DNA of 43,317 bases from positions 1-43,317 of IMG/VR virus record IMGVR_UViG_3300038549_000012; one strand, 5' to 3'. Below, in pieces: positions 1 through 43,317 of this stretch. The notes under the pieces are model-generated. The model was not told the origin of the DNA. It ran no database searches and saw nothing but the letters and a program-made list of their open reading frames with translations. Source of the DNA: a virus. Numbering within the stretch: position 1 is the first letter of the stretch; every line of letters begins with the position of its first letter. Made by a program: the position numbers and the translations under genes.

Positions 1-373
1 TTCTACCTCCAATGGATCGAACTGGCAATCAAGCTATACCCATAACCTCCTCGTCTCTGGATTGGCTGGGACCTTTTGGCAAGGGGTTACTAACTCTAGT
101 GAGATTTTGATCTCGGCATCTTCTGGAGTTTTGAATCTACAGGGAACGTCTGGATATAACGGGACAATTACTCTATACAATACCTCTTCGCGTGCAGGAG
201 CGGTCCTTGTCAGGAACTCAGCGGTTTCCGATAGCGGAGTGTCCATGTATGGTGGTGGCGGTGTTCACAATCAGACAACAACTACTCCGCTGGTGGTCAA
301 TGCAGCGCAGTTCTTTTTTTCTTCCGGGAATGTTTCCAGTGGATCATTCTATGTATATGGTCTCAAGAAATGA
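1..373 (+). CDS. Tail fibre protein, C-terminal part (5' end outside window)
   Basis: This open frame (frame 2) runs from the first bases to a TGA at 371-373 and has no start inside the window. The peptide is rich in Ser, Thr, Gly and Asn, with no charged core, as in beta-structured tail fibres. It ends in SFYVYGLKK, the kind of C-terminus seen on phage tail-fibre beta-sandwich domains. The right edge of the window carries a fibre gene without an end (42274 onward), and the two sequences read as one protein across the junction apart from a one-base frame difference. The role would be receptor contact at the tail. Its stop overlaps the 3' end of the reverse-strand lipoprotein gene by 25 bases. 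Confidence 0.75.
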   Translation, partial: STSNGSNWQSSYTHNLLVSGLAGTFWQGVTNSSEILISASSGVLNLQGTSGYNGTITLYNTSSRAGAVLVRNSAVSDSGVSMYGGGGVHNQTTTTPLVVNAAQFFFSSGNVSSGSFYVYGLKK

Positions 374-621
374 TCCCAGCCTTCACAATGCTTCATTTCA
401 TGGTCAATCATCCACTGAGGAGCATTTGGCGGGAGTATGATGGTACAGGTCTTATCAATGGGATTCCTGATTGCGCAAGCAAGCGCACCTTTGGTTTCAC
501 ACCACGCAGAGACGTATTGTGTAACGAAAATCTCAGGAGGACGGGAAAGTGCCCAGCCTGGTTCTGCAAAGTACCAAGCCGGTGCACAACCGCACAGAAA
601 TAACAGTGGTAGAAATCTCAT
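349..621 (-). CDS. Small lipoprotein with HExxHxxGxxH motif (possible moron gene)
   Basis: A 90-residue protein starts with a short basic then hydrophobic signal and a lipobox LCGC, with the lipid-modified cysteine predicted at residue 12. Residues 74-84 read HEMKHCEGWDH, an exact match to the metzincin zinc pattern HExxHxxGxxH (H74, E75, H78, G81, H84). Four further cysteines lie in the mature part. The gene points against the flanking tail genes and sits between the fibre end and the tailspike, as accessory moron genes often do. AGGA precedes the ATG. The protein is far too small for a standard metzincin protease, so peptidase activity is only suggested. An alternative is a structural zinc site in a surface-exclusion lipoprotein. 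Confidence 0.7.
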   Translation of the reverse strand: MRFLPLLFLCGCAPAWYFAEPGWALSRPPEIFVTQYVSAWCETKGALACAIRNPIDKTCTIILPPNAPQWMIDHEMKHCEGWDHFLRPYT

Positions 622-656
622 TTCCTAATAGTAATACATGAGTAGATAGAAAGTCA

Positions 657-2654
657 ATGCCCGCCTTTCTCGCTCCTGATCCTATCCAATCTACTCAGCT
701 AATCCCAGGTGGTAATACACCGGCAGCGGGGGCTTTGCTTTTTTGTTATCAGGCCGGTACGTCCACCAAAATGGACACTTATACCGACCCTACGGCTTCG
801 ACAGCAAGAACAAATCCCATAGTCTTAGACTCAGGGGGAAATGTCCCTGGAAATGGGGAAGTATGGATCGCTTCTACAGCCAAGTTCGTCCTTGCTCCTT
901 CAAATGATACTGATCCCCCAGGTTCTCCTTATTGGACACGGGATAACTATTCTGGAATCAACAATATCGTTTCTCAGCTTTCAAGTGCTGAATGGGTTTC
1001 GGGTCCAACTCCTACTTTCCTATCCTCAACATCCTTTGTTCTCGCCGGGGATCAGACGAATACCTTCACTGAGAATAGACGGATCAAAACCGCCAATACT
1101 GGCGGGACGGTCTATGGATACATCCAGAACTCGGTCTTTGGAACTTCGACAACGATTTCAATAGTCCCGGATTCAGGAAGCCTGGATTCGGGCCTAAGCT
1201 CTGTCTCATACGGACTTCTGAATGCCGACAATGAATCCGTACCACAAAATCTAGCCAGAAACGTCCTGAGCGTCAAAGATAAAGGAGCCATAGGTGATGG
1301 AGTAACGGATGATACGGCAGCGATTCAGGCGGCTATTGACTCCTTTGCGTCTGGGAATGGATTGATTTTCTTTCCAGTGGGGACTTATAAGATAACAGGA
1401 ACGATAACCCTGACCCAAGATAGAGTTCACCTTGTCGGCGCTGGAATTTCAGCTACGATGATCGACTTTCAGCCAACTGCTAACGATACGCTATTTGAAG
1501 TTGGGAAAAGTCCTGCAAATGTCCTTTTCCAAGGGTCGATCCGGGACATGACTCTTTATGGGACAGATACAACCTACACAAAAATCGCAATCGATCTACT
1601 GGACACAAGCGGGTTTTTGGTAGAAAACATCTTCATTACAGGCGCACATAGTAGCGGCGGAGCGGTGTATTGGGGTAATGCAGCAGGTAACGGAAGCATA
1701 GGTCTGAAATGCAGAGGTCGGGAATTTGGCTTAATCAGAAATTTCTATTGCTATGCTCAAAGGCCGATTCTTATTTCTGCAAATCCCAATAGTACAATTG
1801 ATATAGATCACTTCCACTTTTTCGATACCTATCTTTCGGCTCTTGGGAATCCCATTGTCGAAATTGAAACCGGTGTCAATCTTTCGAACGTCACTTTTGA
1901 TGGTGCCCAGCCGTGGGTTGGAGGAACTGACGGACTTTATTGGGTTGATACAACCACATCGCAAAAGTCGTATATGTTCCGTCTGGAAAATATCCGATGG
2001 GAACAAGGAACAAATGTCAATTCCTACATGGCTCGTATCGAGCACAACAATGGGCTTCAGGGTTTGACGCTTAGAAATTGCGTCGGTGAAGACCGGAAAG
2101 GGTTCTATTTCAGGAACATCGATGGTGTGACGCTCGACACAGTGAGATATGGCCGAGCAAGCGAAGCCGCAAATTGGGCGACGACCTATCGGATTTCAAT
2201 CAAGGATTGTTTCTGGCAATCTTCTTCTACTGCAACCTTGGCAAATGTCCGTTTGATTTGGGCAATGCCGTACTTTCCCAATACCGGAGGTTTGCCAAAC
2301 AATGCTTACTATGATGACAGTACCAATGCCAATAGGACTATTTCCATAGAAGGAACTTTGACCGGGGCAGATTTGACTATCGCCAATGATGGAACAGCGG
2401 AACTATCTGTTGCTACTTTCAGAGGATACGTTTTCCTTACGAGGATTGGAGCTACACAAGCTATTTTTGAATTGAAAGGATCGAATAATACGGTAGCTGA
2501 AATTGCAGATAGTGCCGGTCATTATACTGTTACGTCTACAAATGCAGGAACCACAAACATCTACTGGAGCGGTGGAAATAATCGTTATGAGATCGAAAAC
2601 AAACTGGGTTCTCAAGAAACATATAAAGTAGTTTATGTAGGATTTTGGGCATAG
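657..2654 (+). CDS. Tailspike with pectate-lyase-type beta-helix (putative depolymerase)
   Basis: The 665-residue protein begins with a head-binding region (residues 1 to about 190) that is clearly paralogous to the fibre N-terminus at 42274. From about residue 204 it carries the Pectate_lyase_3 signature KDKGAIGDGVTDDTAAIQ, followed by FFPVGTYKITGTITL and a long parallel beta-helix-like stretch. P22-type tailspikes use such helices to bind and often cleave O-antigen or capsule. Catalytic residues cannot be assigned by eye. The start is the ATG at 657. No strong ribosome binding site precedes it. The gene is followed after a few bases by the lysis cassette. Confidence 0.9.
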   Translation: MPAFLAPDPIQSTQLIPGGNTPAAGALLFCYQAGTSTKMDTYTDPTASTARTNPIVLDSGGNVPGNGEVWIASTAKFVLAPSNDTDPPGSPYWTRDNYSGINNIVSQLSSAEWVSGPTPTFLSSTSFVLAGDQTNTFTENRRIKTANTGGTVYGYIQNSVFGTSTTISIVPDSGSLDSGLSSVSYGLLNADNESVPQNLARNVLSVKDKGAIGDGVTDDTAAIQAAIDSFASGNGLIFFPVGTYKITGTITLTQDRVHLVGAGISATMIDFQPTANDTLFEVGKSPANVLFQGSIRDMTLYGTDTTYTKIAIDLLDTSGFLVENIFITGAHSSGGAVYWGNAAGNGSIGLKCRGREFGLIRNFYCYAQRPILISANPNSTIDIDHFHFFDTYLSALGNPIVEIETGVNLSNVTFDGAQPWVGGTDGLYWVDTTTSQKSYMFRLENIRWEQGTNVNSYMARIEHNNGLQGLTLRNCVGEDRKGFYFRNIDGVTLDTVRYGRASEAANWATTYRISIKDCFWQSSSTATLANVRLIWAMPYFPNTGGLPNNAYYDDSTNANRTISIEGTLTGADLTIANDGTAELSVATFRGYVFLTRIGATQAIFELKGSNNTVAEIADSAGHYTVTSTNAGTTNIYWSGGNNRYEIENKLGSQETYKVVYVGFWA

Positions 2655-2662
2655 GAGAAACT

Positions 2663-3133
2663 ATGATCGACTATTACATCGTTCAAGCAAAAATCTGGCT
2701 AATGCAGTATGTCGTTACTCATGCTTTCTCGTTTCAGGTCGTGGTTTGGGACTATACCTGGGAACACCCGATCATGGGTCTTTTGGGGATGTTCTGTCTA
2801 TTTGCCGTAGGATTCATGGCCTATGCACGATTCAGGACGATGTGGGAAGATGGGACGTTCAAAGCTTTGAGATTGGAGCAAAAGGCGTTGCTGATTCTCG
2901 TAATGTTTGCTCCTCCCCTTTATATCTTCCCCTTCGGGTATCTCTTTGACATCTTCTTCATGAGGCTTATTGTGGGTTCGATCTTTTTCCGGTTCAAACC
3001 TTGGTATCAAGATTGGAAGTTCTGGACGGCTTCCTGGACTTTTAGCCGAATGATCTGGTTGCTTAAAGATCGGACCCCCGCGGGTAAATGGTGGCATCAG
3101 CTCTTACATGCAATAGAACCTTACGGACACTGA
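2663..3133 (+). CDS. Membrane protein of the lysis cassette (unknown; possible holin)
   Basis: The ATG at 2663 is preferred over the in-frame TTG at 2645 because AGGAGA lies 6 bases upstream, on the tailspike stop. The 156-residue protein is rich in Trp, Phe and Tyr. It has at least two hydrophobic spans, around MGLLGMFCLFAVGFMA and a second one holding LLILVMFAPPLYIF. I do not recognise the family. Its place directly upstream of two more small membrane proteins, the endolysin and the spanins suggests a role in holin function or membrane targeting. That role is inferred from context only. Confidence 0.7.
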   Translation: MIDYYIVQAKIWLMQYVVTHAFSFQVVVWDYTWEHPIMGLLGMFCLFAVGFMAYARFRTMWEDGTFKALRLEQKALLILVMFAPPLYIFPFGYLFDIFFMRLIVGSIFFRFKPWYQDWKFWTASWTFSRMIWLLKDRTPAGKWWHQLLHAIEPYGH

Positions 3134-3318
3134 TGGAAGAATACAGAAAAAATGCCGGGCTGACTGATGAACAGGTTGAAGCTATTAAAGAAGCTATATT
3201 GGCCTCCGTGTATGAAGATATCGGAAGATCATTGGTTAAGAAAGTTATATGGGTGGCTGGGGTGGTGTTCACTGCACTGCTTACTTGGGCAACGGCGAAG
3301 GGATATCTCTTCAAATGA
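3133..3318 (+). CDS. Small membrane protein, holin-associated candidate
   Basis: The ATG at 3133 overlaps the preceding TGA (TGATG), giving 61 residues. The N-terminal half is charged and amphipathic (MEEYRKNAGLTDEQVEAIKE). The C-terminal half is one membrane span (VIWVAGVVFTALLTWATA). Single-span proteins of this plan are common in holin and antiholin sets. A longer in-frame start at 3088 lies inside the upstream gene and is less likely. Translation is probably coupled to both neighbours, since the stop overlaps the next ATG as well. Confidence 0.75.
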   Translation: MEEYRKNAGLTDEQVEAIKEAILASVYEDIGRSLVKKVIWVAGVVFTALLTWATAKGYLFK

Positions 3319-3632
3319 CTGAGGCTTACCAAGAAATAGGATTTTTCGTTCTCTTTGCCATTCTAGAATTTGGGGTGCCTATTCTTGTCGTTTGGGCGTC
3401 TTACTCAGAGAGAACCAAATCTTTCGATGTCCGATCGCTCTGGGTGCATAAGGACCGGATAGACAAACTAGCCATCATCATGATGCTTACTTGGTGGACG
3501 CATACTTCCTCAATAATCCTTTGGACGTTTCTTCAGAAAGTCACGACTACTGATTATCTAACCTATATGGGCTGGGCCGTTCCGATCATAGCCAAGATGT
3601 TCGCCCCCGACCCTCCACCACCTAGTGCATGA
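3315..3632 (+). CDS. Membrane protein, holin candidate
   Basis: The 105-residue protein starts at an ATG overlapping the previous stop (ATGA). It has two or three hydrophobic spans (GFFVLFAILEFGVPILVVW, then IIMMLTWWTHTSSIILW, then a shorter LTYMGWAVPIIAKMF). It ends in a proline-rich tail PDPPPPSA. The position immediately before the endolysin, again with an ATGA overlap, is the classic holin position. The family was not recognised, so the call rests on topology and context. Confidence 0.7.
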   Translation: MTEAYQEIGFFVLFAILEFGVPILVVWASYSERTKSFDVRSLWVHKDRIDKLAIIMMLTWWTHTSSIILWTFLQKVTTTDYLTYMGWAVPIIAKMFAPDPPPPSA

Positions 3633-4036
3633 TTCTCACGACTCATTATTTTCAAAAACCTCACACCCCGGAACAGGAGAAGTCTGCTCAAGACCTTCTA
3701 GCCTCGGTGAATGCCCTCTGTCATGAAGCCCAAGCTTTAGGGGTGTTTGACTTCGGGAACGATCCAGACACAGGAAGCCCTATTTCAGGCTCTCAGGGAG
3801 GCGATGGGGATGGGGGCTTTAGAACCCCTGGTAGTAGGACAGGAGCCTCCCACAGCCCCCATAGAAGGGCTCTAGCGGTGGATATTTTCGATCCAGGGGA
3901 TAAGCTGGATAAGTGGCTGACTGACGAAAAGCTGACAGCCTATAACCTCTACCGGGAAGACCCAGACTGGACTCCGGGATGGGTGCATATCCAGTCAATT
4001 CCACCGGCCTCTGGAAAGCGTACTTTTCAACCCTAA
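3629..4036 (+). CDS. Endolysin, M15-type D-Ala-D-Ala peptidase
   Basis: The 135-residue protein shows the M15 zinc peptidase layout. S76-x-H78 and D85 form a variant of SxHxxGxAxD (SPHRRALAVD, with Ala replacing the usual Gly), and H120 lies in GWVHIQ. These would give the three zinc ligands. Enzymes of this family cut peptidoglycan stem peptides or cross-links. There is no signal peptide, so export would depend on a holin, fitting the membrane proteins upstream. A glycine-rich stretch at residues 49-63 could be a flexible loop. The start overlaps the upstream stop (ATGA), and the stop overlaps the Rz-like gene (TAATG). Confidence 0.85.
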   Translation: MILTTHYFQKPHTPEQEKSAQDLLASVNALCHEAQALGVFDFGNDPDTGSPISGSQGGDGDGGFRTPGSRTGASHSPHRRALAVDIFDPGDKLDKWLTDEKLTAYNLYREDPDWTPGWVHIQSIPPASGKRTFQP

Positions 4037-4563
4037 TGGGCTGGATAGCTAAACTCGCTGGACTGGCTATACCAAGTTGGGGAATCTACGCGGCTATGGC
4101 CGCGGCTGCGGCTGCAATCTGGGGGCATGGAGCATTTTGGGGTTACGAAAAAGGAATGGAGAATTACAACAATTTGAGAATAAGTAACGCAGCTCAGGCA
4201 GCGGAACAGGAAGCGAATACCAAGTCAACCATCAAGGCCCATCAGAAACTCATGGAGGCTATCAATGAAAAAGCGAGACTACAGAAAGAAGTTGATGCTG
4301 CTAAGCTCGATATTGCTACTAAGCAGTTGCGGGATGCAACCCGTAGTAAGTCCCGTCTCTTGTCCCCCTCCCCCGGCAGTCCCCCTGGCGATATCCGAGT
4401 ATGCGCCAGTCGAGACCAACTTGATTCAGAAGTCAGCGGAGCAATCAATCGAGTTGTTGAACGACATGCGACAAGAAATCTCCAACTCGCTCAAGAAGGC
4501 GCTCGGGCTGCCGCTGTAGCCAAACTCTGTAGGGAATGGGCTCTGGAGATAGGGGCTAAGTAG
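4036..4563 (+). CDS. Rz-like inner-membrane spanin
   Basis: The 175-residue protein has one N-terminal membrane span (around IPSWGIYAAMAAAAAAIWG). A long charged, alanine-rich helix follows (QAAEQEANTKSTIKAHQKL and beyond) that should form the periplasmic coiled coil of an i-spanin. The start is the ATG at 4036 overlapping the endolysin stop. An upstream in-frame ATG at 3979 would bury the start inside the endolysin. A lipoprotein o-spanin gene is nested inside it in the +1 frame, which strongly supports the assignment. Spanins fuse inner and outer membranes in the last lysis step. The 3' end overlaps the convergent leftward operon by 8 bases. Confidence 0.85.
   Translation: MGWIAKLAGLAIPSWGIYAAMAAAAAAIWGHGAFWGYEKGMENYNNLRISNAAQAAEQEANTKSTIKAHQKLMEAINEKARLQKEVDAAKLDIATKQLRDATRSKSRLLSPSPGSPPGDIRVCASRDQLDSEVSGAINRVVERHATRNLQLAQEGARAAAVAKLCREWALEIGAK
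4265..4519 (+). CDS. Rz1-like outer-membrane spanin lipoprotein, nested in Rz
   Basis: An 84-residue frame lies wholly inside the Rz-like gene in the +1 frame. It has a basic N-terminus, a hydrophobic stretch and the lipobox LSSC (cysteine at residue 22). A proline-rich segment follows (SPVSCPPPPAVP), typical of Rz1 proteins. The nested arrangement is the same as in lambda Rz/Rz1. The mature lipoprotein would sit in the outer membrane and bind the C-terminus of the i-spanin. Confidence 0.85.
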   Translation: MKKRDYRKKLMLLSSILLLSSCGMQPVVSPVSCPPPPAVPLAISEYAPVETNLIQKSAEQSIELLNDMRQEISNSLKKALGLPL

Positions 4564-4744
4564 CTTCAGAAGACGGCTTAGGCGGGTCTTTGAAATCGGC
4601 CAGAAACTGATCCACTGCTGGAGTCCAAAACTCGCATTCCTTACCGTAGGGGCAGAATGCAGCCATCAATCCCGTGCAGATTGGAGCGCCGCACTTGTCG
4701 CACTTAGGATCATCGTCGTCGCTCATGGCGTTTCTATCGCTCAT
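4556..4744 (-). CDS. Small Cys-rich protein, zinc-ribbon-like (unknown)
   Basis: The 62-residue protein starts at an ATG with GGAGAAG just upstream, inside the end of the preceding gene (11-base overlap). It is acidic at the start (SDDDDP) and carries CDKC, then CTGL and CPYGKEC. This spacing could bind one zinc ion. It is the last gene of the leftward operon. An earlier in-frame start at 4831 would overlap the upstream gene heavily and is rejected. Function unknown. Confidence 0.65.
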   Translation of the reverse strand: MSDRNAMSDDDDPKCDKCGAPICTGLMAAFCPYGKECEFWTPAVDQFLADFKDPPKPSSEAT

Positions 4745-4997
4745 TTTCTTCTCCAATTTTCTCAAGTTCGCGCAGACGTTTCTCATGGCCGCGCAACCAT
4801 TCATCAGGGTTTTCGCAAAGCCCTCCAGCAATAGCTAGACCGATGCCGCAGGCTTCGACGAGCCGCCTGTTCGCCTCGGCGAGTTCACGCTCCAGTTCTT
4901 GCGCTCGTTTCGCTAGGCGCATCTCCGCTTTCGTCCAAGGTTGGCCCTCGCCTAGGGCACATTCTCGGATGATTTGGTTCGTCAATGTCTCGCTCAT
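4734..4997 (-). CDS. Small coiled-coil protein (unknown)
   Basis: An 87-residue protein with two charged helical segments rich in Glu, Arg and Leu (AKRAQELERELAEANRRL, and a C-terminal RLRELEKIGEENER), probably coiled coil. The start ATG overlaps the upstream TGA (ATGA), so translation is probably coupled. No family recognised. Confidence 0.65.
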   Translation of the reverse strand: MSETLTNQIIRECALGEGQPWTKAEMRLAKRAQELERELAEANRRLVEACGIGLAIAGGLCENPDEWLRGHEKRLRELEKIGEENER

Positions 4998-5533
4998 TTG
5001 TCCTCTCCTCGGGCGGCATCCTTCTGCTGCGCTTCGAGTAGGCGGGCGGCTTGAGCCATGATAGTTGCGTCGTTGAGAGCAGACGGATCGCTCGCCAATA
5101 ATAGATGCTCGGCACGGCCTCGTAGCAGCTTCACCATCTCCTCTACCTCATTGGGTCCAGCCTGCTCTGCCTTAATCTCGCGGACGGCTTCCTCTACTTC
5201 TGCGTTGTCGTCCGGCAAGGCGTGGGGGTCTGGATTCTGCTCTGCCGTAGCGCGAGGGGAGGGAGGACGGCGACGGTCATGTGCGTTTGTGCGCCGGTCC
5301 TTGATCGTGCGCGTAGCTTTGTCATAGACAAGTTTCGACTGCCCCGCCTCTGCCTGATCCTGAGCGCGGCGCGCCCGGAGACAGTATCGGAGTGCATCGC
5401 GTGCCATGATTGCTTGCCTAGACCATAGGGTGACATTCCCTTGGTCTGTTTCACAGCCTTGAAAGATGCGCGTTACTTCTTCCTCATTGATGGGGAAGTC
5501 CGGCACCTCCTCGCGCGTCAGTTCCTTAGTCAT
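4994..5533 (-). CDS. Hypothetical early protein (unknown)
   Basis: The ATG at 5533 is chosen because GGAGACTAGG ends directly before it. An in-frame TTG four codons earlier is less likely. The 179-residue protein is charged and largely helical. A basic, proline-containing middle (around TNAHDRRRPPSPRATAEQ) is followed by an acidic helix (EVEEAVREIKAEQ). Only one cysteine is present and no catalytic motif is visible. Its start overlaps the stop of the tiny membrane gene upstream, and its stop overlaps the next start. Confidence 0.65.
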   Translation of the reverse strand: MTKELTREEVPDFPINEEEVTRIFQGCETDQGNVTLWSRQAIMARDALRYCLRARRAQDQAEAGQSKLVYDKATRTIKDRRTNAHDRRRPPSPRATAEQNPDPHALPDDNAEVEEAVREIKAEQAGPNEVEEMVKLLRGRAEHLLLASDPSALNDATIMAQAARLLEAQQKDAARGEDK

Positions 5534-5643
5534 CCTAGTCTCCAAAGATCAGCAATCCAAAGCCCAACGTATATCACCACTATAGGCCAGATTGGAGCGG
5601 TGAAGATCAGCGGGATGATGATGTAGTCGGGATTCATGGTCAT
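5530..5643 (-). CDS. Tiny membrane protein (37 aa)
   Basis: A 37-residue frame with an ATG at 5643 has GGAG 6 bases upstream and a stop overlapping the next ATG (ATGA). Nearly the whole protein is one hydrophobic span (IIIPLIFTAPIWPIVVIYVG) ended by a short WRLG tail. The same ribosome-site sequence GGAGACTAGGATGAC stands before this gene and before the next one. Perfect operon spacing supports it as a real gene. Function unknown. Confidence 0.6.
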   Translation of the reverse strand: MTMNPDYIIIPLIFTAPIWPIVVIYVGLWIADLWRLG

Positions 5644-5644
5644 C

Positions 5645-5896
5645 CTAGTCTCCTCGTTTCTGCTTCCGGCTACGAGCTGCTAGAATTGCATGAGTCGGTC
5701 CGCAAGCCCTAGCTCTGATAGATCGGCCACACTGAGAGCAAAATTTCTGATCGCGTGACAAGGCGGCGCAGGCATCATAAAGCGCAAGTTCGGCATTGAT
5801 TGCCCGTGACATTCCGCGTTGCGATGCATACACTGTCCTGTAAGTCTTATGCCGTTGCATCGCAGCTTTGAGTACCTTCTGCTCAGCCTGGGTCAT
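5645..5896 (-). CDS. Small basic protein with CxxC motif (unknown)
   Basis: An 83-residue, strongly basic protein. CSQC followed by a basic run with one more cysteine (SIRARAC) resembles half of a zinc ribbon and suggests nucleic-acid contact. The start ATG overlaps the upstream TGA. The stop lies inside the ribosome site of the next gene. No family recognised. Confidence 0.6.
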   Translation of the reverse strand: MTQAEQKVLKAAMQRHKTYRTVYASQRGMSRAINAELALYDACAALSRDQKFCSQCGRSIRARACGPTHAILAARSRKQKRGD

Positions 5897-6210
5897 ATCT
5901 GCGGCTCCAAAGGTTGGTCAAATACAGTCATGTTCCCTCTCTGGTAAAGGCACCCTCGTACAGGTGGAGGCCCTTCTTCGGGTCCGTGATGACAGATACT
6001 TGCCACTCGCTCTCTCCCCCAAAAAGCGGGGGCACAGTCACATGAACGAATCTTGGACTTTAGAGGAGCCTCTAGCTCATCATTGTCGTAAATCCCCTGA
6101 TCTAGAGGTAGGGTAAATGAAGCTGAAGTCACCTCCCTGGGTTCTTCAAACCCACAAGCACCTATGACGGCGGCGATGCAGCAGAGAAGGACGAAGCTAT
6201 CGCGGTCCAT
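5893..6210 (-). CDS. Putative lipoprotein (unknown)
   Basis: A 105-residue protein with a hydrophobic start (FVLLCCIAAVIGACG) containing the lipobox IGAC, so a lipid-anchored cysteine near residue 19 is predicted. The mature part has several further cysteines (CDC, ICHH, GCLY) and no recognised domain. GGAGAC precedes the ATG. A cell-envelope protein inside an early operon may act on the host surface early in infection, for example in exclusion. That role is inference. Confidence 0.6.
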   Translation of the reverse strand: MDRDSFVLLCCIAAVIGACGFEEPREVTSASFTLPLDQGIYDNDELEAPLKSKIRSCDCAPAFWGRERVASICHHGPEEGPPPVRGCLYQRGNMTVFDQPLEPQI

Positions 6211-6388
6211 GCAGTCTCCAATACGGTCTTAGCCTGAATTTGCAGCCAATGTTTTTTCGTTTCCAGCTAGCAAGCTCAGCGCGACCAGCGTGACGAGTTA
6301 AGCCAACGCCAACGGTAGGTTCCCAACGGTCGTTAGACCATTCCTCAAATTGAGCCTCTACTACCCAGATAAGTAATTTCATCCTCAT
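6197..6388 (-). CDS. Small hypothetical protein
   Basis: The ATG at 6388 overlaps the stop of the tiny membrane gene upstream (ATATGA) and gives 63 residues (start MRMKLLIWVVEAQ). An ATG two codons later (6382) is also possible. The protein is basic and tryptophan-rich, and no family is recognised. Its 3' end overlaps the lipoprotein gene by 14 bases. Confidence 0.55.
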   Translation of the reverse strand: MRMKLLIWVVEAQFEEWSNDRWEPTVGVGLTRHAGRAELASWKRKNIGCKFRLRPYWRLHGPR

Positions 6389-6546
6389 ATCCTCATTCCC
6401 CAAAGCACCAGCACCACCACCAGGGAAACCCCCAACCCTGCCATGAATAGAGCCGTCCCGAAGATTCCCTGAAACGCGGAGAATCCCTCAGTCTGTTCCT
6501 CCTGATCGTGACGGTGTAGGGTGAGTCTTAGCGCACGGTCGATCAT
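6385..6546 (-). CDS. Tiny membrane protein (53 aa)
   Basis: A 53-residue frame with ATG overlapping the upstream stop (ATGA) and stop overlapping the next start. The N-terminal half is charged and histidine-containing (LHRHDQEEQTEG). The C-terminal half is a single membrane span (GTALFMAGLGVSLVVVLVLWG). The chained overlaps argue for a real gene. Function unknown. Confidence 0.55.
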   Translation of the reverse strand: MIDRALRLTLHRHDQEEQTEGFSAFQGIFGTALFMAGLGVSLVVVLVLWGMRI

Positions 6547-6758
6547 GATTGAGGTTCCTTCAGATAGGCTCGGTACTTTGCCGTTACGAGATCGGGCAGC
6601 TCGACCAATTCCTTGTAGATCACGCTTTCCATTCCTTCGTGCGTGAGCCCGCGAAGTCCACCTCGCAGGACTAAGATTCGGAAATCAGTTATCTTGTCAT
6701 TCACAAGACGCCATAGCGCCGCCTCGCGCTTTTTGCTGAATCTCTTACGGTCGATCAT
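6543..6758 (-). CDS. Small basic hypothetical protein
   Basis: A 71-residue basic protein that starts MIDRKRFSKKREAALWRLV. It has an excellent ribosome site (AAAGGAGGT) nine bases before the ATG. The strong site after a 29-base gap suggests that translation initiates afresh here. No family recognised. Confidence 0.6.
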   Translation of the reverse strand: MIDRKRFSKKREAALWRLVNDKITDFRILVLRGGLRGLTHEGMESVIYKELVELPDLVTAKYRAYLKEPQS

Positions 6759-6787
6759 TTTGGCGTTACCTCCTTTAAGCGCGAGGG

Positions 6788-6961
6788 CTAGCCGACAGCC
6801 ATGTGCAGAAGTTGAGCGGCGATGTAGGATAAAAACGGCTTTCTGCCCCCAGTTAATTGACGTATTTTCGAGCCATCATCGTAGGCGATTAGATACTCGA
6901 CTCCGGCATCAAAGAGTTTTTGTTGCAGCGCCTCTACCTCGGCAACTAATTTCGGGTTCAT
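6788..6961 (-). CDS. Small hypothetical protein (57 aa)
   Basis: A 57-residue frame with AGGAGAGAGAAG before its ATG. An N-terminal helix (LVAEVEALQQKLFDAGVEYL) is followed by a GGRK turn and a second helix. The leader contains the GACTAGGA sequence also seen before the genes at 5643 and 5533. Family unknown. Confidence 0.55.
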   Translation of the reverse strand: MNPKLVAEVEALQQKLFDAGVEYLIAYDDGSKIRQLTGGRKPFLSYIAAQLLHMAVG

Positions 6962-6985
6962 CTTCTCTCTCCTAGTCTCTTTCCT

Positions 6986-7240
6986 TCATCCGTTCTGCGT
7001 TTGGCAAAAGACTATGTAATTCGTTGTCTGCCAAATTTCTCTCGGTCGCCGACCGAAACCGAAACCATATTGTCTTGGGAACTTACCTTCCGCAATTTCG
7101 TTGAAGCGCACGAAGGCATAATTCTTAGTCACGCGATGTACCCGAAAATTGCTAGTTCCAAGTGCGTGTTCGGCTCGGATGACATCCCCAACCTGGATTA
7201 GATAGCCATCGGGAGCGCGTTTCATTGAATCCATCTTCAT
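6986..7240 (-). CDS. Small hypothetical protein, beta-rich
   Basis: An 84-residue protein with AAGGAGCGGGA before the ATG, which also overlaps the upstream stop (ATGA). The sequence around DGYLIQVGDVIRAEHALG and FRVHRVTKNYAFVRFNE looks like a small beta-barrel (SH3-like) fold of the kind common in early phage proteins that bind host factors. The fold is a guess from pattern only. Confidence 0.6.
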   Translation of the reverse strand: MKMDSMKRAPDGYLIQVGDVIRAEHALGTSNFRVHRVTKNYAFVRFNEIAEGKFPRQYGFGFGRRPREIWQTTNYIVFCQTQNG

Positions 7241-7527
7241 TCCCGCTCCTTCATCCGTTCTTTCTCAGCCTGACCTTTCAAGCCGCCGCGTGCGATCCAT
7301 GCTTCGACCTTTTCGCGCGAGCCGTGGCATCCTTCAGGAACTTCGTTGTAGAGGAAGTCGCAGAAGTCGAACAGACGGCCACGGTTAATGTAGTCGGCTC
7401 TCGCTGTGGCGCCCATTAGGTCGTTGCAAAGAACGGCGTTTAAGAAATTGCCGCCGTCAATACCATTCTCGATATAGAGCCGCATCGCGTCTTGCATGTG
7501 TATCGGCAATCTGCTGTAGTCAAACAT
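7237..7527 (-). CDS. Conserved phage protein of unknown function
   Basis: The start at ATG 7527 is chosen for its AGGAGAGATGAA ribosome site, because the longer frame to 7656 runs into the upstream gene. The 96-residue protein has the layout of a family often seen in phage early regions: LPIHMQDAMRLYIENGI, then AVLCNDLMGATARAD, then FLYNEVPEGCHGS and VEAWIARGGL. No function is known to me. Its C-terminus (QAEKERMKERE) closely resembles that of the next upstream gene, which suggests a duplicated gene junction. Confidence 0.7.
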   Translation of the reverse strand: MFDYSRLPIHMQDAMRLYIENGIDGGNFLNAVLCNDLMGATARADYINRGRLFDFCDFLYNEVPEGCHGSREKVEAWIARGGLKGQAEKERMKERE

Positions 7528-7528
7528 T

Positions 7529-7861
7529 TCATCTCTCCTGTGCTCGTTCTTTCTCAGCCTGATCCAGTTCCCAGCAACGGTCAGATACTGCGTCGGAGTC
7601 CTGAAGTTTCGCTTTGAGTAGACGCTCAATCTCGTTCTCGAATGTGGTGTAGTCATCCGAGATAATCGCCGCAGCTAGAATCTCTGGAATTGTCCACGCC
7701 CAATTTTCCAAGTGATCCTGAAGGGTCCATCCGTCTACTTTCTCCCCCGCCATCAAGTCCTCCACTATCGAGGTCAGGGCTTCCTCTTTGTAGGAGTTGA
7801 CTACCCTTTCAGCGTCGGGCCGATCATGGGCCGCTTCTGATACGTTCACGGGGTCTTTCAT
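7529..7861 (-). CDS. Hypothetical early protein (unknown)
   Basis: A 110-residue acidic protein starting at the ATG that overlaps the upstream stop (ATGA at 7858-7861). It is mostly helical (EEALTSIVEDLMAGEKVDG, then WTIPEILAAAIISDDYTTFE). The C-terminus QAEKERAQER matches the end of the next gene. No family recognised. The longer frame to 8035 is a shadow of the upstream gene. Confidence 0.6.
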   Translation of the reverse strand: MKDPVNVSEAAHDRPDAERVVNSYKEEALTSIVEDLMAGEKVDGWTLQDHLENWAWTIPEILAAAIISDDYTTFENEIERLLKAKLQDSDAVSDRCWELDQAEKERAQER

Positions 7862-8121
7862 GGGATGTAGGTCAAGCTCGAAAGTCGGGCACGGATGCGC
7901 TCTTGCCGGAAGCGTTCGCCGCGTTCCTGCGAGAGCTTGATGTTTTCCTTGGTACGCTCCATCAGGCCCCAGCCTTCGGGGTCCGTGTCTGAACTGTATC
8001 CCCAGAACGCGCTCGCTAGAGGCGCAGAGCAGCAATAGCTCCGAATGTTGGCGAGCTTTACGCCACGTTGCAGCCTGACGCGCTCGTGCTTACCGCAAGA
8101 CTTGCAAAGTGCATTTGCCAT
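7858..8121 (-). CDS. First gene of leftward operon, small CxxC protein
   Basis: An 87-residue basic protein starts with CKSCGKHERVRLQRG, has a CC pair near residue 30 and ends in an Arg-rich helix (RGERFRQERIRARL). It could be a zinc-binding nucleic-acid or RNA-polymerase contact protein, but this is only a pattern. GGAGG precedes the ATG. The leftward promoter at 8154-8182 lies about 26 bases upstream of the expected transcript start to ATG distance, so this gene should be made first. Confidence 0.65.
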   Translation of the reverse strand: MANALCKSCGKHERVRLQRGVKLANIRSYCCSAPLASAFWGYSSDTDPEGWGLMERTKENIKLSQERGERFRQERIRARLSSLTYIP

Positions 8122-8153
8122 TCTGATCCTCCGTTGTGGTTGAGCCTGAGGTA

Positions 8154-8182
8154 AGTATGAGGGCTAGATTCCCCACTGTCAA
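8154..8182 (-). promoter_or_regulatory. Leftward early promoter (sigma70-like)
   Basis: On the minus strand TTGACA (8182-8177), a 17-base spacer and CATACT (8159-8154). A transcript would begin near 8147 and leave a leader of about 26 bases holding the GGAGG site of the 8121 gene. It faces away from the rightward promoter at 8213. Confidence 0.6.
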
Positions 8183-8228
8183 GCCTTTTCGCACTCCTGT
8201 TACAAAATAAAGTTGACAAGGCTTTTCA
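8177..8228. promoter_or_regulatory. Imperfect direct repeats over both divergent -35 boxes (possible operators)
   Basis: GTCAAGCCTTTTC (8178-8190) and GACAAGGCTTTTC (8215-8227) match at 11 of 13 positions. Each overlaps or adjoins one of the two divergent -35 boxes. A repressor binding both would control the leftward and rightward operons together. The HTH protein at 8252 is the obvious candidate regulator. Inference only. Confidence 0.4.
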
Positions 8229-8240
8229 ACTGTGTATAGT
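8213..8240 (+). promoter_or_regulatory. Rightward early promoter (sigma70-like)
   Basis: TTGACA (8213-8218), a 16-base spacer and TATAGT (8235-8240). The transcript would start near 8246-8248, only about 5 bases before the ATG of the HTH gene at 8252. That mRNA may be essentially leaderless, as lambda cI from PRM is. Confidence 0.65.
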
Positions 8241-8251
8241 AAGGGATAGAA

Positions 8252-8413
8252 ATGACCCGAATAGAGAAGGCAGCCGCAGATAGACGATTGAAAATTCAAG
8301 CACTTATGCGCTCCGGCAAGAGTCAATCCGAGGTCGCTAGGGTGTTGGGGATCAGCCGTCAGCGGGTCTGGCAGATCGTATCGGGTAGGCACTGGAGGAT
8401 GTTCTACAAATGA
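8252..8413 (+). CDS. Small helix-turn-helix regulator (53 aa)
   Basis: A 53-residue basic protein with a clear HTH at residues 22-44 (SGKSQSEVARVLGISRQRVW, then QIV). This is the pattern of sigma-region-4-like and Cro-like DNA-binding helices. It is the first gene after the rightward promoter and faces the leftward operon, so it is the best candidate for the early genetic switch. AAGGGA lies before the ATG but may fall upstream of the transcript start. It is not a full-length repressor, since no oligomerisation or cleavage domain is present. Confidence 0.7.
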   Translation: MTRIEKAAADRRLKIQALMRSGKSQSEVARVLGISRQRVWQIVSGRHWRMFYK

Positions 8414-8426
8414 AGGTAGGTTCGAT
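8408..8426 (+). repeat. 19-bp leader repeat, copy 1
   Basis: AAATGAAGGTAGGTTCGAT spans the stop of the HTH gene and the ribosome site of the next gene. It recurs at 8616-8634 with one mismatch in the same stop-to-start position. Either a duplicated gene junction or a translation signal. Confidence 0.6.
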
Positions 8427-8621
8427 ATGAAAGCACTGCTGAACATTGAAGCCACAGAAGCAAAGACGGTCGAAGCTTTGGAGAAGGCCATCGTTTCGAT
8501 TCTGAACACACATGGGAATACCTGGGGGGAGCTATGGTTGAAACGAAAAGCTCTTCAATGCCTGAAAGAGTCAGCCACCCCAGTGACCAATATCTCTAAC
8601 TGTAACTTTACAGGCAAATGA
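8427..8621 (+). CDS. Small hypothetical protein
   Basis: A 64-residue protein with AGGTAGG before its ATG. The helical N-terminus (MKALLNIEATEAKTVEALEK) is followed by GNTWGELWLKRKALQCLKES. No family recognised. It is flanked on both sides by the 19-bp leader repeat. Confidence 0.5.
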   Translation: MKALLNIEATEAKTVEALEKAIVSILNTHGNTWGELWLKRKALQCLKESATPVTNISNCNFTGK

Positions 8622-8634
8622 GGGTAGGTTCGAT
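8616..8634 (+). repeat. 19-bp leader repeat, copy 2
   Basis: AAATGAGGGTAGGTTCGAT differs from the copy at 8408-8426 at one position. It ends on the ATG of the short frame at 8633. Confidence 0.6.
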
Positions 8635-8782
8635 GAGGGCTCGTAGGTTGCGGCAACAACCTATCCTTGCCGGGATAAGGGCGATACCGGGGTACGTAAC
8701 ATTGAAAGCCTCGACCCAAATGAGTCCTCTTCCAACCTTCTTTCAACGCGCCCCTTGGGGCATTTATAGGAGTGTCAAATGA
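8633..8782 (+). CDS. Doubtful short frame (49 aa)
   Basis: A 49-residue basic frame preceded by GAGGGTAGG, with a stop overlapping the next ATG (ATGA). Those signals favour a gene. The sequence is low in acidic residues and runs through the hairpins at 8659-8682 (TATCC/GGATA) and 8751-8762 (GCCCCTTGGGGC), so it may instead be a structured leader. Confidence 0.35.
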   Translation: MRARRLRQQPILAGIRAIPGYVTLKASTQMSPLPTFFQRAPWGIYRSVK

Positions 8783-8991
8783 AGCTTTTTGAATATGCAG
8801 TCATCTACAATCCGCTTCCCACGAAGGATCAGAAGGACCGTGGCGAGGCCCCGAAATCAGAATTGATCGTGGACGTTACCCGAGTCCTCGCGAATAACGA
8901 TAAGGAAGCCATGATGCTGGCTGCGAGGGCTATACCGGAGAAGTTCACCGACAAGCTGGATCGAGTGGAGATCGCGCTCCGCCCTTTCTAG
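8779..8991 (+). CDS. Conserved small phage protein (unknown)
   Basis: A 70-residue protein with TAGGAG 8 bases before the ATG. The plan MKLFEYAVIYNP, then SELIVDVTRVLANNDKEAMM and LAARAIPEKFTDKLDRVEIA, ending in RPF, matches small proteins common in environmental phage genomes. In those, the segment after the first strand is a set of beta strands and one helix. Function unknown. Confidence 0.7.
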   Translation: MKLFEYAVIYNPLPTKDQKDRGEAPKSELIVDVTRVLANNDKEAMMLAARAIPEKFTDKLDRVEIALRPF

Positions 8992-9044
8992 CCCCCTCTG
9001 CGAGCCGAGCAGATGAGGGGCAAAAAGAACGGCTGAGAGAGCAA

Positions 9045-9137
9045 ATGAGTAACGCGGTCGCAAATACAGCTTGGTTCACCACCAATACAGGAACAGCAAT
9101 CCCGGCAACTTACATGACAGCGAGTTCGATCACATGA
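9045..9137 (+). CDS. Doubtful very short frame (30 aa)
   Basis: A 30-residue Thr/Ala-rich frame (MSNAVANTAWFTTNTGTAIP...) with GAGAG before its ATG. It is the only coding candidate in the stretch 8992-9266. The rest of that stretch holds a second copy of the 15-mer TTCAACGCGCCCCTT (9140-9154, also at 8742-8756), a terminator-like hairpin and the start of a leader repeat. Confidence 0.3.
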   Translation: MSNAVANTAWFTTNTGTAIPATYMTASSIT

Positions 9138-9187
9138 ACTTCAACGCGCCCCTTCTCCCCTTTCCCTCCCTCGGGACGAAGGTTTTA

Positions 9188-9225
9188 CCCGGCTGCTGTG
9201 GCGCGTGGCTAGGCCGGGATTTTGT
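9188..9225 (+). terminator. Possible terminator
   Basis: CCCGGC (9188-9193) pairs with GCCGGG (9213-9218) around a 19-base loop, and ATTTTGTT follows. The loop is long and the T tract interrupted, so termination may be partial. It precedes leader repeat copy A and the next gene. Confidence 0.4.
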
Positions 9226-9261
9226 TCATTTGACCTGACTTTGTAGTAACCATCACGGAGG
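9226..9261 (+). repeat. 36-bp leader repeat, copy A
   Basis: The core TCATTTGACCTGACTTTGTA runs on to ATCACGGAGG and ends as the ribosome site of the gene at 9267. Related copies stand at 11019 and 11218, each directly before a short gene, with a weaker relative at 11634. Confidence 0.7.
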
Positions 9262-9266
9262 ATGAG

Positions 9267-9431
9267 ATGACCGAACGCGAAGACCCTACCCCAGAGCAGT
9301 ACGAGCAGACCGTAGCTCAGTGGTGGAGAGACCCGGAGTACGAATTGTGGCTGGACAAACTGGAACATGCCGCTTGGGTGGAATGCTATAACGCTCAACG
9401 AAAGGACGAAGATGAGCCAGATGAGGGCTGA
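9267..9431 (+). CDS. Small acidic protein (54 aa)
   Basis: A 54-residue acidic protein (TEREDPTPEQYEQTVAQWW at the start, KDEDEPDEG at the end) with GGAGG before its ATG. The charge suggests a DNA-mimic or inhibitor type of early protein, but there is no family match to support this. Its end overlaps the longest version of the next gene by 20 bases. Confidence 0.6.
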   Translation: MTEREDPTPEQYEQTVAQWWRDPEYELWLDKLEHAAWVECYNAQRKDEDEPDEG

Positions 9432-9501
9432 TCTGGCCGCTTGGGTTAAGGAATACGAGGCTCATCAGCATGAATTCGATAATTTAGACGAAAGGAAGAC
9501 A

Positions 9502-9885
9502 ATGCCTGATATTGGACAGATGATCGAAAGCAAGTATCTCAAGGGTGCGGATATTCCCGATCCGGTGATTGTGACCATTCGCGGAGTCAAACAGGTCAAT
9601 ATCGCCAAAGAGGATGCTGAACCCGAATACAAGTGGGCGATCAAGTTTGCCGAGTTCGACAAGCCCATGATCCTGAATGTGACCAACATGAAGATTGCCG
9701 CCAAGGTCTTGGGGTCAACGAACACCGACGACTGGGCGGGTAAGGAGATCGTTCTTTACTTTGACGAGAACGTGACCTTTGGGGGTGAGCTGGTCGGGGG
9801 GCTTAGGTTCAAGCGTAAGGAACCGGAACCCAAGAAAGCAGCGACCAAAGGTCTTGTCGGCATGAAGGATGATGTTCCCTTCTGA
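9502..9885 (+). CDS. Conserved phage early protein, possible nucleic-acid-binding fold
   Basis: The start at ATG 9502 is preferred because AAAGGAAG lies just before it and the conserved-looking core begins at MPDIGQMIESKYLKGADI. An in-frame ATG at 9412 would add 30 residues and is also possible. The 127-residue protein has a beta-rich middle (DPVIVTIRGVKQVNI, then YKWAIKFAEFDKPMILN) and a helix plus strand holding WAGKEIVLYFDENVTF. It ends in acidic-hydrophobic DDVPF, like the tips of single-stranded-DNA-binding proteins. That resemblance is weak evidence for a replication accessory role. Confidence 0.7.
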   Translation: MPDIGQMIESKYLKGADIPDPVIVTIRGVKQVNIAKEDAEPEYKWAIKFAEFDKPMILNVTNMKIAAKVLGSTNTDDWAGKEIVLYFDENVTFGGELVGGLRFKRKEPEPKKAATKGLVGMKDDVPF

Positions 9886-10127
9886 TGGATGTATTGGACC
9901 TTCCCGAGACTCCGGGCTTAAGCCTCACCCGTGCCCGTAAGCAAGTCCTGGCCGACACTGTAATGGGGATCAAGAAGGCTATCAGTGAGGGTAAGGATTG
10001 GACAGCTTTCGTACTAGCGTCTTCAATAACCGACATGGAAGAACTACTCTACCTCTCGAATCAGTTGAATGCGGTCGAGAGGAACATCATCAAGACCTAT
10101 CAAGAGGCTGAAAGGAGATCAAATTGA
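9885..10127 (+). CDS. Small helical protein (unknown)
   Basis: An 80-residue protein whose ATG overlaps the previous TGA (TGATGG). Helices at ARKQVLADTVMGIKKAISEG and MEELLYLSNQLNAVERNIIK make up most of it. No family recognised. It is coupled at both ends. Confidence 0.65.
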   Translation: MDVLDLPETPGLSLTRARKQVLADTVMGIKKAISEGKDWTAFVLASSITDMEELLYLSNQLNAVERNIIKTYQEAERRSN

Positions 10128-10291
10128 CTGGAATATGGCTTAGCGTCGCTGGTATTTTGGCTTGCCTAATAGCGGCATTTGCATTTGCCTATAGCGGGAA
10201 TGTTTCTGCTTGTGTATGGGCGGGAATCGCCAGCATCTGGGCGGCTGCGAATCTATTCAATGAAATAAAGCTCTTTAGGCTCTTGAGATGA
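10124..10291 (+). CDS. Small two-span membrane protein, TTG start
   Basis: A 55-residue frame starts at TTG 10124, which overlaps the upstream TGA (TTGA) and has AAAGGAGATC before it. Its stop overlaps the next ATG (ATGA). Two hydrophobic spans (VAGILACLIAAFAFAYSG and VWAGIASIWAAANLF) are joined by a short loop. The TTG start and short length make it easy to miss. Function unknown. Confidence 0.6.
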   Translation: MTGIWLSVAGILACLIAAFAFAYSGNVSACVWAGIASIWAAANLFNEIKLFRLLR

Positions 10292-10617
10292 GCCTGGACC
10301 CCGATGCGATCTACCGTCAGCTTGAGAAAGCAGGGAATGACTGGGCGGATAAGAAGGCCGGGTTCGAAGCATTGGACCGCGTCACCAAGTCGGTACTCTC
10401 GGATGTTCTCGTCAGTTTCATGGACCAAGGGTTATCGCGTGCGGAGGCTGAGGCCCGTAGTCTATCGAGCGGTCAATACAAGGAGCACCTGGCTTCAGTA
10501 TCCCGGGCTCATAAGGCATACCTACAAGCTCAGGTTCTATGGAATAACCTACAGACTCTGGCAGAGCTGAGACGTTCAGAAGAGTCTACACGTAGGGCTG
10601 AGATCAATTTGAGGTGA
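10288..10617 (+). CDS. Conserved helical phage protein (unknown)
   Basis: A 109-residue, almost wholly helical protein. It begins DPDAIYRQLEKAGNDWADKK, has an acidic-basic middle and ends RRSEESTRRAEINLR. Proteins with this ending occur in phage early regions near recombination genes. I do not know a function. The ATG overlaps the previous stop. Confidence 0.7.
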   Translation: MSLDPDAIYRQLEKAGNDWADKKAGFEALDRVTKSVLSDVLVSFMDQGLSRAEAEARSLSSGQYKEHLASVSRAHKAYLQAQVLWNNLQTLAELRRSEESTRRAEINLR

Positions 10618-10620
10618 GAG

Positions 10621-10794
10621 ATGAAGTCATTTGAATGTTGGCTAGTGAGGCGCCGGAACAAGGGGCGTCATGGTAAGTGGTCTCTATCTGGTATCCGTTC
10701 TAACTGGAAAGCCGCACAGGAAAAGGTTGAGACTCTTCAAGGAATGGGATTTGAAGCAAAAAGGACTAAGGTAAGAATTTCTGAGGTTGGGTGA
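10621..10794 (+). CDS. Small basic protein (57 aa)
   Basis: A 57-residue basic protein (CWLVRRRNKGRHGKWSLSG, then a helix) whose ATG lies 4 bases after the previous stop, with GAGGTGAGAG upstream. Possible nucleic-acid binding from charge alone. No family recognised. Confidence 0.5.
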   Translation: MKSFECWLVRRRNKGRHGKWSLSGIRSNWKAAQEKVETLQGMGFEAKRTKVRISEVG

Positions 10795-10798
10795 GATC

Positions 10799-11017
10799 AT
10801 GGTGAAGCGCTACTCGGCTTTGACTACGGAAAGGGAAATGGAGTGGCCGGTGGTAGAGGATTTACAAGGAGGCTACATTAAAGTCACAGACTACCTCATC
10901 CTACAAGCTGCCCTGAAAGAGGCTTTGGAGGGGTGGGAGAAGGAATGGATTAAGCGTAGCGTTACTGGGCTGCAACATAAGCGTATCTATGAACTCAGGA
11001 AGCTTCTGGAGTCTTAG
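10799..11017 (+). CDS. Small hypothetical protein
   Basis: A 72-residue protein. The ATG at 10799, with GGGTGAG upstream, is preferred over the in-frame TTG at 10787. It has a beta-like start (DLQGGYIKVTDYLI) and a helical end (LKEALEGWEKEW...YELRKLLES). No family recognised. Confidence 0.6.
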   Translation: MVKRYSALTTEREMEWPVVEDLQGGYIKVTDYLILQAALKEALEGWEKEWIKRSVTGLQHKRIYELRKLLES

Positions 11018-11018
11018 G

Positions 11019-11053
11019 TCATTTGATCTGACTACGTAGGACTATCACGGAGA
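11019..11053 (+). repeat. 36-bp leader repeat, copy B
   Basis: TCATTTGATCTGACTACGTA, then GGACTATCACGGAG. It matches copy A except for a few substitutions and a one-base length difference. It directly precedes the ATG at 11059. Confidence 0.7.
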
Positions 11054-11058
11054 GAGAG

Positions 11059-11148
11059 ATGGATTACTCTGAAGCTCTAATTATGGCGAGAGTCTATCTG
11101 CGTCGGGTGGAGGAGTCCGCGCTAGAAGGAAATGGGAGGAAGCGATGA
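11059..11148 (+). CDS. Very short protein candidate (29 aa)
   Basis: A 29-residue frame (MDYSEALIMARVYLRRVEES...) directly after leader repeat B. Its stop overlaps the next ATG (ATGA). The repeated leader and the coupling argue for expression. Function unknown. Confidence 0.45.
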   Translation: MDYSEALIMARVYLRRVEESALEGNGRKR

Positions 11149-11225
11149 GAGAGGCCGAGCAGATTGAGCGGGCGGCCAGCATCCTAAAGAATGCTCTCTA
11201 CTCAAATATGTCTTTGGACATTTGA
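11145..11225 (+). CDS. Very short protein candidate (26 aa)
   Basis: A 26-residue helical frame (MREAEQIERAASILKNALYS...) with GGGAGGAAG just before its ATG, overlapping the previous stop. Its own stop lies inside leader repeat C. Function unknown. Confidence 0.4.
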   Translation: MREAEQIERAASILKNALYSNMSLDI

Positions 11226-11253
11226 TCCCACCCTGTAGTTGCAATCATGGAGG
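11218..11253 (+). repeat. 36-bp leader repeat, copy C
   Basis: ACATTTGATCCCACCCTGTA, then GTTGCAATCATGGAGG. It follows the same consensus as copies A and B and ends as the ribosome site of the gene at 11258. Confidence 0.65.
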
Positions 11254-11257
11254 ATTT

Positions 11258-11440
11258 ATGAGCTATTTACACGATATCCTAAACATGATTCAGACTGAAC
11301 AAAAAAACCTTGCCGATGAAATCATACGGCTGCAAAAGATAAAGGATGAAGTAGTTAAGTGGATTTCAGATGATAATCGTGCTGGCTATCCTAAGCATTG
11401 GAAATTAGCCCACCCGCACTTGACTCCCCCCGCGAGATAG
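11258..11440 (+). CDS. Small helical protein (60 aa)
   Basis: The ATG at 11258 follows GGAGGATTT. An in-frame TTG at 11222 would start inside the leader repeat and is rejected. A single long helix (YLHDILNMIQTEQKNLADEI, then IRLQKIKDEVVKW) suggests a coiled-coil dimer. No family recognised. Confidence 0.6.
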   Translation: MSYLHDILNMIQTEQKNLADEIIRLQKIKDEVVKWISDDNRAGYPKHWKLAHPHLTPPAR

Positions 11441-11444
11441 CGTT

Positions 11445-11633
11445 ATGAAACCCGCACCTAGAGAAGATTGGCCGCACCTGACGAATAGTGAGCGCCGCAA
11501 GGTGGCTACACTTCAATGCCGGGCGGACTGGCTGAGACAGCGAATCGAAGTGTGCGAGGTTGAGCCTGTATATGACAAGGCCGAATTGGCCGCTCTACAG
11601 TGGGCGCTAGGTCGGATTGCAACTTTGAAATAG
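11445..11633 (+). CDS. Small helical protein (62 aa)
   Basis: A 62-residue protein, ATG 4 bases after the previous stop, with no clear ribosome site. Sequence such as SERRKVATLQCRADWLRQRI and KAELAALQWALGRIATL points to a helical hairpin. No family recognised. Confidence 0.55.
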   Translation: MKPAPREDWPHLTNSERRKVATLQCRADWLRQRIEVCEVEPVYDKAELAALQWALGRIATLK

Positions 11634-11645
11634 ATTTGATATGAT
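11617..11645 (+). promoter_or_regulatory. Promoter for the structured RNA candidate
   Basis: TTGCAA (11617-11622), a 17-base spacer and TATGAT (11640-11645), a good sigma70-type match. It lies over the 3' end of the 11445 gene. A transcript would begin near 11652 with GACCGCTCACC. A weak relative of the 36-bp leader repeat (ATTTGATATGATCTCAGGAC...CACCACGGA) overlaps it. Confidence 0.55.
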
Positions 11646-11651
11646 CTCAGG

Positions 11652-11765
11652 ACCGCTCACCACGGAAGAGAGAAACCCCTTAGATCAAGGGCGTGCGGGC
11701 TACAGGCCCGGCAGGAATCCTCCCTCCTGTGGTGACACGCTCTTGTTCTCAGGGGTTTTTGTTTT
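11652..11765 (+). ncRNA. Candidate small structured RNA with pseudoknot and intrinsic terminator
   Basis: No convincing coding frame lies here, but the folding signal is strong. Arms 11673-11695 and 11736-11758 are both 23 bases long. They pair over 20 Watson-Crick positions plus one G-U, with two mismatches. Between them sit two hairpins, CGGGC/GCCCG (11696-11710) and CAGGA/TCCTG (11712-11729). TCACCAC at 11657-11663, upstream of the long stem, complements GTGGTGA at 11729-11735, inside it. That would form a pseudoknot, or an alternative fold. The long stem ends in GGGGTTTTTGTTTT, an intrinsic terminator. A promoter precedes it. About 115 bases long; no known RNA family recognised. Confidence 0.6.
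11736..11765 (+). terminator. Intrinsic terminator arm of the RNA candidate
   Basis: The 3' arm CACGCTCTTG...CAGGGG pairs with 11673-11695 and runs into TTTTTGTTTT. It may also act on read-through from the upstream early genes and so divide the early region into two parts. Confidence 0.6.
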
Positions 11766-11789
11766 GGGGCGTGCAGGTGGGTTAGATGG

Positions 11790-11924
11790 ATGGGCATGTG
11801 CGGTTCCGAACCGCAGCAGTTTCACGGGCTAGTGATGGGGGATGAGCCGTTCGACTCGGCGATCCCGGCTGTTTTGGACCATGCCTATCCTTCTAACCCT
11901 CTTGGCGGTCCTCAGGGCGGGTAA
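11790..11924 (+). CDS. Doubtful short frame (44 aa)
   Basis: A 44-residue frame (MGMCGSEPQQFHGLVMGDEP...) with no good ribosome site. It contains the 17-bp palindrome at 11799-11815. It is the longest plus-strand ATG frame between the RNA candidate and the 11994 gene. A second tiny frame (22 codons, 11929-11997) follows and overlaps the 11994 ATG. Otherwise this stretch looks non-coding. Confidence 0.3.
   Translation: MGMCGSEPQQFHGLVMGDEPFDSAIPAVLDHAYPSNPLGGPQGG
11799..11815. promoter_or_regulatory. Perfect 17-bp palindrome (operator-like)
   Basis: TGCGGTTC and GAACCGCA are exact reverse complements around one central base. In DNA this is a typical dimer-binding site. In RNA it would form a six-pair hairpin. 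No ligand is known. Confidence 0.4.
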
Positions 11925-11993
11925 GTTGATGGCCGATCTCGGGCGCACCCAGGACAGAGAAGGCAGGATACAGGGCCAGAAAGGAGGCAAGAC

Positions 11994-12224
11994 ATGAATT
12001 CCAAGCAGAAAGTTCTCAGGCGATACCCGCAAGCATATGCAAGGTATGTTGGGCTGTCGTTGAAATTCGTAATCGTCAATCACAATGTAGAAATAAGCGG
12101 ACATCGTTCGAGACTTCGTGATGCTTGGCGATCTGCCTCATTGATATCTGTATGCGCCAGTGATCAACCCGCTGGCTTTCTAGGTAGCCTTGCACAGCGC
12201 CTAGACCGGGAAACCCTCGACTAA
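11994..12224 (+). CDS. Small basic phage protein (unknown)
   Basis: A 76-residue protein with AAAGGAGG before its ATG. It starts MNSKQKVLRRYPQAYARYVG, a plan familiar from small early phage proteins in which an N-terminal helix is followed by strands (LKFVIVNHNVEISG) and a RDAWRSA helix. Those relatives usually end soon after that helix. Here another 25 or so residues follow, which may be extra or the result of a shifted frame. Confidence 0.6.
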   Translation: MNSKQKVLRRYPQAYARYVGLSLKFVIVNHNVEISGHRSRLRDAWRSASLISVCASDQPAGFLGSLAQRLDRETLD

Positions 12225-12342
12225 TGATGTAAGTGGTCTGACAGGGGCCGTAAGTCCTGTGAGGGATAAGGAAAGAGAAGTGCGAAGGGCAGAAAGATGA
12301 TGACATCATCATCAACGGGTTGCCTATTGCTGTGAGGAAAGA
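12225..12342 (+). other. Non-coding stretch with inverted repeats before the replication gene
   Basis: No frame with a usable start covers this stretch. It holds GATGATG-A-CATCATC (12296-12310), a perfect inverted repeat, and ACAGG/CCTGT around a 10-base loop near 12241-12260. A frame without a start codon ends in NGLPIAVRKE at the GTGA overlap and may be the remnant of a gene. A replication origin or a control site is possible. Confidence 0.35.
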
Positions 12343-12591
12343 GTGAGAATCGTCCAGATCAATGAATCTAATGCCAAGCTTACTGATTGGGACCTTTTCT
12401 GGGAGTGTTACCCAAGAAAGGTCGCCAAACTAGATGCTATGAGGGCATGGAAGCAGACTGAATCTGTTCGACCGGAGATAGAACAGGTGATCGCTGCGGT
12501 CGAGCGGTTGGCGAGGAAAACCCAGGATATCCAGTTCTGTCCGTATCCTGCGACCTGGTTACGAAGGGGGCAATTCTTCGATGAGGACTAG
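12343..12591 (+). CDS. Replication-protein C-terminal domain (stand-alone)
   Basis: An 82-residue protein from GTG 12343 (overlapping TGA as GTGA). It holds the hallmark FWECYPRKVAKLDAMRAWKQ, a helix EIEQVIAAVERLARKTQ, and CPYPATWLRRGQFFDED. This YPRK...PaTWL module normally forms the C-terminal part of phage replication or helicase-loading proteins, behind a DNA-binding domain. Here it stands alone. The initiator may therefore be split, or its partner may come from the host. It is the only replication-type gene recognised in the window. Confidence 0.75.
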   Translation: MRIVQINESNAKLTDWDLFWECYPRKVAKLDAMRAWKQTESVRPEIEQVIAAVERLARKTQDIQFCPYPATWLRRGQFFDED

Positions 12592-12592
12592 G

Positions 12593-12679
12593 ATGGAATT
12601 CGACGAAAAGCAGTCTGCCCAGGATACCTTGAGGCTTATGGAGCAAGGAATGTATAACCCTTACGCGGCCCAGTTCTGA
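12593..12679 (+). CDS. Short protein candidate, possibly frameshifted (28 aa)
   Basis: A 28-residue frame (MEFDEKQSAQDTLRLMEQGM...) with GAGGACTAGG before its ATG, ending CAG TTC TGA C. The +1 frame from that point is open and protein-like to 12761 (IPELVQAILYLNSRIDNVWD, then EISED). The intact protein would have about 55 residues. This fits either a +1 recoding event at a UGA-C stop or an indel. Confidence 0.45.
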   Translation: MEFDEKQSAQDTLRLMEQGMYNPYAAQF

Positions 12680-12726
12680 CATTATTCCTGAATTGGTGCA
12701 GGCGATTTTGTATTTGAATTCTCGTA

Positions 12727-12930
12727 TTGATAACGTCTGGGACGAGATTTCTGAAGATTAACTGTTCAGTCTGTAACAGATTAGCCCGTCCCTATGGTAA
12801 AGAGACTTGTCGAACCTGCTACATGATAAACAAGCGGAAAGTCTTGGAGAGGGAGAGACTTCTACGTGAAAGACTCTGGAAGGAAATCAGGACAGGTCTG
12901 GAAGATGCAATCGCAACCCTTGGAGGCTAG
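12727..12930 (+). CDS. Small zinc-finger-like protein
   Basis: A 67-residue frame from TTG 12727. A CTG at 12751 or ATT at 12757 would give a start nearer the conserved-looking core. The core is a four-cysteine finger, CSVC and CRTC, separated by 16 residues. A long basic then acidic helix follows (NKRKVLERERLLRERLWKEI). Such a layout suits DNA or RNA binding. The start is uncertain because no ATG precedes the finger. Confidence 0.55.
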   Translation: MITSGTRFLKINCSVCNRLARPYGKETCRTCYMINKRKVLERERLLRERLWKEIRTGLEDAIATLGG

Positions 12931-13125
12931 ATGGACAAGCCCTTAAAACCAACTGCAGCCCAGATGTTCAATCTCAGAGCGAAAGCCGGTGATCTGGGGT
13001 TTAGAGTCAAATTGAACGATCTCCCCCCAGTCGAGTGGAAGGAATGGAAGCCTGATGAGGCGACTCTGAAAGCTTGGGAAAGGGCGGCTAATCCGTATCG
13101 GCGTTTCGTTGGGGATGGACGATGA
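12931..13125 (+). CDS. Small hypothetical protein
   Basis: A 64-residue protein with GGAGG overlapping the previous stop region and ATG directly after TAG. Basic and tryptophan-containing (PVEWKEWKPDEATLKAWERA). No family recognised. Its stop overlaps the next ATG. Confidence 0.6.
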   Translation: MDKPLKPTAAQMFNLRAKAGDLGFRVKLNDLPPVEWKEWKPDEATLKAWERAANPYRRFVGDGR

Positions 13126-13328
13126 CCCAGACTGAAGCCATTCTTGCCTATCTCAACTCCGGTAGGACTTTGACCGTAGCCGAAGCCCTTACCCAGTTCG
13201 GAGTGTATGCCCTTAGTCAGCGCGCGGGAGAATTGAGGAAACAGGGCTACCCGGTAGTCTCCGAGATGGTTGATCTACCCAATGGCAAGCGGGTAGCCCG
13301 ATACTCTCTAAAAGTGGCCTACGGTTAA
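13122..13328 (+). CDS. Helix-turn-helix protein (HTH_39-like)
   Basis: A 68-residue protein with the winged-helix plan MTQTEAILAYLNSGRTLTVA, then EALTQFGVYALSQRAGELRK and GYPVVSEMVDLPNGKRVARY. This is typical of the small phage HTH family that sits next to NinG-like and recombination genes. It probably binds DNA. ATGA overlap with the previous gene. Confidence 0.75.
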   Translation: MTQTEAILAYLNSGRTLTVAEALTQFGVYALSQRAGELRKQGYPVVSEMVDLPNGKRVARYSLKVAYG

Positions 13329-13333
13329 CCAGG

Positions 13334-13789
13334 ATGCTCAAGGCTGCCAGATCTCGTAAGAAACGAGTCCCTACCCTTGGGAAGCTTAAGAAACAAGCCT
13401 GGGCGCTCCTGAGTCAAATTGTGCGGCGCAATGATTCGCATGGGGATGAAACCGGGATGTGTTATACCTGTGGAGCGATGGACCTATGGAAAAGATTGCA
13501 AGCTGGTCACGCTATCCCGGGCAGGACAGGATCGGTCCTCTTCGATGAAGACATCATCCGGCCTCAGTGCTATCGCTGTAATGTTGCACTGCGGGGTAAT
13601 TATCCCGTTTTTACTACCAAACTGATCCGGGAGCGAGCTGAGGAGATGAAATTGGTTGATGCGAAGACTGCGCTAGAGTTGTCTATGGCTTGGTGGGAAA
13701 GAAAGCTCCTCGAATCTCGCCAGGTCCGTAAGTGGAGCCGGAGGGAATTAGAAGAATTGATCCAATCTTACAAAGCAAGGTTGAACTAA
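13334..13789 (+). CDS. NinG-like recombination endonuclease
   Basis: A 151-residue protein matching the NinG/Rap plan: a basic N-terminus, CYTCG (C43, C46), LQAGHAIPGR (H59), FDEDIIRPQCYRCNVALRGN (C79, C82, N83) and a C-terminal helical part. In lambda the protein is a structure-specific endonuclease acting on branched recombination intermediates. The cysteine pairs and the histidine form the HNH-type zinc and active site. It closes the early region just before the sugar cassette. Confidence 0.85.
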   Translation: MLKAARSRKKRVPTLGKLKKQAWALLSQIVRRNDSHGDETGMCYTCGAMDLWKRLQAGHAIPGRTGSVLFDEDIIRPQCYRCNVALRGNYPVFTTKLIRERAEEMKLVDAKTALELSMAWWERKLLESRQVRKWSRRELEELIQSYKARLN

Positions 13790-13801
13790 TCTCCCGGCTC
13801 G

Positions 13802-13818
13802 TGTATTGTGGCAATACA
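13802..13818. promoter_or_regulatory. Inverted repeat ending on a start codon
   Basis: TGTATTG (13802-13808) and CAATACA (13812-13818) are exact reverse complements around TGG. The last base is the A of the ATG at 13818. It could be an operator or an mRNA hairpin that hides the first start codon of the sugar-gene chain. Confidence 0.45.
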
Positions 13819-13928
13819 TGACTCCCAAGGCTCGGGAAGGTAATAGGCGACGTTGTAACAAGTGGCGTTCTGCCAACAGGGAAAAGTACAACGCCTACCT
13901 AAGACGTTACCGTTCAAAAAAGAAATGA
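13818..13928 (+). CDS. Tiny basic protein (36 aa) leading the sugar cassette
   Basis: A 36-residue, extremely basic frame (MTPKAREGNRRRCNKWRSAN, ending RRYRSKKK). Its stop overlaps the ATG of the GmhA-like gene (ATGA). Small Arg/Lys-rich proteins of this composition are common beside HNH genes in phages. Coupling with the next gene supports expression. Confidence 0.55.
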   Translation: MTPKAREGNRRRCNKWRSANREKYNAYLRRYRSKKK

Positions 13929-14494
13929 CCCACACCGAGCAATACATGGGAGAAACGGCTGAGATCGCCAAGCTCCTCATTGACCTGAGCCCTCAGATTG
14001 AAAAGTTGGTGTCTGAACTCATCTCTCTGAGAGCTCGACGCGGGAGGCTCTTTCTGGTGGGTTTGGGGGGGTCTGCTGCGAACTGTTCCCATGCCGTTAA
14101 TGACTTCAGAAGGCTCTGTGGAATAGATGCCTCTACGCCTGTGGATAATTCTGCCTTACTTACAGCTACCGCGAATGACGATGGATGGAACAGCATTTTC
14201 GCAAGCTTAGGCTCTGGAGGAGATGCGCTCTTGATTCTGTCCGTGGGTGGCGGGACTGATACCGTAAGTCTTCCGATTGTTTCTGCTGTTAATACAGCAA
14301 AAACCAAGGGAATGAGAATCCTTGGAATCGTCGGAAGGGATGGGGGATATACGAAATATCAAGGAGATACAGTTATCGTAATCCCGACAGTCAATCCGGA
14401 GAGAGTCACCCCTCATACCGAAGCCTTTCAGATGGTCGTGTTGCACTGCATCGTGAGTCATCCAGACTTACAGATCAGGAAGACGGTCTGGTGA
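13925..14494 (+). CDS. SIS-domain phosphoheptose isomerase-like protein (GmhA family)
   Basis: A 189-residue protein with an N-terminal helix, then LFLVGLGGSAANCSHAVNDF (residues 42-61). This is the sugar-phosphate-binding loop of the SIS fold in GmhA, which turns sedoheptulose 7-phosphate into D-glycero-D-manno-heptose 7-phosphate. LLILSVGGGTDTVSLPIV provides the second SIS motif, and PHTEAFQMVVLH a C-terminal helix with the histidine and glutamate seen in the family. The length is usual for GmhA. The start is the ATG overlapping the tiny basic gene. The longer frame from 13862 is rejected. Confidence 0.85.
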   Translation: MTHTEQYMGETAEIAKLLIDLSPQIEKLVSELISLRARRGRLFLVGLGGSAANCSHAVNDFRRLCGIDASTPVDNSALLTATANDDGWNSIFASLGSGGDALLILSVGGGTDTVSLPIVSAVNTAKTKGMRILGIVGRDGGYTKYQGDTVIVIPTVNPERVTPHTEAFQMVVLHCIVSHPDLQIRKTVW

Positions 14495-15141
14495 AAATCT
14501 TCTTAGATACTGCCGACATTTCGGAGATGATCAGACTTGCTCCGAAGGTCCAGGGCTTTACTACAAACCCCACTTTGATGAGAAAGGTCGGGGTGGTCGA
14601 TTACAAAGCGTTCGCCAAGATCGTCTTGGACAAGTTTCCTGACAAGCCGGTTTCATTGGAAGTCATAGCCGATGACTTCAAAGAGATGGAGAGACAAGCA
14701 AGACTCATTGCTTCTTGGGGGCCTAACGCTTACGTCAAAATCCCGATAACCAATACCAAGGGGGAGTCCTCGATCCCGATGATCAAAGACCTTGCGGACC
14801 TGAATCTGAACATCACGGCAGTAATGGATGTTGACCAGATCAGGGGCCTGCTTCCCACTCTCGGATTGAATCATATCATCTCATATTTCTGCGGGAGGAT
14901 CATGGACACCCAAAGACTTGCCCCAAGATTCATCGGGGAGGGGGATTACCAATTACTCTGGGCGTCTGCTCGGGAAATCTACAATGTGACCCAAGCTGAA
15001 GAGATGGGGTATGACATCATCACCCTCTCGCCAGAACTCTTTGCCAAGCTCGATCTAAAGGGTAAAGACCTGAATCAATATTCTCTAGAGACTGTTCAAC
15101 AATTCTTCAACGATGCACAGAAAGCGGGGTATGTACTTTGA
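14491..15141 (+). CDS. Transaldolase (TalC/fructose-6-phosphate aldolase-like)
   Basis: A 216-residue protein of the short transaldolase family. It shows MKIFLDTADISEM (D6), GFTTNPTLM (residues 22-30) and the Schiff-base lysine K83 in NAYVKIPIT. The GTG start overlaps the previous TGA. Transaldolase exchanges three carbons between fructose 6-phosphate and erythrose 4-phosphate and can yield sedoheptulose 7-phosphate. That is the substrate of the isomerase gene just upstream. Cyanophages carry talC for carbon metabolism, but here the neighbours point to heptose supply. Confidence 0.9.
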   Translation: MKIFLDTADISEMIRLAPKVQGFTTNPTLMRKVGVVDYKAFAKIVLDKFPDKPVSLEVIADDFKEMERQARLIASWGPNAYVKIPITNTKGESSIPMIKDLADLNLNITAVMDVDQIRGLLPTLGLNHIISYFCGRIMDTQRLAPRFIGEGDYQLLWASAREIYNVTQAEEMGYDIITLSPELFAKLDLKGKDLNQYSLETVQQFFNDAQKAGYVL

Positions 15142-16118
15142 ATGTTTTAGTTACAGGCGGCGCTGGTTATGTGGGTTCCCGTCTCATCCCCAAACTCTCC
15201 GGCGAGGGTTACAACGTCACAGTGTACGACACACTTTGGTTTGGAGATGGATTCCTGAATGGACATAACATCATCAAAGCTGACATTCGGGATATTAAGA
15301 GCTTTGAATCTGCTTGCAGAGATCAGGATGTCGTCATTCACCTTGCATGTATCTCAAATGACACGAGCTGCCAACTAGATGAAGCCCTCTCAACGACGAT
15401 CAATTACGATGCCTTTGAGCCTCTAGTCATTGCAGCCAAACGTACCGGGGTCAGGAGGTTCATCTTCTGTTCCTCCTCCTCAGTCTATGGAGTCTCTGAT
15501 GCCCCGGAAGTCACCGAAGATCATCCACTCGTACCACTGACTCTATACAACAAATATAAAGGACTGTGCGAACCCATACTGTTTAGGCATATGGATGACT
15601 CATTCGAGTGTGTTGTCATTCGTCCTGCGACTGTTTGTGGATACGCTCCCCGGATGCGCTTCGATCTCACCGTCAATATCATGACCAACCACGCAGCAAA
15701 GACCGGAAAGATCACCGTCTTTGGAGGAATGCAGAAGCGTCCCAATCTGCACATCGAAGATATGTGCGATGTCTACTCACTCCTCATAAAAGCACCCAAG
15801 GAGAAGATTCAGGGACAAATCTTCAATGTGGGTTACGCAAACATGAGAGTAAGCGAAATCGCAGAACTGGTGGCTAAAGAAGTCGGAGATATGTACCAGT
15901 CTGCTATTGAAATCGTCACCGAGCCTCGGGCGGATAATCGGTCCTATCACATCTCCTCGGAGAAGATCAAAAGGGTTCTAGGGTATGAACCAAAGCGAAC
16001 AGTCAATCAAGCTGTGAGAGACATCTGTACCAAATTCCAGGAAGGGTACATGACCGACTCTCTGACCAATCCGATCTATCTGAACATCGGGCAGTATCTT
16101 GAAAATAGTCTTAGCTAA
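15138..16118 (+). CDS. NAD-dependent sugar epimerase/dehydratase (extended SDR)
   Basis: A 326-residue extended short-chain dehydrogenase. TGGAGYVG (residues 6-13) is the NAD loop, CSSSSVYG carries the serine/threonine position, and Y137-x-x-x-K141 is the catalytic pair. RPNLHIEDMCD is the typical late motif. The substrate should be a nucleotide-sugar, and by context an NDP-heptose or 6-deoxyheptose. Epimerase, dehydratase and reductase activities cannot be told apart by eye. TTG start at 15138 overlapping the previous stop (TTGA). The 3' end overlaps the nucleotidyltransferase by 20 bases. Confidence 0.85.
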   Translation: MNVLVTGGAGYVGSRLIPKLSGEGYNVTVYDTLWFGDGFLNGHNIIKADIRDIKSFESACRDQDVVIHLACISNDTSCQLDEALSTTINYDAFEPLVIAAKRTGVRRFIFCSSSSVYGVSDAPEVTEDHPLVPLTLYNKYKGLCEPILFRHMDDSFECVVIRPATVCGYAPRMRFDLTVNIMTNHAAKTGKITVFGGMQKRPNLHIEDMCDVYSLLIKAPKEKIQGQIFNVGYANMRVSEIAELVAKEVGDMYQSAIEIVTEPRADNRSYHISSEKIKRVLGYEPKRTVNQAVRDICTKFQEGYMTDSLTNPIYLNIGQYLENSLS

Positions 16119-16488
16119 CGGCGTCTTTGATCCTCTCCATTACGGACATGTCCTGCATCTACAGCAGGCAGCTAAGTTGGGTATGGTTGTAGTAGGGTTG
16201 ACCAAAGATGCCTTCGTGAACAAAGGCCCTAAGAGGCCTGTGTTCGACGAAGACCAGAGGGAGCATGTACTGCGCGCTTTGAGTTGTGTCTCAGATGTAG
16301 TCCGGTGTGCTGATGCTATGGATGCGTTGATCCTGGTCAAGCCCGATATCTTCGTGAAGGGCAAAGACTACCGTGGAAAGATTGAAGAAGAACATGAGAA
16401 CTACTGCCGGTCTTCGGGGATCAAGATCGTTTTCACCGATACCCCTTTATTTTCCTCTACCAAGCTCCTTTCATGCTTGAGTCAGTAA
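16099..16488 (+). CDS. Heptose-1-phosphate nucleotidyltransferase-like protein (HldE C-terminal domain)
   Basis: A 129-residue cytidylyltransferase-fold protein. GVFDPLHYGH (residues 8-17) is the nucleotide-binding HxGH-type motif, and FSSTKLLSCL matches the C-terminal signature region. It corresponds to the adenylyltransferase half of HldE, which joins heptose 1-phosphate to a nucleotide. Here it is its own gene, with a TTG start overlapping the epimerase. GlmU or glycerol-3-phosphate cytidylyltransferase relatives are alternatives, but the neighbouring kinase favours the heptose route. Confidence 0.8.
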   Translation: MKIVLANGVFDPLHYGHVLHLQQAAKLGMVVVGLTKDAFVNKGPKRPVFDEDQREHVLRALSCVSDVVRCADAMDALILVKPDIFVKGKDYRGKIEEEHENYCRSSGIKIVFTDTPLFSSTKLLSCLSQ

Positions 16489-17294
16489 AGGACTTGAAAG
16501 TCCTTCTAGTAGGAGATGCGATCATAGATGAGTACTGCTATGTCACTCCCCTAGGTAAATCTATTAAGGACAACATGATCTCCACCCAATATCAAAGGAA
16601 AGAGACCTTCCGAGGTGGGGTATGGGCGGCAGCAGAACATGTTAGAGGATTTGTAAAGCAGGTTGATGTGGTCATGGGGCCAATGATCACTACCAACCGG
16701 CGCTTCGTTGAAGAAGCCTACATGCGTAAGCTCTTTGTAGTCCATGAGACTCAGGAAATCAAGTTCGTTCCTACTAAGCCTATAGGAGATTATGACTTGG
16801 TGATCGTTACCGACTTTGGACATGGTTGTATTACTCCAGAGTTGATTGCTGAACTGACTGTGGTGGCAAAGTTCCTGGCAGTGAACACCCAGACGAACAC
16901 GAGTAACTATGGTTTCAACATGATTACCAAATACCCCCGGGCTGATTTCGTAGTTCTGGATGAACTCGAAGCAAGACTCGCCACTCACGACAGGCATTCT
17001 CCTATTGAACAGGTGATCCTCAAGCTGGGCTTCAACAAGATCATCGTGACTCAAGGCTATAAAGGGGCTACCGGATATGACGGGGAGTTCCACCATCAGG
17101 ATGCTACAGCGGTGAAAGTAGTAGATACCATGGGTGCAGGGGATGCTTTTCTTGCGGTGAGTTCTCTTTTTGCCTGCAAAGGCTTCCCGATGGATGATTT
17201 AGTGAGGATAGGTAACGCTGCTGCCGCCGTGAAAGTCGGAGTGGTAGGACATAGAAACCCTGTAACCCCTGAAGCATTGGAGGCTTATCTGTGA
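16473..17294 (+). CDS. PfkB-family heptose kinase-like protein (HldE N-terminal domain)
   Basis: A 273-residue ribokinase-fold protein. VGDAIIDEY near the start, GGVWAAAEHV (48-57) and TDFGHG (113-118, like SDYGKG in HldE) are present. DTMGAGDAF has the catalytic aspartate at residue 224. HldE kinase phosphorylates D-glycero-D-manno-heptose 7-phosphate at C1. It is slightly shorter than the usual domain of about 310-320 residues. The gene order, transferase before kinase, is the reverse of the domain order in the fused enzyme. No GmhB phosphatase is present, so the host would have to supply it. Confidence 0.85.
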   Translation: MLESVKDLKVLLVGDAIIDEYCYVTPLGKSIKDNMISTQYQRKETFRGGVWAAAEHVRGFVKQVDVVMGPMITTNRRFVEEAYMRKLFVVHETQEIKFVPTKPIGDYDLVIVTDFGHGCITPELIAELTVVAKFLAVNTQTNTSNYGFNMITKYPRADFVVLDELEARLATHDRHSPIEQVILKLGFNKIIVTQGYKGATGYDGEFHHQDATAVKVVDTMGAGDAFLAVSSLFACKGFPMDDLVRIGNAAAAVKVGVVGHRNPVTPEALEAYL

Positions 17295-18232
17295 AATTCG
17301 CCATCCTCGGGCCTAGTTGTTTTGGGATTAATCTCGCGCTCTATCTGCAAAGGATGGGGCATGAAGTCTTTGGGATAGGAAGATCGAAACCAAAGGATGA
17401 GCCTTTCACATTAGGTCTGGATTGGGAATATCATCAACATCACATCACTTACGAGATTGAGCCCATAGTCCATCTCTTGAGGCAGAAGAAACCTGACTTC
17501 ATCGTCAACTTTGCAGCTCAAGGTGAGTCGGCTGCATCATTTACTGAAGATTCTTGGAGGTACTATGAAACTAACTGTGTCGGTCTTTCCCGGCTGGTAC
17601 ATAGAATTGACTCGGTCTTCATTCAAATCGGGTCGTCTGAAGTCTATGGACCTACGGTTAATCCGGCGCTTGAGAGCCAAGCGATCACCCCGACGAGCCC
17701 CTACTCAATCAGTAAAGGAGCCTTCGACCAACACCTTCAATCCGTCCAAGCCAGAATCGTTCCATTCAGCATAATCCGACCCTCTAACGGATACTGTCCC
17801 GGTCAACAACTCCATCGAATCATCCCAAAAGCACTCCTGTTAGGTATCCGGGGTGAGAAACTTCAACTACAGGGAGGCGGACGTGCGAAGAAAAGCTATC
17901 TCTACGCGGAGGACATCTCAAGGGCGATCCTCGCAGTCTGCCTCAAGGGGCAAAGGGGGGAAATCTACAACGTGGGACCAAATGACCCAACGAGCATACG
18001 AGAGGTGGTTGAAATCTGTGCAACTCTTTCCGGACGCTACTTTAATGAGTTCATTGAAGACGCTCCTGCTAGGTTTGGGGAGGACAAGCAATACTGGATC
18101 AACTCCGACAAGATCAAAGCCCTCGGATGGAAGCCTGAAACCTCGCTCAAAGCGGGGATAGGGCGAGTTTGGGAGTGGGTGAAACAGTACAAAGATCAAC
18201 TCAAGCCTGCCGAGTTTCAACTCAGACCATGA
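17291..18232 (+). CDS. NDP-sugar 4,6-dehydratase-like protein (extended SDR)
   Basis: A 313-residue extended SDR. The N-terminal loop ILGPSCFGINL is a degenerate version of the GxxGxxG NAD loop. GSSEVYG (114-120), Y138-x-x-x-K142 and RPSNGYCPGQQ are typical of RmlB or GDP-mannose-dehydratase-type enzymes, as is NFAAQGESAASF. The probable role is oxidation and dehydration of the activated heptose. GTG start overlapping the kinase stop. The altered NAD loop lowers confidence in full activity. Confidence 0.8.
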   Translation: MKFAILGPSCFGINLALYLQRMGHEVFGIGRSKPKDEPFTLGLDWEYHQHHITYEIEPIVHLLRQKKPDFIVNFAAQGESAASFTEDSWRYYETNCVGLSRLVHRIDSVFIQIGSSEVYGPTVNPALESQAITPTSPYSISKGAFDQHLQSVQARIVPFSIIRPSNGYCPGQQLHRIIPKALLLGIRGEKLQLQGGGRAKKSYLYAEDISRAILAVCLKGQRGEIYNVGPNDPTSIREVVEICATLSGRYFNEFIEDAPARFGEDKQYWINSDKIKALGWKPETSLKAGIGRVWEWVKQYKDQLKPAEFQLRP

Positions 18233-18885
18233 AAGCAATTATCCTCGGGGACAAGTCAGACATTGCCCAAGGGCTGAAACCTCTACTACAGGCCGATGGA
18301 TATGAAGTCTTGGGATGGAATAGAGAATCAGTGCTGCCTCATGAGAGATGGGACTTGGTTATCTCGGCTTTAGGAAAGGTTGCCCCAGTCGGTCAATGGT
18401 GGCGTGCTGATTCTAGTGGTTGGATCAATAATGCCAATGCAAATGTATTACTACCAATGACATTACTAACTAAACTTTGGATTCTGCACAATCCAGATGC
18501 TTCAGTTTGTTTCTTAGCGGGTTCTAATCCTCAGAAGATCATGCCCGGATACGCCCCTTACAATGCTTTCAAGATGGCCTTATTGAAAGTAGTGGAGCAA
18601 TTAGATGCTGAGAGTATAGATGCAAAGATATTCGCTTTAGGTCCAGGTTACATGGATACCAAGATACATAAACCGACTCTAGACGCTGGCTGGCCTAATG
18701 AACGCATAGCCAGAGGAAACCCGAACACTATTGAACAAGTATATGACTGTCTCAAATGGTGCATCAGTCAACCTAAAGAAGTGGTGGGGGGTAGAAATAT
18801 CTGTGTGTCTGACTCTTACGGAGCGGCGCTTGCGGAAAGACTTACGAAGAATCCCAACCTATTCAAATTGAGACGTGTTGAATGA
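18229..18885 (+). CDS. Classical short-chain reductase-like protein
   Basis: A 218-residue SDR starting at ATG 18229 (ATGA overlap). The frame extension back to 18169 lies in the upstream gene. ILGDKSDIAQGL is the cofactor loop in the form used by GxSSDI-type SDRs, and CFLAGSNP carries the serine. Y111-x-x-x-K115 (YNAFK) is the catalytic pair, and GPGYMDTKIH follows. Likely reduction of a keto-sugar intermediate. The protein is shorter than usual (about 250). Confidence 0.8.
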   Translation: MKAIILGDKSDIAQGLKPLLQADGYEVLGWNRESVLPHERWDLVISALGKVAPVGQWWRADSSGWINNANANVLLPMTLLTKLWILHNPDASVCFLAGSNPQKIMPGYAPYNAFKMALLKVVEQLDAESIDAKIFALGPGYMDTKIHKPTLDAGWPNERIARGNPNTIEQVYDCLKWCISQPKEVVGGRNICVSDSYGAALAERLTKNPNLFKLRRVE

Positions 18886-19535
18886 TTCACTTCTTGGGTA
18901 ACTCGTTCGCGGCCAATCACCTGAGAGAGGCAGCAAGAAAGAGGGGTTGTAAGCTCACCGAGCAGATCAAGGAGGCTTCACTTGTCTTCGTATCTGAAGA
19001 TACTCCTACCGATCCAGATGGAAGAAGGCATCTTGATTTGATTAGAAAGCTCGTAGGCCATGCAGTGCGTCATACTCGTGGAGTTCCAATAGTCCTAACC
19101 TCACAAGTGCCGGTGGGATTCACGCGGAGTTTGGAAATACTGGATATTTACCATCAAGCCGAGACGTTAAGAATCAAGGATGCCGAACAACGGGCTTTGA
19201 ATCCCGAGCAAATCATTGTTGGTACGACTGGACTCCCTCATGCAGTTCCCAAGGAATATCTAGACTACTTGGCGAGGTTTCAGTGTCCAATCTTCTGGAT
19301 GAAGTGGGAAGAAGCTGAGTTTTCAAAGATCGCTATTAACATAACCCTGGTTTCTCAAGTGGAGAATACAAACAGACTCGCTGAGTATGCGAAGAAGTAT
19401 GAATTAAGATGGGATGTGGTGAAACAAGCATTGGAAAACGATAGGAGAATCGGACCATATTCATATCTTGAACCCGGCAGATGGCAGGACTCAAAACATT
19501 TACTTAGAGATTGGGTGACGTTTGAAAGTCGCTAA
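18882..19535 (+). CDS. UDP-glucose/GDP-mannose dehydrogenase-like protein lacking the catalytic cysteine
   Basis: A 217-residue protein resembling the first two domains of nucleotide-sugar dehydrogenases. It shows a reduced Rossmann start (FLGNSFAANHL), SEDTPTDPDGRRHLDL, TSQVPVGFTR and then AEFSKIAIN in the hinge helix. The usual GGxCxxKD active-site segment is replaced by GRWQDSKHLLRD, without cysteine, and the third domain is missing. A four-electron oxidation of a sugar is therefore unlikely. It may bind a nucleotide-sugar, oxidise only once, or act as a partner protein. ATGA overlap with the previous gene. Confidence 0.7.
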   Translation: MIHFLGNSFAANHLREAARKRGCKLTEQIKEASLVFVSEDTPTDPDGRRHLDLIRKLVGHAVRHTRGVPIVLTSQVPVGFTRSLEILDIYHQAETLRIKDAEQRALNPEQIIVGTTGLPHAVPKEYLDYLARFQCPIFWMKWEEAEFSKIAINITLVSQVENTNRLAEYAKKYELRWDVVKQALENDRRIGPYSYLEPGRWQDSKHLLRDWVTFESR

Positions 19536-20037
19536 TCTGGTCGCTGAATTTTTGAAGGAACAGGGAATAGGGCATGTCTTTTGTCTCTCGGGAGGAGCGA
19601 GTCTCCATCTGATTCATGGAATAGCCGACACTGAAGGAATCACCTATGTCTGTCCACAAACTGAACAATCATGTGGCTTTGCTGCGGATGCTTATGCGCG
19701 ACTTAGAGGGCTTGGATGTGCAATTGCAACAAGTGGACCTGGAGCTACGAACCTCATTACTGCGATTGCAGCAAGCTACTATGACTCTATCCCAGTCCTT
19801 TACCTTACTGGCAACGTTACTACAAAACGCATGTCAGGAGGCCGAGTCCGACAGCTCGGATTTCAGGAGACTCCAATAGTAGAGATGGTGAAGCCGGTTA
19901 CCAAGTTCGCCTTTACGGTCATGGAAGCTGGAGAAGTCATTACGGTTCTCAGGTCTGCGATCTATCTCGCCAAAGATAGACGCCCTGGACCCTCATTAGT
20001 AGATATCCCTGATGACATACAACGCGCCGTTATATAG
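19522..20037 (+). CDS. Thiamine-diphosphate enzyme, N-terminal (PYR) domain, split gene
   Basis: A 171-residue protein equal to the PYR domain of acetolactate-synthase-type enzymes. VFCLSGGASLHLIHGI, TEQSCGFAADAYARL (the cofactor-activating glutamate is E48), SGPGATNLITAIAAS and PSLVDIPDDIQRAVI are present, the last just before the stop. A TTG start overlaps the previous gene. The remaining domains are encoded by the next gene in another frame with a 26-base overlap. Sugar clusters use such enzymes to add a two-carbon unit, as YerE does in yersiniose synthesis. That role is a hypothesis here. Confidence 0.85.
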   Translation: MKVANLVAEFLKEQGIGHVFCLSGGASLHLIHGIADTEGITYVCPQTEQSCGFAADAYARLRGLGCAIATSGPGATNLITAIAASYYDSIPVLYLTGNVTTKRMSGGRVRQLGFQETPIVEMVKPVTKFAFTVMEAGEVITVLRSAIYLAKDRRPGPSLVDIPDDIQRAVI

Positions 20038-21127
20038 ACCTGTCCTTATCTACGGGGCAGGGATTCATCTCTCTGGGTGTGAGAAAGAAGCCGTTGAGTT
20101 CGCCAGGATGACAGGCATACCTGTAGCCCCGACCTGGGCTGCCCTTGATATATTCCCATATGATGATCCGTTATTGATAGGCTCGTTTGGTACTCATGGA
20201 ACGAGAGCGGGTAATTTTGCGGTGCAGAATGCGACGACCATTATCTCAGTAGGATCGAGGCTAGATTCAAAAGCTACAGGGACACCGATAGAGTCTTTCG
20301 CTCGAGAAGCGCAGATCACAATGGTTGACATAGACCAAAGAGAGATAGACAAGTTTGGTCCTCGGGTAAAGGGTTTATGTTGTGATGCGAAAGAGTTCTT
20401 CCTGAATGCTACGATTGACGCTCGGACATTCAAGTCTTGGGTTGAGAGAATCCACAAGTGGAAGAAAGAATATCCCATCTCAGAAGAGGGACCGTATGGA
20501 ATCATCAAGGCGATTTCAGAACAAGCTCAGGAAGGTGAGATTATCTGCACGGACACCGGCTGCGCTGTGGCCTGGGTTTCGCAGGCATGGAGATTCAAAA
20601 GAGGTCAGCGATTCATCCATGCGTTTAATCAAACACCTATGGGGTACGGATTATCAGCAGCTATCGGGGCGCATTACGCAACTGGAAAGAGAGTTGTATT
20701 GGTCACAGGAGACGGTTCATTGATGATGTCTATAGGAGAGTTGGCAACCATCAAAGACTTGCCTATCAAGATATTCCTCCTGGACAACAAAGGCCATGCG
20801 ATGTGCCGTCAAACACAAAGAGAATGGCTGAACGGAGCCTATCCGAGCACTTCTATTGAAGGCGGGTTAAAGTTTCCAGACTTCTTCAAGGTAGGGTGGG
20901 CGAATGAGGTGAGTACCTATCATGTAGAAGACTCTAGAGGATTAAAAGCTGGGATCAGTTGGGCGCTAAACGCTAAAGGTCCTGGGATGGCAGTGTTTGA
21001 TGTAGACCCTGAAGCTGATGTCGTTCCTAAAGTGAAGTATGGATATGCAAACGAAGACGGATTTCCTTTGCTACCTTGGGAGGAATTGAAATCACAAATG
21101 ATCGTGGAGCCTTATGCAAGACCGTGA
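20012..21127 (+). CDS. Thiamine-diphosphate enzyme, central and C-terminal (PP) domains, split gene
   Basis: A 371-residue protein beginning with the central domain (RPVLIYGAGIHLSG, GSFGTHGTRAGNFAVQNA, GSRLDSKATG). It continues into the PP domain with GDGSLMMSIGELAT (GDGS at 233-236) and LLDNKGHAM (N259), the magnesium-diphosphate motif. With the upstream gene it supplies all parts of an acetolactate-synthase-type enzyme on two chains. The 30-50-residue linker usual between the domains is missing. No partner small subunit is seen. The product might be a branched or chain-extended sugar. Confidence 0.85.
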   Translation: MTYNAPLYRPVLIYGAGIHLSGCEKEAVEFARMTGIPVAPTWAALDIFPYDDPLLIGSFGTHGTRAGNFAVQNATTIISVGSRLDSKATGTPIESFAREAQITMVDIDQREIDKFGPRVKGLCCDAKEFFLNATIDARTFKSWVERIHKWKKEYPISEEGPYGIIKAISEQAQEGEIICTDTGCAVAWVSQAWRFKRGQRFIHAFNQTPMGYGLSAAIGAHYATGKRVVLVTGDGSLMMSIGELATIKDLPIKIFLLDNKGHAMCRQTQREWLNGAYPSTSIEGGLKFPDFFKVGWANEVSTYHVEDSRGLKAGISWALNAKGPGMAVFDVDPEADVVPKVKYGYANEDGFPLLPWEELKSQMIVEPYARP

Positions 21128-21845
21128 GCTAGTTCAGAAGATGTTGTGTGAATCCTTTGGTTATTGGGGAAAGATAGACTTCCCCTACGTGAAGATGGGC
21201 AAGATAGATTCACTGGACCTATTCGGAGTAACAGAACTCATCATCTTTGCTTTCTACTGGCACAATAGGGATCGTTATCGCCGTGTTCTGGATATCGGAG
21301 CTAATCTGGGACTACACTCGATCTTGATGGATAGATTGGGTTGGGATGTGAAAGCGTTTGAACCTGACTTTGAGCATCACAGTCATTTACTTAGAAACTT
21401 GGTGAGAAACCATACCAAAGTGCAATCACACATGGCTGCGGTTCATACAATGACTGGTGAGGCTACATTCATTCGGGTCTTAAACAATCTCACCGGGAAT
21501 CATTTAGAGGGCTATAAGGACTCCTACGGACCTACAGAGAAGGTGATCGTACCGACAATAGACTGTCGCCCAGTCTTTGATTGGGCTCAGTTGGCTAAGC
21601 TAGACTGCGAGGGCAATGAAGCCGATCTATTGCTCACTACAACCCTCAAGCAAATGAAACATTTGGATATCATCTGTGAGGTCAGGAATGAGAAGAATGC
21701 TAGTGAGATATTTGCGCATTATCAAAGGCTTGAAGTCCCGATGTGGTCTCAAAAGAATGGCTGGAAGAGAGTTGAAGGCTTAGCTCAGATGCCGATGGTA
21801 AATCGAGAGGGAAGTTTATTCATCGGACACAAACCGCCGTTCTAA
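21114..21845 (+). CDS. FkbM-family methyltransferase
   Basis: A 243-residue protein with the SAM-binding motif VLDIGANLGLHSILMDRLGW (58-77), then AFEPDFEH. AKLDCEGNEADLL is the typical FkbM late motif. Enzymes of this family O-methylate sugars and antibiotics. It is the last gene of the overlap chain, so methylation of the finished glycan or nucleotide-sugar is the natural reading. The ATG lies 14 bases inside the previous gene. Confidence 0.85.
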   Translation: MQDRELVQKMLCESFGYWGKIDFPYVKMGKIDSLDLFGVTELIIFAFYWHNRDRYRRVLDIGANLGLHSILMDRLGWDVKAFEPDFEHHSHLLRNLVRNHTKVQSHMAAVHTMTGEATFIRVLNNLTGNHLEGYKDSYGPTEKVIVPTIDCRPVFDWAQLAKLDCEGNEADLLLTTTLKQMKHLDIICEVRNEKNASEIFAHYQRLEVPMWSQKNGWKRVEGLAQMPMVNREGSLFIGHKPPF

Positions 21846-21886
21846 TACATGATTGAAAGTACGTAGAAATAGTGGTACAAGCAAAT

Positions 21887-21903
21887 CTCCCTTTCGAAAG
21901 GAG
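21887..21903 (+). promoter_or_regulatory. Hairpin covering the ribosome site of the first structural gene
   Basis: CCTTTCGAAAGG is a perfect 12-base palindrome inside CTCCCTTTCGAAAGGAG. The AAAGGAG site of the gene at 21910 forms its 3' arm. Folding would reduce initiation. It stands at the boundary between the sugar cassette and the packaging genes. Confidence 0.4.
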
Positions 21904-21909
21904 TTTCAC

Positions 21910-22059
21910 ATGAAGATGAAGACGACCAAACAAGCGCCAGGTGGTAAGGGTGGCTCGGCACCGCAGAGGACTTCGACGGGTAGTGGAAGTCGTCCGGGTG
22001 GGGGTAAGTACCCGATTGAATCTTCGGCCCCTTCAAGCGCGAAGAATCATCGTGGCTAA
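21910..22059 (+). CDS. Small Gly/Ser/Lys-rich protein (49 aa)
   Basis: The ATG at 21910 with AAAGGAG upstream gives a 49-residue, low-complexity basic protein (MKMKTTKQAPGGKGGSAPQR...). A TTG at 21853 in frame is less likely. Short disordered basic proteins often open the packaging operon of such phages. Function unknown. It overlaps the next GTG start. Confidence 0.6.
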   Translation: MKMKTTKQAPGGKGGSAPQRTSTGSGSRPGGGKYPIESSAPSSAKNHRG

Positions 22060-22222
22060 GCCCAAGTCTGTTACAGACTTCAATCCGAATTCTCAATCTT
22101 TACCTGTTCGAGGCAGTACCAGCGGTGGTAGTCAACCTACTCCGCAGGCCCGGATACTGAAGATGGGGTCCGGGAAACTGTCGGGGAGCGCCCCCAAGTC
22201 TCCCCAGAAATTGAGAGGATGA
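22052..22222 (+). CDS. Small disordered protein (56 aa)
   Basis: The GTG at 22052 overlaps the previous TAA and gives 56 residues (AKPKSVTDFNPNSQSLPVRG...). It is rich in Ser, Pro, Gly and Lys. The longer frame from 21941 is rejected because it lies over the upstream gene. Function unknown. Confidence 0.55.
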   Translation: MAKPKSVTDFNPNSQSLPVRGSTSGGSQPTPQARILKMGSGKLSGSAPKSPQKLRG

Positions 22223-22223
22223 T

Positions 22224-22379
22224 ATGCCCCTCGTTAAGTCTTCTAGCAAGCAAGCCTTCAAAACCAATATCCGGCGAGAAATCGCTGCTGGGAAACCCCA
22301 GAAGCAGGCCGTGGCAATAGCCTACTCAGTCAAGCGTCGAGCCCAGCATAAATCCTCCCAAAAGAGCAGTGTCAAATAA
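22224..22379 (+). CDS. Small conserved basic protein (51 aa)
   Basis: A 51-residue protein, MPLVKSSSKQAFKTNIRREI, then AAGKPQKQAVAIAYSVKRRA. The KPQKQAVAIAYSV core is a very common small phage protein that I know only as conserved and unassigned. GAGAGGATGAT precedes the ATG. Its stop overlaps the terminase small subunit start. Confidence 0.75.
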   Translation: MPLVKSSSKQAFKTNIRREIAAGKPQKQAVAIAYSVKRRAQHKSSQKSSVK

Positions 22380-22713
22380 TCGACGATCTAATACACGAGT
22401 GTCGAATAATCAACAGTCTAAGGCTGAAAAGCAATTCTATGGTGCACTGCGGAGGGCAATCATAGGAGACTCAGGGGAGAGACTGAGGAGAGCGGCTGAG
22501 GCTTTACTCGATCATGCGGCTAATGGTGAGTACTGGGCGATTAACATGCTTGCCGACAGACTGGATGGGAAGCCCACCCAACAACTCCAGGCTGTAGATG
22601 AAGAAGGAAGGAGCGTAGCGGTTGCCCTCATCACCTATTCAGATACCCTACAACTATCGTCCGAGGACATACCAGCTCCCGTTATTGAGGGCACTGGACA
22701 GCGGTTGCAATAG
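22369..22713 (+). CDS. Terminase small-subunit-like protein (DUF5681-like)
   Basis: A 114-residue protein from GTG 22369. GERLRRAAEALLDHAANGEY and AINMLADRLDGKPTQQ form the helical core found in DUF5681-type proteins that precede large terminases. Such subunits recognise phage DNA for packaging. The 3' end overlaps the large subunit gene by 92 bases, an unusually long overlap. Confidence 0.75.
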   Translation: MSNNRRSNTRVSNNQQSKAEKQFYGALRRAIIGDSGERLRRAAEALLDHAANGEYWAINMLADRLDGKPTQQLQAVDEEGRSVAVALITYSDTLQLSSEDIPAPVIEGTGQRLQ

Positions 22714-23941
22714 GGCTATAGCTTGCTGGCACAGAAGGTCTGGAAAAGACAAGACCTTCATCAACATCGTTGCCAAGAAAGCCTTCGAGAAGAAGGGCAC
22801 GTATTTCTACCTCTTTCCCACTTACTCCCAGGCTAAGAAGGTCATATGGGATGGGATGGACAGAACTGGCTTCCCCTTCATGGGGCACTTTCCTAGAGAA
22901 CTGATAGAGAACAAGAACGAATCAGAACTGAGGGTGGAACTGGTAGGGGGGTCAGCAGTCCAGCTTATCGGTACAGACAACATCAACGCCATCATGGGGA
23001 CCAATCCCCTTGGATGTGTCTTCTCTGAGTTCGCCCTGCAAGACCCCAAGGCTTGGGACTATATGCGACCCATCCTTAGAGAGAATGGGGGGTGGGCGAT
23101 CTTCAACATGACCCCTAGAGGTAAGAATCACGGGTATCAACTCTTTCAGATGGCGCAAGGAAACCCTGAGTGGTTCTCATCGAAACTGACCATAGAAGAT
23201 ACCGGAGTTCTCACTGAACAAGACATGGATCGAGAGCGCCGGGAGGGGATGTCCGAAGAGATGATTCAGCAGGAGTATTACGTAAGCTTCGAGGGGGTAG
23301 CCTTTGGGGCCTATTATGGTAAGCAACTCACCCAGGCTGAGAAGGAAGGGCGTATCACTCGTGTATTGTACGAGCCTGAACTCGGGGTAGAGACTTGGTG
23401 GGACCTGGGTATAGGAGACTCGACAGCTATTTGGTTCACCCAATCAGTAGGAAGGGAGATCAGGGTGATTGACTACCTGGAGGCTTCAGGTGAAGGTTTT
23501 CCATACTATGCAAAGGCTCTACAGGCCAAGCCCTATGTATATAGCAAGCATCATGCACCCCATGATATTGAGGTACGTGAATTGGGTAGTGGCCGGTCTA
23601 GGAAAGAGACAGCCCAAAGCCTTGGACTGGTGTTTAATGTGGTGCCTAACCTGCCTATTGAGGATGGAATTGAAGCTGCTCGTTCTATCCTTGCAAGGTG
23701 CTGGTTCGACAAGGAAAAGTGCGAAAGAGGATTAAATGCTCTAGGGTCCTATCATAAAGCCTATGATGAAAAGTTACGGGACTGGAAGACACATCCTAAT
23801 CATGACTGGTCCAGTCATGCTGCAGACGCTTTCAGATATCTCGCTGTGGGTCATAAAACGACCACGGTTAAGCCCAAAACTCCCATCCAGATCATGACCT
23901 ACCAACCCGAGAGTGAGAACGTGTCATGGTTGGCTACATAG
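22622..23941 (+). CDS. Terminase large subunit
   Basis: A 439-residue packaging motor. Walker A is HRRSGKDKT (37-45), Walker B GCVFSEFAL (131-139) and the coupling motif lies near NMTPRG. The C-terminal RNase-H-like nuclease has WWDLGIGDSTAIWF, HHAPHDIEV and a final HAADAFRYLA. It cuts and pumps DNA through the portal. A TTG start with GGAAGGAGCG upstream. The next gene overlaps its end by 16 bases. Confidence 0.93.
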   Translation: MPSSPIQIPYNYRPRTYQLPLLRALDSGCNRAIACWHRRSGKDKTFINIVAKKAFEKKGTYFYLFPTYSQAKKVIWDGMDRTGFPFMGHFPRELIENKNESELRVELVGGSAVQLIGTDNINAIMGTNPLGCVFSEFALQDPKAWDYMRPILRENGGWAIFNMTPRGKNHGYQLFQMAQGNPEWFSSKLTIEDTGVLTEQDMDRERREGMSEEMIQQEYYVSFEGVAFGAYYGKQLTQAEKEGRITRVLYEPELGVETWWDLGIGDSTAIWFTQSVGREIRVIDYLEASGEGFPYYAKALQAKPYVYSKHHAPHDIEVRELGSGRSRKETAQSLGLVFNVVPNLPIEDGIEAARSILARCWFDKEKCERGLNALGSYHKAYDEKLRDWKTHPNHDWSSHAADAFRYLAVGHKTTTVKPKTPIQIMTYQPESENVSWLAT

Positions 23942-24144
23942 TCCGATTCACCGATTACACCTACTACAACATCAACGAAGATGAAGACTGGGTGAGGTTC
24001 ATGGGCACTACAGACAAAGGATCGTACTACTCCGAGGTCCCTTGGGTCTCGTCTCGTGTATTTCGAGAGAACCGGGAGAAGTTCAAGGAAAAGACCATCG
24101 AATGTCTCAGTTCGTGTATTACCCCATGCCAGATAGAGCTATGA
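23926..24144 (+). CDS. Small hypothetical protein
   Basis: A 72-residue protein, rich in Tyr, Glu and Phe (FTDYTYYNINEDEDWVRFMG). It overlaps the terminase end and is followed after three bases by the next gene. No family recognised. Confidence 0.6.
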   Translation: MVGYIVRFTDYTYYNINEDEDWVRFMGTTDKGSYYSEVPWVSSRVFRENREKFKEKTIECLSSCITPCQIEL

Positions 24145-24147
24145 CCT

Positions 24148-24420
24148 ATGCCTAAGTACGATCCACTTCAGCCTGGAGGTGTCGTCTCCTTGAGACAGAT
24201 ACCCGAGTCGGCTACTGAGCCCTTCCCGGTGAATTACGGGCCTGACCCCTTGATGCCTGGGGCCAACTTCAGTTTAAGAGACATCTCTCAAGAGCCGGTG
24301 AGAAATAGGATGACCTTCGGGGAAATTCTCCTCCATGCGATGAAGATGCTTGGAATCGACCCCAAGAGTAAAGAAGGAAAAAGATTCATGCAGTCCTATA
24401 TGACGGGTTTTCGTGGCTGA
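24148..24420 (+). CDS. Small hypothetical protein before portal
   Basis: A 90-residue protein with two related segments, LQPGGVVSLRQIPE and LMPGANFSLRDISQ, which look like an internal duplication. A helix follows (FGEILLHAMKMLGIDPKSKE). It overlaps the portal GTG by 8 bases. Function unknown; possibly a small head or portal accessory. Confidence 0.6.
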   Translation: MPKYDPLQPGGVVSLRQIPESATEPFPVNYGPDPLMPGANFSLRDISQEPVRNRMTFGEILLHAMKMLGIDPKSKEGKRFMQSYMTGFRG

Positions 24421-26737
24421 GTACGCCCAAACCGACAGAACTCCCGACCAAGGAGAGGACTACGCTTCTAAAGGCGGGTCTGAGGTCGAATTTCTAAGTC
24501 AAGCTGTTAAGAGATTCAATCGGTCTGGTGCGGCTGAGGCTATCAATCGGAAGATGGCCGTAGATGACCTGAAGTTCAAGAACGGAGATCAATGGCCCGC
24601 AGATATAAGAATGCAGCGGACCCAAGATAAGCGTCCATGCCTTACGATAAACAAGACGAAGACCTTCATCCATCAGATCACCAATGACCAGAGACAGAAC
24701 CGACCCGCTATCAACGTAAGCCCTGTGGGGGATAAGTCCGACCCTAATACTGCGAAAATGCTGAAAGGGTTAATCAAGCAAATCGAGAGGCAATCCAATG
24801 CAGACGTGGCCTACGACACTGGATTCGACAACGCAGTTAGTAATGGTTGGGGTTACTGGAGGATATTTACCGAGTATGAGGATGAGGATTCCTTTGATCA
24901 GGTTATACGTATTGGACGCATTAGGAATCCCTTTAGAGTCTATCTGGACCCCGACAGCCAAGAACCCGATGGTAGTGATGCGAAGTGGGGATTCATTTCG
25001 GACCTTTTAACTAGGGAAGATTTCAAGTCTCAATACCCCGATAAGGATCAGTGCGAATGGTCGGAAATAGGGATTGGGGATGAATACAGAGAGTGGACCA
25101 CCCAGACTCATATCCGGGTAGCGGAGTACTTCTACTGTAAATATAAGAAACGAAGACTCGTAGCTTTAGGAAATGGGCACATCGGTTTCTATGATGAACT
25201 CGCTCCAGACATCAAAAGCATGGTGGATTCCGGATTGATCTCGGTCGATCGTGAAAGAGAAGTTGAGGGTAAACAAATCTGCTGGGATACCATCACTTAT
25301 AAGCAGATTCTGGAGCATCATGATTGGGCCGGTAAGTGGATTCCTATAGTCAAAGTGATTGGAGACGAAGTAGACGTAGAAGGAAAGATAAGTCTCTCTG
25401 GAATCATCCGGGACGCCAAAGACCCTCAGAGGATGTACAACTTCTGGTGCACGGCTGAGACCGAATTGATTGCTTTAGCTCCCAAAGCCCCATGGATCAT
25501 GGAAGAAGGGCAAATTGAGGGTCATGAAAACGAGTGGAAACAAGCTAACATCAAGTCGTATGCTTATCTTACCTATAAGGGTACGAGTATTAGCGGGAAA
25601 CCCACAGCACCTCCACAGAGACAGCAGTTTGTCGGTCCTCCTACTGGAGTCGTTAACGCAAAGATAGGCGCAGCTCAGGATATGCAGGCCGTAACAGGAA
25701 TCAGATTCGATGCCACTCAACAGGAAAGAATGTACGACGAGTCTGGTAAGGCTCTTAGGGAGCTTAAGCGGGTGGGTGATTTGGGGAATTTTCATTACGT
25801 TGATAATCTGTCTCGTTCCCTTAGGCATACTGGGCGGATTCTTATTGACCTTATTCCGAAAATCTACGACACCCCCAGAGTCCTTACCATTCTCCGAGAA
25901 GACGACAAAGAAGAACACATCAAGCTCGATCCCTCCTTGAGTGTCCCCTATAAGAAGGGAGACCCGAATAGTGAAAAACCTATGGGCCTCTTTAACCCAA
26001 AGGTTGGTGAGTATGAAGTCGCGGTGACTATTGGACCTAGTTTTGCGACTAAACGCGCTGAAGCTTCAGAGTCGATGATCAACTTCCTAAAGGCTCTACC
26101 GCAGACCGCACCGATGGTTGCTGATCTTATAGCTAAGAATCAGGACTGGCCCGGAGCTGAAGAGATTTACGAAAGACTGGCTTCTCAACTTCCTCCTAAC
26201 TTGCAAAAGCCTGGTACAGATGACTTCCCTCCTGAGGCGAGGGCGATGATCAACTCTTTACAGAGTCAGCTTCAGAAATTGGGTCAGGAGCATCAACAAG
26301 CTCTAGCAATGATCGGTGATAAAGACGCAGATAGGGAAGTCGAGAGACAGAAAATTAACTTGGACTTCGAAGCCAAACTTACCAAAGTGGTGGCAGATTA
26401 TGAAGCTAAAGTCTTCACCGGGGTTCAGAAGTCCATGGATGAGATTACTGGAATGGTTAGAGACCTCCAACAGGAGTTCACTGTCCAGAATATTCAGGCG
26501 GAAGCTGGGGCCAAGATTACCGAAGCGCAACAACAGGTCCAAAAAGCTAAAGAAGGCAATGTAAGACAAGGAGACATAGGTGAACTCGCTAACATGGCTA
26601 AAGAAATGGCTAGAACTACAGAGGTTACGGCTAAGACTCTGGATTCAATCAAGGAAGCCTTAAATAAACCCTCAAAACCCAGGAGAGGAAAGATCAAAGG
26701 CCCCAGTGGGAAGGTCTATGAAATAGAGACTGAGTAA
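24413..26737 (+). CDS. Portal protein, P22 type
   Basis: A 774-residue protein with the P22-portal plan: MAVDDLKFKNGDQWPADIR, PCLTINKTKTFIHQITNDQR, FDNAVSNGWGYWRIFTEY, IRNPFRVYLDPDSQEPDGSD and AAQDMQAVTGIRFDATQQ. A long C-terminal helical region (DREVERQKINLDFEAKLTKV...) forms the barrel. It makes the 12-mer through which DNA enters and leaves. GTG start overlapping the small gene upstream. The length is close to that of P22 gp1 (about 725). Confidence 0.93.
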   Translation: MAEYAQTDRTPDQGEDYASKGGSEVEFLSQAVKRFNRSGAAEAINRKMAVDDLKFKNGDQWPADIRMQRTQDKRPCLTINKTKTFIHQITNDQRQNRPAINVSPVGDKSDPNTAKMLKGLIKQIERQSNADVAYDTGFDNAVSNGWGYWRIFTEYEDEDSFDQVIRIGRIRNPFRVYLDPDSQEPDGSDAKWGFISDLLTREDFKSQYPDKDQCEWSEIGIGDEYREWTTQTHIRVAEYFYCKYKKRRLVALGNGHIGFYDELAPDIKSMVDSGLISVDREREVEGKQICWDTITYKQILEHHDWAGKWIPIVKVIGDEVDVEGKISLSGIIRDAKDPQRMYNFWCTAETELIALAPKAPWIMEEGQIEGHENEWKQANIKSYAYLTYKGTSISGKPTAPPQRQQFVGPPTGVVNAKIGAAQDMQAVTGIRFDATQQERMYDESGKALRELKRVGDLGNFHYVDNLSRSLRHTGRILIDLIPKIYDTPRVLTILREDDKEEHIKLDPSLSVPYKKGDPNSEKPMGLFNPKVGEYEVAVTIGPSFATKRAEASESMINFLKALPQTAPMVADLIAKNQDWPGAEEIYERLASQLPPNLQKPGTDDFPPEARAMINSLQSQLQKLGQEHQQALAMIGDKDADREVERQKINLDFEAKLTKVVADYEAKVFTGVQKSMDEITGMVRDLQQEFTVQNIQAEAGAKITEAQQQVQKAKEGNVRQGDIGELANMAKEMARTTEVTAKTLDSIKEALNKPSKPRRGKIKGPSGKVYEIETE

Positions 26738-27505
26738 ATGAGTAGTCCCTCCATCACATCAGGGGATTGTACCGCCTCGGGGAGTAATGCTACTTCGACC
26801 CTTTGGACGGTCAGCACCGCTGCTGCTGTTACAACTGGAGACTTGGTTATTTTCTATATCGCTTGGGATGACAGCACGACATGCTCTGCGGTCACAGCCT
26901 CTACAGGTCCTAATGCGGAAGTGCTTACTCAAATCAACGTAACTCCGGTAACTGACGCCTCAACAGAGACTAGGGCTAAAGCCTGGTGGACGATAGCCAC
27001 TTCTGACTGGCCTACTTCTTCGGTGAGATTTACACCTAGTGCCGGAGAGTCGAGATCGGCCACCTCGATTCGTGTCGCTGCGGGGACATACAACAGTACC
27101 GCTCCTATAGGGGCCTCGTCTACTTTCGCTGCTACAGGAACTGGAGATGTCAATATTTCAAGTGCGGGTTTTACCGCTGGGGCCACGGATATCGACGGAG
27201 TAGTGTTATGGTGCGCCGGGGTAGATGCAGACCCTACGAGTACGACCCCTGCCGCAGGATGGACGATTCTACAACGCTTGGATTTGGGAGCGGTCGCTCA
27301 TGGGGTCGCAGTGAGAAATGCTGCGGTGACTTCCAATTCAGAAGTCATTCCAAGATACAACTGGGGCATTGAGGGTGACTCATGGACGAGTATCAATTTC
27401 ATCGTCAGAGGGGTGACAAGTGGAGTGACTCCGGTGTTCAAGCCATTCTTTACCGGCGATCTAGATGGTTTGAATAGAAGTTTTTGGAGAAATAGACTCC
27501 AATGA
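26738..27505 (+). CDS. Surface-type beta-rich protein (unknown)
   Basis: A 255-residue Ser/Thr/Ala-rich protein starting directly after the portal stop. Strand-rich segments such as GDLVIFYIAWDDSTTC, TDIDGVVLWCAGVDADPT and WTSINFIVRGVTSG suggest one beta-sandwich domain. The C-terminus (FKPFFTGDLDGLNRSFWRNR) looks like a virion-attachment tail. It sits where P22 has no gene, between portal and scaffold. Possibly a capsid decoration or adhesin. Confidence 0.65.
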   Translation: MSSPSITSGDCTASGSNATSTLWTVSTAAAVTTGDLVIFYIAWDDSTTCSAVTASTGPNAEVLTQINVTPVTDASTETRAKAWWTIATSDWPTSSVRFTPSAGESRSATSIRVAAGTYNSTAPIGASSTFAATGTGDVNISSAGFTAGATDIDGVVLWCAGVDADPTSTTPAAGWTILQRLDLGAVAHGVAVRNAAVTSNSEVIPRYNWGIEGDSWTSINFIVRGVTSGVTPVFKPFFTGDLDGLNRSFWRNRLQ

Positions 27506-28788
27506 AGCTTTCCAGAGTCATAGGTCAGACTTCCCAAATACTGAATCTATTCGTTCAGGATGGATCGGTGAGTACGGGGGCTGGATTAGCCAACATCCCC
27601 GCTACAACGGTTTCTTATACCTGGTTTCACAACACCCAAGCAGAAGTTTCGACAGGGGTAGCAGTTTCTACCGCTTCACCTGGGACTTACACTTCGGGTG
27701 CGTGGACTCAAGTCAATTCAAGCAGAGCCCTGGGTTGGTATCAATTCGGTCTACCCGATGGGGCTTTATCTATAGGAGATTGCGTAGCCATTCATTTCTA
27801 TGTCTCAACGGGTGCTTTCCCAATGGTTCCGTTACCCGTTGAAATCGAATTGACGAGAGACAACAACCAACAATTCAACTCTTCAGTAGTGTTTCTTGCG
27901 CATACTTCTACCTCTCCTGCAAATGTTGTCCAAGCCCATGGAAGTGCAGTCGTAACCTCTGCTTCGGGTCAATTCCAGGTCTCTACACAGGCCATAGACA
28001 AAGGTGGTTACGGAGTTACCACAGTCGCATCAAACATCACGACTAATGCCAATGTGATGCAGATATACGGAAGCGCGGCGGTGACCTCTGCTTCAGGTCA
28101 GTTCAGGGTTTCCACTCAAAGTCTGGTAGGTATCTCGACAGCAGCAAATGTAATTGAAGTCTATGGAAGTCCGATAGTGACTTCTGGTGCTGGAATTCTC
28201 GATATCCAGACGGTTTTTGGTACTCGATTCGTTACTACTGCTGGAGGAGTTCTACAAGTTTCCACCCAAGCAATAGATAAAGGCGGTTATGGGGTAACGA
28301 CTGTAGCCTCTAACATCACTACAAACGCAAACGTCCTCCAAGTCTATGGGTCAGCGATCGTGACTTCAGCGGCAGGTGAATTTCAAGTCTCCACCCAGAC
28401 CCTCGCCGCAGGGGCGGGAGACATTGTTTCAATCTATGGAGAGCCGATAGTCACTAGTGGTGCTGGAATCTTAAACGTCTCGACTCAAAGTCTCGTTGGT
28501 ATTACGGTTAGTACTCAAACCATAGACAAGACCGGATACACTTTAACGGCAGCGGATAAAGCCGCAATGATGGCCGTCATCAATACGACTGTTGTCGGGG
28601 AATCCTACAGAGCCTCCAGTGACGCGGGGACCATGACTCAATTGATGTACGAGGTTCTGGCGAACATCACAGACTTTGCAAATTCAGGGACTTCTAGGGC
28701 TGTAAATAGTGTCACCAGTCACGTTGCGGTTGGTCTGGAGTATCAGTACGACTCTACAACTCCCTCTAGTATCACGAGGATCATGTGA
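27502..28788 (+). CDS. Repeat-containing surface protein (decoration or adhesin candidate)
   Basis: A 428-residue protein. An N-terminal domain (about 1-120, with strands such as GWYQFGLPDGALSIGDCVAI) is followed by about six copies of a unit of the form YGSxxVTSxxGxxxVSTQ. Two copies extend into the same long stretch AIDKGGYGVTTVASNITTNA. The C-terminal part (YTLTAADKAAMMAVINTTVV, VLANITDFA) ends at 428. The DNA of the long repeats has diverged at synonymous sites. The repeat plan suggests a fibrous capsid or tail appendage. Copy number can vary. Confidence 0.7.
   Translation: MKLSRVIGQTSQILNLFVQDGSVSTGAGLANIPATTVSYTWFHNTQAEVSTGVAVSTASPGTYTSGAWTQVNSSRALGWYQFGLPDGALSIGDCVAIHFYVSTGAFPMVPLPVEIELTRDNNQQFNSSVVFLAHTSTSPANVVQAHGSAVVTSASGQFQVSTQAIDKGGYGVTTVASNITTNANVMQIYGSAAVTSASGQFRVSTQSLVGISTAANVIEVYGSPIVTSGAGILDIQTVFGTRFVTTAGGVLQVSTQAIDKGGYGVTTVASNITTNANVLQVYGSAIVTSAAGEFQVSTQTLAAGAGDIVSIYGEPIVTSGAGILNVSTQSLVGITVSTQTIDKTGYTLTAADKAAMMAVINTTVVGESYRASSDAGTMTQLMYEVLANITDFANSGTSRAVNSVTSHVAVGLEYQYDSTTPSSITRIM
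27988..28356 (+). repeat. Two long coding repeats in the surface protein
   Basis: The segments near 27988-28070 and 28270-28356 encode the same roughly 28-residue stretch (AIDKGGYGVTTVASNITTNA, then NV and a YGS strand). Synonymous differences are frequent, so the duplication is old. Confidence 0.65.
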
Positions 28789-29267
28789 GTTCAGTAGTCA
28801 CAATGGGCTACCAACCTGAGGGGTCATTAAGCTCAATCGTCCTTTTCGGGTACTCGAACGGCGGTCAACCTCCTACTCCCCCTGTTGTCGAAATCCCGAC
28901 AGTCTATGGACCGGCCTTAAGCCCTGCCGAGCGCCGGAGATGGTTTGGAGACTTCGAAAGCCCCCTAAAACGTGCTGCTAGACGGAAGACCGAGGAATAT
29001 CTCCGTAGGGTCGAGTTTGGCATCCTCCCTCCAGAGGTCAAGGCAGAGATTGTCGAAAAAGCGACAGTTTTGGTTCCTGAGAAGACCGAGGATTATGTCA
29101 GACGTAAGGCTAAGATCAACCCCGACCGGATTATCAACAGTGTAATACGCGAGATGAAGTCGGAAATTCGACAAGAGCTGGAAAAGCGTAGAATATTCAG
29201 GAATGAACTAGACGACCTTCAAGAGGAAGAAGATATTGTTGTGATTTCGACATATCTCTTACATTGA
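28785..29267 (+). CDS. Hypothetical structural-region protein
   Basis: A 160-residue protein from GTG 28785 (GTGA overlap). The first 35 residues are strand-like with prolines (MGYQPEGSLSSIVLFGYSNG). The rest is charged and helical (RRKTEEYLRRVEFG, SVIREMKSEIRQELEKRRIF), perhaps coiled coil. Such short beta-starts also occur on other proteins that attach to the head. Function unknown. Confidence 0.6.
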   Translation: MSSVVTMGYQPEGSLSSIVLFGYSNGGQPPTPPVVEIPTVYGPALSPAERRRWFGDFESPLKRAARRKTEEYLRRVEFGILPPEVKAEIVEKATVLVPEKTEDYVRRKAKINPDRIINSVIREMKSEIRQELEKRRIFRNELDDLQEEEDIVVISTYLLH

Positions 29268-30010
29268 TGCCTATCCTCAATTTTGGTGAACCGATGGAGG
29301 CTTACGCTAAAAGACGTAAGTCAGAAGACCCCGAGGCTAAAGACTTCAAGAGGATCATTTTCGGAGGTCAGAGGAAAAATGTCTTACCCGTTCTTCCGAA
29401 TCAAGAAGCCTGGTTCCAATGGGGAGTCGGAATTACAGAAGCCGGTCAGGGTGTTTCGGTCTGGGCAGATCAATCAGGTAACGGAAGAGACCTCCTACAA
29501 GGTACGGATGGGGCCAGACCCCCTAAACAGACTGATGGGTCGATTCTCTTCAACGGGACCGATGAATTTCTGAAATGTTCCGGGTTCACGCTTAATCAAC
29601 CCACTACGGTTTATCTTGTTGCGAAACAAGTAACTTGGACCGATCTAGATGGAATTTTTGATGGGGATGCTATTGGATCGGGTCTCTTGAGACAACGGAC
29701 TGCTTCTCCAAGGCTTCAGATAAATGCAGGTAGCGATGTAAGCGAAGCGGTTGGAGGATGGACTGTCGATACCTACGCTGTCATTGCAGTTATTTTCAAT
29801 GGAGCTGATTCTTTAATCCGAGTTAATGCAAGTATTACCGCCTCTGGAGATGCTGGGGCCGGGAATATGGGTGGCTTTACATTAGGCGTTTATGGGGATG
29901 GGACAACGAACCCAGGTAACATCCAAGTCAAAGAAGTCCTTCTCTATTCCGGAGCGCACACGACTCTAGAGCAGGATGGAGTCATCAATTATCTCATGAC
30001 GATGCTCTAA
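29267..30010 (+). CDS. LamG/concanavalin-type domain protein
   Basis: A 247-residue protein starting at ATG 29267 (TGATG overlap). A short basic N-terminus leads to a lectin-like beta-sandwich: VSVWADQSGNGRDLLQGTDG, SILFNGTDEFLKCSG, QPTTVYLVAKQ, NIQVKEVLLYSGAHTTLEQD. Such domains bind sugars on virion surfaces. It belongs to the accessory block between portal and scaffold. Confidence 0.75.
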   Translation: MPILNFGEPMEAYAKRRKSEDPEAKDFKRIIFGGQRKNVLPVLPNQEAWFQWGVGITEAGQGVSVWADQSGNGRDLLQGTDGARPPKQTDGSILFNGTDEFLKCSGFTLNQPTTVYLVAKQVTWTDLDGIFDGDAIGSGLLRQRTASPRLQINAGSDVSEAVGGWTVDTYAVIAVIFNGADSLIRVNASITASGDAGAGNMGGFTLGVYGDGTTNPGNIQVKEVLLYSGAHTTLEQDGVINYLMTML

Positions 30011-30150
30011 TGGCACCCTTTCTTATAGCGTTGACAATCATCTTATCCGCCGCTGGATATATGGCGACACTCCCTACAGTCTGTGTTCCAGTTACGGATA
30101 CCATAAGCGCATGTTTTGAAAAAGTGGAGACACCCGATGGAAGTCGTTAA
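30010..30150 (+). CDS. Tiny membrane or secreted protein (46 aa)
   Basis: A 46-residue frame whose ATG overlaps the previous TAA. A hydrophobic start (APFLIALTIILSAAGYMA) is followed by a short cysteine-containing tail (VCVPVTDTISACFEKVE). It could be a single-span peptide. It overlaps the scaffold start. Confidence 0.45.
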   Translation: MAPFLIALTIILSAAGYMATLPTVCVPVTDTISACFEKVETPDGSR

Positions 30151-31126
30151 ACAGATTACCCTAGACCTTTTGGATAAGAAGAATCCGGCTTTGTCTGCTA
30201 CCTCAGATATGCCTGTGATAGAGACAAAACCAGATTCGGTCCCTACAAAAGAGCCTGAAAAAGCATCAGAAATAGCACCAGAAACAACGGCCCCTGCCGC
30301 GCCGGAAGCGGCTGCCCCTGCTGAGATAACCGAGGAATCAGCGCCCTCGCCGGATGATGCCGCCGCCGAACCCAAGAAGGCTAAAGGGGTTCAGAAAAGG
30401 ATTGATGAGCTTACTAGGCAACGAGAAGACGAAAGACGCAGAGCTGAAGCTGCTGAATCCCGCCTGGATAGATTCTTAGCTACCTTTGAAAAAGGAACAG
30501 CCAGAGAACTGAAACAGACGATAGATGTTGAAGACCCGGAACCACAAAAGCCGGTCAAAGACCCGAACAACCCCGAAGCTTACGATGCGGACCTTGAAAA
30601 TTATGTCACCGCCCGTTCATCGTGGATTGCTAGAAGGGAAGTCAAGGCAACTTTGGCCGAACAGGAAAGGCAAAACACAGATCGGGAGATCGCTGAAAAC
30701 ACGAGACGCATTCAGGACTCCTACAGGCAGAGAGTGGAAAAGGCAAAGGAAAAGTACGCTGACTTCTCTGAAGTCGCAGAATCTCCCGATGTACACATTT
30801 CCATTCCGATGGCCTCTGCAATTGCCCATGCCGAAGACGGACCGGAAGTTCAATACTATCTAGGGAAGAATCCAGCCGAAGCCGAACGGATTTCCAGACT
30901 CGTGCCTCAGTTACAGCTAGTGGAGCTTGGTCGTATCTCTGCGAGATTGGCAACCCCAACTCCGGAGAAACCCAAGCCCGTCTCTGCCGCACCCGCACCG
31001 GGAAAACCGCTCAAAGGCTCCCCTGAGACTACGAAACCATTGGAAGAACTTTCAATGGAGGAATATGCCGCTCAGAGGAAGAAACAACTTGCCGAAGAAC
31101 GCAGACCTGGAGGGATGAGGCACTAA
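30137..31126 (+). CDS. Scaffolding protein
   Basis: A 329-residue, highly charged protein starting at ATG 30137 (GTGGAG upstream; TTG 30116 is in frame but less likely). The N-terminal half is a proline/alanine/glutamate-rich disordered stretch (EKASEIAPETTAPAAPEAAA). Helices follow (GVQKRIDELTRQREDERRRA) with a basic C-terminus. The position directly before coat and the composition match the scaffold (gp8-type) role in procapsid assembly. The sequence itself is poorly conserved. Confidence 0.8.
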   Translation: MEVVKQITLDLLDKKNPALSATSDMPVIETKPDSVPTKEPEKASEIAPETTAPAAPEAAAPAEITEESAPSPDDAAAEPKKAKGVQKRIDELTRQREDERRRAEAAESRLDRFLATFEKGTARELKQTIDVEDPEPQKPVKDPNNPEAYDADLENYVTARSSWIARREVKATLAEQERQNTDREIAENTRRIQDSYRQRVEKAKEKYADFSEVAESPDVHISIPMASAIAHAEDGPEVQYYLGKNPAEAERISRLVPQLQLVELGRISARLATPTPEKPKPVSAAPAPGKPLKGSPETTKPLEELSMEEYAAQRKKQLAEERRPGGMRH

Positions 31127-31143
31127 CCCTTTAGGAGAAGATC

Positions 31144-32340
31144 GTGTCTTCACAAGTCCTTTTAACTCCTACGATCATCACGAAAGAAAGCCTGGTGATC
31201 CTGGAGAACAACCTTGTGGCGGCAAATCGGGTCAACCGGAAATTCGAGAACCAATTCGTCAAAATTGGGAATTCTCTTACCATTCGGAAGCCCAACCGCT
31301 TCACGGTTACATCAGGTGCAGCACTAGTGGTTCAGGACATTTCTGAGCCATCTGTTTCGATCACTATCAATCAGCAAGATCAAGTCGCGTTTCAATTTAC
31401 CTCCCAGGACCTCACTCTTACCGTTGAGGAATTTTCTGAGAGGTATCTGAAGCCCGCGATGGCCGGTATGGCAAACAGGATCGACTACAACACCCTGCAA
31501 AACTTTACTGGCGTTTCAAACTATGTAGGCACTCCTACGGTGACTCCGGCAGCTTTCTCAAGCTCAGTTCAGCTTGTTGGAAGACGCCAGGATGATCTCG
31601 CGGCCCCGCAAGACAATCGGACTTTGGTCCTGAACCCAGCAGGTTATTGGGCGATGGCCGGAGGTCTGGTTGGGTCCTTTGTAATGCCGACCGCCAAAGA
31701 AGCCCTGGTGAAGGGTTATCTGGCAACGATAGGTAATTATGAAGTCTATATGGACCAGAACGTACCCAATGGGGCAGGAACCTCCCACAATTCGGCAGTA
31801 GCTTTTCAGGTTACGACCGCTCAAGGAAATGGGAATACCACTACTCTGTGGGGTGGAGCTGCGACTGATGGGATTACTCCCGGTGAAGTGTTCACGATTG
31901 CCGGAGTCTTTAACGTTAATCCGCAAAGTCGTATCTCTACTGGGGTTCTTAAAAACTTCGTGGTTACTGCGACCACAGCGCCGACTGGTACATCATTCCC
32001 GATTACCTTCTCGCCTGGGATTGTCACCTCTGGTCCTTACCAGAATGTGACCGGACCGGCTTCGACGGGTGCTGGGATTGTGTGGCAAACCGGAACGTCA
32101 AACGCACAAATTACCAGTGCGAACAATCTGGCGTTCTGCCGGGATGCGTTTGGTCTTGTGATGGTTCCTCTGGAAATTCCCCAGGGCGTAGATTTCGCCG
32201 CGAGGGAAAATTACAGAAACATCAGTATGCGGGTGATTCGTGCGTATGACATCAATAATGATGTCTTCCCGACCAGAATTGACGTTCTGTACGGAACCAC
32301 TACGTACTACGATGAACTTGCTTGCAGGCTAGGAGGCTAA
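31144..32340 (+). CDS. Major coat protein, P22 gp5-like
   Basis: A 398-residue protein from GTG 31144 with TTTAGGAGAAG upstream, a strong site. The plan matches the P22-type coat: MSSQVLLTPTIITKESLVIL, ENNLVAANRVNRKFENQF, KIGNSLTIRKPNRFTVTSGA, QVAFQFTSQDLTLTVEEFSE, then RYLKPAMAGMANRIDYN. The length suits an HK97-fold shell protein with an inserted domain. GGAGG near the stop leads into the next gene. Confidence 0.92.
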   Translation: MSSQVLLTPTIITKESLVILENNLVAANRVNRKFENQFVKIGNSLTIRKPNRFTVTSGAALVVQDISEPSVSITINQQDQVAFQFTSQDLTLTVEEFSERYLKPAMAGMANRIDYNTLQNFTGVSNYVGTPTVTPAAFSSSVQLVGRRQDDLAAPQDNRTLVLNPAGYWAMAGGLVGSFVMPTAKEALVKGYLATIGNYEVYMDQNVPNGAGTSHNSAVAFQVTTAQGNGNTTTLWGGAATDGITPGEVFTIAGVFNVNPQSRISTGVLKNFVVTATTAPTGTSFPITFSPGIVTSGPYQNVTGPASTGAGIVWQTGTSNAQITSANNLAFCRDAFGLVMVPLEIPQGVDFAARENYRNISMRVIRAYDINNDVFPTRIDVLYGTTTYYDELACRLGG

Positions 32341-32341
32341 C

Positions 32342-32581
32342 ATGGCTACGACATCACAAGCAGCAAAACAATTGTCCGATGGAAACTCGCAAGGAACCAT
32401 AATGGGTCAATCCGCTACGGATTTGATCGGATTTTATGGTACGGCTGCTGTCGGCAAGCCCGGAAGGACAGGGACAAGTCTTGCGTCTCTGTCGAACTCG
32501 TCTGGGGCGTTTGTAAGCAGTATCGCGGCTGCTCTGAATGCTCTTGGGCTGATCCAGTGCACTTCGGGACCAGTGGCGTAG
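32342..32581 (+). CDS. Small head-associated protein
   Basis: A 79-residue Ser/Gly/Ala-rich protein right after coat. The stretch MGQSATDLIGFYGTAAVGKP is a common strand motif in small phage proteins next to coat genes, possibly decoration proteins. A weak hairpin (AAGGCCCTT with AAGAGGGGCTTT) lies just downstream near 32585-32610 and might reduce read-through. Confidence 0.6.
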   Translation: MATTSQAAKQLSDGNSQGTIMGQSATDLIGFYGTAAVGKPGRTGTSLASLSNSSGAFVSSIAAALNALGLIQCTSGPVA

Positions 32582-32799
32582 GTCAAGGCCCTTCGAAAGA
32601 GGGGCTTTCTCCTACGATAGTTCCAGAGGACTGTTATCAATACTGGGCGATAAAACTTGCCTACGCTACAAAAGACATACCTTACTTGAAGGAGCAGTTG
32701 GATTGTGCATATCAAAGCCATGAGCGACATAGTAATCATCAGGAGAATGGAGCAAAAGGAATTCTCGGAAGGCGGAATTTTCCTGGTGAGATCGGATGA
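32557..32799 (+). CDS. Short frame overlapping the co-chaperonin gene (doubtful)
   Basis: An 80-residue frame from GTG 32557. Residues 25-50 (EDCYQYWAIKLAYATKDIPY, then LKEQLDC) look like real protein and explain the otherwise empty stretch 32582-32704. The last third lies over the GroES-like gene in another frame and looks like a shadow. Either a true overlapping gene or the remnant of one. Confidence 0.35.
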   Translation: MHFGTSGVGQGPSKEGLSPTIVPEDCYQYWAIKLAYATKDIPYLKEQLDCAYQSHERHSNHQENGAKGILGRRNFPGEIG

Positions 32800-32992
32800 T
32801 ATGTTAGAGGATATAGGGCAAGTCGTCTCCGCAGGTAAAGGAAAAGTTTCTGCTAAAGGCGTATTCATTCCTAATGACATTAAGGTAGGAGATATGGTGC
32901 TTTTTTCAACTAATGGGCATCAGGTGACCAGATTGAATGGGACAGAGTTGGTTGTTACCCGCCAGAACTCGATCATGGCAGTATTGGAATGA
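32705..32992 (+). CDS. GroES-like co-chaperonin
   Basis: A 95-residue protein from GTG 32705. The start MHIKAMSDIVIIRRMEQKEF aligns with the first strand of GroES. SEGGIFLVRSDDMLED is a mobile loop carrying the hydrophobic tripeptide IFL, where GroES has IVL. DIKVGDMVLFSTNGHQV and ELVVTRQNSIMAVLE complete the 10-kDa chaperonin fold. An ATG at 32720 would lose the first strand. It lies two genes after coat, so it probably helps host GroEL fold the coat, as T4 gp31 does. Confidence 0.82.
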   Translation: MHIKAMSDIVIIRRMEQKEFSEGGIFLVRSDDMLEDIGQVVSAGKGKVSAKGVFIPNDIKVGDMVLFSTNGHQVTRLNGTELVVTRQNSIMAVLE

Positions 32993-33708
32993 GTCTCCTT
33001 ATTCCCATAGTCGATTTCCTGAACACTTTGAAACCGATCTATGGGGAAGTCTTGTTTATTGGACATCAAACGAGTTTTGGCAAGGAACTTGGAATCCCGC
33101 ACAAAGTCCTGGATCAGTCGGATTATGAGGGTGCAGACATCATCTGGGACTTGGGGTATCCGGTTCCCGAAGAGCTGCAAAATAGGTTCGATTTCATCTT
33201 CAATGGGGGATGTCTGGACAATATGTTCAATCCTGCCCAAGCGATGATGAACTTCACCCACATGTTAAAAAGAGATGGTCGATTAGTCTGTATGGAGTCC
33301 GCGTCATCCTTCAACAGTCCTTACTTGATGTACTCACCGGGATGGTTCTGTGACTATTTTGAAGCAAACAACTTTGCTAGTTGGAAGGCATATATTTGTT
33401 CCTACAGGAATTCAGAAGAACTGTTCTATGGTCCTTGGAAATGGTTCGAATTCATTCAGGACAAGAATAGGAACGGGCCAGCCCCTGAAACACGAGGAAA
33501 TCATGTTCTGGTTGTGAGTCTAGCGAGAAAAGGTGAATTCACAACCCATGATCATCAACCTATACAGTATCAATATCGGCAGAATGTTACATCTCCATCG
33601 TATAGTCTCGAAGTTCAAAGTATTGTCCCGCGAATCACCGATGCCCTGGGATTGACACTTTACAAAAGCAAGCCCTATCTTCATGAAGTGGAAAACTTTT
33701 CATCTTGA
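32989..33708 (+). CDS. Methyltransferase-like protein (class I fold, degenerate)
   Basis: A 239-residue protein with a weak class I SAM-enzyme pattern: VLFIGHQTSFGKELG in the place of motif I, ADIIWDLGYP, then FDFIFNGGCLDNMFNP and MLKRDGRLVCMES (late motifs). Glycine motif I is not standard, so SAM binding is uncertain. Being followed by a glycosyltransferase suggests a sugar or glycan methyltransferase. ATGA overlap with the GroES-like gene. Confidence 0.6.
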   Translation: MSLLIPIVDFLNTLKPIYGEVLFIGHQTSFGKELGIPHKVLDQSDYEGADIIWDLGYPVPEELQNRFDFIFNGGCLDNMFNPAQAMMNFTHMLKRDGRLVCMESASSFNSPYLMYSPGWFCDYFEANNFASWKAYICSYRNSEELFYGPWKWFEFIQDKNRNGPAPETRGNHVLVVSLARKGEFTTHDHQPIQYQYRQNVTSPSYSLEVQSIVPRITDALGLTLYKSKPYLHEVENFSS

Positions 33709-33835
33709 AAACCAGGACAAGTTCAGATTCCTTGGAATCACATTTTGTCTGTTATTCGGTCATTCCCCAAGCGGGAAAGCAGTGTTAACGCTGATTGTGA
33801 GTCGAAATCAATGGTTCAAAGCTATTCAACTATGA
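33683..33835 (+). CDS. Short hypothetical protein (50 aa)
   Basis: A 50-residue frame overlapping the methyltransferase-like gene end. Mixed hydrophobic stretch (FRFLGITFCLLFGHSPSG, then KAVLTLIVSRN) and a basic tail. It explains most of the gap before the glycosyltransferase, but has no clear ribosome site. Possibly a small membrane protein. Confidence 0.4.
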   Translation: MKWKTFHLENQDKFRFLGITFCLLFGHSPSGKAVLTLIVSRNQWFKAIQL

Positions 33836-33848
33836 AAGAAGGATTTCC

Positions 33849-36017
33849 ATGTCTCGTGTAAGCGTGTGTAGTGCGGTCCTGAATCAGAGTGACTTTCTCA
33901 AACGGATGATCGAATCCGTAAGGGCACAGACTTTCGAGGATTGGGAACTGGTCTTAGTTGATGATGGGTCTACTGAAGACATCAAAGCCGTTGTGGACAG
34001 TTTTCAAGACCCCAGAATTAGACTGCATCGCTTCTCAGAGAATAGAGGTATTCCTCATGGGATGAACTGGGCTCTGACTCACGCTATTGGAGACTTTATC
34101 CAGCCCCTGTCGGCTGATGAGTTTATCGAAAAGGACAAGTTCAGAATTCAAATCGAGTATCTGGATTCTCATCCTGATATTCATTGTCTGTGGGGTCTCC
34201 CAGGGAAGGGTCCGATGGGCGAAAGACCTCTGTGGGAGCAGAACGTATTGAGGGCTCATAACCGGAGCAGAGAAGCTTGGGTCAGGACCTTACTTAATCT
34301 TGAGAACATCCCCATCGGGGGGGCTTCTATGCTGATGAGAAAGTCAGCTATGGATCAGATAGGAGTATTTGATCCCGAATTTTTTGCCTGTTCAGACCTT
34401 GAATGGTTTGTTCGATTCTTCAAGAAGTTTGAAGGAAAAGTTCTATGTTATAGATGGGCCGATGCTGATCAACCGGAAACACGACTCACAGCTCCCAAAC
34501 CGGACTCAGCGGAGAAGTTCAGAAAGGAACTTCAAAAGCTTCATGCAAAGCATAAATTAGATTTCCCGCCGATCACGGGTAAGATCACTGTAGGAATACC
34601 CGTCTTTAATATGGCGAACTTCATTCCTGAAGCGATCAAGTCCGTATTGAATCAGACCTATCAGGACTTCGAGCTTTTGATCTTGGATGATGCTTCTACG
34701 GATAATCTGATCGAAGTCCTTTCACAATTCCAGGACCCCAGGATTAAGTTTCTAAAATTCGACGAAAACAGAGGAACCATTCAAGCAATTAACCAAATGG
34801 CGGCAATGGGTACGGGAGTCTTTTATGTCTCTTTGGCGGCAGATGACACGATAGAACCTACCTTTCTGGAGAGATGCCTCCGAGAGTTCAAGACCGATCC
34901 TTGGCTAGAGTTTGTCGCTTCACAGACTGATTTCATTGACGAGAAAGGTAATACACACACAGAGGATCATCCTTTCAAGAAAATCCAGAAGGCTCAAAAC
35001 AAGACCCGTGATCAGTGGTTGAGTCATATGTACTATGGAAACGTCTATTTCGGAGTGGGCATGTACCGAAGGAAGACGATTCTTGAAGTGGGAGGTTGGG
35101 GGAATCATGGGGTCTTAACCGACTATGAGATGTATCTAAAACTACTCCAGAGAGAAAACATCAAGATCATTGAGGAAAACCTCACCCATACCAGGATTCA
35201 CGAAGGGAATAAGTCGCTTCTCAATAATGAGGAAGCCAAGAAACTGAGACAGAGATATTTCGACGCTAAACAGCCCTACTATCAACCCAGGATGAAGGTG
35301 ATTTTAGCAACACCTTTCTATGAAATGAGAGGTTTTAGTCCCTACATTCATTCCTTGGTCCACACCGGAAAGCTTCTGACCATGATGGGGATTGAATGGG
35401 ACTGGTGGGAGCTTTCTGGTGATTCCTATGTAGACAGGGCTAAGAATACGATCACAAACAAGTTCCTTGAAGACCCGGAAGCTACAGACCTATTTGTAAT
35501 CGACTCTGATATGCAGTGGAATCCCGACGCTGTAGTGAGGATGTTAGCTTTACCTGAACAGATCGTGATGGGGTCTTATCCCCAGAAGAACTCATGGGAC
35601 AAGTGGACCTCCATACCCGAACTGAAAGAGGAAAATGGAAAGAACCATCCTATAGGCCGAATTCTCCAAGATGGGAGTGCCTTGATCCAGGCAGCTTTCA
35701 TCTCGGGTGGGTTCATTCGAATCAAAAGAGCTTGTCTGGAAAAATACAAGGAATACTACAAAGACTTTACCTATCAGGACTCCTCTGCGGACCCCTCTTG
35801 TCCTGAGAGAGTCTATACGGAGTTTTATGCCTGTGAAAGGGATTCAGGTCTTAGATGGGGTGAGGATAGAGTCTTTGGTAAGAGAATGAAAGCCATTGGA
35901 ATAGATGGATGGATTTATCCCAACATCCACTTCGGTCATTACGGTATTAAGGGTTGGATGGGGAATTACGATACTTTCTTAAGAAAGCCTCCTGAGCAGC
36001 AGAAAGCAATCCAATGA
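33849..36017 (+). CDS. Three-domain glycosyltransferase
   Basis: A 722-residue protein. Domain 1 (about 1-230) is GT2: VSVCSAVLNQSDFLKRMIES, VLVDDGSTED, with SADE at the DxD site. Domain 2 (about 243-475) repeats the GT2 plan: KITVGIPVFNMANFIPEAIK, LILDDASTDN and AADD. Domain 3 (about 482-722) is another GT-A-like domain, with SGDSYVDRAKNTITNKFL, FVIDSDMQWNPDAV and GSYPQKN, of a kind found in phage glycosyltransferases. AAGAAGGA precedes the ATG. Three nucleotide-sugar-binding folds on one chain could add several residues in turn. It sits inside the head operon, between coat and gp4-like genes. Confidence 0.85.
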   Translation: MSRVSVCSAVLNQSDFLKRMIESVRAQTFEDWELVLVDDGSTEDIKAVVDSFQDPRIRLHRFSENRGIPHGMNWALTHAIGDFIQPLSADEFIEKDKFRIQIEYLDSHPDIHCLWGLPGKGPMGERPLWEQNVLRAHNRSREAWVRTLLNLENIPIGGASMLMRKSAMDQIGVFDPEFFACSDLEWFVRFFKKFEGKVLCYRWADADQPETRLTAPKPDSAEKFRKELQKLHAKHKLDFPPITGKITVGIPVFNMANFIPEAIKSVLNQTYQDFELLILDDASTDNLIEVLSQFQDPRIKFLKFDENRGTIQAINQMAAMGTGVFYVSLAADDTIEPTFLERCLREFKTDPWLEFVASQTDFIDEKGNTHTEDHPFKKIQKAQNKTRDQWLSHMYYGNVYFGVGMYRRKTILEVGGWGNHGVLTDYEMYLKLLQRENIKIIEENLTHTRIHEGNKSLLNNEEAKKLRQRYFDAKQPYYQPRMKVILATPFYEMRGFSPYIHSLVHTGKLLTMMGIEWDWWELSGDSYVDRAKNTITNKFLEDPEATDLFVIDSDMQWNPDAVVRMLALPEQIVMGSYPQKNSWDKWTSIPELKEENGKNHPIGRILQDGSALIQAAFISGGFIRIKRACLEKYKEYYKDFTYQDSSADPSCPERVYTEFYACERDSGLRWGEDRVFGKRMKAIGIDGWIYPNIHFGHYGIKGWMGNYDTFLRKPPEQQKAIQ

Positions 36018-36751
36018 CCACGGTGAATGATTTAATCAGTCGTTCGATGCGGGCTCTACAAGCTTTGGGCGATAACGAAGTCCCTACTGCTTCTGAATAC
36101 AACGATGGTCGAGTAGCGTTTAACTCAATGCTCGAATCTTTCTCTCTAGATGGACTCAGTTCCTATGTCATGCAGGAACAGAGTTTCAGTCTGGTCGTAG
36201 GAACGAACTCTTATACTATAGGTTCAGGCGGAGTGGTTAATGTCACCCGGCCTACGGAGATCACCCAAGCCTATATCAGGGATTCGCTTAATAACGACTT
36301 CTTGATGAACCTGCACACTAGAGACACCTGGAATCAAATTGGTAACAGGGGATCAAATATCACCAGTCAAATCCCTACAGACCTTTTCTATGATCCTCAA
36401 AACCCCCTAGGGGTCATCAACATCTTCCCGACTCCGAGCGAGGCGAATACATGCTTCTTCGATTCCACTTTACAGCTCACGACCTTCCCGAGTGCTACCA
36501 CTCAATTAGCCATGCCTATTGGTTACGAGAGGATGTATGTCTATAACCTCGCTGTTGAACTGGCGAGTATGTTTGGGTTTCCCATTCCCCCAGTACAACC
36601 GGGGCAGAAGAATGTTACTGTGTTAGCGATGGAGTCTTTGGAAAAAGTGAAAAGGATGAATATGCAATCCAAACCCATGATTGCGAACTATGATCCTTAC
36701 ATCGTGACCCGCTCAGACCAGACCTATAACATCTACCGTGGCGAGGGTTGA
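36014..36751 (+). CDS. Head-completion protein, P22 gp4-like
   Basis: A 245-residue protein with the gp4-type plan: a helical N-terminus (TVNDLISRSMRALQALGDNE, PTASEYNDGRVAFNSMLES), then a strand-rich middle (SFSLVVGTNSYTIGSGG, RPTEITQAYIRD), PQNPLGVINIFPTP and MPIGYERMYVYNLAVELA. In P22 this adaptor ring binds below the portal. ATGA overlap with the glycosyltransferase. Confidence 0.85.
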   Translation: MTTVNDLISRSMRALQALGDNEVPTASEYNDGRVAFNSMLESFSLDGLSSYVMQEQSFSLVVGTNSYTIGSGGVVNVTRPTEITQAYIRDSLNNDFLMNLHTRDTWNQIGNRGSNITSQIPTDLFYDPQNPLGVINIFPTPSEANTCFFDSTLQLTTFPSATTQLAMPIGYERMYVYNLAVELASMFGFPIPPVQPGQKNVTVLAMESLEKVKRMNMQSKPMIANYDPYIVTRSDQTYNIYRGEG

Positions 36752-38165
36752 ACTCTTTGGAGTGGGATTAGAAGGTAAGTCTCCGGCTATCACAGCTCAG
36801 AGAAGGATCAACTGTTTTATACAAAGAAACCAAGAGGGTGACAGGACCATGCTCTCTCTGATAGGGACACCCGGTCTTAGTCCTTTCTGTACAACTATAG
36901 GTTCAAATCCTTCGAGGGGAATGTGGCCAGTGGATTCTTTGGCTACACCTCTACTTTTCACCGTTCACGGTAATACACTCTATTCGGTGAATAACGCTGG
37001 TATCACTTCAGTCATCGGGACTATCGGGACGACCGCTGGAGATGTTTCAATGGTAGATGATGGAACCTATCTCATGCTGGTAGACGGGTTCAAGGGATAC
37101 TACTATGCTTTTTCAGGAGGGACTTTAACCCAGATCACCGATGGGAACTTTCCTTCTAACCCTACTACTGTGACTTGGCAGGATACTTATTTCATCGTTA
37201 CAGACGGACTTACAAACCAGGTCAATCTCTCAAACAATGGAGACCCTACGACTTGGCCTGCGGTGAATATCGGTTTTACAGGTGCCGCTCCCGGAGCACT
37301 TCAAGCAGGGATGGCGGATCATTCCATTCTGTGTCTCTTTGGTGGGCTTTTTGCCGAATTCTGGCAGGATGCCGGTCTTGCGGATTTCCCGTATGTGACT
37401 ATTCCGGGGTCGGCTCAAGAGTATGGTTTAGCAGCAGCCTTCAGTCTGTGTAAATACGACAATTCACTGGCGGGACTTTTCAAGAACAGAATGGGGGAAG
37501 TCAACGTCTCCAGACTTTCCGGTTTCAGACTTCAGCAGATCAGCACTCAAGAGCTTACTTATATCCTCAATCGGGAATATGTGAACGTCGCAGACTGTAA
37601 GGGCTTTGGATATATGTTGGGCGGTCATCCGATGCTGCAACTCGCCTTTCCAAGTGCTCAGAAGACTTGGGAATTCGATGGGGCGAGTGGGAGTTGGGGC
37701 GAGAGACAGTCTGCAAACGGTAGATATTGGGGGAATAAGTTTGCATCATTCGTGAATAGGCAGGTGGTTTCAGACTACAGAAATGGAAATCTGTACGAGA
37801 TTGATGATAACGTCTTCACCGATAACGGTGAGATCATGCCTATGGAGATTTGGTCAAAACATATCTGGGCCGATGACAAATACATCTCTATTCCCCAGAT
37901 TCAGATTGATATCCAGTCAGGGGTGGGGCTTACAAGTGGTCAGGGTGTAAACCCGCAGATCATGCTCTCAGTCTCTAAAGACGGGGGAAGAACATTTAGA
38001 GAAGTTGCCTGGACTTCAATGGGTGCGATAGGGGCCTATACTCAAAGAGTCATCTGGAGAAGATTGGGTCGAGCTAGAGACTGGGTGCTAAAGTTGAGAA
38101 TTACCGATCCGGTAAGACGGATCATCACCGGAGCCTCTGCGGAGATGGTAGGGGGTAGTTTCTAA
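36738..38165 (+). CDS. DNA stabilisation protein, P22 gp10-like
   Basis: A 475-residue protein from GTG 36738. Repeated strand pairs (TLYSVNNAGITSVIGTIG, DDGTYLMLVDGFKGYYYAFS, TWQDTYFIVTDGLTNQVNLS) and a late FREVAWTSMGAIG, YTQRVIWRRLGRARDWVLKL match the gp10 beta-propeller. In P22 the ring closes the portal vertex after packaging. It overlaps the gp4-like gene by 14 bases. Confidence 0.88.
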   Translation: MARVELFGVGLEGKSPAITAQRRINCFIQRNQEGDRTMLSLIGTPGLSPFCTTIGSNPSRGMWPVDSLATPLLFTVHGNTLYSVNNAGITSVIGTIGTTAGDVSMVDDGTYLMLVDGFKGYYYAFSGGTLTQITDGNFPSNPTTVTWQDTYFIVTDGLTNQVNLSNNGDPTTWPAVNIGFTGAAPGALQAGMADHSILCLFGGLFAEFWQDAGLADFPYVTIPGSAQEYGLAAAFSLCKYDNSLAGLFKNRMGEVNVSRLSGFRLQQISTQELTYILNREYVNVADCKGFGYMLGGHPMLQLAFPSAQKTWEFDGASGSWGERQSANGRYWGNKFASFVNRQVVSDYRNGNLYEIDDNVFTDNGEIMPMEIWSKHIWADDKYISIPQIQIDIQSGVGLTSGQGVNPQIMLSVSKDGGRTFREVAWTSMGAIGAYTQRVIWRRLGRARDWVLKLRITDPVRRIITGASAEMVGGSF

Positions 38166-38440
38166 TGGAAGGCCCTAATATCCAACAACCCCAAGCTCTT
38201 TCTCCGGTGCTACAGCCCGAGAGTGAACTACCAACTATTGAGTATGCGACCTTCTTTAACGTCCTTCAGTTGATCTCTTTTTATTCAACCCGATCAGGAA
38301 TTACATCAGAAAGACCCACAGCGAGCACTCAAGGTAGATGGGTGGGAATGCCATATTTCGACACTACTCTAGGTAAGACAGTGTTTCTCAAGTATGCAAG
38401 CAGTAGCGTCTGGGTGGATGGTTCTGGGGCAGTGGTATGA
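38165..38440 (+). CDS. Small conserved phage structural-region protein
   Basis: A 91-residue protein whose ATG overlaps the gp10-like stop (TAATGG). ERPTASTQGRWVGMPYFDTT, then LGKTVFLKYASSSVWVDGSG is a common ending in phage proteins, with a small beta-hairpin domain. Function unknown. Possibly a tail accessory. Confidence 0.65.
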   Translation: MEGPNIQQPQALSPVLQPESELPTIEYATFFNVLQLISFYSTRSGITSERPTASTQGRWVGMPYFDTTLGKTVFLKYASSSVWVDGSGAVV

Positions 38441-38859
38441 ACGATCTGATTACGCGGAGCAAGCTTGAAAATCTGGAAATGCTGATGCGAGAGTTTCCGC
38501 AGAGAGATATTCCTACGAAGCACTATTTTTCTCAAGGAGTATACGCAAGAGAAATAACGATTCCAAAGGATACGATCCTTACAGGCAAGATTCACAAATA
38601 TTCCCAACTGAATATCTTATCCAAGGGGGATATCTCGGTCTTGACCGAAGAAGGGATCAAAAGAGTACAGGCTCCCTTTACCATTGTTTCCCCTCCTGGG
38701 ACAAAAAGAGTAGCCTATGCCCATGAAGAAACTATCTGGACGACAATACATGGGACGGATTTGACCGATTTGGAAAGAATCGAGGAGCATTTCATAGCCA
38801 AAGATGACGCAGCCTATCTTGAGTTCTGCGAGAAATTGAGGATTCCATGTCTTGGGTAG
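38437..38859 (+). CDS. Cupin-like phage protein
   Basis: A 140-residue protein with ATGA overlap. VYAREITIPKDTILTGKIHK, YSQLNILSKGDISVLTEEGI, then APFTIVSPPGTKRVAYAHEE and TIWTTIHGT form a jelly-roll of the kind seen in phage metal-binding-like proteins. H and E residues at cupin metal positions are partly kept (HK, HEE). It lies between gp10-like and gp7-like genes, where P22 encodes gp26 and gp14. It may be an assembly factor rather than an enzyme. Confidence 0.75.
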   Translation: MNDLITRSKLENLEMLMREFPQRDIPTKHYFSQGVYAREITIPKDTILTGKIHKYSQLNILSKGDISVLTEEGIKRVQAPFTIVSPPGTKRVAYAHEETIWTTIHGTDLTDLERIEEHFIAKDDAAYLEFCEKLRIPCLG

Positions 38860-39578
38860 CTGTTGCTATAGGTGGTTCCGCTGTTCTAGGTGGTGTTCTG
38901 TCTCATGGGGCAGCGAACAGGCAAGAAGCCGCTGCTAGACGAGCCGCCCAGCAGCAGTTAGAGATGTATCAACAAACCCGTTCAGACTTGATGCCTTGGC
39001 AACAAGCTGGAAGGGTGGGATTGAACGAATTGATGATGCGTCTAGGTCTTCAGGGCGATAGGACTAATGCAAATTTCGGTCAACTCACTCACCAATTCGG
39101 TCTTTCGGACTTTCAGGAGTCTCCGGCTTATCAATTCAACCTCCAGCAGGGAAAACAAGCTCTTGATAAAGCCGCTGCTGCTAGAGGCAGGTTCTATAAT
39201 CCTTCGACCTTACAAGATATTGCCAAGTTCTCTCAGGGTTTGGCTTCGAACGAGTATCAAAACGCCTTCAGTAACTATCAAACCAACATGGGGAACATCT
39301 GGAACAGGCTCTTTGCTTTATCTGGTACGGGTCAAAACGCCGCAGCCCAACAAGGAGCTTTCGGATCGAATGCTGCTAATGCCGCTGGGGCTTATGGGAC
39401 TCAGGGAGCTAACGCCGCCGCCGCTGGGATGATAGGTATGGGGAATGCTTTAACGAGCGGGATAGGTAATTATCTCAACTACAACATGCTCCAGCAGATG
39501 ATGGCTGGAAATCAGGGAAGTTCAGTCAATATGTACCCTAATGCGACTGAACCTGTTGGCTGGAATATGGGTCCGTAA
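38847..39578 (+). CDS. DNA-injection protein, P22 gp7-like
   Basis: A 243-residue protein opening with a hydrophobic, glycine-rich span (VAVAIGGSAVLGGVLSHGAA). It continues RQEAAARRAAQQQLEMYQQT, RSDLMPWQQAGRVGLNELM, and FQESPAYQFNLQQGKQALDK. Asn/Ala/Gly-rich repeats follow. This is the layout of phage injection proteins that leave the capsid with the DNA and form a channel. Starts 13 bases inside the cupin-like gene. Confidence 0.85.
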   Translation: MSWVAVAIGGSAVLGGVLSHGAANRQEAAARRAAQQQLEMYQQTRSDLMPWQQAGRVGLNELMMRLGLQGDRTNANFGQLTHQFGLSDFQESPAYQFNLQQGKQALDKAAAARGRFYNPSTLQDIAKFSQGLASNEYQNAFSNYQTNMGNIWNRLFALSGTGQNAAAQQGAFGSNAANAAGAYGTQGANAAAAGMIGMGNALTSGIGNYLNYNMLQQMMAGNQGSSVNMYPNATEPVGWNMGP

Positions 39579-39580
39579 TC

Positions 39581-40987
39581 ATGCCGATTGATGCTTCTAT
39601 CCCTCTGCAAGTCCAGCCGCTGAAGATACCTTCAGCGAGTGAGGTCATGTCTCTTAGAGATTTAGCAGTGAGGTCTCAGATCAATCAAGCGACCTTAGAG
39701 GATAGGGTTAGACAGCAAGAGGAAAAAAATGCGCTTCTACAGTTGATGAAAGCCCCTGGGGCGGTCGATCCAGCTACCGGAAGACTAACTCCTCAAGCGA
39801 TAGGCCAGATCACCCAGATGAGTCCCAAGATGGGGATGGAGTTGGGTCATCAGCAACAAACTCTCGCCCTTCAGGATTTGAAGATCAACGAGAATAAGGA
39901 CGCGGTGAGAAGACAATACGGAATGGCCTATATTCAGAGTTATCAAGACGCTTTAGAAAGGGTAGGAGGTAATACACAAGAGGCCGAGAGGATCGCAAGA
40001 CAAAATACGATGACTGCGATTCAGTCTGCGGAAGCTGATGGATCTTTGGCCGCGAGAGGTTTGAGCAAGTCAGACATCGAGAAGCTAAAGATGCTCCCCC
40101 CAGTGGATCAAATGAGAACGATAGTCTCAGCTATGGGGGGATTCAAACCGGAAAGTCCGTTAGGAAAAGTCGAACAAGACTACAGAATGGGTCTCCTGAG
40201 CACCGAGGACTACAAAGCCCAAAAAGCGAAACTCAGTCATCTGGATTCTGAGAGACCCTTCTATCAGTTCTTGTACGGACCTAAAGGTGAGATTCTTGCC
40301 GGAAGCGGAAGAACTGGAAAAGTTGAGCCGGTCGGAATGGAGTCATTGAAAGGCCCGAGAGGCCAACAGAGGGTCGAGGAAGCGAAGGATATTGGTCAGG
40401 GGTTGGGTAAATACACCTCGACGGTCATGGAGGATGCGGCTAAAGCGAGTGTCTCCAATCGTTATCTGGATAACATGGTCGCTGCTGCTCAGGATTTCAC
40501 TCCGGGTAAATTGACTCCCATACAGAGCAACCTGATCCAATGGGCGCAAGCTGCCGGGGTTCCGGTGAGTGAAGAAGATAAGAGGTCCGCTGGAAGTATT
40601 CAGGCTCTTACGTCAATGGCGATCAAGATGGCGGGTACTGCTACAAGACAAGCCGATGCTCAACCTTCTCAGCTTCAGTACTTCAAGATTCTTGAGTCCA
40701 TGCCTAATGAAGCGAGAACTCCTGAAGGTTTTCAAAAGATCGTTGCTTATCTGAGAGACACGAACAACTACAGTGTCTTCAAGCATGAGCAATTGACTAA
40801 ATGGAGACAAGAACACGAGGGAAGTGCGGAAGGGTTTGAAGCCCAATGGCCCACAATGGCAAAGACTCTACCTTTGGTCTGGAATCAAAAACAACCCACA
40901 AGGGCACCTAAAGCAGCTCTAGATTATCTGAAAGCCCATCCTGAAACCTTAGAACAGTTCAAGGCGAAGTATGGCTACGCCCCCTAA
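39581..40987 (+). CDS. Ejection protein, gp20-like position (internal virion protein)
   Basis: A 468-residue, Gln-rich helical protein. It begins with a proline-containing start (IPLQVQPLKIPSASEVMSLR) and long helices (QINQATLEDRVRQQEEKNAL, LQDLKINENKDAVRRQYGMA). A C-terminal half repeats the GPKGEILAGSGRTGKVEPVG-type linker. Gene position after gp7-like fits the P22 gp20 slot. Sequence alone does not prove the assignment. Confidence 0.75.
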   Translation: MPIDASIPLQVQPLKIPSASEVMSLRDLAVRSQINQATLEDRVRQQEEKNALLQLMKAPGAVDPATGRLTPQAIGQITQMSPKMGMELGHQQQTLALQDLKINENKDAVRRQYGMAYIQSYQDALERVGGNTQEAERIARQNTMTAIQSAEADGSLAARGLSKSDIEKLKMLPPVDQMRTIVSAMGGFKPESPLGKVEQDYRMGLLSTEDYKAQKAKLSHLDSERPFYQFLYGPKGEILAGSGRTGKVEPVGMESLKGPRGQQRVEEAKDIGQGLGKYTSTVMEDAAKASVSNRYLDNMVAAAQDFTPGKLTPIQSNLIQWAQAAGVPVSEEDKRSAGSIQALTSMAIKMAGTATRQADAQPSQLQYFKILESMPNEARTPEGFQKIVAYLRDTNNYSVFKHEQLTKWRQEHEGSAEGFEAQWPTMAKTLPLVWNQKQPTRAPKAALDYLKAHPETLEQFKAKYGYAP

Positions 40988-42272
40988 TCCTTACGATCAG
41001 TTCGAGCCCAATCCATACGATCAGTTCGAGACTGAGGTAAAGACTCAGGAAAAGCCCAAGTCTTATCTTGGGATCAAAGGCGGTCGAGAAGCAGTAGAAA
41101 AGAGGGTTGGAAAGATACCCGAGTTTCTTTCAGGGGCGATGGAGTCATTCCAAAAGCTCAATAGGGAGACTGGAGACCCCCTAGAGAAGATGGGCTATCA
41201 GGCTGGGGGGGCGGTAACTGATATCACTAAAAGCCCAGCCCTTGGAACCTTGGCTAATTTAGCTATCCAATTCGGGCCAGGGATGCTGATCAAGCCCGCA
41301 GACATACCGGGAAAGGTTCCGCTTTCCAAGATTGGCGCGGTGAAGGCGGAGACTTTGAAGGCTGCGGATCAATTGGGGTATGTCGTTCCACCCTCGGCTA
41401 GAGGAGGTGGTTTTCTCTCCAAGAGGCTAGAAAGCATCGGGGGTAAAGCCGCTGTAGGCCAAGAGGCAGCTATCAGGAATCAAGTTGTGACAAATGCCAT
41501 AGCTGCTAAAGAAGCGGGATTAGCAACTGGGACTCCGATCACCGAAGGATCACTTGCAGCGGCTAGGGAACAGATGGCCGCTCCCTATAAAGCCGTAGCT
41601 CAAGTCTCGCCCATTGCGGAGAGGGCTTTGGAGCGTTTGAAGATCGCAAGGAATGACGCTAAGGGTCTGTGGAATTTCTATATGAGGTCCGCTGATCCAA
41701 GAGTCCTGAAAGAGGCTCAAGCCCTAGATAGGACTGCCGAGACCCTAGAGAGGGTCATTGAGAGAGAAGCGACCAAAGCAGGTCAACCTCAACTCATTGA
41801 CGCCCTCAGAGAAGCTAGGAGGGCTATAGCCAAGAACTATACCGTAGAAAAGGCCCTGAACGTCGGTAGTGGTGATATAGATGCTAGGGTGATAGGTAGG
41901 ATGCTCGACCAGGGAAAGCCTCTCTCAGGCGATTTGAAGACCGTAGGGAAGTTCGCTCAAGCCTTCGGCTCTTACGCTAGGGAGGCTTCTGGAATCCCTA
42001 CTCCAGGAGTCTCGAAATCAGAAGCTATCCTAGCCGCCTTACTGGCTGCCGGTGGTGGTGGGGCGACGATGTATCAACAAGGTCACCCTTACGGAGCGGC
42101 TTTGGGGGCGCTTCCTTTACTCGCTACTCCAGCTAGAGGGCTGGCGCTTTCGAAGATGATGACCCCTGCGGTCGAGACTGTTCCTTTGAGTGGAATTCTC
42201 AGACGACCTATTCAAGGTTCGATGATTCCTCTTTCACAGATGAATCCCTGGGAAGTCGAAAGGGGAGATTAG
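40971..42272 (+). CDS. Ejection protein, gp16-like position
   Basis: A 433-residue protein that starts with a tandem NPYDQFEPNPYDQFE repeat. Ala/Lys-rich helices follow (AAREQMAAPYKAVAQVSPI, DALREARRAIAKNYTVEKAL). A glycine/alanine span (AILAALLAAGGGGATMY) could insert in a membrane. Third ejection-type gene in a row, matching gp7-gp20-gp16 order. It overlaps the previous gene by 17 bases. It is followed by a TTG-started fibre gene. Confidence 0.75.
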   Translation: MATPPNPYDQFEPNPYDQFETEVKTQEKPKSYLGIKGGREAVEKRVGKIPEFLSGAMESFQKLNRETGDPLEKMGYQAGGAVTDITKSPALGTLANLAIQFGPGMLIKPADIPGKVPLSKIGAVKAETLKAADQLGYVVPPSARGGGFLSKRLESIGGKAAVGQEAAIRNQVVTNAIAAKEAGLATGTPITEGSLAAAREQMAAPYKAVAQVSPIAERALERLKIARNDAKGLWNFYMRSADPRVLKEAQALDRTAETLERVIEREATKAGQPQLIDALREARRAIAKNYTVEKALNVGSGDIDARVIGRMLDQGKPLSGDLKTVGKFAQAFGSYAREASGIPTPGVSKSEAILAALLAAGGGGATMYQQGHPYGAALGALPLLATPARGLALSKMMTPAVETVPLSGILRRPIQGSMIPLSQMNPWEVERGD

Positions 42273-42273
42273 A

Positions 42274-43317
42274 TTGGCGTATTACGTACCCGACCCAATC
42301 CAAGGGGTTCAACTCATCCCCGGAGGTAATACCCCAGCAGCGGGGGCGTTGCTCTTTTGCTATGAGGTCGGGACCACTACCAAGCAGGATACTTATACAG
42401 ACCAGACCGCCTCTACGGCCCGCACTAATCCTATCGTCCTAGACTCCGGAGGGAACATTCCAGGGAATGGTGAGGTCTGGATCGCCTCTAGTGCGAAGTT
42501 TGTTCTGGCTCCGAGTAATGATACCGATCCACCTGGGAGTCCTTACTGGACTAGAGATAACGTACCCGGAGTCAATAACGTCACCACCACCCCTCTTCAG
42601 GAATGGGTTACAGGGTCTACAGCGACCTTCGTGGGGACACATTCATTCACTTTAGTAGGAGATCAAACATCTCTCTATACATTGGGAAGAAGAATCAAAG
42701 CCACGGTCACAGGTGGAGATAGGTACGGAGTTGTTACTTCTTCAGCCTTCGGAACCTCGACGAACATAGGAGTCCTTCTAGACTCTGGGACATTAAACTC
42801 AGGTCTCTCAGCAGTCTATTACGGGCTTCTCTCTACTCCTAATGGTTCGGTCCCTTGGACGCAATATGGGAGTTCTGGATCGTTTGCGATGGGACCTTTG
42901 ACATTCCTGAATGTAGCTTACAACTCTGCCTACAATGTAGTTTCCTCCGGAGCGGCTCCGGACATTTGGAACCAGGGTAACATCATCAATTTTTCTGTTA
43001 GTAGCGTGGTTTCGACATTCTCCAATGCCCCTCAAGCTGGGGCGACTCGTATTCTCGTACTGACTTCCTCAGCGACTTTCGTAAGCAGCGCATCCCTTAG
43101 TCTGGGGATTGGCACTCTTCCGATGGAGAGTGGAGATGCTTTGGAAGTCATCGCTACTTCTACGAATACATTCAATGCCTATCAGAGGTCTTTAGGCGGT
43201 CAGGCTTTGACTTATCTGACTTCAACTCAAGTATCAAACTCTTCAAGCATCGCTATTTTGAATGTCTTTACTAGCAGATACAATGAGTTTGAAATCCATG
43301 CTCACAATGTACTCCCG
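42274..43317 (+). CDS. Tail fibre/spike paralogue, N-terminal part (3' end outside window)
   Basis: The frame opens at TTG 42274, two bases after the previous stop, with AGGGGAGA upstream, and is open to the window end (348 codons). Residues 2 to about 190 closely match the tailspike head-binding region (PDPIQGVQLIPGGNTPAAGA, DTYTDQTASTARTNPIVLD). The later part has no beta-helix signature (RYNEFEIHAHNVLP near the edge). The end of this kind of protein is found at window position 2-373. It overlaps no other frame, but the TTG start makes it easy to miss. Confidence 0.85.
   Translation, partial: MAYYVPDPIQGVQLIPGGNTPAAGALLFCYEVGTTTKQDTYTDQTASTARTNPIVLDSGGNIPGNGEVWIASSAKFVLAPSNDTDPPGSPYWTRDNVPGVNNVTTTPLQEWVTGSTATFVGTHSFTLVGDQTSLYTLGRRIKATVTGGDRYGVVTSSAFGTSTNIGVLLDSGTLNSGLSAVYYGLLSTPNGSVPWTQYGSSGSFAMGPLTFLNVAYNSAYNVVSSGAAPDIWNQGNIINFSVSSVVSTFSNAPQAGATRILVLTSSATFVSSASLSLGIGTLPMESGDALEVIATSTNTFNAYQRSLGGQALTYLTSTQVSNSSSIAILNVFTSRYNEFEIHAHNVLP

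Follow-up and report, generated by a model that had tools for sequence, protein, structure and literature searches.

A candidate pseudoknotted small RNA closed by its own terminator stem in the early region of a tailed phage

The leader RNA of phage lambda that runs from the promoter PR' to the terminator tR' (6S RNA) is located beside Q and the lysis genes, and no selected pseudoknot is known in it. In the HDV fold, a 7-nt 5' strand is paired into the core and nested between the arms of the second helix. The put RNA of phage HK022 is about 70 nt long, is composed of two long bulged stem-loops and suppresses termination (PMC9378689), and in pseudoknotted transcriptional riboswitches, e.g., the fluoride riboswitch, a pseudoknot and a terminator helix act with or against each other as the RNA is made (PMC11077080). 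Here we describe a locus in the IMG/VR phage contig IMGVR_UViG_3300038549_000012 (43,317 nt, analysed as a whole and hereafter called the window) whose predicted RNA resembles these systems and differs from each of them in a defining part. In outline it recalls put, with two adjacent hairpins (P2 and P3) that would be made early in a phage operon of lambdoid type, where termination effects in cis are conceivable, but the hairpins are enclosed by a stem (P1) and accompanied by a pseudoknot strand and a T tract, the RNA ends in a terminator, and P2 and P3, although they lie 1 nt apart, are only 15 and 18 nt long and have neither the size nor the bulges of the put stem-loops. It shares with the pseudoknotted riboswitches a possible interplay of pseudoknot and terminator helix during transcription, but its terminator stem is itself P1 of the fold, nothing points to a ligand or a regulated gene, and no Rfam family matches. 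As in HDV-like ribozymes, a 7-nt 5' strand enters the core between the arms of P1, whereas 0 nt separate the 3' strand of the pseudoknot from the closing helix, with neither a hairpin nor an unpaired catalytic segment between them; given this topology and no match to an Rfam model, the HDV-like reading was rejected. We would count it among the phage small RNAs, with a helix arrangement that we could not match to any described class with which it was compared.

The hallmark genes of the window, for a P22-type portal, a terminase, a major head protein and NinG, identify it as a tailed phage whose head module is P22-like. A rightward series of small early genes starts at divergent promoter-like sites, 8182 (-) and 8213 (+), and the RNA locus sits inside this run at 11.65 kb, with an HTH_39 gene (13122) and ninG (13334) downstream. 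Like the lambda PR'/tR' leader, the predicted RNA is short and bounded by a promoter and an intrinsic terminator; no Q gene is recognized immediately upstream, the ORFs there (11222-11440 and 11445-11633) matching nothing in PHROGs or Pfam. The window also carries host-like metabolic genes for a transaldolase and a nucleotide-sugar epimerase (14491-15141 and 15138-16118, respectively) and, adjoining the head genes, a 722-aa glycosyltransferase-type protein (33849-36017).

The locus opens with a putative sigma70-type promoter on the + strand (11617-11645), composed of TTGCAA (11617-11622), a 17-nt spacer and TATGAT (11640-11645), with a TG preceding the -10 box (extended -10), exactly where the original prediction had placed it. 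Taken alone this promoter is weak by consensus, matching 9 of 12 positions in a region whose promoter-like matches are no denser than chance (12 versus 15.3 expected from shuffles); it gains weight because the homologue described below carries TTGACA-16-GAAAAT (L387:8121-8148) in the same register, with 7-8 nt from the end of the -10 box to CCGCU in both sequences. Transcription is predicted to start at about 11651-11653 and, judging from the fold and the covariance comparison, to yield a small RNA of about 112-115 nt (11651-11765, +). Its 3' end is the T tract UUUUUGUUUU (TTTTTGTTTT at 11756-11765, +), which with P1 would form an intrinsic terminator, and P1 of the homologue likewise ends in a T tract (UUUUUGCAUUU). 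The chance ORFs across the site (63 and 116 aa) match no family; the 63-aa ORF (11641-11832), which overlaps the RNA, has no Pfam match and its frame is lost in the homologue, in line with the earlier view that a good coding frame is lacking. At the consensus level, the locus has its own promoter, its own terminator and no conserved ORF, as a trans-acting small RNA should.

In the best reading, the transcript folds into a nearly perfect four-way junction that a pseudoknot closes and in which the terminator stem serves as P1. From 5' to 3' on the + strand, it is composed of the 5' strand of the pseudoknot or alternative helix, UCACCAC (11657-11663); a purine-rich linker, GGAAGAGAG (11664-11672), which joins that strand to P1 and is partially complementary to CUCCCUCC in P3, giving an alternative helix of 16 nt with 81% complementarity; the 5' arm of P1 (11673-11695); the P2 hairpin CGGGC-UACAG-GCCCG (11696-11710); the P3 hairpin CAGGA-AUCCUCCC-UCCUG (11712-11729), whose C-rich loop of 8 nt includes CUCCC; the 3' strand of the pseudoknot or alternative helix, GUGGUGA (11729-11735); and the 3' arm of P1 (11736-11758). 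P1 forms 21 of its 23 pairs, one of them G-U, with two mismatches. A single unpaired G separates P2 from P3, G11729 is common to P3 and the 3' strand of the pseudoknot, and the unpaired nucleotides between helices at the junction of P1, P2, P3 and the pseudoknot helix number 0, 1, 0 and 0. The equal 23-base arms, the two hairpins and the T tract had all been recognized in the original prediction, as had the complementarity of TCACCAC and GTGGTGA, which is exact over 7 nt and is matched by shuffled 5' leaders in 67 of 100,000 cases for the window and 186 of 100,000 for the homologue. The folding z is -5.25 for the 116-nt predicted transcript of the window and -4.87 for the homologue. The ViennaRNA minimum free energy (MFE) structure of the window RNA lacks P2 and prefers a longer hairpin in which CTACAGG pairs with CCTGTGG; P2 and P3 appear in the MFE structure of the homologue and with DNA parameters, and this is the sole version common to both sequences. 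By geometric estimate, the 9-nt linker would be too short to span a coaxial stack of pseudoknot and P1 (~30 bp) but would suffice with the pseudoknot helix stacked on P3 and running alongside P1.

The main evidence for this architecture comes from a related phage. Among 50 relative records, gathered via their portal, terminase and NinG proteins, DNA comparison located a diverged homologue in the IMG/VR phage contig G003, identical in G002 (E about 1e-5), and a covariance model built from the window sequence alone scored it at 50.8 bits (cmsearch, E about 1e-13 to 3e-13); the RNA family so far consists of two distinct sequences, that of the window and that of G003/G002. In a structure alignment of the two, 11 pairs of P1 are altered on both sides with pairing kept, a G-U pair of P1 alternates with G-C, and the pseudoknot helix, UCACCAC/GUGGUGA in the window, reads UGAACAC/GUGUUCA in the homologue, two double compensatory changes leaving 7 bp perfect in both sequences. 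At the level of sequence comparison, these changes show the predicted P1 and pseudoknot pairings to be under selection as pairings, and they support the interpretation that the element is a real RNA whose shape, including the proposed pseudoknot pairing, has been preserved in a related phage despite changes of letters. The stem sequences of P2 and P3 are invariant while P1 drifts, the kept hairpin sequence reading CGGGC.ACAG.CCCGGCAGGAA..CTCCCTCCTGTG, and indels of 1 and 4 nt in loops break any reading frame, so that none is conserved. The comparison thus returned the compensatory changes that the original prediction had called for and no trace of the conserved protein frame that would have spoken against it. 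The 5' strand and P2 lie 32 nt apart in the window (9+23) and 33 nt apart in the homologue (15+18), an almost unchanged spacing despite differing lengths of linker and P1.

The RNA is retained in early regions that are otherwise unrelated at the nucleotide level, as blastn at E 1e-3 returns no similarity between 1.3-14.0 kb of the window and 0.6-12.1 kb of G003. The RNA nevertheless occupies an equivalent place in both phages, with the HTH_39 gene ~1.1-1.5 kb downstream of it and ninG after that. The genes adjoining the RNA are different ones, and this speaks for a self-contained gene and against the leader of one gene. The sole other shared nucleotide feature seen in both early regions is a 23-bp intergenic motif, TTCATTTGAYCTGACNNNGTAGT, located directly upstream of ribosome-binding sites (window 9225-9247, 11018-11040 and about 11217-11239; L387 4952-4974 and 7907-7929; chance expectation ~0.01 per sequence), which is possibly a phage promoter or leader element. 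A tRNA-Leu (TAA) gene is located ~0.7 kb downstream of the homologous RNA (L387:8982-9059); the window has no tRNA gene by ARAGORN.

With modest confidence, we favor a stand-alone gene for a phage small RNA, lying ahead of ninG within the rightward early operon, whose product would act in trans, because the RNA has its own promoter-like site and terminator, differing neighbors and an inner P2/P3 surface conserved in sequence. Host RNA polymerase would start at the local promoter, make about 112 nt and halt at the RNA's own P1/U-tract terminator, and the RNA would fold into the four-way junction with its 5' end tied back into the core by the pseudoknot. P2 and P3 may form a recognition surface, given that their primary sequence is kept while P1 drifts, and from such sequence features we infer a function in trans, most simply by pairing of the CUCCC of the C-rich P3 loop with G-rich Shine-Dalgarno-like mRNA sites, or alternatively by binding of a protein. 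A search for P3-loop pairing with the ribosome-binding sites of orthologous genes returned no convincing target, an uncontrolled ranking favoring G-rich sites, e.g., 38165 and 38437. Against a stand-alone gene stands the location of the RNA itself, as transcription of the early operon would have to pass its terminator, which equally suggests a role in cis.

The main rival, which is possible but to which we give clearly less credence, takes up this point and treats the element as a conditional terminator (attenuator), in which a nested anti-terminator helix, built from the two 7-nt strands plus the purine linker and CUCCC as extension, alternates with P1, and a factor or ligand that recognizes P2/P3 decides on read-through into the downstream operon. 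Its position inside a same-strand operon and the near-constant spacing of the 5' strand and P2 are consistent with this, as are the folds predicted for shortened transcripts: in those that end before the 3' arm of P1, the 7-bp helix is nested with pair probabilities of ~1.0 in both sequences and is lengthened by pairing of the purine linker with CUCCC, reaching 14 of 16 paired positions in the window (G-U included), whereas at full length P1 wins and the helix is lost in both. A co-transcriptional switch is therefore possible in such models, but because they cannot represent pseudoknots these folds do not choose between coexistence and switching. P1 is strongly favored by full-length thermodynamics, P1 and the 7-bp helix share no bases and hence may coexist as a pseudoknot, and the genes directly downstream differ between the phages. 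The original prediction had proposed either a pseudoknot or a switch between two folds; covariation supports the pairing itself, and does so equally for coexistence with P1 and for alternation. An upstream strand (11642-11651) complementary to the 5' arm of P1, considered as an antiterminator in transcripts that read through, has a predicted pair probability of 0. More speculatively, and in our view rather improbably, the locus could represent a novel class among phage regulatory RNAs, with an intrinsic-terminator stem closing a pseudoknotted four-way junction; the order of folding during transcription, read by a factor bound to the invariant P2/P3 surface, would then determine whether the small RNA is finished or the early operon is read through.

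We consider it unlikely that the locus is a late control module like lambda PR'-tR', with a Q-like antiterminator overcoming the terminator and the RNA itself functionless. A promoter and an intrinsic terminator do enclose a short leader, with a strong terminator no more than 120 nt past the promoter and ahead of ninG and later same-strand genes, but such a module would not select a pseudoknot or invariant P2/P3 stems, the locus lies upstream of ninG, unlike lambdoid PR', and no Q-like protein was found among the early ORFs scanned (Pfam/PHROGs), Q being a diverse family. Less probable still is a long but ordinary intrinsic terminator whose internal hairpins are incidental: P1 and the T tract make a good terminator, and long imperfect inverted repeats, with 28 clusters when G-U is allowed, are no rarity in this genome, but pseudoknot covariation outside the terminator stem, invariant P2/P3 and the in-register promoter largely refute it. 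Least probable of all is a single-stranded DNA element, e.g., a replication start site near the primosomal-protein-like ORF at 12343: P1, P2 and P3 also form in DNA-parameter folds, but the promoter and T tract are in register, G-U alternates with G-C in P1 and the window folds better as + strand (z -5.25) than as - strand (-3.01), a difference that is small in the homologue.

As the original prediction had it, no known class is recognizable: Rfam 15 gives 0 matches at the gathering threshold and, below it, only chance matches of microRNA or snoRNA type, and the SRP RNA, tmRNA and tRNA family models do not match, which disposes of an SRP-like reading. Exact-pattern scans returned no further members among the IMG/VR matches listed or in the GTDB genome collection, nor did blastn of INPHARED and PLSDB; the dozens of pattern matches in those scans are chance by the P1/P2/P3/PK descriptor, and an architecture descriptor run over 3.0 Mb matched only the window and homologue sequences. 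No copy turned up in the remaining relatives searched; those closest in their portal proteins, though, are short records, which probably stop before this region and hence say little. A two-sequence model found none in 50 further relatives, in 10 seed genomes, in 297 genomes from the phylum of an Acidobacteria genome or, CRISPR array aside, in 369 genomes of one bacterial class. Several candidates were set aside. The extra hits in L369 and L382 seem to be a single protein-coding stretch shared by two related contigs; what the covariance search picked up in G452 is a CRISPR array whose repeats are palindromic; the short Rhodobacter phage matches, confined to the first 19 nt at the 5' end, were taken as chance; and a covariance hit on the minus strand of the RNA locus is no more than a reflection of the stem's self-complementarity. 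The strongly palindromic repeats of the CRISPR array at L507:1501-3100 mimic the closing stem of the RNA in covariance searches.

Catalogues of structured non-coding RNAs from environmental phages are poor. Here one was first recognized in raw sequence, and covariation, pseudoknot included, in a phage with an early region otherwise unrelated at the nucleotide level then confirmed it; its compact core offers a precise target for probing and deletion. That the RNA is kept amid gene replacement suggests that it has a role in infection.
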